Below, one piece after another: positions 1 to 64,000 of a stretch of 64,000 nt of DNA. Source of the stretch: Clostridiaceae bacterium (GTDB taxonomy: Bacteria; Bacillota; Clostridia; Lachnospirales; Lachnospiraceae); assembly GCA_009911065.1 (NCBI GenBank), contig QXWR01000026.1, forward strand, positions 1 to 64,000, read 5' to 3'. Under the pieces are notes generated by a model. The model did no database searches. It had not been told where the DNA came from and saw only the letters and a program-made list of their open reading frames with translations. The position numbers and the translations under genes are program-made. How positions within the stretch are numbered: the first letter of the stretch is position 1; each line of letters opens with the position of its first letter.

Positions 1-159
1 CTGTTCAATCTTTCATTTTCAAGGTTCAGTCTGTTGCTCTTTGTTGTTTTCTTCATCAGCAGCAACTCATTCATCATATCATACTGTGCGAAGTTTGTCA
101 ACAACTTTTTTCAACTTTTTTTAAATCTTTTTTCGAAGATTTGTCCCCGTTGCCGGGAG

Positions 160-248
160 CGCAGAAGGAGGGATTTGAACCCTCGCGCCGCTGTTAACGA
201 CCTGCACCCTTTCCAGGGGTGTCCCTTCAGCCTCTTGGGTACTTCTGC
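160..248 (-). tRNA. tRNA-Ser (anticodon GGA)
   Basis: Class II tRNA on the minus strand. The 7-bp acceptor stem GCAGAAG/CTTCTGC has discriminator G. The anticodon loop CTGGAAA gives anticodon GGA (reads UCC/UCU). A long variable arm and a T-arm with the TTCAAAT loop are present, as expected for serine tRNA. CCA is not encoded. A second tRNA-Ser lies 92 bases upstream in the same orientation. Confidence 0.95.
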
Positions 249-340
249 TCAAAGTATCACTCGCCTGAGTTTGTTTCTTCCTATATAAATACGTGATGCA
301 TTCGGAGCGACATTGAAACTTCTAATCTCCGTCGTTCCAG

Positions 341-426
341 CGGAGAGGGTGGGATTCGAACCCACGCGCCCTTGCGGACAAACGGTTTTCAAGACCGCCT
401 CGTTATGACCACTTCGATACCTCTCC
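341..426 (-). tRNA. tRNA-Ser (anticodon TGA)
   Basis: Class II tRNA on the minus strand. Acceptor stem GGAGAGG/CCTCTCC with discriminator G, anticodon loop CTTGAAA giving anticodon UGA, a long variable arm, and a T-loop containing TTCGAAT. CCA is not encoded. It is probably co-transcribed with the GGA isoacceptor downstream. The bases between position 427 and the end of ispD at 649 are AT-rich and hold nothing I recognise. Confidence 0.95.
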
Positions 427-648
427 TCAAATGTGCTTTCCTATCTTACTAAAATTCGCGACATTTGTCAAGTAGTTTTTTCATATTTTTTATCTTTTTT
501 ACATCAGCTGCAACCACAGGTAATTCTGTTAATTCAGAACCATCTTTTGATTTCAGTGACGCAACAGTTATGTATTCTACCACCCTTTTCCTCATATGTC
601 AACTATATTTTTCAATTTTTTTCATTTTTTGACATTTTCAGACACATT

Positions 649-1356
649 CTAGGTTTTCCTTTGTAAAAGCGCTTCTGCAAGCACCAGGTCATCCGGAGTT
701 GTTACTTTCAGATTTTCATAGCTTCCTTCAATCATTTTCACTTTTCGGGAAGTCCATTTTTCCACAATCATGGCATCATCAGTAATGTTTGACTGAAGTT
801 TCTCATCCGACATGATTTTTTCATAGGCTTGTCGGATCAATGGATAGGAAAATGCCTGAGGAGTTTGAATCTGCCACAACAAAGAGCGGTCCGGAGTTTC
901 TGCTGCAAAACCTTCTGTGTCAATCACCTTTATGGTATCCTTCACTGGCATACCAACTGCACAGGCTTCGTGTGCCACTGCCCCCCTAATGGCTCTAAGA
1001 ATAATATCTTCGCTTATCAAAGGTCTTGCTCCGTCATGAATCAGCACATAGTCACAGGAAGAAAGAGCTTTAAGCCCTTCATATACGGAATGATACCGTT
1101 CCCTGCCTCCCTCTGTCACTGCCGTTACTTTAAAAGGGCCATAGGGTTTTAGAATCTGTTCTCTGACATATTCCAGCTCTCCAGCCCCCACTACCAGTAC
1201 AATCTCATCTACCTGCAAACAGGAAAACACTTCCAAAGCATAAGTAATCACCGGCCGGCCGGCCAGCATCATATACTGTTTCTGCACCGGGCTATTCATT
1301 CGCTTCCCCTGTCCTCCGGCCAGAATCACAGCGCCAATTCGTTTCCCTTTTTCCAT
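649..1356 (-). CDS. ispD: 2-C-methyl-D-erythritol 4-phosphate cytidylyltransferase
   Basis: 235 aa, the usual length for IspD. It transfers CMP from CTP to MEP in the non-mevalonate isoprenoid pathway (cytoplasm). Visible motifs are the N-terminal nucleotide-binding loop AVILAGGQGKRMNSPVQKQY, the LIHDGARPL segment, VGMPVKDT, QTPQAF and the C-terminal KVTTPDDLVLAE. Its start lies 7 nt after the tsaD stop, so it is the distal gene of the rnz-tsaD-ispD run. No clear terminator follows; the downstream sequence is AT-rich up to the tRNA genes. Family assignment is firm; the operon is inferred from spacing. Confidence 0.96.
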   Translation of the reverse strand: MEKGKRIGAVILAGGQGKRMNSPVQKQYMMLAGRPVITYALEVFSCLQVDEIVLVVGAGELEYVREQILKPYGPFKVTAVTEGGRERYHSVYEGLKALSSCDYVLIHDGARPLISEDIILRAIRGAVAHEACAVGMPVKDTIKVIDTEGFAAETPDRSLLWQIQTPQAFSYPLIRQAYEKIMSDEKLQSNITDDAMIVEKWTSRKVKMIEGSYENLKVTTPDDLVLAEALLQRKT

Positions 1357-1363
1357 AAGAATT

Positions 1364-2413
1364 TCATCGCTCTCCCAACTTTAAATTAGGAACTGCATTT
1401 AAGTCCCATCCATGCCGGGTTCCTTTTTGATATTCAAAATAAGCTGCCGCTCCAATCATCGCCCCATTGTCAGTACATAAAACTGGCGGCGGATAATAAA
1501 ACTCCAGCTTATTCTCCTCACAAGCTTTTTTCATGGCACTACGCAACGCGGAATTGGAAGCTACACCTCCAGCTATGGCCAGACGGCTGTATCCATATTC
1601 CTTTGCAGCCATCACAGAACGGCTGACCAAAACCTCCACTACTGCATTCTGGAAAGATGCTGCCAAATCTGGTACACAAATATCTTCTCCTGTCATCTTT
1701 CCATGATTGATATGATTCAAGACAGCAGATTTCAAACCGCTGAAGCTAAAATCGTAGGGGGAACCTGCCACTTTTCCTCTAGGAAACTGAAAAGCATGAG
1801 GGTTCCCTCCTTTGGCCGCCTGATCTACTTTGGGTCCTCCTGGATATCCCAGTCCCACTGCGCGGGCCACCTTGTCAAAGGCTTCCCCTGCCGCATCATC
1901 TCTGGTTCGGCCGATAATCTCAAACTCTCCATAATCTTTTACAATCACCAAATGGGTATGGCCCCCTGACACGATCAAACACACAAACGGCGGCTCCAAC
2001 TCTGGCTGTGGCCTCTCATACCCTGGATAAGTAGTTATAAAATTTGCTGCCACATGGCCTTCAATGTGGTGAACTCCTACCAAAGGTTTCCTTGCTCCAT
2101 AGGCAATGGCTTTTGCCTCAGCCACCCCCACCAACAAAGCCCCCACCAAACCGGGACCATAAGTCACTCCAATAGCGGTTATGTCCGAAAGTCCGACTCC
2201 TGCCTCTGTAAGAGCAGCGGTAATTACCTGGTTTATCTGCTCGATATGACGGCGGGAAGCAATCTCTGGCACCACCCCGCCAAACTGAGTATGCACGGCA
2301 ATCTGAGAAGCGATTACATTGGACAAAACTTCCCTTCCATTTCTGACTACTGCTGCTGCCGTCTCATCGCAGGAGCTTTCGATCCCCAAGATTAAAATCT
2401 CTCTGGATTCCAT
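1364..2413 (-). CDS. tsaD: tRNA N6-adenosine threonylcarbamoyltransferase
   Basis: 349 aa, normal length for TsaD (Kae1/YgjD/Gcp). It transfers the threonylcarbamoyl group from TC-AMP to A37 of ANN-decoding tRNAs, working with TsaB and TsaE, both encoded about 2-3 kb upstream on the same strand. The sequence shows the ASKHA start [14 protein letters not shown], the metal-binding HIEGH pair (about His116 and His120), [18 protein letters not shown] and the C-terminal CTDNGAMIG aspartate motif. It begins 23 nt after rnz. Confidence 0.97.
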
Positions 2414-2436
2414 AACGATTCTTATCCCTGTTTCTT

Positions 2437-3360
2437 TCAGGGACTTTCCTCCTTTTCCTCAAAGGTCAGCTCTGCACTCCACCCGTCTCTTGCGGCTTTT
2501 GCCCGGGGAAAAATCTTTCGCACCTTTTCCATATATTCCTCTGGTCTGGTCAAAGATGGGCTGTAATGGGTCAGCCACAGTTCTTTTGGCTCCGCTTTCT
2601 GTGCCAAAGATGCCGCTTCATACATTGTCATATGTTTATATTCTCTTGCCTTGGTCTCTTTCCCGTCCTCTCCGTACATTCCCTCACAGATAAACAGGTC
2701 TGCATCCTTTGCATACTCTGCAATCACAGGAACCGGACGGGTATCTGTGCAGTATGCTACCTTCAGCCCACGGCGCTCCGAACCCAGCACCATATCCGGT
2801 GTGTACCGTTTATTGTCTATTTCCACAATCTCGCCTTTTTGCAGGCGACTCCAGGCTTTCATAGGTACATTTGCTGCCTTGGCCCGCTCTACATCAAAGC
2901 GACCGGCGCGGGGAATGGTAATTCCATATCCATAACATACCACATTATGATTTACCCGGTACGCGTCAATCACATAAGGACCCAGCCGAAGCTTCTGGCG
3001 GCTTTCCTCTAATTCTATAAACCGCAGGGGAAACGGCAGCTCCGGCGCAATACAGCGCAATGCCGTCACCACCCGCTCCAATCCTTTCGGACCTACCATA
3101 GTGAGAGGTTTTGTCCGCTCTGCATTGCCCATAGTAAGAAGAAGCCCCGGCAAACCGCTGATATGGTCCGCATGATAATGGGTAAAACAAATAATATCAA
3201 TCGGTTTGGGACTCCAGCCTTTTTCCTTAAGGGCCACCTGTGTCCCTTCTCCACAGTCAATCAAAAGACTGCTTCCTTCACACCGGGCCATCATGGAGGT
3301 CAGCCATCGATAAGGCAGAGGCATCATCCCTCCGGTTCCCAGCAAACAAATATCCAGCAT
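2437..3360 (-). CDS. rnz: Ribonuclease Z (tRNase Z), MBL fold
   Basis: 307 aa metallo-beta-lactamase-fold endonuclease that trims tRNA 3' trailers, an essential step where CCA is not encoded, as for both tRNA-Ser genes in this window. The Zn motif THYHADH occupies residues 60-66. Later family elements are [16 protein letters not shown] and LTHYSPS. Length is typical of the short bacterial form. Function comes from family motifs; the link to the local tRNAs is inference. Confidence 0.93.
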
Positions 3361-3430
3361 AAATGTGTTTTCCTCACTTTTCTATTTGGGTCCCCAAAAA
3401 ACAGAACCCTATAGAATGATAACACACCTG

Positions 3431-3673
3431 TCAGATGAATTCAACCTGTTCCTCTACATCTGGCTCCACCCGAAACTGTCCCAGAAGATTATCATAACAT
3501 TCTTCGCACATATCCCAATGATGAATCTCCCCGTCCTTTTCTGAAAAGAAATCCCACGCGTGATGAATGGAGATAGCCCCCTCCCTTAAAACACCACTTT
3601 TAACCACCAATTTTTTTCCGCAACAGTTGCAGATTACGGCCTCCAGCTGACCGCCGCTTTTGTACTTTCTCAT
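3431..3673 (-). CDS. Small zinc-ribbon-like protein
   Basis: 80 aa with two cysteine clusters, CNCC at residues 15-18 and CEEC at 56-59, the spacing of a treble-clef or zinc-ribbon knuckle. The C-terminus is acidic (VEPDVEEQVEFI). I do not recognise a named family or function. It lies between rimI and rnz on the same strand, 70 nt before rnz, after a hairpin at 3787-3812, so it may be the first gene of the rnz-tsaD-ispD unit. The cysteine pattern and gene-like spacing make it likely real. Confidence 0.7.
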   Translation of the reverse strand: MRKYKSGGQLEAVICNCCGKKLVVKSGVLREGAISIHHAWDFFSEKDGEIHHWDMCEECYDNLLGQFRVEPDVEEQVEFI

Positions 3674-3786
3674 CTTATTCTCGCCCTTCCTTCCTGATTT
3701 CAGACCGGCGGCGCCCTGTTTCTAGTAACCTGGTCAAACATGTCTCCCTGGAGCTTGTTTTTTTCGATTAATCTTAATACAGAAAC

Positions 3787-3812
3787 GGGGCATCCCCTAT
3801 ACCGGATACCCC
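3787..3812 (-). terminator. Hairpin after rimI
   Basis: On the minus strand GGGGTATCC and GGATGCCCC form a 9-bp stem (one G-U) with an 8-nt loop, followed by only a weak T-rich tail. It lies in the 196-nt gap after rimI and probably attenuates read-through towards the small zinc-ribbon gene. Confidence 0.5.
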
Positions 3813-3869
3813 TACATTATAAGACATAATGATTCATTTTTTAAGTGGAAAATGTTGTATAAAGTCAGG

Positions 3870-4304
3870 TCAATTCCCTCTCCGCCACATAATCACAGCA
3901 TCCTCCACAGGATTGTGGTAATAGTTCTTCCGCACCGCCTCCGGCGCAAAACCAAAGGATTCATAGAGCCTTCGGGCCGCCAGATTACTCTCCCGCACTT
4001 CCAGACTAATGGTATAAACATGTCTTTCCATGGCATAGCTTACCATGGTTTCCATCATTTTTCTTCCGGCTCCCATTCTGCGCTTTTGGGGCAGCACAGC
4101 GATACGCTGAATCTCCCCCTCCCCTGCCAGCAAACGAAGGCAGCAATACCCAATGATCTGATCCCTGCACAAAGCCACAAAATACAAATCATAAGGACTG
4201 TTTATTCCAGCTTCCAAAAGCTTATAGGACCAGCATTCCGTAAAACATATCTTTTCCAAATCTGCCACACAGGCAAGATCTTCTTCTTTCATCGGACGAA
4301 TCAT
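3870..4304 (-). CDS. rimI: Ribosomal-protein-S18-alanine N-acetyltransferase
   Basis: 144 aa GNAT-fold enzyme. The acetyl-CoA loop (motif A) is IAVLPQKRRMGAGRKMM, followed by the SLEVRESNLAARRLYESFGF segment diagnostic of RimI. Known RimI enzymes acetylate the N-terminus of ribosomal protein S18. Its start overlaps the tsaB stop by 4 nt, so the two are translationally coupled. The tsaE-tsaB-rimI order is a common bacterial arrangement. Confidence 0.92.
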   Translation of the reverse strand: MIRPMKEEDLACVADLEKICFTECWSYKLLEAGINSPYDLYFVALCRDQIIGYCCLRLLAGEGEIQRIAVLPQKRRMGAGRKMMETMVSYAMERHVYTISLEVRESNLAARRLYESFGFAPEAVRKNYYHNPVEDAVIMWRRGN

Positions 4305-5056
4305 AAAACCTCTCCTGTTCCTACACTGTGGCCGGCTGCCAGATCCTTTGTCTTCCCCTGCCGTCTGGCCTCCTCCAATTCCCTCTCTGCTTGGGCTTTG
4401 CGCATATAGTCCGGCCTGTGATCAGCAGCAGCTTCTGTCCGTCCTTGCGTCAGATATATCGCCCCCAAAGCAGCCACAGATGCCGCCCGCTGACCGTTTA
4501 CATGAGCCGGGGCATACTGGTGGGGAATCAAAAGCTGCTGTTTTAAAATCTCTCGGTAAGCAATTGCACCGTCTCCAAGAAAAATCACCGTTTCTCCCCG
4601 CCGGTTCAGTTCCTCTGCCAAGGCTCCTATATCCATGGAACCTCCTGGCTTTATGACCCGAAGGTCTTTTTCACAGTGATAAAGCCCGGTATATACCTGA
4701 TTTCTCCGGGCATCCATCATGGGACACAAAAGAGCGGAAGCTCCATACAAATTGTATGCCAGAGCATCCAGCGTCGGCACATGAATCAAAGGCTTGTCAA
4801 GAGCCATCCCCAGCCCTTTAGCCGTGGCAGAACCAATGCGCAGACCGGTAAAAGAACCTGGCCCCCCTGATATGGCGATAGCATCCAGCTCTGCCAAATC
4901 CAATTCCAGCATCGTCACGATGGCGTCAATCATGGGAAGCAAGGTCTGAGAATGGGTTTTCTTAAAATTTACCGTATACTCTGCAGATGTTATGTCATCC
5001 GCCACCACGGCTGCGGAGGCTGCCATGGATGAGCTTTCAATTCCTAATATTTTCAT
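4301..5056 (-). CDS. tsaB: tRNA threonylcarbamoyladenosine biosynthesis protein TsaB
   Basis: 251 aa ASKHA-fold paralogue of TsaD that acts as its non-catalytic partner in t6A formation. It starts ILGIESSSMAASAAVV, contains SGGPGSFTGLRIGSATAKGL, and lacks the HxxxH metal pair of TsaD. It begins 10 nt after tsaE and overlaps rimI by 4 nt. The C-terminal tail of about 30 residues is charged and variable. TsaD is encoded downstream on the same strand; TsaC/Sua5, the fourth component, is not in the window. Confidence 0.94.
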   Translation of the reverse strand: MKILGIESSSMAASAAVVADDITSAEYTVNFKKTHSQTLLPMIDAIVTMLELDLAELDAIAISGGPGSFTGLRIGSATAKGLGMALDKPLIHVPTLDALAYNLYGASALLCPMMDARRNQVYTGLYHCEKDLRVIKPGGSMDIGALAEELNRRGETVIFLGDGAIAYREILKQQLLIPHQYAPAHVNGQRAASVAALGAIYLTQGRTEAAADHRPDYMRKAQAERELEEARRQGKTKDLAAGHSVGTGEVL

Positions 5057-5066
5057 AGATTTTTCC

Positions 5067-5516
5067 TCAATCCTCTGTCACGGTAATCCTTCGGAAGTCA
5101 AATCCTCTGGATGGTTCTTTTTCAATCTGTATCTGTATCACCTTACGGGGCAAAATCTCTTCTATCAACCGGGACCATTCAATCAAACACACGCCGTCTC
5201 CGTAAAAATAATCCTCATATCCAATCTCCTCCATCTCCTCCACATCCCCAATTCGGTACACATCAAAATGATACAGTGGTAAACGTCCTTCCTCATAAGA
5301 CTGGACAATCGTAAAGGTGGGGCTGCTGACCGTGTCCATGATTCCAAGACCTGCTGCAAATCCTTGGGCAAATACCGTCTTTCCCACGCCTAAATCCCCA
5401 TTCAGACAATAGACTTCTCCCGGCTTTGCCTGCTGTCCCAGCTTAAATCCCAGCTTGTAGGTATCCTCCTGGGAAGAGTTTTCGCTTATTGTGGCAATCC
5501 CTTTTTCGGATTCCAT
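5067..5516 (-). CDS. tsaE: tRNA threonylcarbamoyladenosine biosynthesis ATPase TsaE
   Basis: 149 aa P-loop ATPase that drives turnover of the TsaBD complex. Walker A GDLGVGKT falls at residues 40-47. Next comes the SSPTFTIVQSYEEG switch-like region, then YHFDVYRIGD and the conserved LIEWSRLIEEILP. Length and motifs are standard. It is followed closely by tsaB and preceded by a YcxB-like membrane protein 72 nt upstream. Confidence 0.95.
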   Translation of the reverse strand: MESEKGIATISENSSQEDTYKLGFKLGQQAKPGEVYCLNGDLGVGKTVFAQGFAAGLGIMDTVSSPTFTIVQSYEEGRLPLYHFDVYRIGDVEEMEEIGYEDYFYGDGVCLIEWSRLIEEILPRKVIQIQIEKEPSRGFDFRRITVTED

Positions 5517-5588
5517 AGTTTTTCTTCCTTTCCTTAGAAATCTTAAAATTTTCTTTTAAGTTTCTTCTTCCCCAATATTCGAGCCACC

Positions 5589-6089
5589 TTAAAATCCCTT
5601 TCTCTGCTCTTTGGGCAGGTGCTCTTTTGCCATGGCAAAAAATTTCTCTTCTTGGTCTCCCAGAACCTTTTTCGGCAGCAAGTAGGCATGAACCCGATCC
5701 ATATATAACACGGTCATAGACCATTTTTTATCCATCCGCCCCATTTGTTCCCAAGTAAACTCTGCTTCCTGATCCCTTTGTTCCACCTTCAGTCCATTTT
5801 TATGAAAGGTCAGATACATCGGCTGCTGCATGGCAGGATTTTGGGCTTGTCTGCGCACTTTTCCGTACAAAAGCAAAGGCTGAAGCACAGTAAAAATCAA
5901 TGCACATCCAAACATCAAAAACCTGTAGGCCACCGTCAGATCTCCCCAACGAAACACCAGCAAAAACAATGCTGCCAATGTAAAGAGCAGATTAAACAGT
6001 CCCATGATTCCGCTGTTGGCATGATACATGGAAAACAGCCACAACTCTTTTGCTGTCAGCCTTACCTCAAACTTCATTTCCTCATTCAT
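5589..6089 (-). CDS. YcxB-like membrane protein
   Basis: 166 aa from the ATG at 6089, which has AAGGAAT 6-8 nt upstream; an in-frame upstream ATG at 6146 lacks such a site. After a short N-terminal strand region there are two hydrophobic segments (about residues 25-48 and 53-75), then a soluble C-terminal domain (YLTFHKNGLKVEQ... FTWEQM...) like YcxB-type or PH-like domains. Function unknown. It may head the tsaE operon. Confidence 0.75.
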   Translation of the reverse strand: MNEEMKFEVRLTAKELWLFSMYHANSGIMGLFNLLFTLAALFLLVFRWGDLTVAYRFLMFGCALIFTVLQPLLLYGKVRRQAQNPAMQQPMYLTFHKNGLKVEQRDQEAEFTWEQMGRMDKKWSMTVLYMDRVHAYLLPKKVLGDQEEKFFAMAKEHLPKEQRKGF

Positions 6090-6275
6090 CTCGGATTCCT
6101 TTCCCATTATTCGTATGAACCCACACCAATTATCCATATGTTTCACTTGTCTAAATTTCCACCTGCTTCGTTGTCGTCGGTCAACAATGGCGCCCCATCG
6201 CTTCCCTCCTCCCCCTTGCCGGATGAAAATTTATCCTGCGGGAAACAAAATGGTAATTGGTGTGGGGCATACTGG

Positions 6276-8417
6276 TTATAGCTTCATTGTAAGCGAAATT
6301 CTTTTCTTCGCCACATCTACCTGAAGCACCTTTACTTCCACAATATCTCCCACACTTACAGCTTCCATGGGATGTTTAATATATTTATCGGATATTTGGG
6401 AGATATGCACCAGCCCGTCCTGATGTACGCCAATATCCACGAATGCCCCAAAATCAATCACATTTCTCACAGTTCCCTTTAAAATCATTCCTGGAGTTAA
6501 ATCCTTCATCTCCAACACATCCGTCCGTAAAATGGGCTTTGGCATCTCCTCTCTGGGATCTCTTGCAGGTTTTTCCAATTCTTTTACAATATCCTGCAGC
6601 GTCATATCTCCTACGTTCAGCTCCGCCGCCATTTTCTTATAGTCGTGAATCTTTTTCCCCAGCTCTTTTAAGCTGCCTTTTGTAATGTCCTCCGGCTGAA
6701 AGCCCAGCTTTTTCAAAAGCGCCTCTGCAGCCTCATAACTCTCCGGATGTACGGATGTGCAGTCCAATGGATTGCTTCCTCCGGAAATCCTCATAAATCC
6801 AGCACACTGTTCATAGGCCTTTGGTCCCAATTTTGCAACTTTAAGCAGCTGTCTTCGGTTGGTAAACGCTCCGTTTTCTTCCCGGTAGGCCACAATATTT
6901 CTGGCAATAACCTTTGTGATTCCTGAAATATATTCCAACAGAGAAGCAGACGCAGTATTCAAATCCACTCCAACCTTATTCACGCAGTTTTCCACCACTC
7001 CCTGCAAGGCTTCATTGATATTTTTCTCATTCATATCATGTTGATACTGGCCTACCCCAATGGCCTTAGGGTCAATCTTTACCAGCTCAGCCAATGGGTC
7101 CTGAAGCCGGCGGGCAATGGACGCGGCGCTCCTTTGACCTACGTCAAAGTTGGGAAATTCCTCTGTGGCCAGCTTGCTTGCCGAGTAGACGGAAGCTCCC
7201 GCCTCATTGACGATTACATACTGAACCGGCTCGGAAAGCTCTTTTAAAAGCTCCACAATCACCATCTCAGATTCTCTGGATGCCGTGCCGTTACCCACGG
7301 ATATGAGAGAGACGTGATATTTTTTGATTAATTCCTTTAAGGTTTCTTTTGACTCTTTTACCTTATTTTGAGGAGCTGTGGGAAATATAACGGTTGTATC
7401 CAGAACTTTTCCGGTCTCATCCACCACGGCCAGCTTGCACCCAGTCCGAAATGCCGGGTCCCATCCAAGCACTACTCTTCCCGCAATGGGCGGCTGCATC
7501 AACACTTGTTCCAGATTCTTTCCAAATACTTTGATTGCCCCGGATTCTGCTTTCTCTGTCAGCTCGTTTCGAATTTCCCGCTCAATAGACGGTCCAATCA
7601 GACGGTTGTAACTGTCAGCTGCCACTTCTTCTAAAATCCAAGTTGTATGTGGGTTATTTTTGGTAATGGTCTGTTTTTCCAGATAGCGCAGAATATTCTC
7701 TTCCGGCGCTTCTACTTTTACGGTAAGAAATTTCTCCTTCTCTCCCCGGTTCAATGCCAGAATCCGATGTCCTGCACAGCGCTTAATGGACTCTGTATAT
7801 TGATAATACATCTCATAAACCGACTCTTCTCCCTCTTTTTTGGCCGAGGAAGAAATCAATCCCTGCTCCATGGTAGCTCTCCGTATCCAGGCACGGTACT
7901 GAGCGTTGTCCGAAATCCGTTCCGCAAGAATATCTTTCGCTCCGGCTACGGCTTCCTTTTCATCTGCCACGCCCTTCTCTTCTGACACATACGCCTTTGC
8001 CAGCTGCTCCACTGGTTCCTTTGTCAGCTGCAAAGCAATCAAATCCGCCAGCGGCTCTAACCCTTTCTCTTTGGCAATCATCGCTCTGGTCCGCCGTTTC
8101 GGCCGATAAGGACGGTACAAATCATCCACCGCCACCTGCGTCATGGCAGCCCGAATCTGAGCTTCCAATTCCGGAGTCAGCTTCTCCTGTTCCCTAATCG
8201 AGGAAATCACCTGTTCCTTCTTCTCTTCCAGGTTCCTCAGATATTTCAGACGCTCGTCCAGATTACGAAGCACCTCATCATTCAATGCACCAGTAGCTTC
8301 CTTGCGGTATCGGGCAATAAAAGGGATCGTATTTCCCTCGTCAATCAGCTTTACTGCAGCCTCCGCCTGCTGATACCGAATCTGCAGTTCTTCCTGAAGC
8401 ACCTTTATAATATCCAT
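6276..8417 (-). CDS. tex: Tex-family RNA-binding transcription accessory protein
   Basis: 713 aa from the ATG at 8417, preceded by GGTGAGG at about 11 nt; an ATG further upstream (8468) is in frame but has no comparable site. Domain order fits Tex: helical N-terminus, YqgF-like RNase H domain (VLGWDPAFRTGCKLAVVD), tandem helix-hairpin-helix region (VGVDLNTASASLLEYISGI), and a C-terminal S1 domain (LKGTVRNVIDFGAFVDIGV...HISQIS). Tex proteins bind nucleic acid and influence transcription and stress tolerance. Apparently monocistronic. Confidence 0.95.
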   Translation of the reverse strand: MDIIKVLQEELQIRYQQAEAAVKLIDEGNTIPFIARYRKEATGALNDEVLRNLDERLKYLRNLEEKKEQVISSIREQEKLTPELEAQIRAAMTQVAVDDLYRPYRPKRRTRAMIAKEKGLEPLADLIALQLTKEPVEQLAKAYVSEEKGVADEKEAVAGAKDILAERISDNAQYRAWIRRATMEQGLISSSAKKEGEESVYEMYYQYTESIKRCAGHRILALNRGEKEKFLTVKVEAPEENILRYLEKQTITKNNPHTTWILEEVAADSYNRLIGPSIEREIRNELTEKAESGAIKVFGKNLEQVLMQPPIAGRVVLGWDPAFRTGCKLAVVDETGKVLDTTVIFPTAPQNKVKESKETLKELIKKYHVSLISVGNGTASRESEMVIVELLKELSEPVQYVIVNEAGASVYSASKLATEEFPNFDVGQRSAASIARRLQDPLAELVKIDPKAIGVGQYQHDMNEKNINEALQGVVENCVNKVGVDLNTASASLLEYISGITKVIARNIVAYREENGAFTNRRQLLKVAKLGPKAYEQCAGFMRISGGSNPLDCTSVHPESYEAAEALLKKLGFQPEDITKGSLKELGKKIHDYKKMAAELNVGDMTLQDIVKELEKPARDPREEMPKPILRTDVLEMKDLTPGMILKGTVRNVIDFGAFVDIGVHQDGLVHISQISDKYIKHPMEAVSVGDIVEVKVLQVDVAKKRISLTMKL

Positions 8418-8580
8418 ATTTTTACTTTCCTCACCTTCCTTGGTTTCCGTTTGTACATTATAATTCATATTGGAAGGTTATGCAAGCTCGCACTGCTTTT
8501 TATGAAAATTCCAACTGCACAACCAAACAAGCAACACCATAACCGCAAAAGTTCCATCAAAAAAATTTAACCAGACAGAC

Positions 8581-8612
8581 AAAAACAGGAGAAGTCTTCA
8601 CTCCCCCTGTTA
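8581..8612 (-). terminator. Terminator of the coiled-coil gene
   Basis: On the minus strand AACAGGGGGAG and CTTCTCCTGTT form a stem followed by TTTTTG. The 5' arm begins within the stop codon of the coiled-coil gene. Confidence 0.75.
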
Positions 8613-9047
8613 TGCGATCTGCATTTTCAATTTTTTCATTTCTTCTTCCAGTTCGTGTACCCGCTCAATTAAATAATTCACCTTTACCTCATAGGCTAAG
8701 TTCTTATCTGCTACCGGAATGGCCTGATTCAGTTTCTTTGTAAGCTCAACAAAGTTTTCCGCTACCAGCTGAATATTCCGATCTGTGCCGTTCTCAAGAT
8801 GCAGCTCCAGCTTTGTCATTCTATGATCCAGCTTTTGCATCTCACCCTTCATGTCCTGCATTTCGCCCTTCATGTCCTGCATCTCGCCCTTCATGTCCTG
8901 CATTTCGCCCTTCATGTCCTGCATCTCGCCCTTCATGTCCTGCATCTCGCCCTTCATGTCCTGCATTTCACTCTTCATACCCTGCATTTCACTCTTCATA
9001 CCCTGCATTTCACTTAAAAGCATATCAAGCTTCTGGCTGTCTGTCAT
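8610..9047 (-). CDS. Coiled-coil protein with perfect heptad repeats
   Basis: 145 aa, start ATG with AGGAGG 8 nt upstream. After MTDSQKLDMLLSEM come two QGMKSEM and six QDMKGEM heptads (about residues 15-70) with Met at the hydrophobic positions, a strong predicted coiled coil. A second helical stretch, VHELEEEMKKLKMQIA, ends the protein. No signal peptide or membrane segment. Similar small EMQ/MKD-repeat proteins are common in Lachnospiraceae, but I know no function. The heptads are encoded by 21-nt tandem DNA repeats, so copy number is expected to vary between strains. Confidence 0.85.
   Translation of the reverse strand: MTDSQKLDMLLSEMQGMKSEMQGMKSEMQDMKGEMQDMKGEMQDMKGEMQDMKGEMQDMKGEMQDMKGEMQKLDHRMTKLELHLENGTDRNIQLVAENFVELTKKLNQAIPVADKNLAYEVKVNYLIERVHELEEEMKKLKMQIA
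8838..9005. repeat. Tandem 21-nt repeat, 8 copies
   Basis: Exactly eight 21-nt units lie inside the coiled-coil gene. Six encode QDMKGEM and differ from each other only at third positions; two encode QGMKSEM. Unit length is a multiple of three, so gain or loss of units keeps the reading frame. Confidence 0.97.
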
Positions 9048-9211
9048 CCCACATTCCTCCTTCTGGCAAATCCATACCTGCTGATATAAATATTATAAAT
9101 AATCATCAAACAAGCTGTCAAGCGTTTTCTGTTACGATTCACAGGGCGGCAATAACGAATGGAAAACAGTAACGTTTTCACTAAGCCACTGCAAATTTTT
9201 CCCCTCGCCTC

Positions 9212-9240
9212 TTGTGAATCAAAGAATTTCGTGGTATCAT
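9212..9240 (+). promoter_or_regulatory. Sigma-A-type promoter for the small membrane protein
   Basis: TTGTGA (9212-9217), 17-nt spacer, TATCAT (9235-9240), 30 nt before the chosen start codon at 9271. Confidence 0.6.
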
Positions 9241-9270
9241 AAATACTATTATACCTTCGGAGGAATATTC

Positions 9271-9618
9271 ATGGAACCAAATCATATACAGTCAACGGAC
9301 CGAAAGTCCAACAACTTTGCCATCTCCAGCATGATTGTGGGCATCTTTGCACTATTTGCCTGCATCTCACCCCCCATGCAGCTTCTATTGGGCGCCACCG
9401 CTCTGATTGTTGCATATGTATCCAAAAACGGCCGCGCCATGACTGGCCCTGCCATAGCCGGAACCGTCATGGGAGTATGGGGAATTTTATGCAGTTTCCT
9501 CGTCCTAGGTTTTTATGTGTTTACCATACGAATGCTGGACAATCCTGACTATGTGGCATTGCAGCGGGAAATCCTCCGCCAGTATCAGGATATGATGGAT
9601 GCTTTTAACATGAAATAA
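9271..9618 (+). CDS. Small membrane protein, DUF4190-like
   Basis: 115 aa from the ATG at 9271, preceded by GGAGGAATATTC. It has two hydrophobic segments around residues 15-45 and 55-85, joined by a short loop rich in Gly/Ala (GRAMTGPAIAGTVMG), the pattern of DUF4190-type proteins, and a polar C-terminus (REILRQYQDMMDAFNMK). It has its own promoter and stands alone on the plus strand. Function unknown. Confidence 0.8.
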   Translation: MEPNHIQSTDRKSNNFAISSMIVGIFALFACISPPMQLLLGATALIVAYVSKNGRAMTGPAIAGTVMGVWGILCSFLVLGFYVFTIRMLDNPDYVALQREILRQYQDMMDAFNMK

Positions 9619-9634
9619 TATCACTTCCATTTCC

Positions 9635-9698
9635 TGCCATATGAGAATCAACCCATGAATTTGCCAAAACATTTTAAAACGTTGATTCTCCTATGGCA
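9635..9698. repeat. Imperfect inverted repeat, 18-bp arms
   Basis: Arms at 9635-9652 and 9681-9698 (TGCCATATGAGAATCAAC against its complement, one mismatch) flank a 28-nt AT-rich loop. It sits 16 nt after the stop of the small membrane protein. No T-run follows the right arm, so it is a weak terminator candidate or a small palindromic element. Confidence 0.6.
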
Positions 9699-9748
9699 GT
9701 ACAGACCTACTTCATCATACAAATAACTGCAGCCTTTCTCATCTTCGG

Positions 9749-10132
9749 TTAAAAATCTTTTAGCAAATCAATCCCCCATCCAATAAGTAAACTGTTTTTT
9801 ACAAAAAAATTTACAATCACTACTGCCACCGCCCCATATGCCAGCTCTTTCTCGTATCTCCAATACGTTTTGTCTTTTCCCGTTATTTGTCTGGTCAAAA
9901 AAAGCAGAAACTCTGCCCCAAATGCCAAAACTCCATACAACACCAGAGGATGAAATCGAAAGCTTGTCAACAGACGGCCCTGAAGGAAAAACTTCACAGC
10001 TCTGGTTCCTCCACATCCAGGACAATAAAGTCCTGTAAACTTGTAAAAAGGACAAGGCATGGACAACCGTTCTTTTAGAAGCTGTTCTGCCAAAAACCCG
10101 GCCTCTCGCCAAAAGTATCTGCTTCCCACCAT
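9749..10132 (-). CDS. DUF2752 membrane protein
   Basis: 127 aa. The motif CPFYKFTGLYCPGCGGTRA is the signature of DUF2752, a family of small membrane proteins with a CPGCG(G/M)TRA motif. Hydrophobic segments occupy about residues 55-78 and 98-120. The start ATG at 10132 has AAGGA upstream. Role unknown. It does not overlap hom, whose stop is 72 nt upstream. Confidence 0.82.
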   Translation of the reverse strand: MVGSRYFWREAGFLAEQLLKERLSMPCPFYKFTGLYCPGCGGTRAVKFFLQGRLLTSFRFHPLVLYGVLAFGAEFLLFLTRQITGKDKTYWRYEKELAYGAVAVVIVNFFVKNSLLIGWGIDLLKDF

Positions 10133-10151
10133 ATCTATCCTTATATTTTCC

Positions 10152-10168
10152 TTTCAGACACGCTCTAG
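10152..10168. repeat. 17-nt motif shared with 18913-18929
   Basis: TTTCAGACACGCTCTAG here matches, in inverted orientation and with one mismatch, CTAGAGCGTATCTGAAA at 18913-18929. Both copies are intergenic. This could be the terminus of a dispersed element; nothing else in the flanks is shared that I can see. Confidence 0.45.
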
Positions 10169-10203
10169 TCACCAGATAACCATACGAGTATCCCGTTTCT
10201 CTC

Positions 10204-11448
10204 TCACGGCAGCTCTGCGCGAATCATCTGGAGGATTCCCTTTTCTCCTGCCTTCTGCAGCTCCCCGTCCAAGCAAACCGCCCGTTTTATAAATTCTTCT
10301 TCTGAAAGTTTCACTGTTAAAACTGCAAACTCGTCTGCTCCGTCTAACACGATTGTATCCGTGTTCCCAAAAATCTGCTGGATTTGCTCCTTCTTTTGTT
10401 CGGCATCTCCTTCCATCCGGACAAAATACCGATATTGAAATTTTCCACATTCTTCCACAGACTGCCGCTCATTTGTCCAGCCAGCAAAAACCGGCTCCTG
10501 ATCTTGTTGTACCGCCTCAATCAAATCTGCCACAACTGCACTTGCTGTAGGAAGCTTTCCAGCTCCACTGCCATAATACATCGTTTCTCCCAACATCCGG
10601 CTTCTTACCAAAATTCCGTTGTATACACCTTGGACCCCAAAAAGAGGATTGCTGTTGTCAATCATCACTGGCGCTACCATAGCAAGAACCTTATCCTGGT
10701 ATATTCTGGCGGTTCCCAAAAGTTTTATGGACGTTCCCATTTTCCGTGCATATTTAAAATCCACATCTGTAATTTTTGTGATTCCTTCTGTATGGATATC
10801 CTCATAATGGACTTCCCGCCCTGTAGCCATGGCTGTCAGAATTGCAATCTTTCTGCAGGTATCATGTCCTTCTACATCAGCGCTGGGATCTTGTTCTGCA
10901 TACCCCAGCTTTTGAGCCTCTTTAAGGACATCTTCAAAGGCAGCGCCCTCCTTGTCCATTTTTGTGAGAATGAAATTGGTGGTTCCATTTAAAATCCCTG
11001 TGATCTCCTGAATCTCCTCTCCCATGAGACAGCGGTACATGGTACGGATAATGGGAATCCCACCACCCACACTGGCCTCAAATAAGAAGTTTACTTTCTT
11101 TTCTCTGGCAATCTGCATCAGCTCAGTTCCATGAGCCTCCACCAATGCCTTGTTGGAAGTAATCACATGCTTGCCTGCGTTTAAACATGCCTTCACAAAA
11201 GAATAAGCTGGATTCAACCCGCCCATGGACTCTACCACCAACTTGATCTGGGCATCTGACTCAATCACATGAAAATCGTGAACGATTCGGTCTCCCACCG
11301 GGCTGTCCGGAAACTCCCGCAAATCCAGCACATATTTTAAGGAAATCTCCTGCCCTGCGCTGTGGGCGATTTTGTCTTTGCACTCTGTCAGAATTTGGGC
11401 CACACCGGAACCAATGGTGCCATATCCCATAATTGCCGCGTACATCAT
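10204..11448 (-). CDS. hom: Homoserine dehydrogenase
   Basis: 414 aa NAD(P)-dependent enzyme converting aspartate semialdehyde to homoserine for threonine and methionine. The N-terminal Rossmann loop is GYGTIGSGVAQIL. The catalytic domain has EASVGGGIPII, GILNGTTNFIL and the signature EAQKLGYAEQDPSADVEGHD. The C-terminal ~80 residues (RYFVRMEGDAEQKKEQI...) form an ACT-like regulatory domain. It begins 20 nt after the ACT-domain gene pheB, a common pairing in Gram-positives. Confidence 0.96.
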   Translation of the reverse strand: MMYAAIMGYGTIGSGVAQILTECKDKIAHSAGQEISLKYVLDLREFPDSPVGDRIVHDFHVIESDAQIKLVVESMGGLNPAYSFVKACLNAGKHVITSNKALVEAHGTELMQIAREKKVNFLFEASVGGGIPIIRTMYRCLMGEEIQEITGILNGTTNFILTKMDKEGAAFEDVLKEAQKLGYAEQDPSADVEGHDTCRKIAILTAMATGREVHYEDIHTEGITKITDVDFKYARKMGTSIKLLGTARIYQDKVLAMVAPVMIDNSNPLFGVQGVYNGILVRSRMLGETMYYGSGAGKLPTASAVVADLIEAVQQDQEPVFAGWTNERQSVEECGKFQYRYFVRMEGDAEQKKEQIQQIFGNTDTIVLDGADEFAVLTVKLSEEEFIKRAVCLDGELQKAGEKGILQMIRAELP

Positions 11449-11468
11449 AATCTCTCTCCTCTTATTCC

Positions 11469-11915
11469 TTATTCTCTGGCCAGGATTTTCACATAATGAA
11501 CTCCCTGCTGTTCTTCCATTTCCTCCACCATCCGGGATACATTGCCTGTATTGGCTCTTACCTCCACAGACAAGGTCAATGTGGCCACACCGTTGACCGG
11601 AATGCTCTGATAAATGGTCAGAATATTGGCCCGGTAAACTGCCACAATATGCAGAAGATCCGATAAAAGGCCCTGACAGTCATCCATCTGCATTACAAAG
11701 GTCACAGTCTTTCCTTTTGTATTATCATAAAAAGGCAGAATGTCATCCTTATACTTGTAAAAAGAACTGCGGCTGATTCCCACCCGCTCAGCTGCTTCCT
11801 GCACCGTCATCACCTGTTCCGATTCCAGAAGCTTTTTAGCCTCCACAACCTTTAAAAGAACTTCTGGCACAGCTCTCTGTTTTACCACAAAATATTTGGT
11901 CTTTTCCTCCGTCAT
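11469..11915 (-). CDS. pheB: ACT-domain protein of the PheB / UPF0735 family
   Basis: 148 aa. The N-terminal half carries a helix-turn-helix-like segment (MTVQEAAERVGISRSSFYKYKDDI without flanks), and the C-terminal half (residues 70-146) is an ACT domain (VTFVMQMDDCQGLLSDLLHIVA). Such proteins are historically called PheB but are not proven prephenate dehydratase subunits. Its position directly before hom suggests amino-acid-responsive control of homoserine flux (inference). Confidence 0.85.
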   Translation of the reverse strand: MTEEKTKYFVVKQRAVPEVLLKVVEAKKLLESEQVMTVQEAAERVGISRSSFYKYKDDILPFYDNTKGKTVTFVMQMDDCQGLLSDLLHIVAVYRANILTIYQSIPVNGVATLTLSVEVRANTGNVSRMVEEMEEQQGVHYVKILARE

Positions 11916-12023
11916 AATAAATCCTCATGTACGTCACTGTACGCACCTCATATACATTTGTATTCACGAGGGAGATAATATCACAAAAATGAGGATAGTG
12001 CAAGCTTTTATCTGTAAATCCAG

Positions 12024-12057
12024 AGAAAAAACATCGGACCCATAAGATCCGATGTTT
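12024..12057 (-). terminator. Rho-independent terminator of prfB
   Basis: On the minus strand AACATCGGA and TCCGATGTT pair around a 9-nt loop and are followed by TTTTCT. It lies immediately after the prfB stop codon. Confidence 0.85.
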
Positions 12058-12060
12058 CTA

Positions 12061-13198
12061 CTAATCTTCTGCCGCTGCCTTCCGGTCCGGACAGCCAAGA
12101 CTTAACCATTTTAAATAAGCGCTGATAAAAGCGTCCAGTCCGCCGTCTAATACATTGGACACATTGCCAGTCTCCTCACCGGTCCGCAGATCTTTCACCA
12201 TAGTATAAGGCTGCAATACATAGGAACGAATCTGATTGCCCCATCCAATTTCCTTTACATCCCCTCGAATATCGGAAAGCTTCTCTGCATTTTCCTGCTG
12301 CTTTAACATATAAAGTTTTGCCTTTAACATCTGCATTGCCTTATCCTTATTCTGGAACTGGGAACGCTCATTTTGACACTGAACCACAATCCCAGTGGGG
12401 ATATGGGTAATACGAACTGCGGAAGAAGTCTTGTTAATGTGCTGACCGCCAGCGCCGCTGGAGCGGTAAGTATCCACACGAAGATCCTCTTGATTGATGT
12501 CCACATCCAGATCTTCCTCTATGTCTGGCATCACATCGCAAGACACAAACGAAGTCTGACGTTTGCCAGCCGCATTAAATGGAGAAATCCGCACCAAACG
12601 ATGGACTCCCCGCTCTGATTTCAGATATCCAAATGCGTTCTCTCCATTGATCTGAATGGTCACAGACTTAATGCCCGCCTCATCTCCATCCAGAAAATCC
12701 AGAACTTCCGTTTTGTATCCCATCTTATCTGCCCACCGGCAGTACATCCGGTACAGCATACTGCACCAGTCACAGGACTCGGTTCCTCCTGCACCTGCAT
12801 TCAGCCGCAAAATGGCATTGCATTTGTCGTATTCACCGGACAATAACGTACCCATTCGCAGCTTCTCCAGCTTTTCTTCAAATTCATGGAGCATTTCTTC
12901 TATCTCAGGAATCAGGGATTCGTCGTTCTCCTCGTATCCCATCTCAATCATTATTTGAATGTCCTCATATCCCTGTTCCAACCCCCGGTACAATTCCACC
13001 GTATCCTTCAGGTTTTTTGCCTCCTGAACCAGTTTTGCAGATTTCTCCGCATTGTCCCAGAATCCTGGCTCTTCCATGGATTTGTCTAACTCATCGATTC
13101 GTCTGACCTTGTTATCCAGGTCAAAGTGAATCCCTCACTTCCACTAATGGTTTTTGAAACGTAGATAATGTGTACTTAAACTGATCCAATTCTACCAC
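12061..13198 (-). CDS. prfB: Peptide chain release factor 2, programmed +1 frameshift
   Basis: RF2 recognises UGA/UAA and triggers peptide release. The gene is in two frames. A 25-codon leader starts with GTG at 13198 (MVELDQFKYTLSTFQKPLVE...), preceded by GAAGGTG, and ends at CTT-TGA with TGA at 13121-13123. The ribosome then shifts +1 into GAC CTG GAT. The rest encodes about 353 aa containing the stop-codon SPF motif (ISPFNAAGKRQTSF) and the catalytic GGQ (GAGGQHINKTSSAV). Shift-promoting elements are AGGGA just upstream and the slippery CUU UGA C. In known RF2 genes this makes synthesis self-limiting. Confidence 0.95.
13114..13136 (-). promoter_or_regulatory. RF2 programmed frameshift site
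   Basis: On the minus strand a GAGGGA Shine-Dalgarno-like element is followed by TTCA, CTT and TGAC. This is the conserved +1 recoding signal of bacterial prfB; TGA is at 13121-13123. Confidence 0.93.
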
Positions 13199-13276
13199 TG
13201 TGTCACCTTCTTTCATAATTTTTTTATCGCTTCTGACATTCTCTGCCATTCCAGCTCCATGCCCTCTGACCGTTTC

Positions 13277-15853
13277 TTATCCCTGGAGAAGCTTCCGTCC
13301 GCAGCACTGTTTGAACTTCTTTCCACTGCCGCAGGGACAGGGATCGTTGGGATAAATTTTCCGGATCTCCCGGCGTTTTGGCACAGGCGCTGCAGAAGTA
13401 TCCCGGTTGGTTCCTGTCACCTTTGCCACTGGTTCCCGCTCCACCTTCTGTTCCACCCGGATATGGAAGAGGAAACGAACGGTCTCCTCTGTGATAGCGG
13501 CTGTCATGGACTCAAACATCTCAAAAGCATTCATCTTGTACTCCACCACCGGGTCCCGCTGGCCGTAAGCCTGCAGGCCGATTCCCTGGCGAAGCTGATC
13601 CATATCATCAATGTGGCTCATCCACTTATTGTCAATTACTTTCAGAAGAATCACCCGCTCGATTTCCCGAATCTGTTCTGCCTCGGCAAACTCTGCTTCC
13701 TTGGCTTCATAAAGCTTGATGGCTTCCTCCTTCAGCTGATGCTTCAGTTCATTCTTCTTGGTAGCCGGATAATTCTCCTGGGTAATCTGTCTTAAAGGAA
13801 TAATGGGAATCAGCAGGGAATTTAACTCACCCAAATCCCAGTCTTCCGGATTCTGCTCATCAGAAATGGACATGTCTACGGCATTTTCCACAATATCCGT
13901 GACCATCTTTAAAACCAGGTCCCGCATATTGTCCCCATCCAGCACTTTCCGACGCTCCGCGTAAATGATCTCCCGCTGTTCGTTGTTCACCTCATCGTAC
14001 TTGAGAAGATTTTCCCGGATTCCGTAGTTATTGTTCTCGATCTTCATCTGAGCCTTCTCAATCGCATTGGAAAGCATCTTATGCTCAATCTGCTCCCCTT
14101 CTGGCACACCAAGGGCCGTAAACATGCTCATCAACCGTTCGGAACCAAACAGCCGCATGAGATCGTCCTCCAGGGAAATATAGAAACGGGATTCTCCTGG
14201 GTCTCCCTGACGTCCAGAACGTCCCCGAAGCTGGTTGTCAATTCGCCTTGCCTCATGGCGCTCGGTACCAATAATGCGCAGACCTCCCAGTTCTCTTGCC
14301 TCATCATCCAGCTTAATATCCGTACCACGGCCTGCCATGTTGGTGGCAATGGTCACTGCCCCATGAAGACCGGCATCTGCCACAATCTCTGCCTCCAGCT
14401 CATGGTATTTGGCATTGAGAACCTTGTGGGGAATCCCACGGCGGTTTAACATCTTGCTTAGCATCTCGGAAGTCTCAATGGTGATTGTACCAACCAGCAC
14501 CGGCTGACCCTTTTCATGAGCCTCTGCCACCTCTTCCACCACAGCCTTAAACTTTTCTTTCTTTGTCTTATAAACAGCATCCTCATGGTCAATTCGCGCC
14601 ACCGGCCTGTTGGTGGGAATGGCAATGGCATCCATGCCATACGTGTTGCGGAACTCCTTCTCCTCGGTGAGGGCTGTACCAGTCATACCAGACTTTTTCC
14701 GGAATTTGTTAAAAAAGTTCTGGAACGTAATGGTAGCCAGAGTCCGGCTCTCCCGGCGTACATTCACGTGCTCTTTGGCTTCAATCGCCTGATGAAGTCC
14801 ATCCGAGTACCGCCGTCCCGGCATAATACGTCCTGTAAATTCATCTACAATCAGCACTTCGTCATCTTTTACCACATAATCTTTATCCCGGAACATGAGG
14901 AAATTTGCCCGCAAAGCCAGAATAATATTGTGCTGAATTTCCAGATTTTCCGGATCTGCCAGATTCTCAATGTGGAAAAACTCCTCTACCTTTTTGACCC
15001 CTTCTTCGGTCAGGTTTACCACCTTATCTTTTTCGTTGACTACAAAATCTCCGGTCTCTGTAATATCCTCGCCCATAATGGCGTTCATCTTGGTAAATTC
15101 TCCGGAAGCCTCCCCCCGGACCAGCTGATGGGCAAGAATGTCGCATACCTCATACAGCTTGGTGGACTTGCCGCTCTGCCCGGATATAATCAGAGGAGTC
15201 CGCGCTTCATCAATAAGCACTGAGTCCACCTCGTCAATAATTGCATAATCCAGGTCCCGCAATACCATCTGTTCCTTGTATATGGCCATGTTATCCCTAA
15301 GATAATCAAATCCAAGTTCATTGTTGGTCACGTAAGTAATATCACAGCGATAGGCTGCCTTACGCTCTTCCGAAGTCATGGGATTTAAAACCACGCCCAC
15401 AGTCAGGCCAAGGAACTCATGAATCTGTCCCATCCACTCTGCGTCACGCTTTGCCAGATAGTCATTGACCGTGACAATGTGGACCCCTTTGCCGGCCAGG
15501 GCATTCAAATAGGCAGGGGCCGTAGATACCAATGTCTTTCCTTCACCGGTCCTCATCTCTGCAATCCGGCCCTGATGCAGCACAATGCCGCCAATCAGCT
15601 GAACCGGAAAATGTTCCATATTGAGCGTTCTGCGGGCGGCCTCCCGCACAGTCGCAAAAGCTTCCGGCAAAATATCATCCAATGTCTCCCCTGCTGCCAG
15701 CCGCTCTTTAAAAATCCGGGTGTTGTCACGAAGCTCCTCATCGCTCTTTGACATCATCTCCGGACGCATAGCCTCGATCTTCTCCACAATCGGATAGATC
15801 ATCTTCAGTTCTCGTTCACTGTGAGTACCAAATATTTTCTCTATGAGATTCAT
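13277..15853 (-). CDS. secA: Preprotein translocase ATPase SecA
   Basis: 858 aa motor of Sec-dependent export. Walker A GEGKT is at residues 103-107 within [17 protein letters not shown]. The DEVD box is [17 protein letters not shown]. The second motor domain shows [10 protein letters not shown] and [10 protein letters not shown]. The preprotein-binding and helical scaffold domains follow, and the C-terminal zinc tail [13 protein letters not shown] occupies 839-851 (SecB/ribosome-binding type). Its own promoter is seen upstream. It supports the many signal-peptide proteins in this window. Confidence 0.98.
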
Positions 15854-15913
15854 GATCTGCTCTCCTAACTCACTTTCTCTTCTCTGTCGCCTTGTTTTCA
15901 GTCAATCTTATAC

Positions 15914-15942
15914 ATTGTAACACTAACCTTGAATTTATTCAA
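15914..15942 (-). promoter_or_regulatory. secA promoter
   Basis: On the minus strand TTGAAT (15937-15942), 17-nt spacer, TACAAT (15914-15919), about 60 nt before the secA start. A TTATTCACA DnaA-box-like 9-mer (15955-15963) lies just upstream of the -35. Confidence 0.7.
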
Positions 15943-15954
15943 CTTTTTCGCCAG

Positions 15955-16287
15955 TTATTCACAAAAAATTAAGCTTTTATAGTATTCCCCGCTTTTCTTT
16001 TCTTCTTTCCAACTTTTCCACTGGCCATTTTTTCCACATTTCTGTTCTTTTTTCCTTTTCTCGTCAATCTACTGCCTTTTTTTCCAAATAATGGGGCTTT
16101 CTGTGGATAACATAAAAAAATCGTTATGGTCAACCTTGCAAATTGCACAAAATCTCTGTTCGATTTTCTACTTATCCACATTATCCACATTCTTTCTGTG
16201 TACAACTCCCCAAAAATTATCCACACCCATACTTGTCCTATTTACGCCAAAAACTACTTATACACCAAGTTATCCACATTATCCACA
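15955..16287. promoter_or_regulatory. DnaA-box cluster in the secA-hpf intergenic region
   Basis: Six exact TTATCCACA boxes: one on the minus strand (16102-16110) and five on the plus strand (16172-16180, 16181-16189, 16217-16225, 16270-16278, 16279-16287). Two pairs are directly abutting, and the pairs are 98 bp apart. A TTATTCACA variant lies at 15955-15963 and a degenerate TTATACACC at 16258-16266. The 724-bp region between secA and hpf is AT-rich with no convincing gene. Such clusters bind the replication initiator DnaA. dnaA, dnaN and rpmH are not next to it, and genes on both sides run the same way, so the main oriC is unlikely here. Confidence 0.85.
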
Positions 16288-16517
16288 ATCCCCATTCCCC
16301 CTTGATTGTCCACCTCCTGTACCCTCCTTTTTCAGTTTTTCTTTTGTACACTTATCATAAACTTGCAAATTTCGACAAGAATTGACGAAAAAACCCTTGA
16401 CTCTTCTTTTCCGCATTTCATATTTATGTAAACTCAAATACATTTTTCTCCTGTTCTTATGCTTGTCTGAACAATGTCATTTTTCATATAATTGTCACAA
16501 CATTTCTTGGTTTTTCA

Positions 16518-16546
16518 TTGAATTTTTCAAACAAATATGGTATACT
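16518..16546 (+). promoter_or_regulatory. hpf promoter
   Basis: TTGAAT (16518-16523), 17-nt spacer, TATACT (16541-16546), followed 31 nt later by the hpf start. Confidence 0.75.
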
Positions 16547-16577
16547 GGAATCATCTCAAAAAAAGGAGCTGATGATT

Positions 16578-17105
16578 ATGCGTTATACGATTACAGGAAG
16601 GAACATCAATGTAACTCCGGGCATTCGGAGAGCCGTAGAGGAGAAGATCGGAAAACTGGATCGCTACTTCAATCCAGACACGGAAGTAATTGTCACATTA
16701 AGCGTCCAAAAGGACAAGCAGAAAATCGAAGTAACCATCCCTGTCAAGGGCAACATCATCCGTGCGGAAGAATCCAGCAGCGATATGTATGTCTCCATCG
16801 ACCTGGTAGAAGAAGTCATCGAACGCCAGCTCAAGAAATATAAGAACAAAATCATTGACAAAAAGCAGTCCGCTCAGTCTTTCTCCGACTTTTTCATCAA
16901 TGAAGAGGCTGAAGATGAGGAAGAAATTCAGATTGTTAAGACCAAACGTTTTGGAATCAAGCCCATGGACCCGGAAGAAGCCTGTGTTCAGATGGAGCTT
17001 TTAAACCATAATTTCTATGTGTTCCTCAATGCAGAAACCGAAGAAGTCAATGTGGTCTATAAGCGCAAAGGACATTCCTACGGATTGATCGAACCAGAAT
17101 TCTAA
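16578..17105 (+). CDS. hpf: Ribosome hibernation promoting factor, long form
   Basis: 175 aa from the ATG at 16578, with AAGGAG at a 9-nt spacing; another ATG 6 nt earlier is too close to the site. The N-terminal HPF/YfiA domain (MRYTITGRNINVTPGIRRAV...) is followed by an acidic linker and a C-terminal dimerisation domain (IVKTKRFGIKPMDPEEACVQ split here). Long HPF dimerises 70S ribosomes into inactive 100S particles in stationary phase. It is next to secA, a frequent arrangement in Firmicutes, and ends before a bidirectional terminator. Confidence 0.95.
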   Translation: MRYTITGRNINVTPGIRRAVEEKIGKLDRYFNPDTEVIVTLSVQKDKQKIEVTIPVKGNIIRAEESSSDMYVSIDLVEEVIERQLKKYKNKIIDKKQSAQSFSDFFINEEAEDEEEIQIVKTKRFGIKPMDPEEACVQMELLNHNFYVFLNAETEEVNVVYKRKGHSYGLIEPEF

Positions 17106-17153
17106 TGTACAATCTCTTTACTGTTGAAAGGATTCTGTTTTGAATATTCATTT

Positions 17154-17197
17154 AAAAAAGGATTCAAGCCTCTGAAAGCAGGCTTGAATCCTTTTTT
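17154..17197. terminator. Bidirectional terminator between hpf and galT
   Basis: AAAAAAGGATTCAAGCCT pairs perfectly with AGGCTTGAATCCTTTTTT around an 8-nt loop. A/T tracts on both sides let it serve hpf (+) and galT (-). Confidence 0.92.
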
Positions 17198-17203
17198 CTT
17201 TTA

Positions 17204-18712
17204 TTATGCTTTATGAAATCCGACACATTCCAGGAATCTGGCAAAAGCTTCTCTTCCTTTTGGCGTACACTTGTATACACCTGCATCCTCCAGGACTTTT
17301 GCAAAAACCTTTCCTACCTCATCCTGAAGAATCCCTTCCACGTTCTCTCTGGTGATCTTGTCATATCCCGGCAAAAATTCATCCACCCAATCCCCATGTT
17401 TTTCCAAAGCTTCATTGCTGCGCACATCTTTTCCTTCCACAAGATATTCCCCTAAAAGGGCCAGCTCGTCTTTTAATCTGGAAGGCAGCACTGCAAGGCC
17501 CATTACCTCAATCAGGCCAATATTCTCCTTCTTAATATGGTGCAGCTCCTGATGTGGATGATACACGCCCAAAGGAAATTCTTCTGTGGTAATATTGTTC
17601 CGCAACACCAAATCCAGCTCATAAAACTCCCCGTTCTTTCTGGCAATGGGCGTGATTGTATTGTGAGGCTCTCCGTCTGTCTTTGCATAGACAAATGCCG
17701 CTTCATCGGTATATTCTCTCCAGGCAAGAAGAACCTTTTCTCCCAAATCAATCAGTCTGTCGGAATCTTTTCCTCTCAAACGCAGCACAGACATGGGCCA
17801 GTACACAATCCCAGCTTCCACATCCTCAAATCCTGGCATCACAAACTTCTGTTCCATTTCTGCTTTAGCCATAGCAAAGGTATAATGGCCTCCCTGGAAA
17901 TGGTCATGGCTTAAAATGGAACCGCCTACAATCGGCAAATCTGCATTGGAACCTAAAAAGTAATGAGGGAACAATTTTACAAAATCAAACAGCTTTACAA
18001 ATGCCGCTCTCTCTATCTTCATAGGCGTATGCTGGCCATTAAACACAATACAGTGCTCATTGTAATATACATAGGGAGAATACTGGAATCCCCAGGGACT
18101 GTCATTCACCGTAATCCGAATGATTCGGTGATTATTTCTGGCTGGATGGTTCAGACGGCCTGCATATCCTTCATTTTCCATGCAAAGGAGACATTTGGGA
18201 TATCCGCTCTGCTTTGCCAGCTTGGCCGCTGCAATCGCTTTGGGATCTTTCTCCGGCTTAGACAAATTAATGGTAATATCCAAATCTCCGTAGGAAGTCT
18301 TTGCAATCCATTTCTGATCTTTGCAAACCCGGTATCTGCGTATGTAATCCGAATCCTGGCTTAACTTATAAAAATAATCTGTAGCTGCCTTGGCTCCCTG
18401 CTCTTTATAAATTTTCCAAAACTGATCCGAAACCTCTGACGGCCGGGGCATCAGACAATCCATAAGCTTTGTATCAAATAAATCTCTGTATCCAATACTG
18501 TCTTGCGTAATTCCTTTCTCGCAGGCATAATCCAACAGCTCTTTCAGGGTTTCTTCCAGATTAATCTGCGTATAATCCTGCTTTGGTTCTTCATACTCAT
18601 CCATGTGCAACGCTTCCAAAATCCGGTTGGTGGTATAAATCTGGTCCTCCTCCCTGCAAAGCCCTGTCTCCACTCCATACTGCACTAGCTTTTTGATTGC
18701 GTCGTATACCAT
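17204..18712 (-). CDS. galT: UDP-glucose--hexose-1-phosphate uridylyltransferase, class II
   Basis: 502 aa, the length of the Firmicute class II GalT rather than the ~350 aa E. coli type. It exchanges UMP between UDP-glucose and galactose-1-phosphate in the Leloir pathway. Motifs are the N-terminal VYDAIKKLVQYG, GRLNHPARNNHRI, SHDHFQGGHY, GVYHPHQELHHIKKENIGL and the C-terminal FARFLECVGFHKA. galK and galE are not adjacent, so the gene is isolated here. It shares a terminator with hpf. Confidence 0.95.
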   Translation of the reverse strand: MVYDAIKKLVQYGVETGLCREEDQIYTTNRILEALHMDEYEEPKQDYTQINLEETLKELLDYACEKGITQDSIGYRDLFDTKLMDCLMPRPSEVSDQFWKIYKEQGAKAATDYFYKLSQDSDYIRRYRVCKDQKWIAKTSYGDLDITINLSKPEKDPKAIAAAKLAKQSGYPKCLLCMENEGYAGRLNHPARNNHRIIRITVNDSPWGFQYSPYVYYNEHCIVFNGQHTPMKIERAAFVKLFDFVKLFPHYFLGSNADLPIVGGSILSHDHFQGGHYTFAMAKAEMEQKFVMPGFEDVEAGIVYWPMSVLRLRGKDSDRLIDLGEKVLLAWREYTDEAAFVYAKTDGEPHNTITPIARKNGEFYELDLVLRNNITTEEFPLGVYHPHQELHHIKKENIGLIEVMGLAVLPSRLKDELALLGEYLVEGKDVRSNEALEKHGDWVDEFLPGYDKITRENVEGILQDEVGKVFAKVLEDAGVYKCTPKGREAFARFLECVGFHKA

Positions 18713-18912
18713 CTCTGACCTCCATTTATGTTAATTTTATAAAAAAACATGACCTTTATTTGACTTTCCCGGCAAAGCTCTGGCCTATGACAGATTTGAA
18801 ACATAATTTATTATAACTTGAGCAATCTTCGCCTTGTTATCAGCAGATAAGAGGCAAACAGCATATCCAAAATAATTATATCACTTTTTCCTATTTTATC
18901 AAGTAATCTTTC

Positions 18913-18929
18913 CTAGAGCGTATCTGAAA
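18913..18929. repeat. 17-nt motif shared with 10152-10168
   Basis: CTAGAGCGTATCTGAAA, inverted relative to the copy near DUF2752, one mismatch. It lies in the 456-bp gap between galT and the Gx transporter, about 75 bp before the palindromic element. The remainder of the gap from 18713 to 19002 holds no gene I can support. Confidence 0.45.
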
Positions 18930-19002
18930 AATTGTTTTGTCATCTCATGATCCAAAACACATTCTTGTGAAATGGATGGCTGTTTCTATCAAATAATACA
19001 GC

Positions 19003-19168
19003 CTAGTATAACTCGATTTAAATACCTTTCATTTTCGATGCGGATGCTTTTTCGATAGCACAAAGGAAAAAGCGGAGGCGTAGTGGTGCTACGTTGAGCA
19101 TTTTTCCTTTGTGCTATCGGGAAAGCAGACCAGCGAAATGTAAGGTTATTTAAATCGAGTTATACTAG
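19003..19168. mobile_element. 166-bp palindromic MITE-like element
   Basis: Perfect 21-bp terminal inverted repeats beginning CTAGTATAACTCGATTT bound the element, with imperfect extension (CATTTTCG/CGAAATG). An inner stem pairs CGATAGCACAAAGG (19053-19066) with CCTTTGTGCTATCG (19106-19119). An innermost stem pairs CGTAG (19079-19083) with CTACG (19089-19093). The whole element can fold into one long hairpin and has no coding capacity. It ends directly at the stop codon of the Gx transporter. The form suggests a non-autonomous palindromic repeat, and possibly a terminator for that gene. Confidence 0.75.
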
Positions 19169-19696
19169 TCATTGATCTTTCATTCCCCCCATCATAGGCC
19201 GAATCCGATCAGCTACCACCCCACCTAAAAGCCCGATCACTGCGCCTGCTGTCACTCCCGCTGCTAAAAGAGCTGGTAAATAAATAAAGACCCCTCCTGT
19301 TCTGGTTACAAAGGCTGCCACTGCCAGTTGTCCCACATTATGAAACACACCGCCAAAAATACTGACACCCACCGTTCCAAACCAGCCGCTCTTTTTTGCA
19401 CCAATCATAGCAAGTAAACTAACTGCCCCGCCAGCCAAACCATAAATCATGCTAAAGGTATTGCCAAAAGTAAATCCTACCAATACAATCCGTACCAAAG
19501 ATATGATAACTACACCTGTGACTCCAATGGTATACAGTCCCACAATACCAACTAAATTTGCCAGCCCCAGCTTCATTCCCGGCGCTGGCATGGGAACTGG
19601 AATCATGGCTTCCACATAACTAAACACAAATCCCAAACTAATCAGCATCCCGTACAGCGCTGCCTTTTGTCCTCTGCTTCGGTCTCTTTCTCTCAT
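19169..19696 (-). CDS. Gx transporter family / heptaprenyl diphosphate synthase component I-like protein
   Basis: 175 aa, strongly hydrophobic with about five membrane segments. It has the family start KAALYGMLISLGFVFSYVEAMIP and the PAPGMKLGLANLVGI segment. The fold resembles substrate-binding S components of ECF transporters; members are often annotated heptaprenyl diphosphate synthase component I, but that activity is unproven. The usual NusG-II/FMN-binding neighbours are not here. Its stop codon is flush with the end of the palindromic element, which may have replaced the original 3' flank. Confidence 0.8.
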   Translation of the reverse strand: MRERDRSRGQKAALYGMLISLGFVFSYVEAMIPVPMPAPGMKLGLANLVGIVGLYTIGVTGVVIISLVRIVLVGFTFGNTFSMIYGLAGGAVSLLAMIGAKKSGWFGTVGVSIFGGVFHNVGQLAVAAFVTRTGGVFIYLPALLAAGVTAGAVIGLLGGVVADRIRPMMGGMKDQ

Positions 19697-19838
19697 TTCA
19701 TCCCTATCTCCATATCATCGTCAACTGTCCGTGTAAGCACAGCGCTTGGTTCATTGCCCGCAAAAATAAAATAATACAGGTTATTTTTGAACAAAAGTAT
19801 ATCAAAATATAATTGTTCTGTAAACAATGAAATGAATA

Positions 19839-19879
19839 AGAATACTGGCACCCATGCCACGCACAGATGCCAGTACTCA
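19839..19879 (-). terminator. metK terminator
   Basis: On the minus strand GAGTACTGGCA and TGCCAGTATTC form an 11-bp stem (one G-U) with a 17-nt loop, followed by TTATTC. It lies 40 nt after the metK stop. Confidence 0.75.
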
Positions 19880-19919
19880 GTTTCCTTATTTTTTCATAAA
19901 TAGCTTACAAAAATAAATC

Positions 19920-21110
19920 TTATCCTAAATATTTCTTTAACACATCCACTTTGTCCAGACGCTCCCAGGGCAAATCCAAATCCGTTCTTCCAAAATGTCC
20001 ATAGGCTGCAGTCTGTTTGTAAATCGGTCTTCTAAGATCCAGCATTTTAATAATTCCCGCCGGACGAAGATCAAAGTTCTCACGGATAATCTCCACCAGC
20101 TTCTCATTGGAAACTTTTCCGGTTCCGAAAGTATCTACCATAATCGAAGTGGGGTAAGCCACTCCAATGGCGTAGGAAAGCTGAATCTCACATTTATCTG
20201 CCAGCCCTGCAGCCACCAGATTTTTAGCCGCATAGCGGGCGGCATAGGCAGCTGACCGGTCCACTTTCGTACAGTCCTTGCCGGAAAATGCGCCGCCGCC
20301 GTGACGGGCATAACCGCCGTATGTATCCACAATAATCTTTCTGCCAGTGACTCCGCTGTCTCCATGAGGTCCGCCGATGACAAAACGTCCTGTGGGATTT
20401 ACGAAAAATTTTGTATTCTCATCAATCATATCTGCAGGCAGAATCGGATCAAAAATATATGTTTTCACATCTTTGTGAATCTGTTCCTGTTCCACATCTG
20501 CATCATGCTGAGTAGAAAGAACCACTGCTTCCAGACGAAGCGGCTTGCCGTTTTCATCGTATTCCACCGTCACCTGACTTTTGCCGTCTGGACGAAGATA
20601 GGGCAAAGTGCCGTCTTTTCTTACCTTAGTCAGCTGAAGAGTCAGCTTATGAGCAAGAGCAATAGGATAAGGCATATATTCTTCGGTCTCATTGCTGGCA
20701 AAACCAAACATCATGCCCTGATCCCCAGCGCCAATGGCATCCAGTTCGCTGTCACTCATCCGGTTCTCCTTGGCTTCCAATGCCTTATTAACGCCCATAG
20801 CAATATCTGTGGACTGTTCATCCAAAGCCACAATGACACCGCAGGTAGCACAGTCAAAACCATACTCAGCCTTGTCATAACCGATCTCTTTTACCGTCTC
20901 CCGAACCAGCTTCTGAATGTCCACATAGGCATTGGTAGTGATCTCTCCCATTACCAGCACAAGTCCTGTGGTGGTGCAGGTTTCACAAGCCACACGGCTC
21001 ATTGGGTCCTGGGCCATCAGAGCATCCAGCACCGCGTCGGAAATTGCATCGCACATTTTATCTGGATGGCCTTCTGTTACGGATTCTGATGTAAACAATA
21101 ATTTTTCCAC
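19920..21110 (-). CDS. metK: S-adenosylmethionine synthetase
   Basis: 396 aa from a GTG start at 21110, with AAAGGAGG at an 8-nt spacing; the in-frame ATG at 21146 would add 12 residues with no good site. It makes SAM from methionine and ATP. Motifs are the N-terminal [19 protein letters not shown], the hexapeptide [10 protein letters not shown], and [14 protein letters not shown] with [16 protein letters not shown]. It is preceded by a SAM-I riboswitch and leader terminator, so high SAM should repress it. Confidence 0.98.
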
Positions 21111-21175
21111 TGAAAAATCCTCCTTTGAATCGAAAAAGCTCCTCACGGATTTTTGTCAGTCCAAAAATCCGGACA

Positions 21176-21210
21176 AAAGAAAAGTCCGAAGCAATACATA
21201 CGTCGGACTT
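21176..21210 (-). terminator. Leader terminator of the metK riboswitch
   Basis: On the minus strand AAGTCCGA pairs with TCGGACTT around a 13-nt loop and is followed by TTCTTTTG, between the aptamer and the metK start. In SAM-I switches, SAM binding lets this hairpin form. Confidence 0.8.
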
Positions 21211-21230
21211 GATATTCTTTGCACACCAAA

Positions 21231-21350
21231 TCCTCTTATTGCTCGATTTCTCGCTCAGGTTGGCACCTTCCGGGAAGAATCTAAAGACGCTTACTCCGGG
21301 GTTGCCGTGACTTCACAGATCCTATGTATCTCCATCACTCTGAATAAGGG
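21231..21350 (-). promoter_or_regulatory. SAM-I (S-box) riboswitch
   Basis: Minus-strand aptamer upstream of metK. The P1 strands CTTATT and AATAAG bracket the element. Conserved S-box segments are CAGAGTGATGGAGATA, CACGGCAACCCC, AGGTGCCAACCTG and GAGCGAGAA. It is followed by an intrinsic terminator, so regulation is by transcription attenuation. Confidence 0.95.
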
Positions 21351-21392
21351 ATATTACGCACTTTTCAATTGTTATTGTCTGTTACATTTTTT

Positions 21393-21421
21393 ATCATAAC
21401 AGATTCAACCACAGGTGTCAA
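21393..21421 (-). promoter_or_regulatory. metK leader promoter
   Basis: On the minus strand TTGACA (21416-21421), 17-nt spacer, TATGAT (21393-21398), placing the transcript start about 35 nt before the riboswitch P1 stem. Confidence 0.85.
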
Positions 21422-21434
21422 GACAGGAATCTTT

Positions 21435-23813
21435 TTAAAATGCAAATTCCTCCTGTAATATATAGGGAATCCGAATCCAATATTCTTCCTGACGGAAAGG
21501 ACTCTCCCGATCGGTCAGCACAATCTTCAGCCACCCATCCCCTGCATTTTTCATGGTACAGGTCTGCTTTCTCCCGGTTTCTCCATCGGTCAGGTAGCTC
21601 CAGTAAGATTCGGATTCTCCCATCTTTTCCAAAGCTCCAGCCATAATGCGCTTCTGCTCCCAATCCATAAAGAGGCACACGCCTCCATCCCGGATTCCGA
21701 TCAAATCTCCTGGCAGCTTTCCCACCTCTTCCTCCCCGGTAAAGTCTGTTCGAACTCTCCTTAAAGGTTTGGGAAACGTACCTTCATTGGTCCATCCGCC
21801 ATAGTAAATATACCCATCGTAATAGCACCACCCGTCCGTCACTCCGTAGCGGGCATTATAAACTTGACGGTCACTGCCATCCAGACGAATACTCACCAAA
21901 CAGGAACGCTTGACGCTTATGACAGTACCCTCTGCAAACCCTTCATAGATCACCCGGTCTTTTGTCAAAACCACTTTTCTGTGGCTTCCTTTTTCCATAT
22001 GCACCAAAGACTCCAGCGTTTCATTCTTGCCGTCTTTGCTTCGGGCCATTTCCATCCGGTCATAGGGAATGTGATATAGGTTTAAATATTTATATTCCGA
22101 CTTCTCCATATCCAAATATTCTTCTGGCGTCCGCAGATAATAGTCATAACCATCCCGTTCAAACAGCCATTGACTTTCTTTTACTTCCCCCTTGGGATTG
22201 TGAACCTCCCTGCCGTCTCCGTAAAACAAAAACACCTGAGTAAGTTCCTGATTTTTTGGATCATAATAGCCATAGTACAAATCAATCATCCGTCCCTCTG
22301 ATTCTTTGGCCCCTGCTGCCCCCAGTATTCCAACCTGTCCATCCTCCATTTTCATCATATGGCATCCCAACTGTAAATCTCCCTTGCCAAACAGCATTCC
22401 CCTGTCTTGTCCATAGCCACGATTTATCCAAAAGCGCTCTTCATCGGAAATTTCTTCATTTTTTAAAACACTTTTACCTGGAACCACCTGCTCCAACATG
22501 GCAGCCAGCTCTTCTCCCCCATTTATATCTGGTATAAATGCCTGTTGCCTCCACACACCATCTTCCTGACGCTGAAAAGAAAAGAGTCCAAAATCTCCAT
22601 GAAACACAACCTCTTTATCAGAGGCATAATCCAAAACCACCTTGGATACCCCATCTCGTTCCTCCTCTGGACTTGTATCTCCAGACAAAATCCATCCTCC
22701 TACCTTCCAAGAGGCCAGCCACTGGGAATCCGGCTTTTGATTCAAATGAATCATCGTTTCTCCATTGTCCAGCTTTCCTGCCACAAATACGCTGACAGGG
22801 CCATCCCCTCCCGCCAATATAAGTGAATCTCCATCCTCTTGTTCCTTTGACATTTCATTTTGTTTTGGATTGGTCATCAATCCTGCCGCTGCCACTAACA
22901 ATAAAACCACTGCCGCTACCGTACACCAGACACCTGGTTTATGATAAGCCAATACATTTCGGATTCTTTTTCCAGTATGATTTTTTCCAAAGGCGAGAGG
23001 AAGAAGTCCGCTTTTTTTCTCTGCTTCCCCGAGTAAAACCAGAGAATAAGCTTTTTTCACATCCCGGCCAAGAATCTTTAGAACCTGTTCGTCACAGGAC
23101 ATTTCCATATCCATACACATGCCTCGAAAACCGGCCCATGCCAAAGGATTAAACCAATGAATCCCTACCATAACAAGTCCAAGCGCCTTAATAAGATAAT
23201 CCTTTCTGCGAATATGAACCATCTCGTGACATAAAATATAGTCCCGCTTTTCCTTCTTTAAGGCGGCAGGCAAATAAACCACCGGAAAAAATATTCCCAG
23301 TACAAAAGCTCCGTCAATTTGATCCGACTCTTTCACTTTCGCAGAGCTAGATTCCACGCCGTCTGCCTTTACTGCTGTAGCAAGCTTTTGCCGAAGTTTC
23401 GCCAACTGCCAAAGGTGATAGCCTGCAAACAAAATCATCCCCCCAATCCAGATTAAAAAACCTATTGCCAGCCACACCTGAATCGGATTCACGGAATATT
23501 CTGGATGACCGGCGAAAAGGCTTTCTCCCATCATCTGGTTTACCGTCCGGTCCACCCATATTACCCCTGTCTCTATCTCTGGTTCTGCCTGATAAATAAT
23601 ATCCTGCTTCACAGGTTCCGGATTAACTGGAAACAAAGAAAAGGAGGAGAAAACCGTCACCGGACATAAAAAACGAAACAACACAATCCACCAAAGGCTG
23701 TAGGAAAATCCTTTTGGCAGACGCCTTAGAAGCAACCGCAAAACAAACACCAGCAAAACGGTACAGCCAGCTGCAAAGCTCCTGTTAAAAAGATGTATCA
23801 TCACTCGTTCCAT
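21435..23813 (-). CDS. BlaR1/MecR1-type M56 membrane metallopeptidase with a large C-terminal sensor region
   Basis: 792 aa. The N-terminal ~310 residues are an M56 domain with membrane segments (about 12-30, 40-60, 113-133, 295-313) and the cytoplasmic zinc motif HEMVH at 196-200 plus the downstream CDE (240-242). The remaining ~480 residues are predicted extracellular. They do not resemble a penicillin-binding sensor: there are GDG/YYDGYIYYGGW-type repeats as in beta-propeller-like DUF5050 regions. The blaI-like gene overlaps its start by 13 nt. By analogy, ligand sensing would lead to cleavage of the BlaI repressor. The ligand is unknown; antibiotic sensing cannot be assumed. Confidence 0.85.
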   Translation of the reverse strand: MERVMIHLFNRSFAAGCTVLLVFVLRLLLRRLPKGFSYSLWWIVLFRFLCPVTVFSSFSLFPVNPEPVKQDIIYQAEPEIETGVIWVDRTVNQMMGESLFAGHPEYSVNPIQVWLAIGFLIWIGGMILFAGYHLWQLAKLRQKLATAVKADGVESSSAKVKESDQIDGAFVLGIFFPVVYLPAALKKEKRDYILCHEMVHIRRKDYLIKALGLVMVGIHWFNPLAWAGFRGMCMDMEMSCDEQVLKILGRDVKKAYSLVLLGEAEKKSGLLPLAFGKNHTGKRIRNVLAYHKPGVWCTVAAVVLLLVAAAGLMTNPKQNEMSKEQEDGDSLILAGGDGPVSVFVAGKLDNGETMIHLNQKPDSQWLASWKVGGWILSGDTSPEEERDGVSKVVLDYASDKEVVFHGDFGLFSFQRQEDGVWRQQAFIPDINGGEELAAMLEQVVPGKSVLKNEEISDEERFWINRGYGQDRGMLFGKGDLQLGCHMMKMEDGQVGILGAAGAKESEGRMIDLYYGYYDPKNQELTQVFLFYGDGREVHNPKGEVKESQWLFERDGYDYYLRTPEEYLDMEKSEYKYLNLYHIPYDRMEMARSKDGKNETLESLVHMEKGSHRKVVLTKDRVIYEGFAEGTVISVKRSCLVSIRLDGSDRQVYNARYGVTDGWCYYDGYIYYGGWTNEGTFPKPLRRVRTDFTGEEEVGKLPGDLIGIRDGGVCLFMDWEQKRIMAGALEKMGESESYWSYLTDGETGRKQTCTMKNAGDGWLKIVLTDRESPFRQEEYWIRIPYILQEEFAF

Positions 23814-24172
23814 TCATCCACCGCCTTGTCGATCATTGTACGAATTTCCGCCGCTTCCTCCTTCGTCAGCTTTCTGCCAGACAAAAATGCAGTGACAAAA
23901 GCAGGAAGAGAACCGCCGAAATTCTTATCCACCACTGCCTTGCTTTCCGTTCTCTGCACTTCCTGCCTCTTCACCAGGGACGTCACCACAGCTTGTTCGT
24001 TTTTTACAAATCCTCTCTGAGAAAGCTTTTTCAAAACCGTAAAGCAAGTAGACTTTTTCCATCCCAGCTGCTCCAGACTTAATCGGGCCAGCTCCATAGA
24101 CTTGATTGGTTCCTTCTCCCAAATCAGGTTCATCAATCTGTATTCCCCGTCATACAACTTCTTTTCCTCCAT
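23801..24172 (-). CDS. BlaI/MecI/CopY-family repressor
   Basis: 123 aa winged-helix repressor with a typical start (LYDGEYRLMNLIWEKEPIKS) and recognition region GWKKSTCFTVLKKLSQRGFV, then a C-terminal dimerisation helix. It is co-transcribed with the overlapping M56 peptidase gene. A dyad overlapping its promoter (24222-24237) is a plausible autoregulatory operator. Confidence 0.9.
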   Translation of the reverse strand: MEEKKLYDGEYRLMNLIWEKEPIKSMELARLSLEQLGWKKSTCFTVLKKLSQRGFVKNEQAVVTSLVKRQEVQRTESKAVVDKNFGGSLPAFVTAFLSGRKLTKEEAAEIRTMIDKAVDEWNE

Positions 24173-24220
24173 TGTTTCCTCCCTTCAAAAGGTCTATTGC
24201 AATCGTCCTATCTCTATTTA

Positions 24221-24249
24221 AGTCTATCATAATAGACCCTTTCTGTCAA
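24221..24249 (-). promoter_or_regulatory. Promoter and candidate operator of the BlaI/M56 pair
   Basis: On the minus strand TTGACA (24244-24249), 17-nt spacer, TAGACT (24221-24226). A perfect dyad GTCTAT-CATA-ATAGAC (24222-24237) covers the -10 and part of the spacer. A further single GTCTAT half-site lies at 24192-24197. This is not the classical TACAnnTGTA box of staphylococcal BlaI, so the operator assignment is inference from position and symmetry. Confidence 0.65.
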
Positions 24250-24286
24250 CCATCACAATCCCAACAGCAAATCATAATTGGATAAC

Positions 24287-24321
24287 AAAAGCGGAGAAGA
24301 AAATTTCCTCTCCGCTTTTTT
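24287..24321 (-). terminator. Terminator of the secreted wall-binding protein gene
   Basis: Minus-strand hairpin with arms AAAAGCGGAGAGG and TTCTCCGCTTTT, 20 nt after the stop codon at 24342. Confidence 0.8.
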
Positions 24322-24341
24322 GACCTTAATTTATCGATTTA

Positions 24342-25367
24342 TCAGGGAATCCAAACGCCATTGGCATCTACCCAATATCCATCTGGTGTGACGGTATTGG
24401 TCATCATTGCTCCCTGGCCGCTTCCCTCTCTAGGATCACAGTAATACCACTTTCCATCGCTGGCCTGAATCCATCCAGTCCGCATATAAGCGTTATCATC
24501 AAAGCAATACCAGATATTTTTAATCATTACCCAGCCACCGCGGGAATAATTGCCATCCGGCCACCGATACTGCCAGCCAATGTCATTTCTCTGCCACACC
24601 CCTTCCACAGGTGCGCTGCCAGGTGCTCCAAGGCCATTATTATTTCCTGTGCTAGTCTGATAAGTGCCATTTTTCACTGCATTAGCAGTATCTTCATCAA
24701 TGTAGAGAGAATCTGACTCGTACCAGTCTCCCCGCTTGGAATTGCTGTTAATGGCCCGAACCTTAAAATAGTATTCCCCTTCCCGATTCATGCTGCTGGT
24801 AAAATCATAATATTCATTGGTAGTAGTCACCACAGAACCCACGGAAGTGTTGCCCCGATACAAACGAAGCTGATAACTTTTCGCCCCGTCTGTTGTTTCC
24901 CATCTTGCTACCGGAGTGTCATCTCCTTCCCATTCTACAGACTCAATCTCCAAACTGCCTTCCAAGGCATCCAGCTTTACCGTGACAATCAGCACTGACT
25001 TATTGTCTTCCCGGTGAGATGTCACATAAGTAGCGTCATCGCCGCTTAACTTTACTTTGGATTTGCTCATGGTATCAAAATAATAATCATTGGCAGCTTC
25101 CAAAGTTACCTCAATTCTTGGCACATCACCGCTCGTCCACTGGCCATCGTCATTGACAACCGATACATCCTCCACCGAGTAAGTGTTGGCGTCTGTAGTA
25201 ACAGATACATCGCTGCTGTCACCGCCAGCCTGAATGGAAGACTGAACCCGCAAAGACACCTGATTGATCTTTGTCCGTTCTTCTGCTGCCATCACATTCC
25301 CTGCGAGGGCTATTGTCAGCAGACACACGCCCCCAATCCTCAACCACTCTTTTTTCCACTGTTTCAT
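24342..25367 (-). CDS. Secreted protein with fibronectin-like and cell-wall-binding repeats
   Basis: 341 aa from the ATG at 25367, preceded by AGGAGG at 8 nt; the longer frame upstream lacks a site. Signal peptide KKEWLRIGGVCLLTIALAG ends near VMAA. A beta-rich middle region follows, then an FN3-like segment (VARWETTDGAKSYQLRLYRG... YYFKVRAINS), and C-terminal aromatic repeats (GWQYRWPDGNY, IWYCFDDNAYMRTGWIQ, KWYYCDP) like choline/cell-wall-binding repeats. It is probably exported by Sec and held at the wall. Substrate unknown. Confidence 0.85.
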   Translation of the reverse strand: MKQWKKEWLRIGGVCLLTIALAGNVMAAEERTKINQVSLRVQSSIQAGGDSSDVSVTTDANTYSVEDVSVVNDDGQWTSGDVPRIEVTLEAANDYYFDTMSKSKVKLSGDDATYVTSHREDNKSVLIVTVKLDALEGSLEIESVEWEGDDTPVARWETTDGAKSYQLRLYRGNTSVGSVVTTTNEYYDFTSSMNREGEYYFKVRAINSNSKRGDWYESDSLYIDEDTANAVKNGTYQTSTGNNNGLGAPGSAPVEGVWQRNDIGWQYRWPDGNYSRGGWVMIKNIWYCFDDNAYMRTGWIQASDGKWYYCDPREGSGQGAMMTNTVTPDGYWVDANGVWIP

Positions 25368-25534
25368 ACTTTTACCTCCTTCTCCCGGATTCTTATCCTT
25401 GTTTTCCTCTATTATCATAATATCCGGAAAAAATGTATAAAGTGTGAAAAAAAAGTAACAATTACCAGTCGTATTTTCTACAATTTCCTTACTATTGAAT
25501 TTTCTTTTTATTTCTACGGGATAAACCTTTAGTT

Positions 25535-26827
25535 TCAACCAACTTTCAATCGAAATTTATTGGCCATCTTTTCTGAGTCTACAATCTCAATACACGCTCC
25601 CAGCTTTTTCAGTTTCTCTGCAAAGCACTCATATCCCCGCTGAATATATCCGATCTCATCCACCACTGTAAATCCCTCTGCTGCCAGTCCGGCCAGCACA
25701 AGCGCTGCCCCTGCCCGCAGATCTGGCGTCTCCACCTGTGCGCCGGTAAATCCTTTCACACCGTCGATTACAGCCACATTGCCTTCCACCTTAATGTTGC
25801 CGCCCATTCGGGTCAGCTCATCCACATATTTAAAGCGGTTTTCAAAAATGCTCTCTGCAATCATGCTGGTGCCTTCAGTCAATGCCAAAGTCACTGCCAT
25901 CTGAGGCTGCATGTCCGTAGGAAATCCCGGATAAGGCAATGTCTTAATGTTGGTGGAATGCTGTCTTGGCCTGCCTACCACCCGAACCTCATCGTCTCCT
26001 TCAATCACCTCGCAGCCAATCTCCAGCAGCTTCGCGGAAATTGCTTCCAGATGTTTGGGAATCACATTCTTTACTGTAATATCTCCCCGCGTAACTGCAG
26101 CGCCGCACATAAAGGTGCCTGCCTCAATCTGATCTGGAATGATGGAATATTCTGTCCCATGAAAGCTTCTAACTCCCCGAATCCGGATAATATCCGTTCC
26201 TGCGCCCTTAATGTTGGCGCCCATACTGTTGAGGAAATTAGCCACATCCACCACATGAGGCTCTTTGGCAGCATTTTCCAAAATTGTCTGTCCCTCTGCC
26301 AGGGCGGCAGCCATCATAATATTAATCGTAGCCCCCACAGACACCACATCCAAATATATATGTCCTCCCACCAAATCAATGGCATGGGCTACTACTGCGC
26401 CCCGTTCAATCTCAATCTTCGCTCCAAGGGCGCGGAATCCCTTAAGATGCTGATCAATCGGTCTGCTCCCAATGTTACATCCTCCCGGAAGAGGAACTTC
26501 CGCACTTTTATATTTCCCAAGCAATGCTCCTATCAGATAATAGGAGGCACGAATTTTCCGAATATAGTCATCATCCACTGACACTTCATGAATCGTAGAC
26601 GCATTAATCCGAACCGTGTGGCGGTCCAGACGGTCCACACGGGCGCCAATCTCCTGTATTGCTTCCAACATTACATTAATATCCCGCACATCTGGCAGGT
26701 TGTCAATCACCACATCTTCGTCTGTCATAATCGAAGCCGCAAGTATTCCCAGTGCGGCGTTCTTTGCACCGCTGATTTGTACTTCTCCTACAAGTGGGTT
26801 GCCGCCCTTCATAATATACTGATTCAT
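25535..26827 (-). CDS. murA: UDP-N-acetylglucosamine 1-carboxyvinyltransferase
   Basis: 430 aa from the ATG at 26827, preceded by GAGGTG; an upstream TTG in frame (26854) is a weaker choice. It catalyses the first committed step of peptidoglycan synthesis (PEP plus UDP-GlcNAc). Motifs are KGGNPLVGEVQISGAKNAAL, the loop PLPGGCNIGSRPIDQHLKGF with the fosfomycin-target Cys, and the C-terminal RAGAALVLAGLAAEG. The Cys is present, so fosfomycin binding is not excluded by sequence. Followed by the secreted wall-binding protein gene after a 167-nt gap. Confidence 0.97.
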   Translation of the reverse strand: MNQYIMKGGNPLVGEVQISGAKNAALGILAASIMTDEDVVIDNLPDVRDINVMLEAIQEIGARVDRLDRHTVRINASTIHEVSVDDDYIRKIRASYYLIGALLGKYKSAEVPLPGGCNIGSRPIDQHLKGFRALGAKIEIERGAVVAHAIDLVGGHIYLDVVSVGATINIMMAAALAEGQTILENAAKEPHVVDVANFLNSMGANIKGAGTDIIRIRGVRSFHGTEYSIIPDQIEAGTFMCGAAVTRGDITVKNVIPKHLEAISAKLLEIGCEVIEGDDEVRVVGRPRQHSTNIKTLPYPGFPTDMQPQMAVTLALTEGTSMIAESIFENRFKYVDELTRMGGNIKVEGNVAVIDGVKGFTGAQVETPDLRAGAALVLAGLAAEGFTVVDEIGYIQRGYECFAEKLKKLGACIEIVDSEKMANKFRLKVG

Positions 26828-26942
26828 TCCACACCTCTGTTTACTACTCGTCAATTTTCCATCGTCTCATGTCTATTCCCAAAGATGTCTCTGTCGTCAA
26901 ATCATTACAAAAATATTAAAAAATAATTTACTCTTCTTAATG

Positions 26943-26970
26943 ATTATACCACAGAATTGAAATTTGTAAA
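26943..26970 (-). promoter_or_regulatory. murA promoter
   Basis: On the minus strand TTTACA (26965-26970), 16-nt spacer, TATAAT (26943-26948), about 115 nt before the murA start. Confidence 0.6.
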
Positions 26971-27046
26971 GGGTTGGAATTTTTTATCCATAATCTGCCA
27001 TCCTTTTGGTTCCTTATCAAGGCAAATCTATGTAATCCGTCCGTTC

Positions 27047-28771
27047 TCACTCTTTGCCGCTCCACCGAAAATTGGGAATCACATCGCTCCACCTTTCAAT
27101 TCCAATAATCGGTTTTGCAAATTGAGTCGTTTCCAGACTGATGTTTGAATCATCAATATCTTTATACACGGACCAGGACTTTTTCCGTGTGGTTGGCACA
27201 ATATCGTAAGGCTGATTCCGGTCACATTCCCAAAGTCCGAAATTCTGAAAATATTCTGCCTCGGATGGTGCGTCCACTTGGCGGCTCATAATAAAAGCAT
27301 CTATGTAGGGATTGCTGTCTGCCACATAGTAAGCATATGCAATCGCTGCTGCCTGCAAGTCATCATTCTGACCTCTGGTAGGGCTGATGGAGGTAAACCC
27401 TTGTTCGGAAAGGATGATAGGACGGACATTCCCACTTCCATCCAGCAAAGAGCTGTCTTGCATATAGTTGGTCAACACATCCAGGTTCTTTAAATTGATT
27501 ACTGGTGAAACCGAGTCATAGGTAATCAGCCCGGTCTGGTCGTCATCCCAAAATTCTGGTTCCGTCAGGGGAATGGCATAGGGATGATAAGCCAGCCCCC
27601 AATCCAGAACCCCTCCCACTCTGGTTCTCTCTGCCATTTTATCTACAATATCTTTACCATTATATCTTGTCTTGTCATCCGCCCCCTGATTCCAATTAAA
27701 ATCTATGGAGAAGAACAATCGGTCATTCTGATTTCTGCTGCGGATGGCTGTATAAAACACACGGAATGCACGTTCATATTCCTGAACATATTGATCCACA
27801 TTCATGCCTCCCATATAGTTCCATTGTTGGTTGTTAATCTCATTGCCAATAATCCAGTTGGATATTTTTCCATGCATTGAATTGGTTCTGCCATAACGGT
27901 CTGCCAAAAAGGAAGCTACTGCCTTGATGGTCTCATATCCTTCTTTTGTGGAAGCATGAAATCCATAATAAAACACCTGATCTTCCGGATGTTTTCTGGC
28001 TCCGGGATAGAACAGCTGAGGAGTATTGTCATTCCATTTGTTGAGAATCACCGCTGTAACAATTACATTTTCCTGTGTCATAGCGCCAATGATCTGATCC
28101 AAATGTTCCATGGCTGATTTGCTGAAACTGTAAGTTTTTCCGTCGCACACATAGTCAATTCCCTGTCCCATAATAAAATCACATGTAATGTTCACAATCC
28201 CATGGTTTACTCCCAGCTCGAAAGCATCGGACAGCATACTCTCCTTTGGCTCAATGAGAAGTCCTTTTTTACTACGAGCTGTGGGATAAGGTTCCGGATT
28301 TTTCCCTACTGCCTCTGGATTTGTCAGGTAAACCGCATTGCTGATTTGCTTATATTCCGTTCCGTCAAACACAGCCACTACAAACTTTGAATACAAACGG
28401 CTCTTATCTGTCCCCAGATTCAAAGGAACCGTAAAAGACAATTCCTCTCCTTTTGTAATCTGCCCGCAATAATCGGTTCTTCCCTCAAGGTGATCTTCAT
28501 AAGGCTGCAGCTCAAAAAGATAGAGAGAATTATCGTAAAAAGACGGGTCTGACCAGGAACCTTCCATCTGACCACGAATGGCAATCTGATTGTCCCCTTC
28601 CACTGCACAGGTGAAAATATGAGCAAATTCCGTGGGCAGCGGCTTTTTTTCACTTGCCTCAAATGTCTCCTCCTTTAAAGCTGCCAGAACGCTTATTGTA
28701 TTGGTTCCGGTTAAAACCATTACCACAGCCATTACTGTTATAAATTTCGCTGCCAAAAATTTTCTTTTCAT
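27047..28771 (-). CDS. Secreted DUF5722 glycoside-hydrolase-like protein
   Basis: 574 aa from the ATG at 28771, preceded by AGGAGG at 10 nt. Signal peptide about residues 1-31 (FITVMAVVMVLTGTNTISVLAA). After a ~130-residue beta domain comes a TIM-barrel-like region. Glu311 in WIIGNEINNQQW and Glu456 in ILSEQGF are placed like the acid/base and nucleophile of clan-A retaining glycosidases. The family is DUF5722. Activity and substrate are inferred from fold only. It stands alone. Confidence 0.82.
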   Translation of the reverse strand: MKRKFLAAKFITVMAVVMVLTGTNTISVLAALKEETFEASEKKPLPTEFAHIFTCAVEGDNQIAIRGQMEGSWSDPSFYDNSLYLFELQPYEDHLEGRTDYCGQITKGEELSFTVPLNLGTDKSRLYSKFVVAVFDGTEYKQISNAVYLTNPEAVGKNPEPYPTARSKKGLLIEPKESMLSDAFELGVNHGIVNITCDFIMGQGIDYVCDGKTYSFSKSAMEHLDQIIGAMTQENVIVTAVILNKWNDNTPQLFYPGARKHPEDQVFYYGFHASTKEGYETIKAVASFLADRYGRTNSMHGKISNWIIGNEINNQQWNYMGGMNVDQYVQEYERAFRVFYTAIRSRNQNDRLFFSIDFNWNQGADDKTRYNGKDIVDKMAERTRVGGVLDWGLAYHPYAIPLTEPEFWDDDQTGLITYDSVSPVINLKNLDVLTNYMQDSSLLDGSGNVRPIILSEQGFTSISPTRGQNDDLQAAAIAYAYYVADSNPYIDAFIMSRQVDAPSEAEYFQNFGLWECDRNQPYDIVPTTRKKSWSVYKDIDDSNISLETTQFAKPIIGIERWSDVIPNFRWSGKE

Positions 28772-28935
28772 CTTTCTTTTACCTCCTGTTTTCTCTGTCT
28801 TTTTTCCTGACCAGCCCTCCATATAACTCCTCCGTTTCCACAATCCTACCTTCTTCGGCTTTATTTTCATTTATACCATATCACAGGGGGAAGAAAAAGA
28901 ATAGATCCTTATTTTTTCCATTTTTAATTTTTCCA

Positions 28936-29457
28936 TCATTCGTTATCAAACGTATACTTCGGATATTGTTTCAAAAAAATCTGCTCCTGACGGATGCATT
29001 TTAAATACTCATAAATCCGGTCAATGCCTGTATATTGGGAAAGGTCCTTCTCCACAGGATAATCCAAGGTAAGTATTGTATTTTGAGGTTCAAATCTCAC
29101 ATCATATTTTTGAAAAAACTTCGGCATTTCCTTTATAATAGTATCGTGCAAATATAAATTGCCATAATCCTCAAATTCCGGCAGCAGCTCATGGTATAAG
29201 TCCAGGGCCTTTCTCACCTTTTTCTCCACCAAGGCCGCTCCTATCTCATAAGCCTGTCTGGCAGACATTTTGTCTGCCAAAGCCAGGTCATTTGATTCAA
29301 ACAAGGAAATTTCCTGAATACAGTAAAGAACGGCCTCCATAAGCTGTTGCGCTTTTTCATAAGAAATCGATGTGCTTTCCCCAGAAGTGTATTTGTTCGC
29401 CAGCCATCCTACCACTGGCGCTAGCTCCTCCATTTCATATTCCACTTTATAATCCAT
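28936..29457 (-). CDS. DUF6179-like protein
   Basis: 173 aa, start ATG with GGGGGTGATG upstream, 5 nt after the previous stop. It is largely helical. A C-terminal segment FEPQNTILTLDYPVEKDLSQ followed by GIDRIYEYLKCI resembles the end of DUF6179 proteins, but this protein is shorter than the members I recall, so the name is tentative. No signal peptide. It is co-transcribed with a DUF6323 gene; function unknown. Confidence 0.72.
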   Translation of the reverse strand: MDYKVEYEMEELAPVVGWLANKYTSGESTSISYEKAQQLMEAVLYCIQEISLFESNDLALADKMSARQAYEIGAALVEKKVRKALDLYHELLPEFEDYGNLYLHDTIIKEMPKFFQKYDVRFEPQNTILTLDYPVEKDLSQYTGIDRIYEYLKCIRQEQIFLKQYPKYTFDNE

Positions 29458-29462
29458 TTACA

Positions 29463-29996
29463 TCACCCCCAGCAAAGTTCCTTGAGTGTCTCATAATACA
29501 ACTCATAATCCCATCGTTTTTCCTGGTCAAAGGCTGCATATTGTCCATATCCGTCTGTCTTTTTATGCCCTTCGTATCCTGCCCGAATTGCCTGGGCAAA
29601 ATTGTCAAGGCATGTTCCCTCCAAATAATCCAAATCCCCATAACACAAATTTTCAAACTGCTCCTTCATCAGGTGCAGAAGTTCGTCATCTGTAATTTCA
29701 TCCTGCATTTCGTTTTTATACAAATAAAAAATCTCCTGAAGCCGGATAATTGTATCCACATAATTTTCCTGATTGATAAAATCCGAATTGCAAAATTCAT
29801 ATATTACTTTCTCTGCAATTCCCGGACCAAATTCCACTCTTCGTTCCTGACGCAAAGCATGAGCCCGTTCCTCTAAAATCAGTTTTGCTTCCTGCTCATT
29901 TAAAACAAGTCCCCATTTTTCTGTGGTTCGGTTTGTCTCCATAACCTTTGCCAACTGGTTTTGACTCTGAAGGTAAATCATCCAGTTTGTATCCAC
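29463..29996 (-). CDS. DUF6323-family protein
   Basis: 177 aa from a GTG start at 29996, with AGGAGG 7 nt upstream; an in-frame ATG at 30035 is less well placed. Diagnostic DUF6323 segments are RRVEFGPGIAEKVIYEFCNS, QEIFYLYKNEMQDEITDDEL, and the FGDLDYLEGTCL-like YGDLDYLEGTCLDNFAQAIR. All-helical, cytoplasmic. The DUF6323-DUF6179 pair recurs in Clostridia without a known role. Confidence 0.82.
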   Translation of the reverse strand: MDTNWMIYLQSQNQLAKVMETNRTTEKWGLVLNEQEAKLILEERAHALRQERRVEFGPGIAEKVIYEFCNSDFINQENYVDTIIRLQEIFYLYKNEMQDEITDDELLHLMKEQFENLCYGDLDYLEGTCLDNFAQAIRAGYEGHKKTDGYGQYAAFDQEKRWDYELYYETLKELCWG

Positions 29997-30091
29997 TACC
30001 CTGCCTCCTCTTCTCTGTAAATCCAGTTCATTCAAACCCCATAAAGTGCAACGGAGACGATTATAGCATTGTGTCAGGGTGAATACCAGTC

Positions 30092-30120
30092 TTGTCTCTC
30101 AACTGTTTTTATGGTATGAT
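30092..30120 (+). promoter_or_regulatory. Promoter of the C11 protease gene
   Basis: TTGTCT (30092-30097), 17-nt spacer, TATGAT (30115-30120), 68 nt before the start codon. Confidence 0.7.
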
Positions 30121-30187
30121 TATTATGGAGAAAAAGTAAGCTCCTTTTTTTATTTCCTGAAAATCTAAGAGAAAAAGAGGTTTCATC

Positions 30188-32638
30188 ATGGACAATCATC
30201 GCCCGAAAAGCAGAGAAAAACATGTAACCGGCTCAAAAAAAACGGTTCAGAAACATGGTTCTGGCCTTGGCGGCGGACCTGTTGGCGGCAATCAGGCCGG
30301 ACGCTTTCAACCTGGCCCAAATCCAGACTCTAAAGGCAGTTTTGCCAGGGCCGGTTCCCCATCCGGCGGCAGGTCTGCCCGTCCGGGAGGTTTTTTCAAA
30401 CTGGTGTTTTTGCTGGCAGCTCTGGTGCTAGGTGGAGGAGGCGCCATGCTGGGACTCCCCTCCGGTCAGACTCCCTCCAATCCGGGGCAATCCTCTCCTG
30501 GTTCGCAATCCACATCCCAAGGTTCCAATACCGCCTCTATGGGAAGCGGCTTTGATCTGGCATCTTTTCTCGGCAGTCTGAATGGAGGCAGCTCATCAAG
30601 TGGATGGCTGGAACCGGCCAATACTGGTAAGCTTAATACCAGTGTGGCTCCCACCGCCCGGGATAAACGGGTCAAGCTGTTGGGAGACGGAAAAGATACT
30701 GCCACGATTATGGTCTATATGTGCGGCACAGATTTGGAATCCCGCAGCAAAATGGGAAGTGCAGACATTCAGGAAATGCTGGCAGCAAACTTGGGTGAAA
30801 ACATTAATCTGCTGCTCTACACCGGTGGCTGCACCAACTGGCACAGCAGCCCAATCAGCAATTCTACCAATCAGATTTGGCAGATTAAGAACAATAAGCT
30901 CATCCAGCTGGAATCAGACTTTGGCAATGTTTCCATGACCGATCCTGCCACCCTGACTGGATACATACAATGGTGTACCCAAAGATTCCCTGCCTCCCGG
31001 TATCAGCTGATCTTCTGGGATCATGGAGGTGGTTCCATTTCTGGTTTCGGATATGATCAGAAATTCCCATCCTCCGGCTCTATGGGACTGGCTGGCATTG
31101 ATAAAGCTCTGACAAACGCTGAAGTAAAATTTGACTTTATTGGTTTTGACGCCTGTCTCATGGCCACTGCTGAAAATGCTCTTATGCTCACCAAACATGC
31201 CGATTACCTGATTGCATCTGAAGAGACCGAACCAGGAGTAGGCTGGTACTATACCAACTGGCTCACCGCCTTTGGAGCAGACCCCTCCATGTCTACTTTG
31301 GAGATTGGAAAGAACATTGCAGATGACTTTGTAGATGTTTGTTCCAAAAAATGTCCCGGTCAGCTGACCACCCTTTCGGTTGTGGATTTAGCAGAGCTGG
31401 AGGCCACAGTTCCAGCCAACTTAACCCGGTTCTCCACTGCAGCCAGCCAGCTGATTTCTTCCAAACAGTACAAAACCCTTTCCGACGCCCGCAGCCACAC
31501 CCGGGAATTTGCCAGATCCAGCCGGATTGACCATGTAGATCTGGTTCATCTGGCCCGCAACTTAGACACTCCGGAAAGCGCTGCATTGGCCGATGCTCTT
31601 CTTCAAGCTGTAAAATACAACCGGACTTCCTCCAATATGACCAATGCTTATGGCCTTTCCATCTACTTTCCTTACCAAAATGTTTCCAAAGTAGATAAAG
31701 CGGTAAACTCCTATAAACAAATCGGAATGGATGAAGCTTATGTTCGCTGTATTCAGCAGTTTGCCAGTGTGGAAACCAGCGGTCAGGCCGTATCCGGCGG
31801 CTCTCCTTCTCCCCTTCCTGCTCTCCTGGGCAGCCTTGGGGAAAGCTATGGGGGACCGGAAATAATTTCTCAGCTGTTGGAAAGCTTTTTGGGAGGCAAT
31901 GTGAGCAGTATTTCCGGCTTAACCAATTCCAATGTGGACTTTTTAAGTAATAAAAACCTGGAACCAGAGGAGCTTTCCTCCTACCTTGCGCAAAACCGCT
32001 TTGCTCCGGAAAATCTGGTGTGGGATGTAAGGCAGGACAGTGGACCAGTGTTAAGGCTGGAGGAATCTCAGTGGGAACTGGTTCAGGAGCTGGAGCTAAA
32101 TGTATTCTACGACGATGGAGAAGGATTTATTGACTTAGGGATGGATAATGTATTTGAATTTAATTCAAACGGAGAGCTTTTGGGAACCTATGACGGTACA
32201 TGGCTGGCCATTGACGGACAGCCAGTGGCCTATTATCATACATCCACCATGGAAGACGGGGACCATTACACCATTACCGGACGGGTACCTGTACTCTACA
32301 ATGGCCAAAAATCCGAGCTTCTTCTGACTTTTGACGACGAAAATCCTTATGGCTACATTGCTGGCGTTCGTGGGATTTATTCGGAAGATGAGACGGAGAC
32401 AATCGCAAAAAGCGAGTCCTCTCTGAAGGCTGGAGATACACTGGAATTTCTCTGCGACTATTACAGCTATGACGGCAGTTTCCAGGACAGTTACCCTATC
32501 GGGGAACCACTGACCCTTACAGACGCCCAACTAGCCATTACCAATGTGCCTTTGGAGGGCAATACCCAGGCAACCTATTGTTTCACAGATATTTACCATC
32601 AACAATATTGGACACCTGCCATGTATACGAAACAATAA
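30188..32638 (+). CDS. Membrane-anchored clostripain-family (C11) cysteine peptidase
   Basis: 816 aa. The N-terminal 68 residues are Gly/Ser/Pro/basic, followed by one membrane segment (about 69-90). A Ser/Gly/Pro linker runs to about 165, then the C11 domain. It begins TIMVYMCGTDLESRS, with catalytic His279 in FWDHGGGSISG and Cys323 in GFDACLMATAEN. The last ~250 residues form a beta-rich domain (ELNVFYDDGEGFIDLG... DGTWLAIDG). Clostripains cleave after Arg/Lys. The large basic, disordered cytoplasmic N-terminus and accessory domain are not part of clostripain itself. Substrate unknown. Confidence 0.9.
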   Translation: MDNHRPKSREKHVTGSKKTVQKHGSGLGGGPVGGNQAGRFQPGPNPDSKGSFARAGSPSGGRSARPGGFFKLVFLLAALVLGGGGAMLGLPSGQTPSNPGQSSPGSQSTSQGSNTASMGSGFDLASFLGSLNGGSSSSGWLEPANTGKLNTSVAPTARDKRVKLLGDGKDTATIMVYMCGTDLESRSKMGSADIQEMLAANLGENINLLLYTGGCTNWHSSPISNSTNQIWQIKNNKLIQLESDFGNVSMTDPATLTGYIQWCTQRFPASRYQLIFWDHGGGSISGFGYDQKFPSSGSMGLAGIDKALTNAEVKFDFIGFDACLMATAENALMLTKHADYLIASEETEPGVGWYYTNWLTAFGADPSMSTLEIGKNIADDFVDVCSKKCPGQLTTLSVVDLAELEATVPANLTRFSTAASQLISSKQYKTLSDARSHTREFARSSRIDHVDLVHLARNLDTPESAALADALLQAVKYNRTSSNMTNAYGLSIYFPYQNVSKVDKAVNSYKQIGMDEAYVRCIQQFASVETSGQAVSGGSPSPLPALLGSLGESYGGPEIISQLLESFLGGNVSSISGLTNSNVDFLSNKNLEPEELSSYLAQNRFAPENLVWDVRQDSGPVLRLEESQWELVQELELNVFYDDGEGFIDLGMDNVFEFNSNGELLGTYDGTWLAIDGQPVAYYHTSTMEDGDHYTITGRVPVLYNGQKSELLLTFDDENPYGYIAGVRGIYSEDETETIAKSESSLKAGDTLEFLCDYYSYDGSFQDSYPIGEPLTLTDAQLAITNVPLEGNTQATYCFTDIYHQQYWTPAMYTKQ

Positions 32639-32716
32639 AAGTGTCGTTTTATGTACAAAACCCATGGTAATTACACAGAAGACCCTAATAAGAAAAAACG
32701 GTTAAGAACTATTCAA

Positions 32717-32744
32717 AAAGAGGAGTGTTGCGGCACTCCTCTTT
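32717..32744. terminator. Bidirectional terminator between the C11 protease and treA
   Basis: AAAGAGGAGTG and CACTCCTCTTT form a perfect 11-bp stem with a 6-nt loop. It lies between two convergent genes. Confidence 0.85.
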
Positions 32745-32835
32745 CCGTCTCTTAACTTCCTGACAGAAGGATGACAAGATTAAAAAATGGTATCCTGACA
32801 TTAGACATTGGATCTGACAGCAGTCTGCCCCAAAG

Positions 32836-34485
32836 TCACATCGATTCCAACACCACCACCTCATATGGCCTTAGAATCACCTGACCCTCTTCCCGATGGA
32901 GTCCCTCATAATTTCCCAACACCTTTTGAAACGTTTCCCATGGCTTTTTCTCCCATACAGTAGTCTTGTGCTCAGTCAGATTTCCAAAGACCATCACCAC
33001 TTTATTCTTGTCTTTTCTTTCATAAGCCAGCACATCTGGATTTTCCTTTTCCATAAATTCAATCGTTCCTTTGGAGATCACTTCCATCTCTTTTCTCATT
33101 TGAATCAATGCTTTATAAAAAGAAAACACCGAATCTGGTTCTTCTCTCTGTTTCTCCACATGAATTTCCCAATAATTGTCTGCCAAATCCATCCAGGGGC
33201 TATGGTCGGAAAATCCCCCGTTTTTCCCGCAAGACCACTGCATAGGGGTCCTGCTGTTGTCTCTCGATCTGGCTGCCAAAATGGAAAGGGCCTCTTTTTT
33301 TGTCTTTCCTTGCTGCAAAAGAATTTCATAATAATTCAGACTTTCCACATCCCGATACTGAGAAATCTTCTCATAATGGGGATTGGTCATGCCAATCTCC
33401 TCTCCCTGATAGATATAAGGAGTTCCCCGCATTAAATGAATCATAGCTGCCAGCATTTTGGCTGACTCTTTCCAGTATTTTCCCTCACTCCCAAACCGGC
33501 TGACAATCCGCGGCTGATCATGGTTACACCAAAACAAAGCATTCCACCCATTTCCCTTTTCCATTCCCATCTGCCACTCTTCAAAAATCCTTTTTAAAGC
33601 CATGCGGTCTGGTTCCATCAAAGCCCATTTGTCCCCATCTTTATAATCCACCTTCAAATGATGAAAATGAAAGCACATGGACAATTCCCTGTCTTTAACA
33701 TCTTGGGCAGAATACTGGATACAATCCTTTAAGTGAGTGGAGGACATTTCCCCTACCGTTACCAGCTCCCCAATCTTTGTATCTCTAACCAGTTCCTTTA
33801 AATATTCATGAACATGAGGTCCATCGGAATAAAACCGCCTTCCATCTCCCTGAAAATCATCCTCAAATACATCTGGTTTTGATATAAGATTTACCACATC
33901 AAACCGAAATCCCTGGATTCCCTTTTCTTTCCAAAAAAGGATAACCTTTTTCAATTCCTCTCTCACCTTGGGATTATCCCAGTTTAAATCTGCCTGAGTT
34001 ACATCAAAAAGATGAAGATACCATTTTCCCAAAGATGGCACATATTCCCAGGAGGGTCCTCCAAATTTGGACTGCCAGTTGGTAGGAAGCTGGTTTGGCA
34101 AACCATCCCGGAAAATGTAATAGTCCTGAAATTCCTTTTCCCCTGCAAGAGCCTTTTGAAACCAGGGATGGCTGGTAGAGGTATGGTTAAAAACCATATC
34201 CAGCATAATTCCCATATTCCGTTTTCCACTTTCCCCAATCAACTGTTCCATATCCTCCATAGTCCCAAATTGGGGATCAATGGCACAATAATCCGCCACA
34301 TCATATCCATTGTCTTTCTGTGGAGAAGGAAACACCGGAGTCAGCCACAAATAATCCACTCCCAGTTCCTTTAAATAATCTAATTTTTCCAAAATCCCTT
34401 TCAGATCTCCCACTCCGTCCCCATTGGAGTCTTTAAAAGACTTGGGGTAAATCTGATAAATTACTTTATCCTTAAAATCAATCAT
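32836..34485 (-). CDS. treA: Trehalose-6-phosphate hydrolase (GH13)
   Basis: 549 aa GH13 alpha-glucosidase with the GH13_29-like start FKDKVIYQIYPKSFKDSNGDGVGDLKG (split). Catalytic regions are GFRFDVVNLI (nucleophile Asp), TVGEMSS (acid/base Glu) and WCNHDQPRIVSRF. Sequence alone does not separate it from oligo-1,6-glucosidase. The adjoining trehalose-type PTS and TreR-like regulator make phosphotrehalase the best call: it splits trehalose-6-P to glucose and glucose-6-P. Second gene of the operon, 73 nt after treP. Confidence 0.88.
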   Translation of the reverse strand: MIDFKDKVIYQIYPKSFKDSNGDGVGDLKGILEKLDYLKELGVDYLWLTPVFPSPQKDNGYDVADYCAIDPQFGTMEDMEQLIGESGKRNMGIMLDMVFNHTSTSHPWFQKALAGEKEFQDYYIFRDGLPNQLPTNWQSKFGGPSWEYVPSLGKWYLHLFDVTQADLNWDNPKVREELKKVILFWKEKGIQGFRFDVVNLISKPDVFEDDFQGDGRRFYSDGPHVHEYLKELVRDTKIGELVTVGEMSSTHLKDCIQYSAQDVKDRELSMCFHFHHLKVDYKDGDKWALMEPDRMALKRIFEEWQMGMEKGNGWNALFWCNHDQPRIVSRFGSEGKYWKESAKMLAAMIHLMRGTPYIYQGEEIGMTNPHYEKISQYRDVESLNYYEILLQQGKTKKEALSILAARSRDNSRTPMQWSCGKNGGFSDHSPWMDLADNYWEIHVEKQREEPDSVFSFYKALIQMRKEMEVISKGTIEFMEKENPDVLAYERKDKNKVVMVFGNLTEHKTTVWEKKPWETFQKVLGNYEGLHREEGQVILRPYEVVVLESM

Positions 34486-34558
34486 CTTTCTTTTCCCTCT
34501 CTCAAATCAAGTGATTCCTCTTCCCTTGGCTTTGTTTTCTCTCAGTATTTGATTTTTC

Positions 34559-36499
34559 TTATTCAAACGTCACAATTACGTCCTGTTTTTCCCTGACGTC
34601 CATTCCTGTGTGAAACTGAATATTTTGTGCATCTCCCTCATTGGGAATCACACAGATGGTAACGTCTCGGTGGCCTGCCGCCTGAATCTTATCTCGGTCA
34701 AACCGAATCAGTCCATCTCCTGCTTTTACTTTCTGTCCCATTGACACCAGATATTCAAATCCATCTCCCGCCATATCTACTGTGTCAATTCCTACGTGCA
34801 ATAACAACTCCATTCCATTGTCAAGCTTCAAGCCACAGGCATGTTTGGAGTCTTCCATAAGCGCTGCCACTTCCCCGTCTGCCGGAGCATAAACCACGTT
34901 ATCAAAAGGCAAGATAGCTAATCCCCTTCCTACAATCCCGGCAGAAAATACCCCGTCTTCCACTTCTTCCAGAGAAATTGCCTTGCCTCTTAAAAATGAT
35001 ACGAAAACCTTTTCTGTCTTTTCCTCTTTTAAAAGATTTGCTTTTGTATCACCAAACGTTTCTCTGCTGTTCTTGTTATCGGACGTAAAAGCCAGCCTTC
35101 TCTTTCCTGTCACCACAGTCAAAATAAAAGAAACTGCCACGGCAATCCCAGCACATAGGGCAAAGCTCCCCATAGACGCCGGATGAATCGAGAGAATCCC
35201 TGGCAGCCCGCCCACTCCAATGGCATTGGCAGTGGTGGAGGTGGCAACACAGACAACTGCTGCTATACCAGAGCCAATCATTCCACACACAAAAGGAAAT
35301 CCCTGTTTTAAATTAACTCCAAAAATGGCTGGTTCTGTTACTCCCAAATAACAGGAAATACATGCAGGCACATTTACTTCCTGTGAGTTTGAATCTTGTT
35401 TTTGCAATACAATCATCCCCAAAACTGCCGAGCCTTGCGCAATGTTGGACAAGGCAATCATTGGCCACAACATGGTTCCGCCGTAGTCTGCAATCAGCTG
35501 AAGATCAATGGCATTGGACATATGATGAAGCCCTGTAATGACCAGCGGCGCATAAATAATTCCAAAAACAGCTCCAAACACTACTTTAAAGGAACCGGTA
35601 ATTCCGCTGTACACCACACTGGAAACTACTGACCCAATCTTCCATCCAATGGGTCCCAACACAAAATGAGAAGCCATTACTGCCAGAAGAAGGCTGAAAA
35701 AGGGAACCACAATCATGGAAACCACCTGAGGCGTTATTTTTCGGAAGAATTTTTCCAAGTAGACTAATGTAAATGCCGCCAAAATTGCCGGAATCACCTG
35801 AGCCTGATAACCGATTCGATTTACCTGAATCCATCCGAAATCCCATTTGGGAATCTCCGTTGCTGCTGTTCCTGCCACTGCATAAGCATTTAACAACTGT
35901 CCGGACACCAGGGTAAGTCCAAGAACAATTCCCAACATTTGAGTCGTCCCCATTTTCTTAGTGACAGACCAACAAATTCCCACTGGAAGCATATGAAATA
36001 CTGCCTCTCCAATCAGCCACAGAAAACTGTCAACGCCAGACCAGAAGGTACTGATGTCACACAAAGTCTTTGTTCCGTTTTCAAACAAATACAAACTATC
36101 AATGCAGTTGCGAAATCCTAAAATCAGACCGCCTGTAATAATCGCCGGAATGAGTGGAGCAAAAATCTCTGCCAAAGCAGTGACGATTCTCTGCAGCACA
36201 TTCTGATTTTTCTTAGCTGCCTGCTTTATTGCATCCTTTGACACTCCTTCCATACCTGACACCCTAATAAAGTCATTATAAAAATCTGCAACCGTGTTGC
36301 CGATAATGACCTGAAACTGACCGGACTGAGTAAAGCTTCCCTTTACTACTTTCATGGACTCAATCCCCGCCACATCTGCTTTGGAAGGGTCTGCCAATAC
36401 AAACCGCATTCTGGTCATACAATGGGATACTGCTGCTATGTTTTCCTTGCCCCCTACCAGACCCAACAGTTCCTTTGCGTCTTCTGCATACTTACCCAT
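34559..36499 (-). CDS. treP: PTS trehalose-type EIIBCA permease
   Basis: 646 aa from the ATG at 36499 (GGAGG 8-9 nt upstream). Domain order: EIIB (residues 1-80, phosphocysteine Cys27 in SHCMTRMRF), a ten-helix EIIC (about 100-470), and a C-terminal EIIA-Glc-like domain with the phospho-His motif LLLHVGIDTV. It imports and phosphorylates a glucoside. Trehalose is inferred from the neighbours and operator layout; a beta-glucoside specificity is the alternative. Having its own EIIA, it needs only EI and HPr. Confidence 0.92.
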   Translation of the reverse strand: MGKYAEDAKELLGLVGGKENIAAVSHCMTRMRFVLADPSKADVAGIESMKVVKGSFTQSGQFQVIIGNTVADFYNDFIRVSGMEGVSKDAIKQAAKKNQNVLQRIVTALAEIFAPLIPAIITGGLILGFRNCIDSLYLFENGTKTLCDISTFWSGVDSFLWLIGEAVFHMLPVGICWSVTKKMGTTQMLGIVLGLTLVSGQLLNAYAVAGTAATEIPKWDFGWIQVNRIGYQAQVIPAILAAFTLVYLEKFFRKITPQVVSMIVVPFFSLLLAVMASHFVLGPIGWKIGSVVSSVVYSGITGSFKVVFGAVFGIIYAPLVITGLHHMSNAIDLQLIADYGGTMLWPMIALSNIAQGSAVLGMIVLQKQDSNSQEVNVPACISCYLGVTEPAIFGVNLKQGFPFVCGMIGSGIAAVVCVATSTTANAIGVGGLPGILSIHPASMGSFALCAGIAVAVSFILTVVTGKRRLAFTSDNKNSRETFGDTKANLLKEEKTEKVFVSFLRGKAISLEEVEDGVFSAGIVGRGLAILPFDNVVYAPADGEVAALMEDSKHACGLKLDNGMELLLHVGIDTVDMAGDGFEYLVSMGQKVKAGDGLIRFDRDKIQAAGHRDVTICVIPNEGDAQNIQFHTGMDVREKQDVIVTFE

Positions 36500-36520
36500 A
36501 TTCACTCCTCCGTTTATTTC

Positions 36521-36603
36521 ACTTGTTTAAACATGTTGTATTTTATATATAACACACTTGTTTAAACATGTCAAGCTCTTTTCGGAAATTTGTTTAAACA
36601 AGT
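36521..36603. promoter_or_regulatory. Three TreR-type operators in the treP-treR intergenic region
   Basis: Near-identical 16-bp dyads ACTTGTTTAAACATGT at 36521-36536 and 36556-36571, and ATTTGTTTAAACAAGT at 36588-36603. Centres are 35 and 32 bp apart. The second lies in the spacer of the treP promoter, the first just downstream of its -10, and the third just upstream of the treR -35. Confidence 0.88.
36546..36574 (-). promoter_or_regulatory. treP promoter
   Basis: On the minus strand TTGACA (36569-36574), 17-nt spacer, TATATA (36546-36551). An operator overlaps the spacer, so repressor binding should exclude RNA polymerase. Confidence 0.85.
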
Positions 36604-36615
36604 TCAGGATTTTTC

Positions 36616-36643
36616 TTGACTTTCTCTCTCTGTGTTTTATAAT
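36616..36643 (+). promoter_or_regulatory. treR promoter
   Basis: TTGACT (36616-36621), 16-nt spacer, TATAAT (36638-36643), 49 nt before the treR start. Confidence 0.8.
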
Positions 36644-36691
36644 AGAGACAATGGTAATAAAAAATTAATATCCAAAGTGGAGTTGAAAACG

Positions 36692-37429
36692 ATGCCTAAA
36701 AGTAAATATGATCAGATCTACAAAGATCTGAAAAGAAAAATAGAATTAAATGAATTTGCCTGTCAGGAGCTTCTTCCTTCGGAAAACAACCTGATTCAAA
36801 CTTACGACTGCTCCAGAAATACCGTCCGCCGCGCCATCAGCCGTCTGGTTACAGATGGTTATGTACAGACCATGCAGGGAAAAGGGGTCCGAAACATCTA
36901 CAGTCCTGCCCAACAGACTGCTTTTACCATAGGTGAAATCGAAAGCTTCCGGGAATCTGCCATTCGCAATGGTCAGGTTCCCTCTACAAAAGTTTTGGTA
37001 TTTGTGGAATTGACCACAGATGAGACTCTTTCCCAGAAAACCGGATTTCCTGTAAACAGTCAGATTTACTACATCCAAAGACTGCATTTTCTGGACCATA
37101 TTCCACTGATTCTTAATCACAACTATTTTCGGAAAGATTGTGTCCCCGGATTGACAAAGGAAATTGCGGAGGATTCCATTTATCACTACCTGGAACAAGA
37201 CCTCCGAATCACCATTGTCAACAGCCGCCGGATTATGACGGTGGAAAAAATCACGGAAATTGATGAGAAATATCTGGAATTAAATTCAGAAGAATATAAT
37301 TGTATGGCAGTAGTCACCAGCCACACTTATGACAGCAATGGGATTATGTTTGAGTTTACCCAGTCCAGACACCGCCCTGACTCTTTTCGCTTTCAGGATA
37401 ATGCGGTGCGCCGGCTGTCTCATATCTAA
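36692..37429 (+). CDS. treR: GntR-family trehalose operon repressor
   Basis: 245 aa from the ATG at 36692, with GTGGAG 9 nt upstream. The N-terminal winged helix (KYDQIYKDLKRKIELNEF, SENNLIQTYDCSRNTVRRAI) is followed by a UTRA effector-binding domain (FTIGEIESFRESAIRNGQVP... YYIQRLHFLD). In B. subtilis TreR the inducer is trehalose-6-phosphate. It is divergent from treP-treA, with three matching operators between. Confidence 0.92.
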   Translation: MPKSKYDQIYKDLKRKIELNEFACQELLPSENNLIQTYDCSRNTVRRAISRLVTDGYVQTMQGKGVRNIYSPAQQTAFTIGEIESFRESAIRNGQVPSTKVLVFVELTTDETLSQKTGFPVNSQIYYIQRLHFLDHIPLILNHNYFRKDCVPGLTKEIAEDSIYHYLEQDLRITIVNSRRIMTVEKITEIDEKYLELNSEEYNCMAVVTSHTYDSNGIMFEFTQSRHRPDSFRFQDNAVRRLSHI

Positions 37430-37501
37430 ATCGTGCTATCTTACCCACTGAGGGTAGCTCCTATTTGATTTTACGAAGCAGAAATAAATTTACAACTTGA
37501 T

Positions 37502-39001
37502 TTAAGCTTTTATTGTAAAAATTGGTTCCATTCGAGCCACCAAAGCTGCCATTTTATGGGTTTTATGTACTTCAATTACTGGATCGATTTCCTTATAGGC
37601 ATAAGGTGCTTCCGCCCGAACAGACTCTTCCCATTTTTTCAGAATATCGGTTCTGCCTTTTAGATCTGTGCGGGACGGGTCAATGGGGGTAATCACATGG
37701 AATTTTTCCAAAAACTGGCGAAATGCCTCGTCGTTTCCCCGGATTGCCTCCCCACGGGATTTTTTCCGTCCTGCACCATGGCTGGCGCTCCAAAGGGAAT
37801 CCGGATTTCCCAGTCCCCGCAGCAGATAACTGGAACTGCCCATGGAACCAGGTATCATTACTGGTTCCCCATAATAGGCAAAGGGTGTGCCTTCCATCTC
37901 CTCCCATCCACCGGCACAACAGGCGCCTTTCCGATGAATGTAATACTCCTCTCCTGATATTTGTTTTTTCCAGATATAATTATGAGGAGCGTCATAAACC
38001 AAATCCAGTTTACACGCTCCTAGTATACTGGTAAAAACATCCTGAATCATAAAACCAAGAAATAAACGATTGGCAAAACCAAAATTAGCGGCGTTTTGGG
38101 AAGCTGACCAGAATCGTTTTCCTGCATTTGACATGGAATCATTGATTGGTATCGGATATATTTTATTCTCTGGGTGAGGAAGTCTGGCTGGATAAATCTC
38201 CTGACAAATTTTTTGGTTCAGCAAACCGCTGTGATGGCCAATCGTCAGAGATCCTGCATGAATCATTACAACGACAGCTCCTTTTTTTATATTCCATCCA
38301 TTAGCAACCTGCCCGTCATAAATCTCCGCAACCCTTTGCACTTCCAGAAAATGATTGCCTCCGCCGATTGTTCCAATCTGATCATCATAGGTTAATTGTC
38401 CATAGCTTCCAATAAAATCCTTCAAACCTTCTGTATCATCTGCCTTTAGGCTCCCCCTAAATACACTACAATCCAGCCATGCCTCCTGAATCTTGGGCTG
38501 ATAATACTGCCACAAGCCCTTGCTTTTGCTGTCCATATAGGTTTCCAACAAGCCTTCCAAACCATACTGAAACATTGCCTGCCTTTGTCGTCCTGTCATA
38601 GGTATCTGCCTGCCGCCTTGGAAAAAAATGTGGCGAACCTTTTTTGTCAGTTCAGGAAGCTTGTCTAAAATTTGTTCTTCTGACAAATCTGTAGTGTAAA
38701 GTCTCATTCCACAATTAATGTCCTTGCCCATTGCCTGCGGAATTACAAAACCTTTTGTCATCATCACAGTTCCAATGGGAATCCCAAAGCCTTTGTGAAA
38801 GTCTGGGGTCAGAATGATTTTCTCAATCCGTTCCCCACCTTCCTGAAAAAATCCTGGTATGGATGCCAGCCTTTCCAATGTTTCTTCCAGTCCTGTCATC
38901 TGATGCAGTTCTTCCACCGCATTTTTGTCAGGTACCGAGTCCTCTGGAAGATACAAGGATATAACATTGTTTCGATCTGTATATTCCATTCTATGTATCA
39001 T
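37502..39001 (-). CDS. rtcB: RtcB-family RNA ligase
   Basis: 499 aa; start ATG with AAGGGAG upstream. The metal and GMP-binding residues of RtcB are in place: DINCGM (about 94-99), GGGNHFLE, HAGS, APHNYIW, PGSMGSSSYLL and the guanylylated His in SHGAGRKKSRGEA. RtcB joins 2',3'-cyclic phosphate or 3'-phosphate RNA ends to 5'-OH ends. No archease, RtcA or RtcR gene is nearby. It lies between treR (convergent) and secreted-protein genes, so the context gives no clue to its substrate. Confidence 0.9.
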   Translation of the reverse strand: MIHRMEYTDRNNVISLYLPEDSVPDKNAVEELHQMTGLEETLERLASIPGFFQEGGERIEKIILTPDFHKGFGIPIGTVMMTKGFVIPQAMGKDINCGMRLYTTDLSEEQILDKLPELTKKVRHIFFQGGRQIPMTGRQRQAMFQYGLEGLLETYMDSKSKGLWQYYQPKIQEAWLDCSVFRGSLKADDTEGLKDFIGSYGQLTYDDQIGTIGGGNHFLEVQRVAEIYDGQVANGWNIKKGAVVVMIHAGSLTIGHHSGLLNQKICQEIYPARLPHPENKIYPIPINDSMSNAGKRFWSASQNAANFGFANRLFLGFMIQDVFTSILGACKLDLVYDAPHNYIWKKQISGEEYYIHRKGACCAGGWEEMEGTPFAYYGEPVMIPGSMGSSSYLLRGLGNPDSLWSASHGAGRKKSRGEAIRGNDEAFRQFLEKFHVITPIDPSRTDLKGRTDILKKWEESVRAEAPYAYKEIDPVIEVHKTHKMAALVARMEPIFTIKA

Positions 39002-39039
39002 AATGCTCCCTTATAAAAAAGTCACTTATAAATCCAAAA

Positions 39040-39083
39040 GCCGCTCTCGCTACCTGAAAAAACCAGTCAGCAACGAGAGCGGC
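39040..39083 (-). terminator. Hairpin after the 216-aa secreted protein gene
   Basis: Perfect 10-bp arms GCCGCTCTCG and CGAGAGCGGC enclose a 24-nt loop that can form a smaller stem; on the minus strand it is followed by TTTTGG. On the plus strand TTTTTT follows a few bases later. It probably terminates the gene ending at 39161. Confidence 0.65.
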
Positions 39084-39160
39084 CGCACATTTTTTAATAT
39101 AATGCCAACCAATTTTAAATTTTATAGGTCAAAATGCAATCTAGCCTGTTTTGTTCTGTC

Positions 39161-39811
39161 TTAATAGTAGTAATATCCGGTAACAGTCAGTACATTTTCT
39201 TCATTAACAGACCACGTATAAGCGTCGTAGTTACCACCACTGACCATTGCATTCAGGAATGGTTTGGGGCATACGGTCTTCCAATCTGCTGGAAGCTGGA
39301 ACTGTCGCGTAATTTGTTCTCCCTCCGCCGGTTCCACAACAGCAAGTACTTTAAAAATATCATTATACCAACCAAGAGTACTTGTCTTCACTGGCTGGAA
39401 TCCGGTATCTTCCTGGTAGTTATAGAGACCAACTCCAGATTGTCCGTCAAGCATGGGAAACAGGCAGAAGAAAGTCCCGTCTGGCTGAATGGAGCCAAAT
39501 TCCCACTCACCTGATGTAACCATTTTCCCGATATTCTCATCATCTGCTTCAGAAAGATAATACCAGGGGCCACCTTCCTCAAACCGCCGATAGCCGGTAT
39601 CGAGATAACCATCGGCGTCAAAATGATACCAAGATCCGTCGATCTCTTTCCATCCGGCGCCTGCCCGATTCCCGTTATCGTCATGGTATTCCCACTGCCA
39701 GCTCTCCGGCCCTGTAAAATTCCACTCACCGGCTAAGGCGATTATACCTCCCCAGGCCGTCATCATCAATCCTGCCATCAAAGCTGTGGCATACTTTACT
39801 GTTCTTCTCAT
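39161..39811 (-). CDS. Secreted protein with one cell-wall-binding-like repeat region
   Basis: 216 aa. Signal peptide about 1-27 (TALMAGLMMTAWGGIIALAG). An aromatic repeat block (WQWEYHDDNGNRAGAGWKEI, SWYHFDADGYLDTGYRRF, PWYYLSEAD) resembles choline-binding repeats. The unique C-terminal half ends in GYYYY. No catalytic motif seen. It is probably paralogous in design to the next upstream gene (40018-40893), but separated by 206 nt. Confidence 0.8.
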   Translation of the reverse strand: MRRTVKYATALMAGLMMTAWGGIIALAGEWNFTGPESWQWEYHDDNGNRAGAGWKEIDGSWYHFDADGYLDTGYRRFEEGGPWYYLSEADDENIGKMVTSGEWEFGSIQPDGTFFCLFPMLDGQSGVGLYNYQEDTGFQPVKTSTLGWYNDIFKVLAVVEPAEGEQITRQFQLPADWKTVCPKPFLNAMVSGGNYDAYTWSVNEENVLTVTGYYYY

Positions 39812-40017
39812 GACTTTTGTATCTCCTTGTTTCTGTATTCACCGATTCACAGGTGATTGTTAGATTTACAGGTTACGAATTGGTTTTATTGAGCAACAAT
39901 TTTTATAATATTGTACCACGCAAAGCAAGGAAAAGCAAGCATTAGTTCTTCACCATATTCTCTGCAATAACTCTTTCAATCAGCACTTCCTGTTGGTCCT
40001 GTCATGTACGATGTATT

Positions 40018-40893
40018 TTAACTGCAAAATCCATCTACTTCTTTAAAGAAATAGATTTGGTAACGGGCGTTTTCCTCATCCTCCTCTTTTGGAAGACCTC
40101 CTAATGATGAGGTAATGGTCAACGTTTCGATTCCGTCATAATCAATCCATAACTCTGTTCCTGTCGTCGTATCTGTAACCATAAGGGCATCGGATGTGGC
40201 ACTCTTTTTAATCCATCCCCCAAAAACAGAATTGCCATTTTTGCTAATCTCGATATATTGTTCCATGCTATCGGATGCATACTCAATGTTCGCTGTCATG
40301 ATGGTTTCGCCGGCCTTATTTTTTGCAGAATAGGTTCCGGGCATCCATCCCAATTCAAACGTTGTCTTCCAATTCTGATTCACCGTCTGCACCACGCCGT
40401 CTACAACCCATTGCCCATCCGAATTGACGGTATGGGAAGTTTCCTCCACAAAGCGCCTGCGCAGTTCCTCATAATATCCTGTTTTAGATGCGTCCTGATT
40501 GTGATAGGCATCCATCTGATAATGATTCCAGAAATATGCACTCAAATTTCCATTCCCATCTTCGTCATGGACAATTGTATCGGTATCTAAATAACCATAC
40601 TTGTTAAAATGGTAAAACTCCGCGATCCCATCCCCATTACCGTCAATTACCGCCCAGGTGCTGGTAAGTTGATACGGCGTGTTAAAATCCGTCGTTGCGA
40701 TAAATCCGTCTGGATTGTAATAGAACCATCCATTACGGTCCTGCTGCCATTGTGATTGGTCATTTTGATAGTCATAAACAAATTCTGTATAATTCGACGG
40801 CTGTACGGTTGTTCGTGCCCATGCGGTAGATGACAAAGAAGCCGTCAGCACAACTGTTCCAATAACCCCTGCAACATTTCGTTTTATTCCCAT
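40018..40893 (-). CDS. Secreted protein of unknown function
   Basis: 291 aa from the ATG at 40893, with AGGAGG 8 nt upstream; an ATG 6 nt earlier is too close to the site. Signal peptide about 1-26 (VAGVIGTVVLTASLSSTAWA). Aromatic wall-binding-like motifs follow (NGWFYYNPDGFIATTDF, EFYHFNKYGYLDTDTIV). A C-terminal beta-rich domain starts near WKTTFELGWMPGTYSAKNKA and ends YQIYFFKEVDGFCS. The arrangement suggests wall targeting plus a binding domain. No family recognised. Confidence 0.8.
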   Translation of the reverse strand: MGIKRNVAGVIGTVVLTASLSSTAWARTTVQPSNYTEFVYDYQNDQSQWQQDRNGWFYYNPDGFIATTDFNTPYQLTSTWAVIDGNGDGIAEFYHFNKYGYLDTDTIVHDEDGNGNLSAYFWNHYQMDAYHNQDASKTGYYEELRRRFVEETSHTVNSDGQWVVDGVVQTVNQNWKTTFELGWMPGTYSAKNKAGETIMTANIEYASDSMEQYIEISKNGNSVFGGWIKKSATSDALMVTDTTTGTELWIDYDGIETLTITSSLGGLPKEEDEENARYQIYFFKEVDGFCS

Positions 40894-41063
40894 TTCCATT
40901 TCCTCCTCTTATTCCTACCGGAACCCTTTTCAAATAATGATAGCATATTGAATAATAAAAAGCAATCCTACACCACATTCTTTTATAAGATGCACTCCAG
41001 CTGACAATCAAAAGGTTCCGCTTAAATCTTAGCTTTCCTTCACTTTCCGGCCTTCCTCAAAAC

Positions 41064-41091
41064 TTCGCCTTTACTTATGGTATGGTGCTCC
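41064..41091. repeat. Distal copy of the rlmH 3' end (att-like direct repeat)
   Basis: 22 identical bases followed by CTCC after a 2-nt difference, in the same orientation as the rlmH 3' end at 42294-42321. On the minus strand both copies read GGAG-NN-CCATACCATAAGTAAAGG. The 1.2 kb between them holds an Rpn nuclease gene. The gap 40894-41182 holds nothing else recognisable. Confidence 0.88.
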
Positions 41092-41182
41092 ATATCATAC
41101 CTAAGTGCGAAAATAGCCCTATATTATTCTGTCAAACAAGGCAGCGCACTTGTAAATGCTATGCCCTGTCATGTTCATACTC

Positions 41183-41980
41183 TTAAATTATATGATATTC
41201 CACATAAAGTTTCTGACGATATTCTTTATCATCTGTAACTTTAATAATATCTGGCAATCGATTGTTTTTGCTCAATATCTGAATCAGTTTAGCCAGCTTT
41301 TCTTCTCCAATCTCCTGATTTTCCTGGTCTCTCATCAATAACGTCATATACTCATGCCTCCATTCTCTGTTTTTCTTTGCTTCTTTCACCGCTTCTTCCA
41401 ATTTCTCAACATAGGAATCCTCCGGCTTCTGCCCTGCCACATAGTCCAGAAATGCCTTTAATTCCCTGCTGACATCATCCATTGTTCCATCCGCATTCAG
41501 AAATATCTTTACTGCTTCGTCTCCCATGAAAATACTGTTGTCTTCTTTACAGATATTTTCAAAGGTATAAATATGCCGCCCTTTCCCATATAAATCAAAG
41601 GGACAGATAAATATGATATAGCTTTTGTTCAGCTTTTTATAATGCTGACCTGCATCCACAAGCTGCAGGTCAATCATTCCCTGATAATATCTGCTTCTCT
41701 TTGGCAGTTCCTTTGTATCACTGACCTGCATTTCTATGTCGTAAACCGTCTCTCTGTTGTCCTTTACATACACATCCAGTCTGACGCTATGGGCGTCCAT
41801 ATCTACATGGATACTTTTCTGTAATTCTGGATATTCAATGCGTTCAATGTTCAAATCCGGGAGAATCCTTTGCAATAACTCTTTGCACAGTTCCGGATTC
41901 TGCATGACCTTGCCAAACAGGAAATCATTGGATATGCTTAATTCTTCCCATTTTGTTTGCTTTGTTTCCATGTCTCCCAT
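41183..41980 (-). CDS. Rpn-family / PD-(D/E)XK nuclease-like protein
   Basis: 265 aa from the ATG at 41980 (AGGTGG upstream); ATGs at 42004 and 41971 are alternatives. Typical Rpn/PDDEXK start (LSISNDFLFGKVMQNPELCKEL split) and core (SVRLDVYVKDNRETVYDIEMQ split), where Asp and Glu form the PD-(D/E)XK site, then RSRYYQGMIDLQLVDAGQHY. Rpn proteins are annotated recombination-promoting nucleases; many members are found near mobile DNA. It is bracketed by direct repeats of the rlmH 3' end. Confidence 0.85.
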   Translation of the reverse strand: MGDMETKQTKWEELSISNDFLFGKVMQNPELCKELLQRILPDLNIERIEYPELQKSIHVDMDAHSVRLDVYVKDNRETVYDIEMQVSDTKELPKRSRYYQGMIDLQLVDAGQHYKKLNKSYIIFICPFDLYGKGRHIYTFENICKEDNSIFMGDEAVKIFLNADGTMDDVSRELKAFLDYVAGQKPEDSYVEKLEEAVKEAKKNREWRHEYMTLLMRDQENQEIGEEKLAKLIQILSKNNRLPDIIKVTDDKEYRQKLYVEYHII

Positions 41981-42211
41981 TTTATCCACCTGCTCTCTTT
42001 CCATAAACCACTGCCGGAAAACTCTGCATGTTCCAAAAGCCCTGTTATCTATTTCTATTATACACAGACTTCCGGCAAATTACAATAAGCCGAGAACCTG
42101 TCTCCCGGCATTTTCATTTAATATCCAGTGTTCCAGTTGCCACATACATAATATGTAATCTTATTTTTAGAACCATCTTTGAGTAAATCTTAACTATAAG
42201 TCCAGAATACA

Positions 42212-42245
42212 AACCCCATGGAAGCCGCTTGCCTCCCATGGGGTT
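42212..42245 (-). terminator. Hairpin downstream of rlmH
   Basis: Perfect 10-bp arms AACCCCATGG and CCATGGGGTT with a 14-nt loop, 55 nt after the rlmH stop, followed on the minus strand by TGTATTC. It lies inside the region bracketed by the rlmH-end repeats. The rest of the gap 41981-42300 shows nothing recognisable. Confidence 0.6.
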
Positions 42246-42293
42246 AAAAATACAACTCTTGTTATCTTCCATTTCCAAGAACATCTGTTCCTT

Positions 42294-42321
42294 TTCGCCT
42301 TTACTTATGGTATGGCCCTCC
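42294..42321. repeat. rlmH 3'-end copy of the att-like repeat
   Basis: This copy includes the last codons (PYHK) and stop of rlmH. In staphylococci the same place, the 3' end of rlmH (orfX), is the attB site for SCC elements; here the sequence differs but the position corresponds. Confidence 0.85.
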
Positions 42322-42780
42322 CGTAATAATCCGATAACTCCTATAAATCTGCTCCAGCAAAATCACCCTCATCAGCTGGTGCGGAAAAGTCATTTTAGAA
42401 AAACTTAGTTTCTCATCCGCCCGCCGAAGCACCTTCTCGGATAATCCTAGGGAACCGCCAATCACAAACACCACCTGACTTTTTCCCTCTATTCCCAGCC
42501 GTTCCATCTTTTGGGCCATCTCTTCGGAAGTCCTCATCTTCCCTTCAATCGCCAAAGCAATTACATATGCCCCTTCCCGAATTTGAGAAAGAATCCGCGC
42601 TCCCTCCCGCTCTTTAATTTGTCGCTCCAATGCCTCGCTGGCTCCGTCTGGCGTCTTCTCATCTGCCACCTGAATCATCTCCAGCCGACAGTAACGACTA
42701 AGCCGCTTCCCATACTCTCCAATGGCATCTGTATAAAATTTCTCCTTAATCTTTCCCACCGCTACTACGGTAATTTTCAT
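42301..42780 (-). CDS. rlmH: 23S rRNA pseudouridine-1915 N3-methyltransferase
   Basis: 159 aa SPOUT methyltransferase. It begins MKITVVAVGKIKEKFYTDAI; the SAM-binding knot is FVIGGSLGLSEKVL, and the C-terminus is FPHQLMRVILLEQIYRSYRI ending GGPYHK. It methylates Psi1915 in helix 69 of 23S rRNA on 70S ribosomes. The gene is intact. Its terminal 20-odd bases are repeated 1.2 kb downstream. Confidence 0.97.
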   Translation of the reverse strand: MKITVVAVGKIKEKFYTDAIGEYGKRLSRYCRLEMIQVADEKTPDGASEALERQIKEREGARILSQIREGAYVIALAIEGKMRTSEEMAQKMERLGIEGKSQVVFVIGGSLGLSEKVLRRADEKLSFSKMTFPHQLMRVILLEQIYRSYRIITGGPYHK

Positions 42781-42927
42781 CTACCTTTCCTCTGCCATTA
42801 TCTCTTTGCCATTATCTTTTTGTCATCATACCCTTTGTGGTGCAAACCGTGTGTTTTCTTGTTCACGGAGAATATCATATTTTGTATGTCACTACTTATC
42901 AAATCCAGATAAACAACCCTCATTCGG

Positions 42928-43914
42928 TTAATCCATTTCCACCTGCTGCCGCCGTCCTGACTTTACCCTCTTTACCACTTTCCCTTCCGGTTTCCGCTGG
43001 ATTCCATATATAATTTCCAGGAACGTACCAATTTCTTCCCAGGCTTCCCGGCTCTCCGGAATCAGCCGCAACGCCATTTGAAACTCATGGAACATTCCAT
43101 CATACACAGACACCCGAAGTTTTCCCTTTGCCGCCCGTATTTTGTCCGCAACCACCAAGGTATCGCTTAAAAGCACTTCCTCGCTCCCTACCTGCATCAA
43201 CACTGGCGGCAGCTTTTCAAACCGCCCGAACATTGGCGACAAATACGGCTCCGTAGGATCTGCATCTCCAATATACACACTGTTATGAAGCAAATTATCG
43301 GTTGTGCCTCCAAACTGAGGATCTCTGTGGAAATTTGTCTCGTGGCTTTCCCCACTGCAGGTCAAATCGGTCCACGGAGACATTAGCACCAATCCTGCCG
43401 GCAGAGGAATCCTGTGATCCCGCAAATACATAACCAGAGCCAAAGCCAAACCACCTCCTGCCGAGTCCCCTGCCACTACAATTTTCTCCGGCGCATACTG
43501 CCTTTCCTCCAAAAGCCACTGATAAGCTGCCACCGCATCCAAAAGCGCCGCGGGATAAGGATATTCCGGAGCCACCCGGTAATCAATGGTCAGCACATCT
43601 CCTCCCATGCTCTTTTTGGAATAATAAACAGCAAAATCCCGGTAAATATTTTTCATTGGCCCAATATAACCGCCCCCGTGAAGCTGAAGGATTACCCGCC
43701 CGGTGCTCACCTTCGCTGGTTGTAAATATTCCATTGGAAAATGCTCCATTTGTATCATCTCATACTCATAACCTGCCGGACATACCCATGCCGGTTCCAC
43801 CGGATTTTTCCGCAGTTCCCCTGTCTGAATCCGACGTCCCATAGCCGAATCCATCATATTCCGCATCATGTCACCCATCAGCTTTCCCCGAAGACTGACT
43901 TTATCCGTTCTCAT
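42928..43914 (-). CDS. Alpha/beta hydrolase, HSL-type esterase
   Basis: 328 aa from the ATG at 43914, with AGGAGG 4 nt upstream. Oxyanion motif HGGGYI, nucleophile motif GDSAGGG, then YDGMFHEFQ carrying the catalytic His; these mark the hormone-sensitive-lipase (family IV) group. Predicted carboxylesterase of small acyl esters. It starts 27 nt after the acyltransferase-like gene, so it closes a five-gene run beginning with comEA. Confidence 0.9.
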   Translation of the reverse strand: MRTDKVSLRGKLMGDMMRNMMDSAMGRRIQTGELRKNPVEPAWVCPAGYEYEMIQMEHFPMEYLQPAKVSTGRVILQLHGGGYIGPMKNIYRDFAVYYSKKSMGGDVLTIDYRVAPEYPYPAALLDAVAAYQWLLEERQYAPEKIVVAGDSAGGGLALALVMYLRDHRIPLPAGLVLMSPWTDLTCSGESHETNFHRDPQFGGTTDNLLHNSVYIGDADPTEPYLSPMFGRFEKLPPVLMQVGSEEVLLSDTLVVADKIRAAKGKLRVSVYDGMFHEFQMALRLIPESREAWEEIGTFLEIIYGIQRKPEGKVVKRVKSGRRQQVEMD

Positions 43915-43941
43915 TCTTCCTCCTGTCTCTGACAATCCCCG

Positions 43942-45411
43942 TTACACATGGAGACGCTTATGCAGCTCGTCCTTTAAATTTCTCTCCCCAGCAAGATAAT
44001 TCTTGATCTCCTTGGCTGCCTCTTCTCCAGTCTGCCCGACCTGCTTCACCATTCGGGATGCCTTGGCCTCTCCGCCCTTCTGAAGAATCAGTACCTTGCG
44101 GATACGAGGATACATATCCCGCTTTCTTGCGGAAGATGGACCATTTCCCTCCAGCTGCACCCGCACTCCGTCCTCTTTCAACTTATCAAAAAACCTTCTC
44201 TGCAGATGGCTGTCTGCAAACACAGAAGTAAAGGTAATCACCACTTCCTCCCCATAAGCACAAACCGCACATTTTAACGGCTGTCTCCGGGATACTCCAA
44301 TCATCAAATGAAAACGCTCAATGTCCTTTGCCTGCTCTGGCTCCACCTGAATCACCCCAATATTGGAAAGAGTCATGGTATAAGCCCGGTCTTTTAAGCG
44401 AAATACCAAATCCAGCGCCAGACGCTTTAGTACAAGAGGAATCACTCTTAAATACCACTTTTTCTCTCTGGACACATTGTAAGAAATGCTCTCCTCCAAC
44501 CGTGTCTTATCAATCTTTTTGTCCATCTGCCGAGAAATCTTTCCAAGCAATGTCTCAAACTTTATCTTTGGATTCTGAAACAGATAGCCAATCATTGTCA
44601 CTGCAAAAAAATTTGCCATAGTCTCAGAATTAAAAAACGCTCTCAGATTAATGGGCAGATTTAAAACCACTGGCTCTGCCCATGGTTTCCCCTCAAGATA
44701 TTCCTGCCAGATGGACCAAATCAGTGTAGCTGCTAAATATTTTGTGATACTCACCCCATATTGGTGACAAACTTCCTTTAATTCTTTTGTATTCACATAT
44801 CCATGAAGCACCTGGCCAGTCCCTAAAGGCAGGTAATTTCCTTCCAGACGGTAAGCCGGGTGAGAGCTGTATCTCCTCCTTGGAACCTCCCGGTAATTCT
44901 CCAGATAACTGTCCACCACAGAAAATTCTTTTTCAACCTGCGTCTTTTCATCCTCTCTGGTCCAAACATTTTCTTCCTCTCCATGAATCAGCTGCAAATA
45001 CCGTTTTGTCAAATCCTTCAGCATAATCACTGCCCCAAGGCCATCTGTGAGGGCGTGAAATACTTCCAGATTAATTCTCTTCTCATAATACGTTACCCGG
45101 AACAAAAATTTCCGATTTCCGTGAGGATCAATGTACCGGCAGGGATAGGTAGATTCTCTCTGTACAACAGGAACCCGTTTGTTTTCCTCAAAATAATACC
45201 AGAAAAGCCCTTGGCGAAGCCTTACTCGAAAATTTCGTATATGAGGCAGAATATCCTCTAAAGCCTGCTGCAACACTTCAGGCTGAATCTTCTCTTTTAA
45301 AGTCACCGAAAGCCGAAAAACCTGACTCATATTTTCATTGGCAATCACCGGAAAAATCTTCGCCGTATTATCCAGCCTTCGCCATTGTTCCTTCAATGCT
45401 TTACTTTTCAT
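43942..45411 (-). CDS. Condensation/alcohol-acetyltransferase-like protein
   Basis: 489 aa from the ATG at 45411 (GGAGG 6-7 nt upstream). The HALTDGLGAVIML segment is the HxxxD(G) active site of the BAHD/condensation/chloramphenicol-acetyltransferase superfamily. The region NLPINLRAFFNSETMANFF and MTLSNIGVIQVEPE matches the second half of alcohol acetyltransferase-like proteins. Probable O-acyltransferase; acceptor unknown. It lies next to an esterase of opposite predicted chemistry. Confidence 0.82.
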   Translation of the reverse strand: MKSKALKEQWRRLDNTAKIFPVIANENMSQVFRLSVTLKEKIQPEVLQQALEDILPHIRNFRVRLRQGLFWYYFEENKRVPVVQRESTYPCRYIDPHGNRKFLFRVTYYEKRINLEVFHALTDGLGAVIMLKDLTKRYLQLIHGEEENVWTREDEKTQVEKEFSVVDSYLENYREVPRRRYSSHPAYRLEGNYLPLGTGQVLHGYVNTKELKEVCHQYGVSITKYLAATLIWSIWQEYLEGKPWAEPVVLNLPINLRAFFNSETMANFFAVTMIGYLFQNPKIKFETLLGKISRQMDKKIDKTRLEESISYNVSREKKWYLRVIPLVLKRLALDLVFRLKDRAYTMTLSNIGVIQVEPEQAKDIERFHLMIGVSRRQPLKCAVCAYGEEVVITFTSVFADSHLQRRFFDKLKEDGVRVQLEGNGPSSARKRDMYPRIRKVLILQKGGEAKASRMVKQVGQTGEEAAKEIKNYLAGERNLKDELHKRLHV

Positions 45412-45451
45412 AGTTTCCTCCATTTTCCTATCTGAGAATGGTTAAAAATAT

Positions 45452-45955
45452 TCACTTGGAAGGATTCCCAAATTCCAAAATCATATCATACCACACAGCC
45501 CCTCCATGAACCGACTTGGAAACACCCCTATTTTCATATCCAAATCTCTCATAAAACCCAATCAGTCTCTCCTTGCAGGTCAGAATCAGTCCTCTCCGTC
45601 CCTTTTTTCTGGCATCCTCAATCAAATAATTCATCAGTTGCCCTGCAATCCCTTTATGCTGCCACTTAGGCGCCACATCCAATCCAAAAATACTCTGATA
45701 GGCTCCGTCTGGCTTGTGATAACTTACATCATCAAACATCTCATCACAGATCGTCTGGGCATCTGTCCCACATCCATTAATAAATCCAATGATCTCTCCA
45801 TCCTTTTCTGCCACAAAAAAACTTTCTGGAAATGTCCGGATTCTCTGTTCAAAAGAAGCCCGGGCCGCTGCCTCTGCTTCTGGAAAACAGACTGCCTCCA
45901 CCCGGGCCACGGCATCCAGATCCTCCGGCATTACCTGCCTGATTTTGATATCCAT
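45452..45955 (-). CDS. GNAT N-acetyltransferase
   Basis: 167 aa. Motif A is FGLDVAPKWQHKGIAGQLMNY, followed by GLILTCKERLIGFYERFGYE. The overall layout resembles AANAT-like GNAT enzymes (N-terminal ARVEAVCFPEAEAA). It acetylates an amine; substrate unknown. It lies 29 nt after the response regulator and 40 nt before the acyltransferase. Confidence 0.85.
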   Translation of the reverse strand: MDIKIRQVMPEDLDAVARVEAVCFPEAEAAARASFEQRIRTFPESFFVAEKDGEIIGFINGCGTDAQTICDEMFDDVSYHKPDGAYQSIFGLDVAPKWQHKGIAGQLMNYLIEDARKKGRRGLILTCKERLIGFYERFGYENRGVSKSVHGGAVWYDMILEFGNPSK

Positions 45956-45984
45956 GCCATAACTCCTCTATTATTATTTTTACC

Positions 45985-46683
45985 CTATGCCCGGAAATAA
46001 TACCCAACGCCCCACTTGGTATGTACATATTTCGGGTCGCTGGGACTTGGTTCTACCTTTTCCCGAAGCCTCCGCACATGCACATCTACCGTGCGTACAT
46101 CTCCGGACTCAGTCGCCTTATTGCCCCACACAAGAGAAAGCAATGTCTCCCGGCTGTACACCTTATTGGGATTGCACACAAACAGCTCCAGAAGGTCAAA
46201 CTCCTTTGCGGTCAGGTTAATCTCCTTTTCTCCAATAAAAACCCGCCTGCCTTCCCGGTCAAGCTTCAGATCTCCAACTGTGATCATTTGATTCTCATGT
46301 CGGCCTCTTTTTCCGGATTTTCTGGAATTGCGCCGCATAATAGCTTTAATTCGCGCTTTTACCTCCAAAATGTTAAAAGGCTTTGTTATATAATCGTCCG
46401 CCCCATATTCCAATCCCAGGATCTTATCCATGTCTCCGCCTTTTGCGGTGAGCATGATAATCGGCATCTCCGAAAACTCCCGGATCGCCTGACAGACCTC
46501 AAACCCGTCAAACTTGGGAAGCATCACATCCAACAATACCACATCATATTCATTCTGCTTTGCAAGCTCAATGGCCTGCTCCCCGTCATAGGCACAGTCC
46601 ACTTCCATATTATCCTGTTCCAGACTAAAACGAATCCCTTTTACAATCAGCTTCTCATCATCCACTACCAGAATTCTCGCCAT
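45985..46683 (-). CDS. OmpR/PhoB-family response regulator
   Basis: 232 aa. Receiver domain with the acidic pocket DDE (8-10), phospho-acceptor Asp52 in LLDVMLPKFDGF, Thr in MLTAKGG and the conserved Lys in YITKPF. The C-terminal winged helix (KLDREGRRVFIGEKEINLTAKEF split) ends with VDVHVRRLREKVE and TKWGVGYYFRA, close to WalR/PhoB types. No histidine kinase gene is adjacent or elsewhere in the window. It starts 24 nt after comEA. Confidence 0.92.
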   Translation of the reverse strand: MARILVVDDEKLIVKGIRFSLEQDNMEVDCAYDGEQAIELAKQNEYDVVLLDVMLPKFDGFEVCQAIREFSEMPIIMLTAKGGDMDKILGLEYGADDYITKPFNILEVKARIKAIMRRNSRKSGKRGRHENQMITVGDLKLDREGRRVFIGEKEINLTAKEFDLLELFVCNPNKVYSRETLLSLVWGNKATESGDVRTVDVHVRRLREKVEPSPSDPKYVHTKWGVGYYFRA

Positions 46684-46707
46684 TCCCGTTCTTCCCTCTC
46701 CCTATCC

Positions 46708-47448
46708 TTACACAATGATGTCATCTTTTATTTTTTGAAATGCCGCATCTTTAATTCCGGAAATTTCCATAATATCCTCAATGCGCTCAAATCCGCCCCG
46801 TTCCTGCCGGTAACGGATAATGTCCTCTGCCCTTGCCTCTCCGATTCCCCGAAGGGTCATCAGCTCTTCTTTTGTTGCCGTATTGAGATTCACCTTTCCA
46901 GAAGATGAAACCATATGGTCCTGTGAGGTTTTGGTTCTGCCTAGACTGTCTCCCATGTGATTTCCATTTGGACCGACTCCCATGCTGTCTGGATTTTGAC
47001 GATCCCAAAATAGATTCTCCCATTCTGGATTTGACACCTGTTCCTTGCTTGGAACCAGAAGCTTCATACCATCCCACACCAGTTCTGCCTGATTCAGATA
47101 ATCCTGCGCCGCCTGATCGGCAAATCCGCCTGCCATGGCAATCGCATGAAAAACCCGCTGCCCTTCCAAAAGTTCATAGACTCCCGGATTTCTCACTTCT
47201 CCACACACATGAACAAAGCAGGACGCTGGCAAAAGAGGGTCTTTGCTTGCTGCCAGCTCACCTACTAATGTTGTTTCGGTTTCTGACTCTGCTGCCGTCT
47301 CTACAGTTTCCCCATTTCCCTGCCCGGTCTCTATCACAGACAATAATTCTCCCTGGCCTTGATCTTTACAACTGTATGAGCATCCTGCCACTACAGCCAA
47401 TACAGTCAACGCCAGTGTCTTACCATATTTTTTTATAAATCCTTTCAT
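46708..47448 (-). CDS. comEA: ComEA-like DNA-binding lipoprotein
   Basis: 246 aa. Signal sequence with lipobox VAGC (Cys23), then a low-complexity linker. An SLBB domain (CFVHVCGEVRNPGVYELLEG) covers about residues 75-135, and a C-terminal helix-hairpin-helix pair (KVNLNTATKEELMTLRGIGE ... IMEISGIKDAAF) covers about 185-246. ComEA captures double-stranded DNA at the membrane during transformation. comEB/comEC are not adjacent, so a competence role here is inferred only from the family. Confidence 0.9.
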   Translation of the reverse strand: MKGFIKKYGKTLALTVLAVVAGCSYSCKDQGQGELLSVIETGQGNGETVETAAESETETTLVGELAASKDPLLPASCFVHVCGEVRNPGVYELLEGQRVFHAIAMAGGFADQAAQDYLNQAELVWDGMKLLVPSKEQVSNPEWENLFWDRQNPDSMGVGPNGNHMGDSLGRTKTSQDHMVSSSGKVNLNTATKEELMTLRGIGEARAEDIIRYRQERGGFERIEDIMEISGIKDAAFQKIKDDIIV

Positions 47449-47594
47449 GTTCTTCTCTCCTGTTCTGAGAGAATCCCAAATTCAGCCTATTCCTATTTTA
47501 CCGAAAGATATGAGTAAATACAAGGGTAAATTTTCAGATAAAGAGAATATTTTCCATTACAGGTTACTCTTAAACCAGAGTGTGTCCAAATACA

Positions 47595-47632
47595 AAATAA
47601 AACCGAGAATCAAAAATAGATTCCCGGCTTTA
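47595..47632 (-). terminator. Terminator of the MarR-partner gene
   Basis: On the minus strand GCCGGGAATC and GATTCTCGGT form a 10-bp stem (G-U pairs allowed) followed by TTTATTTTG, 20 nt after the stop at 47654. Confidence 0.75.
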
Positions 47633-47653
47633 TTTCTTTATACTGCCTGCCTT

Positions 47654-48010
47654 TTACACCATCTCATCCTTCTTCTCCAAAATAGCTGCCACTGCCGCGC
47701 AAGCCGGACAATCACAGTATTTTCCACCAGCTGCTTTAATCTCTTCACCATGAGCAGCCACATTCTTTGCCGTCTCCTCCCCAAACAACTTGGCTCCAGC
47801 CTCTGAGCTGGCAAAGGCAATCAAAGTATCCACTGGCATAAGATCCTGCTCCAGCTCTGCAATCAGCTTCTTTGTCTCCTCTGCTTCCTTGTCTGTGCCA
47901 ACTGCATTCAGCCAAGACTGGCCTGCTGCCTTTGCCTCCTGGCAGCAACTGAAAGAATCCATCATTTCCTTTACTTTTTCCACAACATAATCTTTTACAT
48001 CTGCTTTCAT
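47654..48010 (-). CDS. Small Cys-containing helical protein next to MarR
   Basis: 118 aa from the ATG at 48010 (AAAGGA at 8 nt). An earlier in-frame ATG (48019) overlaps the marR stop and the ribosome site. Helical, with CC at about 22-23 in DSFSCCQEAKAAGQSWL and a CDCPAC cluster near residue 105. Homologues are labelled molecular chaperone Hsp90 in some annotations, but it shows no HSP90 features; that name should not be trusted. The cysteine pattern could bind metal or sense redox (inference). Confidence 0.75.
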   Translation of the reverse strand: MKADVKDYVVEKVKEMMDSFSCCQEAKAAGQSWLNAVGTDKEAEETKKLIAELEQDLMPVDTLIAFASSEAGAKLFGEETAKNVAAHGEEIKAAGGKYCDCPACAAVAAILEKKDEMV

Positions 48011-48015
48011 CTTTC

Positions 48016-48477
48016 TCATCCTTTCTCTGCATGGTGGGAAGAAATGGAATCATACTCTTTCAGATTCTTATAAATCCTCCCAAGCATTGCCTCACACTGC
48101 AAAATCTCCTCTTTGGAAAAACCTGCATAAAAAATTCCATTCATTTGATCGGACACTGCTGTATAATCGGACTGCAGGCTCCTCGCCTTATCTGTCAGAG
48201 CAAGTTTTGTCTTCCTCCGATCCCCTTCATCCGGGATTCGCGCAACCAGTCCGGAAGACTCCATACGGTCCGTCATGCTGGTAAGCGTAGTTGCCGCCAG
48301 CCCGGTTCGGTCAGAAAGTTCCTTTAAGGATATGTAATCTTCCTGCCACAGCACATACAAAATCCGTCCCTGCGCTCCGTTAAACGCATCAATATTCCGT
48401 TTTGATAAAATGCGCTCAAAAATCCGTCCGCTGATTTGCTTAATCTGTGAAATAATATGTCCAGCCTGGATATTCAT
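48016..48477 (-). CDS. MarR-family transcriptional regulator
   Basis: 153 aa winged-helix regulator: SLKELSDRTGLAATTLTSMT is the recognition region and GLVARIPDEGDRRKTKLALT the wing. Dimerisation helices lie at both ends. It starts 27 nt after the ogt stop and is followed 5 nt after its stop by the small Cys protein, which is likely its co-regulated partner. Confidence 0.92.
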   Translation of the reverse strand: MNIQAGHIISQIKQISGRIFERILSKRNIDAFNGAQGRILYVLWQEDYISLKELSDRTGLAATTLTSMTDRMESSGLVARIPDEGDRRKTKLALTDKARSLQSDYTAVSDQMNGIFYAGFSKEEILQCEAMLGRIYKNLKEYDSISSHHAEKG

Positions 48478-48504
48478 GCCAAGTTCCTCCTATTTCGGAT
48501 TATA

Positions 48505-49044
48505 CTATATAGAAGATTTTTTGTAAAGTACCATTCCATTTTTTATTTCAAATCCTTCCAGTTGAAGCAGTTTTATTTTCTTCTCGATTCCTCCTGCATA
48601 TCCCGTCAGACTTCCATCTGCCCCAATTACCCGGTGGCAGGGAATGATAATCGACACCGGATTATGTCCTACGGCTCCTCCCACTGCCTGCGCCGACATA
48701 TGTTCCAATTTTCTCTCTTTGGCAATTCGCTTTGCTATGGTTCCATAAGTTGTCACCTGACCATATGGGATTTCACAAAGTATCTTCCACACGGCCTTGC
48801 GAAACTCGCTTCCCTCCGGTGCAAGAGGCAAAGAACCAATTTCCATTTTTTCTCCCTTAAAATAACAATCCAGCCATTCCTTTGTCTGCTTCAACACAGG
48901 GGAATCCACCCTCTCCTTTTTCTCCTCCTTCCATGAATCCAGCGCCCCATTCTGCCCTTCCATCCAAATCCCTATAAGGGCACTGTCTCTCTCTGCAAGC
49001 AGAAAACTGCCTATGGGAGAATGATAATCGGTTGTATAAATCAT
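48505..49044 (-). CDS. ogt: Methylated-DNA--protein-cysteine methyltransferase
   Basis: 179 aa from the ATG at 49044 (AAGGA at 8 nt), rather than the upstream ATG at 49080. It is the suicide repair protein for O6-alkylguanine. Active-site PCHRVIGADGSLTGYAGG holds the acceptor Cys, and the helix-turn-helix segment FRKAVWKILCEIPYGQVTTY is complete. Located between metH and marR. Confidence 0.95.
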   Translation of the reverse strand: MIYTTDYHSPIGSFLLAERDSALIGIWMEGQNGALDSWKEEKKERVDSPVLKQTKEWLDCYFKGEKMEIGSLPLAPEGSEFRKAVWKILCEIPYGQVTTYGTIAKRIAKERKLEHMSAQAVGGAVGHNPVSIIIPCHRVIGADGSLTGYAGGIEKKIKLLQLEGFEIKNGMVLYKKSSI

Positions 49045-49091
49045 CTCTTTTTCCTTTCTGCAATTTATTTCCAGAAACAATGAACCAAATG

Positions 49092-49124
49092 AAAAAAGCC
49101 AGCGAATCCAAAATCACCGGCTTT
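49092..49124 (-). terminator. metH terminator
   Basis: Minus-strand AAAGCCGGTGA pairs with TTCGCTGGCTTT (including G-U pairs) and is followed by TTTTC, 42 nt after the metH stop. Confidence 0.75.
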
Positions 49125-49165
49125 ATCCCACATAACCTGCCTAAAACCAAAAGCTTATGCATCAT

Positions 49166-51658
49166 TCATCCAGCAAAAATCTTCTCTGCATAATTAACGG
49201 AAGCCATAGCATCTTTACAATACTGATCTGCTCCCATGGAATCTGCGTACTCTTTTGTGAGCACGGCTCCTCCCACCATCACTCTGGCCCAGGGAGCTTT
49301 CCCACGTAACTGGACTATGGTTTCCTCCATACTGGGAACTGTGGTGGTCATAAGAGCGCTTAACCCTACCAGCTTAATCTGGCCTTTCACCGTCTCTTCC
49401 ACAATCCTTTCCGGCGGCACGTCTTTCCCCAAATCCAGCACCTCATATCCGTAATTTTCCAAAAGCACCTTTACAATATTTTTTCCAATATCATGAATAT
49501 CCCCCTTGACCGTAGCCAAAACAATCGCTCCTTTTTTCTTCTCCTCTCCTCCGTCTGCCTGAAGTCGTTCCCGTACCACCTCAAAGGCAGCTTTGGCAGC
49601 TTCCGCGCTCATTAAAAGCTGGGGAAGAAAAATCGTTCCTGCCTCAAACCCTTTCCCCACCCGGTCCAGAGCCGGAATCATCTCAAGATTAATCAGTTCC
49701 ATCGGCTCCTGAACTTCCAGAAGGTCTCTGACAGCCCGAACTGCCTGTTCCTTAAGGCCGCGCTCAATGCTAGAGGCCAAAAGAGACTTCCCAATGCCTC
49801 CCTCTGTCTTGTCTCCCGTCCTATGAGTAGTTTTGGCTGCTCCGTTCACAAAAACGGTCCCCGCCTTATCTTCTGTCCCAACCAGATTCGCCGTTCCATT
49901 CACATGCCCTGCTGCCTTCTTCTTTGCTGCTTCTTCGGCATAAACCCGAATGTAATCCCCGCACCGGTCGTCCAGCCCCATTAAAGCCCGAAAACTGTGA
50001 TAAACCCGCATCATTCCATCTGATCCAGGATTAATGATAGCCGCATTCAGCCCATTTGCCATAGCCATAGCAAAAAACGCTCCATTTACATTCTCCCGCA
50101 CTGGAAGCCCGAAAGAAATATTGGACACACCTAAGATCGTTTTCCCCCCCAGCTCCTCCCTCACTCTTTTTACTGTCTCCAACGTGGTAATTGCCCCTTT
50201 GCTGTCAGAGCTGATGGTCATGCATAAGGCGTCAATTATAATATCCTTTGCCTCAATGCCATACTCTGCTGCTGTCTGGTAGATTTTCCTGGCAACCTGA
50301 ATCCGCCCGCTGGATGTGTCTGGAATCCCGTCCTCATCTAAGGTAAGAGCCACTACCACACCGCCATATTTTTTCACCAGTGGAAACACGCCCCTCATGG
50401 ACTCTTCCTTCCCATTGACCGAATTGATCAGTGGTTTTCCGTTGTACACCCGCATGGCCCGCTCCATGGCTTCAAGATTGGAAGTATCAATCTGCAAAGG
50501 CAGATCAAGAATGCTCTGAAGTTCTTTTACCACCTCTTCCATCATAGACGGCTCATCAATCTCTGGCAGCCCCACATTCACATCCAATACATGTGCTCCA
50601 TGATCCTGTTGATTTACCCCTTCCTGAAGAATATAGTCCAGATTGTGATCCCGCAAAGCCTGCTTAAACTTTGATTTTCCTGTAGGATTGATTCGCTCTC
50701 CAATGATTATAGGATCTTTGTCAATCTCCACTGCTTTTGCAAACGAGGAAACCACGGTTCTTTTTTTCTTTGTCACAGGAACCGGTTGTACCTCTTTGCA
50801 GCAAGCAACGGTTCTGCGAATATGTTCCGGCGTAGTGCCGCAGCATCCTCCCACCACCCGCGCTCCCATACGAGCAATCTCTCCCATATGAGCGGCAAAA
50901 GTTTCCGAATCAATGTCATACACCGTCTGACCGTTTTCACTGCGGGGAAGTCCTGCATTAGGATTGACAATCACAGGCACAGACGAAAGGGCCAAAATCT
51001 CCTTTAAAATCTCTTTCATCTGCACTGGTCCCAATCCGCAGTTTATGCCAAGTGCGTCTACTCCAAGGCCCTCCAGCATGGCAATCACTGACGCCGGGGT
51101 TCCGCCTGTCAAAAGCTTCCCCTTCTCATCAAATGTCACTGTCACAAACACCGGAAGATCACAGTTTTCTTTTGCTCCAAGTACAGCAGCCTTAGCTTCA
51201 TAGCTGTCGCTCATGGTCTCAATCAAAATCAGATCTGCCCCTTTATTGGCGCCAATTTTTGCCACCTGTCCAAACAGTCCAACGGCATCTTCAAAAGCAA
51301 GATCTCCCAACGGCTTCAAAAGCTTCCCCGTAGGTCCCATATCCAAAGCAATGTACCCTTTCTTCCCGCTTTGGCAGAGTGCCTCCCTTGCATTTTGTAT
51401 TGCCGCGCCAACTACCTCCTCAACAGAATATCCGGTTTTCTCATTATATTTCAGCCCGTCCACCCCAAAGGTGTTCGTTGTCACAATATCTGCTCCTGCT
51501 TCCAGGTAAGCTTTGTGAATCTCCACCAAATCTTTTGGATGGGTAATATTCCAGGTTCCCGGCAGTTCTCCCGGCTTCAGTCCTCTGGCCTGCAGAAGGC
51601 TTCCCATACCACCGTCGCAAAACAAAATCCGTTCTTTTAAGGCTTGTCTGATCTCCAT
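49166..51658 (-). CDS. metH: Cobalamin-dependent methionine synthase, without reactivation domain
   Basis: 830 aa. The homocysteine-binding domain (1-~290) has the zinc cysteines Cys207 (GINCG) and Cys272/273 (GGCCG). A pterin (methyl-THF) domain follows (~310-590, starting IIGERINPTGKSKFK). Next are a four-helix cap (~640-705) and the B12 domain, where Asp720-His722-Gly725 form the DxHxxG cobalt-ligand motif. A ~45-residue Gly/Thr/Lys linker (around 610-655) separates the pterin and cap domains and is unusual. The SAM-binding reactivation domain of E. coli MetH is absent and is encoded by the next upstream gene. Confidence 0.95.
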   Translation of the reverse strand: MEIRQALKERILFCDGGMGSLLQARGLKPGELPGTWNITHPKDLVEIHKAYLEAGADIVTTNTFGVDGLKYNEKTGYSVEEVVGAAIQNAREALCQSGKKGYIALDMGPTGKLLKPLGDLAFEDAVGLFGQVAKIGANKGADLILIETMSDSYEAKAAVLGAKENCDLPVFVTVTFDEKGKLLTGGTPASVIAMLEGLGVDALGINCGLGPVQMKEILKEILALSSVPVIVNPNAGLPRSENGQTVYDIDSETFAAHMGEIARMGARVVGGCCGTTPEHIRRTVACCKEVQPVPVTKKKRTVVSSFAKAVEIDKDPIIIGERINPTGKSKFKQALRDHNLDYILQEGVNQQDHGAHVLDVNVGLPEIDEPSMMEEVVKELQSILDLPLQIDTSNLEAMERAMRVYNGKPLINSVNGKEESMRGVFPLVKKYGGVVVALTLDEDGIPDTSSGRIQVARKIYQTAAEYGIEAKDIIIDALCMTISSDSKGAITTLETVKRVREELGGKTILGVSNISFGLPVRENVNGAFFAMAMANGLNAAIINPGSDGMMRVYHSFRALMGLDDRCGDYIRVYAEEAAKKKAAGHVNGTANLVGTEDKAGTVFVNGAAKTTHRTGDKTEGGIGKSLLASSIERGLKEQAVRAVRDLLEVQEPMELINLEMIPALDRVGKGFEAGTIFLPQLLMSAEAAKAAFEVVRERLQADGGEEKKKGAIVLATVKGDIHDIGKNIVKVLLENYGYEVLDLGKDVPPERIVEETVKGQIKLVGLSALMTTTVPSMEETIVQLRGKAPWARVMVGGAVLTKEYADSMGADQYCKDAMASVNYAEKIFAG

Positions 51659-51730
51659 TCCATGTCTCCTCTTCTTTTCATAATCACAATCAGACGGGAA
51701 AAAACAGAGGTATGTTTTTCCAATAAATCC

Positions 51731-52429
51731 TTATCTCCGATACGCACAATCCGTCTTTTCACACGCCTCACACCCCTGAATGCTGCACACTCTTGGCATT
51801 CTGCTAAGCCCCATTACTGCAGTTACTGATTTGGACGGAGCCATCAAAAGGCTGTCTGTCAATGTAATGCCAATCCGCCTATTCAGTTCCAATCCAGCAA
51901 AAATTCCCCTCTGACATTCCAGAGGAAAATCCCCATATCCAGGGCTGAACCGGGGACGCATATACCATCCCTTTTCCTGATATTCTTCTCTTAACCTCTC
52001 ATTCTGCCAGTCAATATAAGTTTCCACCATGGCTGCTGCCGCTGCCTGCAAAACCACTGCCCTGCTCATCCACAGCCGTTCATATCGCTGTAAAAGCACA
52101 TCCACCTGACTTCCCAGGGTGGCTCCAAAAATCAGAATCCTCTCACAGTCCTTTAAATTCCTCTCCAGGTTCTGACTTTTGGTCTTTACACACCCCATAT
52201 CAATCTCATGGCCTTCCACTTTGAGAGAATACTCTTTCCACACAGACTTTGCTACCGCCGCCTGCTCCAGTTCCCTCCTGCAGTCTTCCATCAATTCCTT
52301 TACATGATCGGGAATTTCCTGTCCATGATGTCCCAAATACCGCAGGATCTCCCCCTCATTCCAGGGAAAGTCACATCCTTCTTTCAGCCACCGTTCCATC
52401 TGGTCCAGTATACTCACCCACCTTCTCAC
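51731..52429 (-). CDS. MetH activation-domain protein
   Basis: 232 aa corresponding to the C-terminal reactivation domain of MetH, including RPRFSPGYGDFPLECQ, the SAM/cobalamin-contacting RxxxGY region. It would donate the SAM-binding function needed to rescue oxidised cob(II)alamin in trans. The C-terminus has four Cys (CSIQGCEACEKTDC) that may bind metal. Its start overlaps the metF stop by 4 nt and metH follows 72 nt later, so the three form one operon. Confidence 0.9.
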   Translation of the reverse strand: MRRWVSILDQMERWLKEGCDFPWNEGEILRYLGHHGQEIPDHVKELMEDCRRELEQAAVAKSVWKEYSLKVEGHEIDMGCVKTKSQNLERNLKDCERILIFGATLGSQVDVLLQRYERLWMSRAVVLQAAAAAMVETYIDWQNERLREEYQEKGWYMRPRFSPGYGDFPLECQRGIFAGLELNRRIGITLTDSLLMAPSKSVTAVMGLSRMPRVCSIQGCEACEKTDCAYRR

Positions 52430-53283
52430 TTTAAAATTTCTGACAGGCTGTCCCGAATTTTTGCAGCCACATCCGGCTTATTCATAGAATAAACATGAAT
52501 CCCATTCACCCCGTTGGCAATCAAATCAATGATCTGTTCTGTGGCATAGGCAATGCCTGCCTGCTTCATAGCTGCCGGATTATCCCCAAACCGGTCCACA
52601 ATCGCTTTAAACCGGGCTGGCAAATACGTACCTGACATGGAACAAATCCTTTTAATCTGAACTTTGCTGGTCACAGGCATAATTCCGGCAATCACCGGCA
52701 CAGTAACTCCAGCCTCACGGATTCGATACAGATAATTATACAAAACGTTATTGTCAAAAAACATCTGAGTAGTAACAAAATCACACCCTGCCTCCACCTT
52801 TTCCTTCAGGTAATGAATATCACAAGCCTTGTTGACGGACTCCACATGTCCCTCTGGATAACAGGCAGCTCCAATGCAGAAATCCCCACTCCTCCGAATT
52901 TCTCCAATCAACTCTGAAGCATAGTGATAATCCCTTTCCACCTGTCCGTCCGCCGGAATATCCCCCCGCAAGGCAAGAACATTTTCAATTTTTCGGCTTT
53001 TTAGTTCCTCCAAAACAGACGTCACCTTTTCTCTTGTGGAAGACACACAAGTCAAATGTGCCAGAGGCGTCACTCCCTGGTTCTGAAGAGTGGATGCAAT
53101 ATCCACCGTATAGCGGCTGGTTCCTCCACCCGCCCCATACGTTACACTCATAAATGCTGGCTTGAGTTTTCCAATTTCAAGCGCCGCATGTTCCACCGAT
53201 TCGTACTTGTCCTCCGTTTTGGGAGGAAACACCTCGAAGGAAAGAGTAGGCTCTCCCTTTGCTAATATATCCCGAATCTTCAT
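52426..53283 (-). CDS. metF: 5,10-methylenetetrahydrofolate reductase
   Basis: 285 aa FAD TIM-barrel enzyme that makes 5-methyl-THF, the methyl donor for MetH. Motifs are LSFEVFPPKT, FMSVTYGAGGGTSRYTVDIA, NVLALRGDIPADG and CDFVTTQMFFDNNVLYNYL. First gene of metF-activation-metH, with GGAGG before the start. Confidence 0.96.
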   Translation of the reverse strand: MKIRDILAKGEPTLSFEVFPPKTEDKYESVEHAALEIGKLKPAFMSVTYGAGGGTSRYTVDIASTLQNQGVTPLAHLTCVSSTREKVTSVLEELKSRKIENVLALRGDIPADGQVERDYHYASELIGEIRRSGDFCIGAACYPEGHVESVNKACDIHYLKEKVEAGCDFVTTQMFFDNNVLYNYLYRIREAGVTVPVIAGIMPVTSKVQIKRICSMSGTYLPARFKAIVDRFGDNPAAMKQAGIAYATEQIIDLIANGVNGIHVYSMNKPDVAAKIRDSLSEILK

Positions 53284-53382
53284 CTGTTCTTATCCTCCTG
53301 ATTATAAACGTTGTATCGGAATGAATCAAATCCCACCGGTTTCCACCTGAAAATCCAATTTCCATTCTTACAAAACAACGAT

Positions 53383-54408
53383 TTATTGTACAAAATCTAT
53401 GCTAAAACAATACGTTCCCTCATAACAATATCCTCGAATGCTAATATCTCCTGCAATCAGTCCATATCCATCTTTCACTTCCATAACTCCCGGCATGTCC
53501 CGCTCCACAGAATCCGACCAGATTCCTTCCGGCTGCCCGCTCATTGTCTCAATGGACCGTAGAATTTCCAATGACAATCTAGTTAAAATCTCCTTATCCT
53601 CCAATACCAGATTCACCCCATGAAGCTCGTCTGTAGCCGTGTCGTAATCCAGCTCCAAATACTCTCCCAGTCCCTCTTCCCAGCCTTCTCCAAAATTAAA
53701 ATCCACATAATAAGAAAAATAGGTGTTGGTAATATTTCCGTCATCATCCGAATATTCTTCATTGTAAGAATACTGGTCAATTTGACTGTCTCCAAGGCCA
53801 TAATCTGGCAGAATATCCTCCACCACCTCTTTCAAAGCTACCCCAGACACAGAAAAATGCCCGTCTCCATTACAGGCAATTCCCGCCTCAATTACCTCGT
53901 CATCCTCCACTTCCCGCAACGTATCTTCCCACTTTTCCCTATCATACCATCCCCCGTCTTCTATGTCCTCCTCATCATCGATAACCCATTCTTCCTCATA
54001 AAACGCTTCCAAAGCCCTCTGGTCCACCGCCTTATTGATTACATAAACTGCAAGCGCCAAAATTACCACATTCACCCCAATAAACAATACCCAAAATAAT
54101 CTCCATGCCCCGCTGCCTTTCCTGTTTTCTGGGGTATTTGGAATCTTCTGAATTTCCCATCCAGCATTTGTGCTTTTTTCTTTCCCCACACTTGCTGTTC
54201 CAACAGTTGTACTCCCCAGCCCGCTCTGGTTCCCACTACTACTTCCAGTTCCATGGTAACTGCAGTTCATCTCATTTTCCGGATGACGCTCATTCAAATA
54301 GTACCCTATATTCTGCATATAAGGCTCTTTCACCCAGGTTTTACAATTCCGGCAAAAATGATTTCCTTTCATAGCCTTGTTACAAATCGGACAAATCCTT
54401 TGTATCAT
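53383..54408 (-). CDS. Zinc-ribbon membrane protein with extracytoplasmic domain
   Basis: 341 aa. N-terminal zinc ribbon with Cys6, Cys9, Cys19 and Cys22 (CPICN... CRNCKTW), then a Ser/Gly/Thr-rich linker. One membrane helix lies at about 103-126 (LFWVLFIGVNVVILALAVYV), followed by a strongly acidic C-terminal domain (EEEWVIDDEEDIEDGGWYD). This architecture is common in Clostridia without a known role. Not obviously part of the metF operon; about 100 nt separates them. Confidence 0.8.
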   Translation of the reverse strand: MIQRICPICNKAMKGNHFCRNCKTWVKEPYMQNIGYYLNERHPENEMNCSYHGTGSSSGNQSGLGSTTVGTASVGKEKSTNAGWEIQKIPNTPENRKGSGAWRLFWVLFIGVNVVILALAVYVINKAVDQRALEAFYEEEWVIDDEEDIEDGGWYDREKWEDTLREVEDDEVIEAGIACNGDGHFSVSGVALKEVVEDILPDYGLGDSQIDQYSYNEEYSDDDGNITNTYFSYYVDFNFGEGWEEGLGEYLELDYDTATDELHGVNLVLEDKEILTRLSLEILRSIETMSGQPEGIWSDSVERDMPGVMEVKDGYGLIAGDISIRGYCYEGTYCFSIDFVQ

Positions 54409-54779
54409 CCCAATCTCCTCCTTTTATCCACACATTCCAAAAAATCGCAGCAACTTCCTCCATCTTACTCCTTGATTGTTCCACGAATCGTTTATCTGCT
54501 ATATACTATACCACACCTTCACAAAATTTTCTACCTCCACCACCTGTCTGCCGCATTTCTCATCTCTCCCCGCTCCCCAACCGAATGAATATGACATTGT
54601 TTGATAAATTTATAACAATCTTCCAGATTTTCCTTGCTTTTTCTTCCGCTAACTGATAAGATAACAAACAACTGCTTTGACTTGGGACGTCAAATGTGTG
54701 CCTTTCCCATATATGCTTCAAACCACCAATACCTGCTGGCAGCATCTCCCCTAAAAACCAACAAAAGGAGAACATTTTT
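54409..54779. other. Intergenic region before the EIIC gene
   Basis: 371 nt between divergent genes. It holds a single TTATCCACA (54424-54432) and AT-rich sequence, but I see no gene, no recognisable riboswitch and no convincing promoter pair for the EIIC gene. Confidence 0.6.
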
Positions 54780-55802
54780 ATGGCACACACATCTCTGAAA
54801 GCATTTCTGGAAAAAAAGAACATCCACATTACAATGAAAACCTATCTAATTGATGCAATGGGAGCCATGGCCTTTGGTCTGTTTGCCTCCCTGCTCATTG
54901 GAACCATCTTCGGCACTCTTGGAGAAAAAACACAAATTGACCTGTTTTACACTATAGCCGAATACTGCAAAAGCGCCACTGGAGCTGCCCTTGGAGTATC
55001 CATTGCCTATGCTCTCCATGCTCCCCAGTTAGTGTTGTTCTCTGCTGCCACTGTAGGAATCGCTGGCAACACCCTTGGCGGTCCCGTAGGCGCTTTGGTA
55101 TCTACCGTCATTGCCACAGAACTAGGGAAACTGGTGTCCAAAGAAACCCGCGTTGACATTCTGGTGACGCCAGGTGTTACCATCATAGCTGGAACGCTGA
55201 TCGCCCAGTTTGTCGGACCTGGCGTATCCGCTTTTATGACCGCGTTTGGAAATCTGGTAAAAACTGCCACGGAAATGCAGCCCTTTTTTATGGGAATCCT
55301 GGTATCTGCCCTGATTGGCATTGCCCTGACTCTTCCCATCAGCAGCGCTGCCATCTGTATTATGTTAAGTCTGGACGGGCTTGCCGGTGGTGCTGCCACA
55401 GCTGGCTGCTGCGCTCAGATGATTGGGTTCGCAATCCTAAGTTACCGGGAAAACGGCGCAGGCGGCCTTCTGGCCCAGGGACTTGGCACCTCTATGCTGC
55501 AAATGGGGAACATTGTGAAAAATCCCCGTGTTTGGATTCCCCCCACTCTGGCATCTATGATTACTGGTCCCATTGCCACCTGCCTGTTTCGCATGGAAAA
55601 TATTGCCACTGGCGCAGGCATGGGAACCTGCGGTCTGGTGGGTCCCATCGGCGTCTATACCGCCATGGATGGCAGCGTCTCCATGTGGGTGGGAATCCTT
55701 CTGGTTTGTTTCCTCCTACCTGCCCTGCTTACCTGGTTTTTTGGAGAAATCCTCCGCAAGCTTCAATGGATTCATCCTGGCGATCTAAAGCTGGATTTAT
55801 AA
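54780..55802 (+). CDS. PTS EIIC-like permease (PTS_EIIC_2 family)
   Basis: 340 aa from the ATG at 54780, with AAAGGAG 9 nt upstream. About nine membrane segments with Gly/Ala-rich helices (GATGAALGVSIAYALHA-type), ALTLPISSAAICIMLSLDGL and the C-terminal IHPGDLKLDL. It matches the PF13303-type EIIC domain. No EIIA, EIIB or sugar kinase is adjacent, so it may be a transporter or sensor using trans components. Substrate unknown. Confidence 0.82.
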   Translation: MAHTSLKAFLEKKNIHITMKTYLIDAMGAMAFGLFASLLIGTIFGTLGEKTQIDLFYTIAEYCKSATGAALGVSIAYALHAPQLVLFSAATVGIAGNTLGGPVGALVSTVIATELGKLVSKETRVDILVTPGVTIIAGTLIAQFVGPGVSAFMTAFGNLVKTATEMQPFFMGILVSALIGIALTLPISSAAICIMLSLDGLAGGAATAGCCAQMIGFAILSYRENGAGGLLAQGLGTSMLQMGNIVKNPRVWIPPTLASMITGPIATCLFRMENIATGAGMGTCGLVGPIGVYTAMDGSVSMWVGILLVCFLLPALLTWFFGEILRKLQWIHPGDLKLDL

Positions 55803-55811
55803 TATCAGCCA

Positions 55812-55856
55812 AAAAGGGAGTGTCACAAAATCGATTCTTTTGCAACACTCCCTTTT
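55812..55856. terminator. Bidirectional terminator between EIIC and ctpA
   Basis: AAAAGGGAGTGT and ACACTCCCTTTT pair around a loop of about 21 nt. It lies between convergent genes, with A/T tracts on both sides. Confidence 0.88.
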
Positions 55857-55880
55857 GTTTAAAGATTCTTTCGCCTAATG

Positions 55881-57242
55881 TTACTGATTTGTAGTCTTCG
55901 ATTCCTGGTCTAATACCTCAAGGGCTTTCTGCACCTGATTATCCCTCTCAATGGGAATCTCAAAAGCACCCTTTAAATCCTCCGGAACCTCCAGCATAAC
56001 CTCCACATCCGGCTCCAACCCCTTCATGTGCAAGTCCACGCCTCCCGGAGTATAGTAGTGGGACACCGTCATTTTCACTGCCGAACCATCCTCCAGCTGC
56101 ACCAAACTCTGTACAATCCCTTTTCCAAATGAAGTGGTTCCCACCAGCTTGGCCCGCCCATAATCTCTAAGAGCGCCAGCAAGCACCTCTGACGCACTGG
56201 CCGAATTGCCGTTAATCAGTACCACAATGGGAATGTTCAGTTCATGTTCATCCTTCTTGGGATACCTGGGATCTGGCAGCCCTAAATCAGACTCAAAACG
56301 AATCTTTCCATCCTGACTGTAATACCGATCTCCCTTTCCATTTTTATCGGAAGTGGCCACAATGGTACCTTCCAGTTGATCTTCTGGCAAAATGTAGGCC
56401 GCCATCTCCACCACTGCATCTAGTATACCGCCTGGATTATCCCGCAGATCAATAATCAGCCGCTCCATTCCCTGTTTGTTCAGAGAATCCACTGCCTCCT
56501 TAAACTGATCCCCTGTCACCAGCTCAAACTGTGTCACCTGAATATACCCAGTCTGATCTTCCAACATCTGTGACTCTACTGTAGTCACTTCCACAATCCG
56601 GCGCTGAATATGCAGCTCCACCTCTTCTCCGTCCCGGATTACCGTAAGATCTACATAAGTTCCCTCTGCGCCTCGAATCTTTTGCTGAACCAACACGTCC
56701 AACTCATATTCTGACACTTCTTCCCCTGCTACTTTATAAAGAATATCCCCCTTTTTCATCCCCGCTTCCTCTGCCGGGGACCCCTGAAAGACCCGCAGGG
56801 CCGTAATCAGTCCAGAAGATATATTTTGACTCACCAAAACGCCGATTCCGCAGTAAACCCCTTCTGTCTCCTCAGTCAGCGCCTCATACTCCTCCTCTGT
56901 GTAATACACGGTATAAGGATCGGATAATCCGGCCAGCAAACCTTTATAAATCCCTGCCTCCATCTGTTCCAGGTCTACATCCTCCTCAAACAGAAAATAC
57001 CGGTCCACCAGTTTTTGTAATGTTTCCAGCTTTTGATTTACCACTTCCAAATCCAGTCCATCCGGCTCTTCTACTTCTCCTCCTTGCGCCTGTATCTGCA
57101 CCTGATTTTCCATCACAGTCTGTCCAATCAGATTAATCCCGGTTGCGACTCCCACAATGATAAGGCCCACAAAAGCCGTCACCAGAGAGCCTACCAGCAC
57201 TCCCTTCCAGAATTTTCCCTTTGCTTTCACTTCGTTTTCCAC
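55881..57242 (-). CDS. ctpA: C-terminal processing peptidase (S41)
   Basis: 453 aa. N-terminal membrane anchor (about 13-40), a short helical region, and a PDZ domain (about 115-210, with GIGVLVSQ and SPAEEAGMKKGD). The S41 catalytic core has the Ser/Lys dyad, probably Ser349 in GNSASASE and Lys374 in SFGKG. It degrades or processes extracytoplasmic proteins. It follows an EnvC-like amidase activator gene (81 nt gap), completing ftsE-ftsX-envC-ctpA, the same order as in other Firmicutes. Confidence 0.95.
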   Translation of the reverse strand: MENEVKAKGKFWKGVLVGSLVTAFVGLIIVGVATGINLIGQTVMENQVQIQAQGGEVEEPDGLDLEVVNQKLETLQKLVDRYFLFEEDVDLEQMEAGIYKGLLAGLSDPYTVYYTEEEYEALTEETEGVYCGIGVLVSQNISSGLITALRVFQGSPAEEAGMKKGDILYKVAGEEVSEYELDVLVQQKIRGAEGTYVDLTVIRDGEEVELHIQRRIVEVTTVESQMLEDQTGYIQVTQFELVTGDQFKEAVDSLNKQGMERLIIDLRDNPGGILDAVVEMAAYILPEDQLEGTIVATSDKNGKGDRYYSQDGKIRFESDLGLPDPRYPKKDEHELNIPIVVLINGNSASASEVLAGALRDYGRAKLVGTTSFGKGIVQSLVQLEDGSAVKMTVSHYYTPGGVDLHMKGLEPDVEVMLEVPEDLKGAFEIPIERDNQVQKALEVLDQESKTTNQ

Positions 57243-57323
57243 AATAAGCTCCTACTCTCTCTTATATTGCAGCAAATGAAACTCTTACTGCTGCTCTCTC
57301 CTGTCAGCTATGTTGTCCCCTTT

Positions 57324-58556
57324 TTACGGACTGACATAGTTGCCAGGATCTACATATTTTCCGTTGGCACGAATTCCAAAATGGAGATGAGGTCCTGTTG
57401 AGTATCCTGTAGACCCTACCTTGGCAATGGTCTGTCCCTGAATCACATCCTGTCCCTCTGATGCCAGCAGCTGTGAACAATGCATATAAACCGTATACAC
57501 CCCTCCGCCGTGATTGACCATAATATAATTCCCTGCGGAATAGCTGTATGTAGCAATCACCACTGTCCCGGAAGCTGCAGCCACGATCGCGCTTCCAGAA
57601 GGAGCGCCAATATCCATTCCTTGATGATTGGAGGATGCTCCTGGTGTGGGAGACGTGCGGGAACCAAAGCTAGAAGTAATCCGGCTGCTGGCCGGACAGG
57701 GCCATATAAACTTAATATCCCCAAGATTTACCGTATTATACTTTTTTCCTGCTGCCTCCGCTGCTTTTCTGGCTTCCTCCTCCTTCCGCTTAATCTCTGC
57801 CTCCAGCTGTTTCACCTTCTCTTCCTGGGCGCGTATATCCTTTTCATACTCACTGATCTGCCCCTCGGCCGTATGAATCTGGCTCTCAAAATTTTTCAGC
57901 TCTTGATTTTTCTGCGCCAGTAAAGTCTCCACGGAATGCTGCTTTCCCTCTGTCTGCTCCTGAAGCAAAAGAAGCTGCTCCCTCTCCTGATTCAACTGTG
58001 CCTCTCTGGCCGCCACCGCTTCTCTGGCCTCCTCATATTCCCCCATCTTCTTCCGGTCATACTCTGCAATCTGCTGGATATACTCTGCCCGATTCATCAT
58101 CTGAATCAAATCCTCGGACTGTAAAAGCATATCCAAATAAGTGGTTTCCCCTCTTTCATACATATATTTTATGCGAAGCTTCATGGCATCATACTGAGCA
58201 GCTTCCACCTGTTTTGCCGCTTCCAGTTCCTGCCCTGCTATCTCAATGTCCTGTTCCTTGTCATGAATCTTTCCGTTCAGCTCCTCCAACTCCAGATTCA
58301 GCTGGCTTAAGCTATTATCCAGCTCCCGCACATAAGCTGCCGCATCCTTTTTTAAACCTTCCAGCTTCTTTAATGTATCCTCAACCTTTTTCTTCTCCGC
58401 CTCCAAACTGCTGGCCTTCTTTTTGGCATCCTCCACATCCTGCTTGGTTCCATAAGCCGGACTTATCCCTGGTATTGTCAGACAAATTGCCGTCAGCAAT
58501 ACCATCAGCAGACGAGCGGGTCTGCACTGAAACATCCTTTTCACGTCTCCTGTCAC
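57324..58556 (-). CDS. EnvC-like murein hydrolase activator / M23 peptidase
   Basis: 410 aa. Signal peptide about 16-36 (LLMVLLTAICLTIPGISPAY). A long coiled coil covers about 37-265 and a C-terminal LytM/M23 domain 290-410. Zinc ligands are visible in NHQGMDIGAP and GPHLHFGIR. The coiled coil is the part that contacts FtsX in known systems. Having both HxxxD and HxH motifs, it may be an active endopeptidase rather than only an activator. 12 nt after ftsX. Confidence 0.93.
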   Translation of the reverse strand: MTGDVKRMFQCRPARLLMVLLTAICLTIPGISPAYGTKQDVEDAKKKASSLEAEKKKVEDTLKKLEGLKKDAAAYVRELDNSLSQLNLELEELNGKIHDKEQDIEIAGQELEAAKQVEAAQYDAMKLRIKYMYERGETTYLDMLLQSEDLIQMMNRAEYIQQIAEYDRKKMGEYEEAREAVAAREAQLNQEREQLLLLQEQTEGKQHSVETLLAQKNQELKNFESQIHTAEGQISEYEKDIRAQEEKVKQLEAEIKRKEEEARKAAEAAGKKYNTVNLGDIKFIWPCPASSRITSSFGSRTSPTPGASSNHQGMDIGAPSGSAIVAAASGTVVIATYSYSAGNYIMVNHGGGVYTVYMHCSQLLASEGQDVIQGQTIAKVGSTGYSTGPHLHFGIRANGKYVDPGNYVSP

Positions 58557-58568
58557 GGTTCCACCACC

Positions 58569-59477
58569 TTACACTCTCAAATATTTCCGGACCGTGAAAA
58601 AACTTCCAAAAAATCCGATTCCCACTCCAAGGCACATAGCCACTGCCACCATGGTGGGAAAAATCACTTCCATAGGGAGAAACATAAAAATTCCTGACAA
58701 AATCTGAAATTTCTCCATCAAATAGGTTACGGATCGAGTATAAAGCACATAAATTCCCGCCAGAGGAATCCCTGCACCAATCAGCCCGATTAACACTCCC
58801 TCCACAATAAACGGCGCACGAATCATAAAATTCGTAGCCCCAATCAGACGCATGATCTGACTCTCCTGCTTTCGAAAAGCGGCTGCCACTGAGATCGTAT
58901 TGCTGATTAAAAACATTGCCACCAGCAAAAGTACTCCGATAATCACCAAAGACAGCAGACTGATCATACGGTTAAATCCGCCAAAGCCAGCCACTACCAT
59001 GTTGGAATAATTGACCTGACGAACTCCTTCCAGCCCTTTTAAGTAAGCCACCAGCACATTCTGAGCAGAAATATCGTGAAGATGAATCTCATAACTTGCT
59101 GATCCTGCCAGGGGGTTGTCTTCCGAAAATCCCTCTGCCAGCTCCTCATGCCCTTTAAAATAGTCCTTTTTGAAAGATTCCCACGCTTCCCCTGGAGACA
59201 CATATATCATCTCCTTTACCTCACTGCGCTCCTGAATCACAGCTCCAAGGGCCTGAATTTCCTCTTCCTTTAAGTTCTCCTCAAATAATACGGTGATTCC
59301 CACTGTGCTCTCCATATTTTTGACAATAAACTGGATATTGGTAATAATGGAAAAAAACAGGCAAAACAAAAAAACACAGGCTGAAATCGTTGCAATGGAA
59401 GCCAGCGAAAACCAGATATTCCTGCATATATTTTTGATTCCCTGTTTCAGGCAATACCACAAAACGCTAATCCTCAT
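58569..59477 (-). CDS. ftsX: Cell-division ABC permease FtsX
   Basis: 302 aa with four membrane segments (about 20-45, 175-200, 220-245, 270-295) and a large extracellular loop (~50-165) between the first two. It transmits FtsE ATP hydrolysis to a periseptal hydrolase. It overlaps the ftsE stop by 11 nt and is followed 12 nt later by the EnvC-like gene, its likely partner. Confidence 0.95.
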   Translation of the reverse strand: MRISVLWYCLKQGIKNICRNIWFSLASIATISACVFLFCLFFSIITNIQFIVKNMESTVGITVLFEENLKEEEIQALGAVIQERSEVKEMIYVSPGEAWESFKKDYFKGHEELAEGFSEDNPLAGSASYEIHLHDISAQNVLVAYLKGLEGVRQVNYSNMVVAGFGGFNRMISLLSLVIIGVLLLVAMFLISNTISVAAAFRKQESQIMRLIGATNFMIRAPFIVEGVLIGLIGAGIPLAGIYVLYTRSVTYLMEKFQILSGIFMFLPMEVIFPTMVAVAMCLGVGIGFFGSFFTVRKYLRV

Positions 59478-60153
59478 GGCTTTGTCCGTCCTTTATCTCA
59501 TCGCAAATTATCTGCCCCCGCTCCAAAGTAACCACCCGTCCGCCCATCTGCTCCACAATCTCCTGACTGTGAGTCACTACAATCACCGTGGTACCTCTTT
59601 GATTAATATCCCACAAAAGATTCATAATCTCCGCTGCATTCTGATGATCCAGATTTCCAGTTGGCTCATCGGCCAGCAGCACTTCCGGACGGTTAATCAA
59701 AGCACGCGCTATAGCCACCCGCTGCTGCTCTCCTCCGGACAAATGCTGAGGCAGGGATTTATACTTGGCAGAAAGCCCCACCAGCTTCAGCATCTCCGGC
59801 ACAGATTCCCGGATGGTTTTTTGCGGCGTCCCCACCACCCTCTGAGCAAATGCCACATTTTCAAAGACATTTCTATCTTTTAAAAGCCGGAAATCCTGGA
59901 AAACCATTCCCAGCCTCCTCCGATACCTTGGAATATGCCTTCGCCGCATATCCTGTAACTCTGTATCATTGACAATAATCTCCCCTGAGGTTGGCTCCTC
60001 TTCCTTGATCAGCAAACGTAAAAGAGTGGATTTACCGGACCCGGAACGTCCCATGATAAAGACAAACTCTCCATCCTGAATGGTAATGTTAATGTTCCGC
60101 AAAGCCCGGTTCCCCGTCCCATAGGTCTTGCACACATCTAAAATCTCAATCAT
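59467..60153 (-). CDS. ftsE: Cell-division ABC ATPase FtsE
   Basis: 228 aa ATPase. Walker [10 protein letters not shown], signature [16 protein letters not shown], Walker [12 protein letters not shown] and switch His in VVTHSQEIV. The [21 protein letters not shown] stretch (split) is typical of FtsE. It begins 8 nt after the upstream CdaR-type regulator gene, so all five may be one transcript. Confidence 0.97.
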
Positions 60154-60161
60154 AAGGTACC

Positions 60162-61250
60162 TCAGAAATCCTGATTTTCCATATATTTCATGTATTTCAC
60201 AACCATTAACGCGATTTTAAAGGTAATGGCATCTTCAAACACACGAAGATCCAGACCTGTGCTCTTTTGCAGCTTGTCCAGACGATATACCAGGGTATTG
60301 CGGTGAATGTAAAGCTGTCTGGAGGTCTCAGACACATTCAGGCTGTTCTCAAAAAATTTATTAATGGTAGCCAGTGTCTCCTCGTCAAAATCATCTGGAG
60401 ATTTATTCTCAAACACCTCACGGATAAACATCCGGCAGAGAGGCAGGGGAAGTTGATAAATCAACCTTCCGATTCCCAGATTGCTGTATGCTACTACATT
60501 CTTTCCACTGTAAAAGATCTTTCCCACATCCAAAGCCATCTTTGCTTCCTTATAAGATCGGGAAACTTCTTTAATATCGCCTACAATCGTGCCAAAGGAT
60601 ACATGGACTTTTGTCATGGCCTCTGTGTTCAACATATCCAAAATCATATTGGCGGTCTTTTCCAAGTCCCCGTAATCTTCGGTTGGCTTTATTTCCTTCA
60701 CCAGAATAATGTTCTTCTCATCTACTGCAGTAATAAAATCCTTTGTCTTGGCTGCAAATAAGCTTCTTACCGTCTCCAAAGCATTCACATCCTTCTCATG
60801 CTTTGTCTCAATCAAAAACACCACCCGGCGCACAGAAGTCTCTATATGCAATTTTTTAGCCCGATTATAAATATCTACCAGCAGCAAATTGTCAAGAAGC
60901 AGATTCTTAATAAAATTATCTTTGTCAAACCGCTCCTTATAGGCCACTAAAAGATTCTGTACCTGAAACGCCGCCAGCTTACCAACCATATAAACGTCAT
61001 CGCTGCCGCCTCTGGCCAACAGAATATATTCCAGCTGATGTTCATCAAACACCTTAAAAAACTGATACCCCTGAATCACCTGGCTGTCTGCCGGTGAATC
61101 CACAAAAGACAGGATGGAGCTTTCATATTCTTCCGCCTCTGGAAATGTAGAGGCAAGTACCTTTCCCTCTGTATCACAGATACAAAGGTCAATTCTTGTA
61201 ATTCCTTTTAAGCCTTCAATTGTTGTCTGAAGAATCTGATTTGAAATCAT
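60162..61250 (-). CDS. CdaR/PucR-type transcriptional regulator
   Basis: 362 aa from the ATG at 61250 (GAGGAG at 8-9 nt). An N-terminal sugar-diacid/GAF-like sensor region (~1-130) precedes a GGDEF-like middle (VHVSFGTIVGDIKEVSRSYK) and a C-terminal PucR helix-turn-helix (NVSETSRQLYIHRNTLVYRL, then DKLQKSTGLDL). Ligand unknown. Its place right before ftsE suggests it might be co-transcribed with the division genes, or may regulate the neighbouring sugar ABC ATPase gene upstream (inference). Confidence 0.87.
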   Translation of the reverse strand: MISNQILQTTIEGLKGITRIDLCICDTEGKVLASTFPEAEEYESSILSFVDSPADSQVIQGYQFFKVFDEHQLEYILLARGGSDDVYMVGKLAAFQVQNLLVAYKERFDKDNFIKNLLLDNLLLVDIYNRAKKLHIETSVRRVVFLIETKHEKDVNALETVRSLFAAKTKDFITAVDEKNIILVKEIKPTEDYGDLEKTANMILDMLNTEAMTKVHVSFGTIVGDIKEVSRSYKEAKMALDVGKIFYSGKNVVAYSNLGIGRLIYQLPLPLCRMFIREVFENKSPDDFDEETLATINKFFENSLNVSETSRQLYIHRNTLVYRLDKLQKSTGLDLRVFEDAITFKIALMVVKYMKYMENQDF

Positions 61251-61314
61251 GTCACACGCTCCTCTTCTTCGAAATTTTGTCGTTGTCCCTGTCTTATATC
61301 TTAATGCAAACTGC

Positions 61315-61355
61315 AAAAAAAAGCAAGCGAGTATCCGCACTCGCCTGCCTTTTTT
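61315..61355 (-). terminator. Terminator of the MalK-type ATPase gene
   Basis: On the minus strand GGCAGGCGAGT pairs with ACTCGCTTGCT around a 6-nt loop and is followed by an eight-T run. Confidence 0.92.
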
Positions 61356-61401
61356 CACTAAAATTTCATAAAAAACTTATATCTGGAAAATATCAGGAAG
61401 T

Positions 61402-62514
61402 TTAGTTGGTCACTACCTGCTCCGTCTCTTTGTCAAATACATGTACTTTGCTTAAATCCATAGCCAGCCGGATGGTATCACCAGGTCTTGCGGTTGTTCT
61501 CGGATTCACTCTTGCGGTACAGTTAGTCTCCTGCAGATCAAAATACAGATAAACTTCAGCACCCAACAGCTCATAAACACGAACTGTAGCAGAGAATACG
61601 CTGTCAGGAGAAGCCTTCAAATAAGCTTCCTCATCATGCAGATCTTCCGGACGGATACCTAAGGTAACAGTTTTTCCTACATAACCCTTCTGATCCAGCA
61701 CTTTGCCCTTTTCTTCCGGCAGGGTGATTGTATTGCCGTCAAAGGTCAAAGTAACGCCGCTGCCAGCTTTGCCTACTGTAGCATCTACCAGGTTCATCTG
61801 AGGAGCGCCAATAAATCCGGCAACAAACTTGTTACAGGGCTTATCATACAGGTTCTGGGGAGAATCCACCTGCTGCACAATACCATCTTTCATAACAACG
61901 ATCCGAGTACCCAGTGTCATAGCCTCTGTCTGGTCATGGGTAACATAGATAATCGTTGCCTGCAGTCTCTGATGCAGTTTGGAAATCTCAATACGCATCT
62001 GTCCTCTCAGCTTAGCATCCAAGTTGGACAGCGGCTCGTCCATAAGGAATACCTTCGGGCTACGGACAATCGCACGACCCATGGCCACACGCTGTCTCTG
62101 GCCACCGGAAAGAGCCTTCGGCTTACGATCTAACAAATGAGACAAATCCAAAATTCTTGCAGCTTCCTGAACCAGCTTGTCAATTTCATCTTTGGGAACT
62201 TTTCTAAGTTTCAGTCCAAAAGCCATGTTATCATATACGGACATATGAGGATACAGAGCATAGTTCTGGAATACCATTGCAATATCTCTGTCCTTTGGCT
62301 CCACGTCATTTACCAGCTTGCCATCAATGTAAAGCTCACCGGAAGAAATATCCTCCAAACCAGCAACCATACGCAGAGTGGTGGACTTTCCACATCCGGA
62401 CGGTCCTACGAAAATGATAAATTCCTTATCTGCAATCTCCAGGTTAAAATCCTTAACTGCCACATATCCGTTGGGATAAGATTTTGTTACGTTTCTCAAT
62501 GACAGACTAGCCAT
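61402..62514 (-). CDS. Sugar ABC transporter ATPase, MalK/MsmK/UgpC type
   Basis: 370 aa from the ATG at 62514 (AGGAGG about 11 nt upstream); an ATG 9 nt earlier is too close. Walker A GPSGCGKST, signature LSGGQRQRVAMGRAI, Walker B FLMDEPLSNLDAKLR, and a C-terminal MalK-type regulatory TOBE domain (TLGIRPEDLHDEEAYL). No permease or binding-protein genes are adjacent, so it probably serves several carbohydrate importers, as MsmK and MsmX do in other Firmicutes. Confidence 0.95.
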   Translation of the reverse strand: MASLSLRNVTKSYPNGYVAVKDFNLEIADKEFIIFVGPSGCGKSTTLRMVAGLEDISSGELYIDGKLVNDVEPKDRDIAMVFQNYALYPHMSVYDNMAFGLKLRKVPKDEIDKLVQEAARILDLSHLLDRKPKALSGGQRQRVAMGRAIVRSPKVFLMDEPLSNLDAKLRGQMRIEISKLHQRLQATIIYVTHDQTEAMTLGTRIVVMKDGIVQQVDSPQNLYDKPCNKFVAGFIGAPQMNLVDATVGKAGSGVTLTFDGNTITLPEEKGKVLDQKGYVGKTVTLGIRPEDLHDEEAYLKASPDSVFSATVRVYELLGAEVYLYFDLQETNCTARVNPRTTARPGDTIRLAMDLSKVHVFDKETEQVVTN

Positions 62515-62605
62515 ATTCTTCATTCCTCCTGATATAAGTTCTTGTCTTGTGATTGGAACGGGTATACCCACACTACCCCGCTTTCGTTACTCCATTTATC
62601 TTACA

Positions 62606-62634
62606 ATAATATTAATTTTTTTGCCATATGGCAA
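62606..62634 (-). promoter_or_regulatory. Promoter of the MalK-type ATPase gene
   Basis: On the minus strand TTGCCA (62629-62634), 17-nt spacer, TATTAT (62606-62611), about 90 nt before the start codon. Confidence 0.7.
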
Positions 62635-62682
62635 ATCACCAAAAAATCTTTACAATTTTGTAAATTCTGCCTATGGGCAGAA
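62620..62682. promoter_or_regulatory. Two dyads near the MalK-type ATPase promoter
   Basis: A perfect 16-bp palindrome TTTGCCATATGGCAAA (62620-62635) overlaps the -35. A second dyad TTCTGCC-tatg-GGCAGAA (62665-62682) lies about 30 bp upstream. They look like operators, but I cannot name the regulator. The remaining sequence to 62899 holds no gene I can support. Confidence 0.6.
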
Positions 62683-62899
62683 AAAAGTGATGAAAATCAC
62701 AAAAGCAGATTCAAAAGAACCTGCTTTTCTCGACCAACTTCATAAATCTTCACAAAAAAAGCCTTTTCTCAAATCTATTGTCCCAAAAGCTTGTGAATCC
62801 TGCCCAACACCTGTCCGATTTTCCTGTGAAAATTCCCTTTTCCGAGCATATGTTTTTTTAAAACCAGTCACAAAATCAAAATCTCCTGATACAGCACCA

Positions 62900-63484
62900 T
62901 CATGAAATCTTTCGGGCCAATACATTGACCCATCGCTCTTCTCCATTCCGGCTCTGCCCTTCGCTGCTCCATAGCTTCTTAATCTCCAAACGGCGCGTTT
63001 CCTTCAAAATCCGTTCCAATTTCTCTTCTGTATACTCGCAAAAATACTGTTCTCCTTTAAATCCCTCAAAATCTCCTTCCCGAAAAGACAAAAACAAAAT
63101 CCCGTTTCGGCACATGGCATCAATCACCCGTTTCAGGATTCCTTCCAATTCATCTTCCGGGACATGAATCATAGCCCCACAACCCCAGACACCATCGAAT
63201 ACCTCATCGAATTCCATATCCTCATATGCCATCTGCAACACCTCAATGCCTGTATGTATCTCCGCCAGTTTACACATTTCCTCAGATGCATCCAGAGGTG
63301 TCACATCATATCCCAGCTCATAAAAGGCCAAACTGTCCCTGCCGGACCCACAGCCCAGGTCCAGAATGGTATCTCCTTCTTCCAGGTATTTTAAAAACTT
63401 CTGACGCAGATGTTCCAGATCCAGCTCCGCTGTATCTTCATAAATCTTTGCTGCATACTTATTATAATACTCAATCGTGTCCAA
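62900..63484 (-). CDS. Class I SAM-dependent methyltransferase
   Basis: 194 aa from a TTG start at 63484, with AGGAGG 6 nt upstream; the longer frame would overlap the cvfB stop. Motif I is ILDLGCGSGRDSLAFYELGY, post-I PLDAS, then GVWGCGAMIHVP and FLSFREGDFEG. The DTIEYYNKYAAKIYEDTAEL start is typical of a Clostridia family of unknown substrate. It ends in WVNVLARKIS. It follows cvfB closely. Confidence 0.87.
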   Translation of the reverse strand: MDTIEYYNKYAAKIYEDTAELDLEHLRQKFLKYLEEGDTILDLGCGSGRDSLAFYELGYDVTPLDASEEMCKLAEIHTGIEVLQMAYEDMEFDEVFDGVWGCGAMIHVPEDELEGILKRVIDAMCRNGILFLSFREGDFEGFKGEQYFCEYTEEKLERILKETRRLEIKKLWSSEGQSRNGEERWVNVLARKIS

Positions 63485-63512
63485 AACAATCCTCCTGTTA
63501 TTCAGCACACTG

Positions 63513-64000
63513 CTATGTCCGTTCAATGGTCTGCTCCGTTATACGAATGCGGCCTTCCTTCAAAAGCCGTCCTACTGCACGCTTAAAAGCATTCTTGCTC
63601 ATTTTCATCTCCCGCAGAATGGTTTCTGGCCTTGCCTTGTCATTGAAAGGCAGCACGCCGCCAAACTCATCCACCGCTTTCATCACCAACTCTGCATCAG
63701 TATCCATCTGCATGTACGCTTTCTGCCGGGGACTTAAGTCAAGCTTTCCGTCATCTCTTACTTTAATTACTCTGGCTTCCACCTGATCTCCAGGATGAAA
63801 CTCTCCATACATCTCTCTTTTGGGAATTAGTCCGTAATACTGATCATCCACAGCTACAAAAGCTCCCAGATTTTCATTGATCTCGTAGATTGTCCCTCTT
63901 ACCCGGTCATCCTTTTTATAAGGAGACTCTGCACTCATATACGAATACACATTCATGGTAGCGGCAAGGCGCCGACTCTTGTCCACATACAAAGCTACCA
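63513..64000 (-). CDS. cvfB: CvfB-like S1 RNA-binding protein (5' end outside the window)
   Basis: At least 159 C-terminal residues; the gene runs off the right edge. An S1 domain (DRVRGTIYEINENLGAFVAV split here; VKRDD-like KVRDDGKLDLSPRQKAY) is followed by a winged helix (AETILREMKMSKNAFKRAVG-type, GRLLKEGRIRI). The layout matches the third S1 domain and the C-terminal winged helix of CvfB/YitL. These proteins bind RNA and affect virulence gene expression in Staphylococcus. The LYVDKSRRLAAT string preceding the domain is family-typical. Confidence 0.88.
   Translation of the reverse strand, partial: VALYVDKSRRLAATMNVYSYMSAESPYKKDDRVRGTIYEINENLGAFVAVDDQYYGLIPKREMYGEFHPGDQVEARVIKVRDDGKLDLSPRQKAYMQMDTDAELVMKAVDEFGGVLPFNDKARPETILREMKMSKNAFKRAVGRLLKEGRIRITEQTIERT

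Follow-up and report, generated by a model that had tools for sequence, protein, structure and literature searches.

A recombinase-less Rpn cassette at the 3' end of rlmH in a gut Lachnospiraceae genome, very probably an internal-deletion derivative of a cassette-chromosome-like element

The window, a 64,000-nucleotide stretch of Lachnospiraceae DNA (contig QXWR01000026.1, positions 1 to 64,000), carries an rlmH gene and, downstream of it on the same strand, a gene for a PD-(D/E)XK protein of the Rpn type. An exact 22-bp direct repeat, CCATACCATAAGTAAAGGCGAA on the rlmH strand, is present at the end of rlmH and again beyond the Rpn gene (42294-42315 and 41064-41085, same orientation, starts 1230 bp apart). 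The features of the region, read in the direction of rlmH, are as follows.

42301-42780, minus strand: rlmH, the putative integration target, 159 aa (PF02590, E=2.2e-59; the sole PF02590 match in the assembly)
42294-42315, minus strand: att core copy 1, CCATACCATAAGTAAAGGCGAA, rlmH-side junction (exact 22-bp repeat; GGCGAA after the stop codon)
42185-42293, minus strand: element left end (~100-bp left end after rlmH in relatives; DNA matches in family genomes)
42279-42290, minus strand: palindrome GAACAGATGTTC in the left end, of the form GAAC-N4-GTTC
42212-42245, minus strand: terminator-like hairpin in the left end
42131-42180, minus strand: recombinase scrap 1, 50 bp, reading KDGSKNKITYYVCGNW, zinc-ribbon region (94% identical to the recombinase gene interior, L109 and L123, E=1.6e-15)
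42108-42134, minus strand: recombinase scrap 2, joined to scrap 1 by a deletion (25/27 identical to L109 8777-8803, E=1.2e-4)
42057-42085, minus strand: rpn promoter-like site TTGTAA-17-TATAAT (pattern TTGNNN-15..18-TATAAT)
41183-42004, minus strand: rpn, 273-aa PD-(D/E)XK Rpn protein (Rpn/PDDEXK_2; PF12784, 8.2e-13; TIGR01784, 1.3e-30)
41183-41347, minus strand: predicted RpnS-like internal product, 54 aa, starting at Met220 (start codon with Shine-Dalgarno-like GGAGG at 41357-41361)
41090-41113, plus strand: element right end, outer inverted-repeat arm facing core copy 2 (inverted repeat)
41064-41085, minus strand: att core copy 2, at the boundary between the Rpn cassette and the following unit (second exact repeat copy)
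41016-41063, minus strand: remnant of a second, 142-bp micro-cassette, its first 48 bp (45/48 identical to L108, 44/48 to L117)

The original prediction had described the repeat as 22 identical bases followed, past two differences, by CTCC, and as recurring 1.23 kb downstream of the rlmH end. Both statements were exact: the bases after the repeat are TGCTCC at one copy and CCCTCC at the other, and the spacing is that given above. Copy 1 spans the last rlmH codons, the stop codon and 7 bp past it. Copy 2, displaced by 1230 bp in the downstream direction of rlmH, forms one arm of an inverted repeat (41064-41113), the partner arm of which is TTTTCGCACTTAGGTATGATATGG (41090-41113). With up to 3 mismatches allowed, CCATACCATAAGTAAAGGCGAA occurs twice in the window and only twice in the whole 5.37-Mb assembly, while the maximum in 100 dinucleotide shuffles was 0. 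The core of the window reads TACCATAA and retains the essential C of the cassette-chromosome core, TATCATAA; the importance of this motif and its conserved C is taken from the available part of the work on the Enterococcus cassette ECC (PMC6222049). With cassette chromosomes the insertion shares its position at the 3' end of rlmH, the flanking repeats of the rlmH end and the inverted repeat of the right end; it lacks the ccr gene, which is present in the full-length relatives.

Larger insertions with a serine recombinase at the same boundaries, which the original prediction had proposed to look for, are present in relatives. The order in full elements is left end, HTH and/or DUF1643 genes with other ORFs, a helicase-like ORF (named by eye), recombinase, SymE-like ORF, rpn and right end, with a single large serine recombinase of the CcrB type. 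The element of L156 (same place as L100, G222) is complete: it extends over 9.2 kb from the rlmH core at 1692 to the right end at 10886, and contains DUF1643, an 831-aa helicase-like ORF, the recombinase, an apparently frameshifted SymE-like gene and rpn. In L038 (G023), the left end is followed by genes for an HTH and a DUF1643 protein, then by a helicase-like ORF, the large serine recombinase, a SymE-like ORF and rpn, inside which the contig ends; L155 is an rlmH element with Rpn in which the recombinase frame is broken. Such Ccr-type recombinase and Rpn elements at rlmH support the proposed SCC-like integration footprint. DUF1643 and the helicase-like ORF, both found in L038 and L156, are absent from the window cassette. 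The helicase-like ORF of L156 gave only a Prim-Pol match, below cut-off, and that of L038 had no Pfam match and nothing meaningful in a PDB search (best E 0.46). Of 7 proteins scanned with PADLOC 2.0, none had a match at E<=0.01.

The recombinase of L038 has Resolvase, Recombinase and Zn_ribbon_recom domains. Against NCBIfam it scored 383 bits with CcrB (E=1.7e-114), 347 with CcrC and 108 with CcrA; these scores are far under the equivalog cut-offs of 900, 900 and 700, respectively, and the protein is therefore a relative of Ccr and not a staphylococcal Ccr. In a tree of 27 recombinases, calculated without CcrC and without the L126/L216 recombinase (broken by two stops), the 8 sequences from these elements (2 incomplete) group together with support of 100/100 and with CcrB at 99/98, and the 18 other large serine recombinases fall outside, including CcrA, which is a long branch of odd composition. 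Among the top-ranked matches to the recombinase in the plasmid collection were two staphylococcal mec-bearing records (H1, H2; 37%), equalled by a Paenibacillus record (H4, 37.5%). In a different family of the class, L215 has two adjacent serine recombinase matches at 11117-13310 (45% partial, and 56%), recalling a ccrA-ccrB pair.

Alignment of the window cassette, numbered from window position 42315 downward, with these elements gives a composite. Positions 1-131 correspond to element left ends (76% to L156), 136-185 to an internal part of the recombinase gene (94%, E=1.6e-15), 182-208 to a segment ~130 bp further along the same gene (93%, E=1.2e-4), and 202-1246 to the DNA from just before rpn through the right end (88% to L109). 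The recombinase gene is absent, and the two scraps of 50 and 27 bp lie between the left end and Rpn, the sole gene-like ORF between the repeats on the rlmH strand. Both ends, the core, the inverted repeat and rpn with its promoter-like site are still present, so that the unit is bounded by att sites on either side and carries no integration gene. The bracketed DNA had been predicted to hold an Rpn/PD-(D/E)XK gene and no recombinase; it does, with the addition of the scraps. Because these pieces of the recombinase gene remain, a decayed element, possibly mobilised in trans, fits best among the three options offered earlier. We conclude that the window region is very probably a recombinase-less rlmH cassette, produced by internal deletion of a Lachnospiraceae cassette-chromosome-like element through the steps set out below. 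In the same assembly, 40 matches to the recombinase were found, none above 30% identity (best 29-30%), together with 9 Rpn matches, the best of which, apart from the cassette's own, was 67%.

The occurrence of the cassette was examined at several levels of relatedness, most relatives being represented by draft or metagenome assemblies. RlmH was matched in 56 of the 61 genomes searched, including the window's own, and from the other 55, downstream DNA of 40 loci was fetched, of which 22 belong to the same genus and some are shortened by contig ends. GGCGAA directly follows the rlmH stop codon in 8 of these 40 loci (L035, L036, L037, L038, L045, L046, L050 and L051) and is absent in 32. The ~100-bp left end with its hairpin is present in six of the eight; L036 and L045 diverge past the first bases. 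Within the genus, a GGCGAA-type left-end start was found at 7 of the 22 rlmH loci, 5 of which have the ~100-bp left end, and the arrangement is consequently not fixed; its presence in all relatives would have spoken against an insertion. An empty site was found as well: in the same-genus genome G008 (L034), rtcB lies 31 bp after the rlmH stop with no cassette, a natural unfilled site, compared to a distance of 3.3 kb between rlmH and rtcB (PF01139) in the window. In the family, left-end DNA was matched in 16 of 397 genomes, own included (some matches <45 bp), and the recombinase family (E<=1e-100) in at least 4 of 397; 3 genomes are common to both lists. At E<=1e-90, the recombinase family was found in at least 1 of 391 genomes of the class. 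One of the genomes with such a recombinase (G329) has two stops in it. The recombinase counts are lower bounds, with only 2-3 candidates scored per genome, and reduced forms appear from these sequences to outnumber complete ones. Near the recombinase loci of G346 and G817, GGAGAACCGTAYCATAA-type ends were found and no RlmH in the 19 kb fetched per locus.

To collect loci of the reduced type, genome contigs were scanned with five aligned Rpn proteins; of the 284 relatives found, the best 80 were kept, representing 79 loci. In 22 of the 80 sequences formed by these loci and the window, RlmH is followed downstream by Rpn (match >=220 residues), and in 18 of the 22, including the window, Rpn follows within 2 kb with no recombinase between. 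The other four are L136 and L145, where 8.7 and 7.0 kb separate the two genes, and the recombinase-bearing L155 and L156. The 18 include L124 and L125, whose rpn reading frame, as assigned, contains one stop, the frameshifted L149, and L138, in which the RlmH-Rpn gap is 129 bp and does not match the reference elements. A right-end-like site lies within 2 kb after rpn in 10 of the 18 minimal loci; the remaining 8 lack one by the criterion used, L132, L133, L138 and L124 having <2 kb of sequence there.

Deletion junctions link the window to distant loci. The junction between the left end and the recombinase scrap is shared with L150, a locus from a different genus (G036; L050 covers the same rlmH region) that keeps SymE scraps after the junction. 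L107 has the same junction between scraps 1 and 2; it is ~30 bp shorter than the window across the first junction and ~43 bp longer before rpn. Their RlmH proteins are 74% (L150) and 66.7% (L107) identical to that of the window. Recombinase scraps are present in 5 of the 18 minimal cassettes (window, L107, L125, L137, L150) and HTH scraps in 2 (L118, L132), and since the scraps differ among minimal cassettes, the reduction probably happened on more than one occasion.

Rpn proteins were more similar than RlmH proteins in 151 of 153 locus pairs, with no correlation (r=-0.02), although the Rpn identities are biased upward because the 18 loci were chosen by Rpn similarity. In the closest locus, L107, Rpn is 97.8% identical to that of the window; the rpn genes differ at 13 of 819 nucleotides (5 at third positions), compared to 154 of 477 for rlmH. 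In steps of 60 columns, the identity is 97-100% in rpn, 83-93% upstream and 86-95% downstream of it, with gaps. That the rest of the cassette is more diverged than rpn speaks against a simple transfer in a single step. Resident cassettes have likely exchanged DNA in the course of the window-L107 history, and the recent event may have been a homologous recombination in which one resident cassette passed its rpn to another. A search for a carrier with blastn in 'distant' mode gave no plasmid or phage match to the cassette in either collection.

Beyond the distal repeat, the 48 bp at 41016-41063 match the start of a micro-cassette. Gene-less units of exactly 142 bp between two cores were found in L108 (1921-2063), L117 (10913-11055) and L135 (8737-8879); L119 has a 142-bp unit with a broken second core, and L108 is on the same contig as L126. 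These 142-bp gene-less units are MITE-like for a serine recombinase. The match identifies the distal repeat as a cassette-cassette junction, which explains why the repeat extends beyond the rlmH stop codon. The earlier reading of the distal repeat as an SCC-type direct repeat stands in that it is a core copy; it is not a clean attR on chromosomal DNA, since the micro-cassette remnant adjoins it.

In the 80 sequences (79 loci and the window), 66 distinct core sites were identified and sorted by distance into 42 with right-end-like context, lying in 28 loci and in several cases in tandem, and 24 others. This sorting omits the right end of L144 (distance 11), and the right end of L150, seen by eye as L050, fails the core test. 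By distance, the sites of L113, L114 (9517), L124 (8030) and L144 (8470) are rlmH ends and that of L180 (10858) is a right end. L115 has two rlmH-like 3' ends 2.5 kb apart (9754 and 12279), the second of which resembles a copied rlmH end and not a right end. In many left ends (window, L038, L050, L108, L123, L142), the GAAC-N4-GTTC palindrome follows the rlmH stop or core at a distance of ~15 bp, and an exact copy lies within 30 nt after the core at 16 of the 66 core sites (11/46 and 5/20 in an earlier, non-distance split). A recombinase arm is one conceivable reading of it and a LexA-type box another; no gene clearly starts at the palindrome.

In its sequence, the Rpn gene fits the RpnL/RpnS gene-within-gene toxin-antitoxin organization: it is preceded by a promoter-like site of its own, and the predicted internal start is constrained. 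Of 62 distinct stretches upstream of rpn, 54 contain a TTGNNN-15..18-TATAAT pattern, compared to 29 of 2000 random 200-bp draws. All 81 rpn copies have a start codon at Met220, accompanied in 80 of 81 by a Shine-Dalgarno-like motif; for the other in-frame ATGs the figure is 27 of 588. Because the protein is conserved around Met220, the predicted internal start is better tested by codon choice: the codon for Arg216 is AGG in 74 of 75 copies, while at nine other (nearly) invariant Arg positions AGG was used in 0-49 of 50-75 copies. The RpnL/RpnS system is described in the available part of PMC10327210.

The formation of the locus can be outlined as follows. An attB in the rlmH end, around its last codons GEPYHK-stop, would have recombined with the att site of a circle, giving an rlmH-like core at both ends; such cores are present at both ends, and the reaction is modelled on SCC and ECC. 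In the window, both ends, rpn with its promoter-like site and the two recombinase scraps have survived the internal deletion. The micro-cassette stub adjoining the Rpn cassette shows, as read from the junction, that the site was filled at least twice, and we infer the order of filling. Rpn would probably act as a gene-within-gene toxin-antitoxin or antiphage unit favouring retention, as predicted from its sequence. The deleted form would probably move only by means of the Ccr-like recombinase of a co-resident complete element, that is, in trans, or by homologous recombination between cassettes.

Extended to the family, this outline suggests a non-autonomous layer in Lachnospiraceae, made up of ~1.2-kb Rpn cassettes and 142-bp cassettes from which the recombinase was repeatedly deleted, and which would spread on a borrowed CcrB-type recombinase and be locked in by the Rpn toxin-antitoxin. 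Much as MITEs borrow transposases, the reduced cassettes would borrow the recombinase of the rarer complete elements at rlmH. We put this forward tentatively, as quite possible. The cassette might instead be a stranded, dead remnant of an element that decayed in place, with rpn alone under selection and the similarity among loci arising from ordinary homologous exchange of rpn. The lack of a cognate recombinase in the assembly, the greater divergence of the cassette ends than of rpn between the window and L107, the truncated neighbouring unit and the 8 of 18 minimal loci with no recognisable right end are in line with such a history. However, the ends, core and inverted repeat of the window are still present, its deletion junctions recur in L150 and L107 despite the low RlmH identities, and 42 right-end-like sites are spread over 28 loci, several in tandem; on balance we regard a dead remnant as a real but less likely possibility.

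Two further explanations concern the repeat itself. TIGR01784 is named nuclease/putative transposase and the direct repeat brackets the gene, which would suit an Rpn that moved by itself and left a target-site duplication. This is very improbable, as the repeat includes element-type sequence past the rlmH stop, the ends are common to recombinase-bearing elements and the gene-less 142-bp units have the same kind of ends, and a transposase-made duplication was rejected on these grounds; moreover, rpn genes are neither conventional transposases nor autonomously mobile according to the available part of PMC10327210. The fragmented state of the assembly (284 contigs, 6.23% contamination) might raise the suspicion that the repeat is an artefact or due to chance, but the shuffled sequences gave no match and many other assemblies show the same structure, which makes the risk practically negligible.

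Compared to SCC/SCCmec (CcrAB or CcrC), the similarities are the insertion at the rlmH 3' end, the TAYCATAA core and the tandem composites, and, in full-length relatives, the Ccr-type large serine recombinase and the DUF1643 protein. The window differs in having recombinase scraps only, and its relatives in having one CcrB-clade recombinase in place of ccrAB; the cargo is Rpn and SymE-like, the hosts are Lachnospiraceae and the minimal unit is 1.2 kb. CIMEs and pseudo-SCC elements are att-bounded units without recombination genes. The window cassette resembles them in keeping both att sites and having lost the recombination genes, but here deletion junctions are common to distant species, Rpn is the usual sole gene and gene-less 142-bp units exist.

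The Enterococcus ECC, for which SCC served as the model at rlmH, shares the rlmH 3' site, att repeats, an inverted repeat within attR and the conserved core C; it encodes ccrAB, and no comparable 1.2-kb or 142-bp reduced units were found in the available part of its description (PMC6222049). The SCC-like islands of other Bacillota, in the available part of PMC10061031, are likewise large serine recombinase elements after rlmH with a second rlmH-end copy, some in tandem, but carry Pol-SSB pairs; Table 1 there has no Lachnospiraceae, and its C. difficile and C. perfringens examples are inserted in ssrA. The Rpn toxin-antitoxin genes of PMC10327210, as far as its available part goes, share the PD-(D/E)XK Rpn protein, variable C-terminus and internal start, and differ in that the predicted toxin-antitoxin gene is carried here within an rlmH cassette and has a promoter-like site of its own.

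In a literature search, such elements in Lachnospiraceae were not named in the titles or opening abstracts of the matches listed, coverage of which excludes most subscription journals. The suggestion that rlmH-targeted integration extends to a gut Clostridium holds for the host range (gut Lachnospiraceae); it is not the first case outside staphylococci, as such elements are known in Enterococcus and other Bacillota. What is extended here is the host range, together with the recombinase-less forms and the pairing of one CcrB-type recombinase with an Rpn cargo. Cassette-chromosome biology, so far mainly staphylococcal and enterococcal, is thereby placed in a major gut family. The natural series from the complete element through the 1.2-kb to the 142-bp form makes the minimal sequence for Ccr-type integration readable and testable, and a concrete vehicle for Rpn genes is proposed.

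Two ORFs lie between the cassette and rtcB in the window, one with choline-binding repeats (39161-39811) and one with no Pfam match (40018-40899). Both are missing at this place in the same-genus genome G008; in G021, a homologue of the first ORF lies 2.5 kb from rlmH. The two ORFs may therefore also be insertions. Elsewhere in the window, a SAM riboswitch (21233-21350) and two tRNA-Ser genes (159-426) are ordinary.
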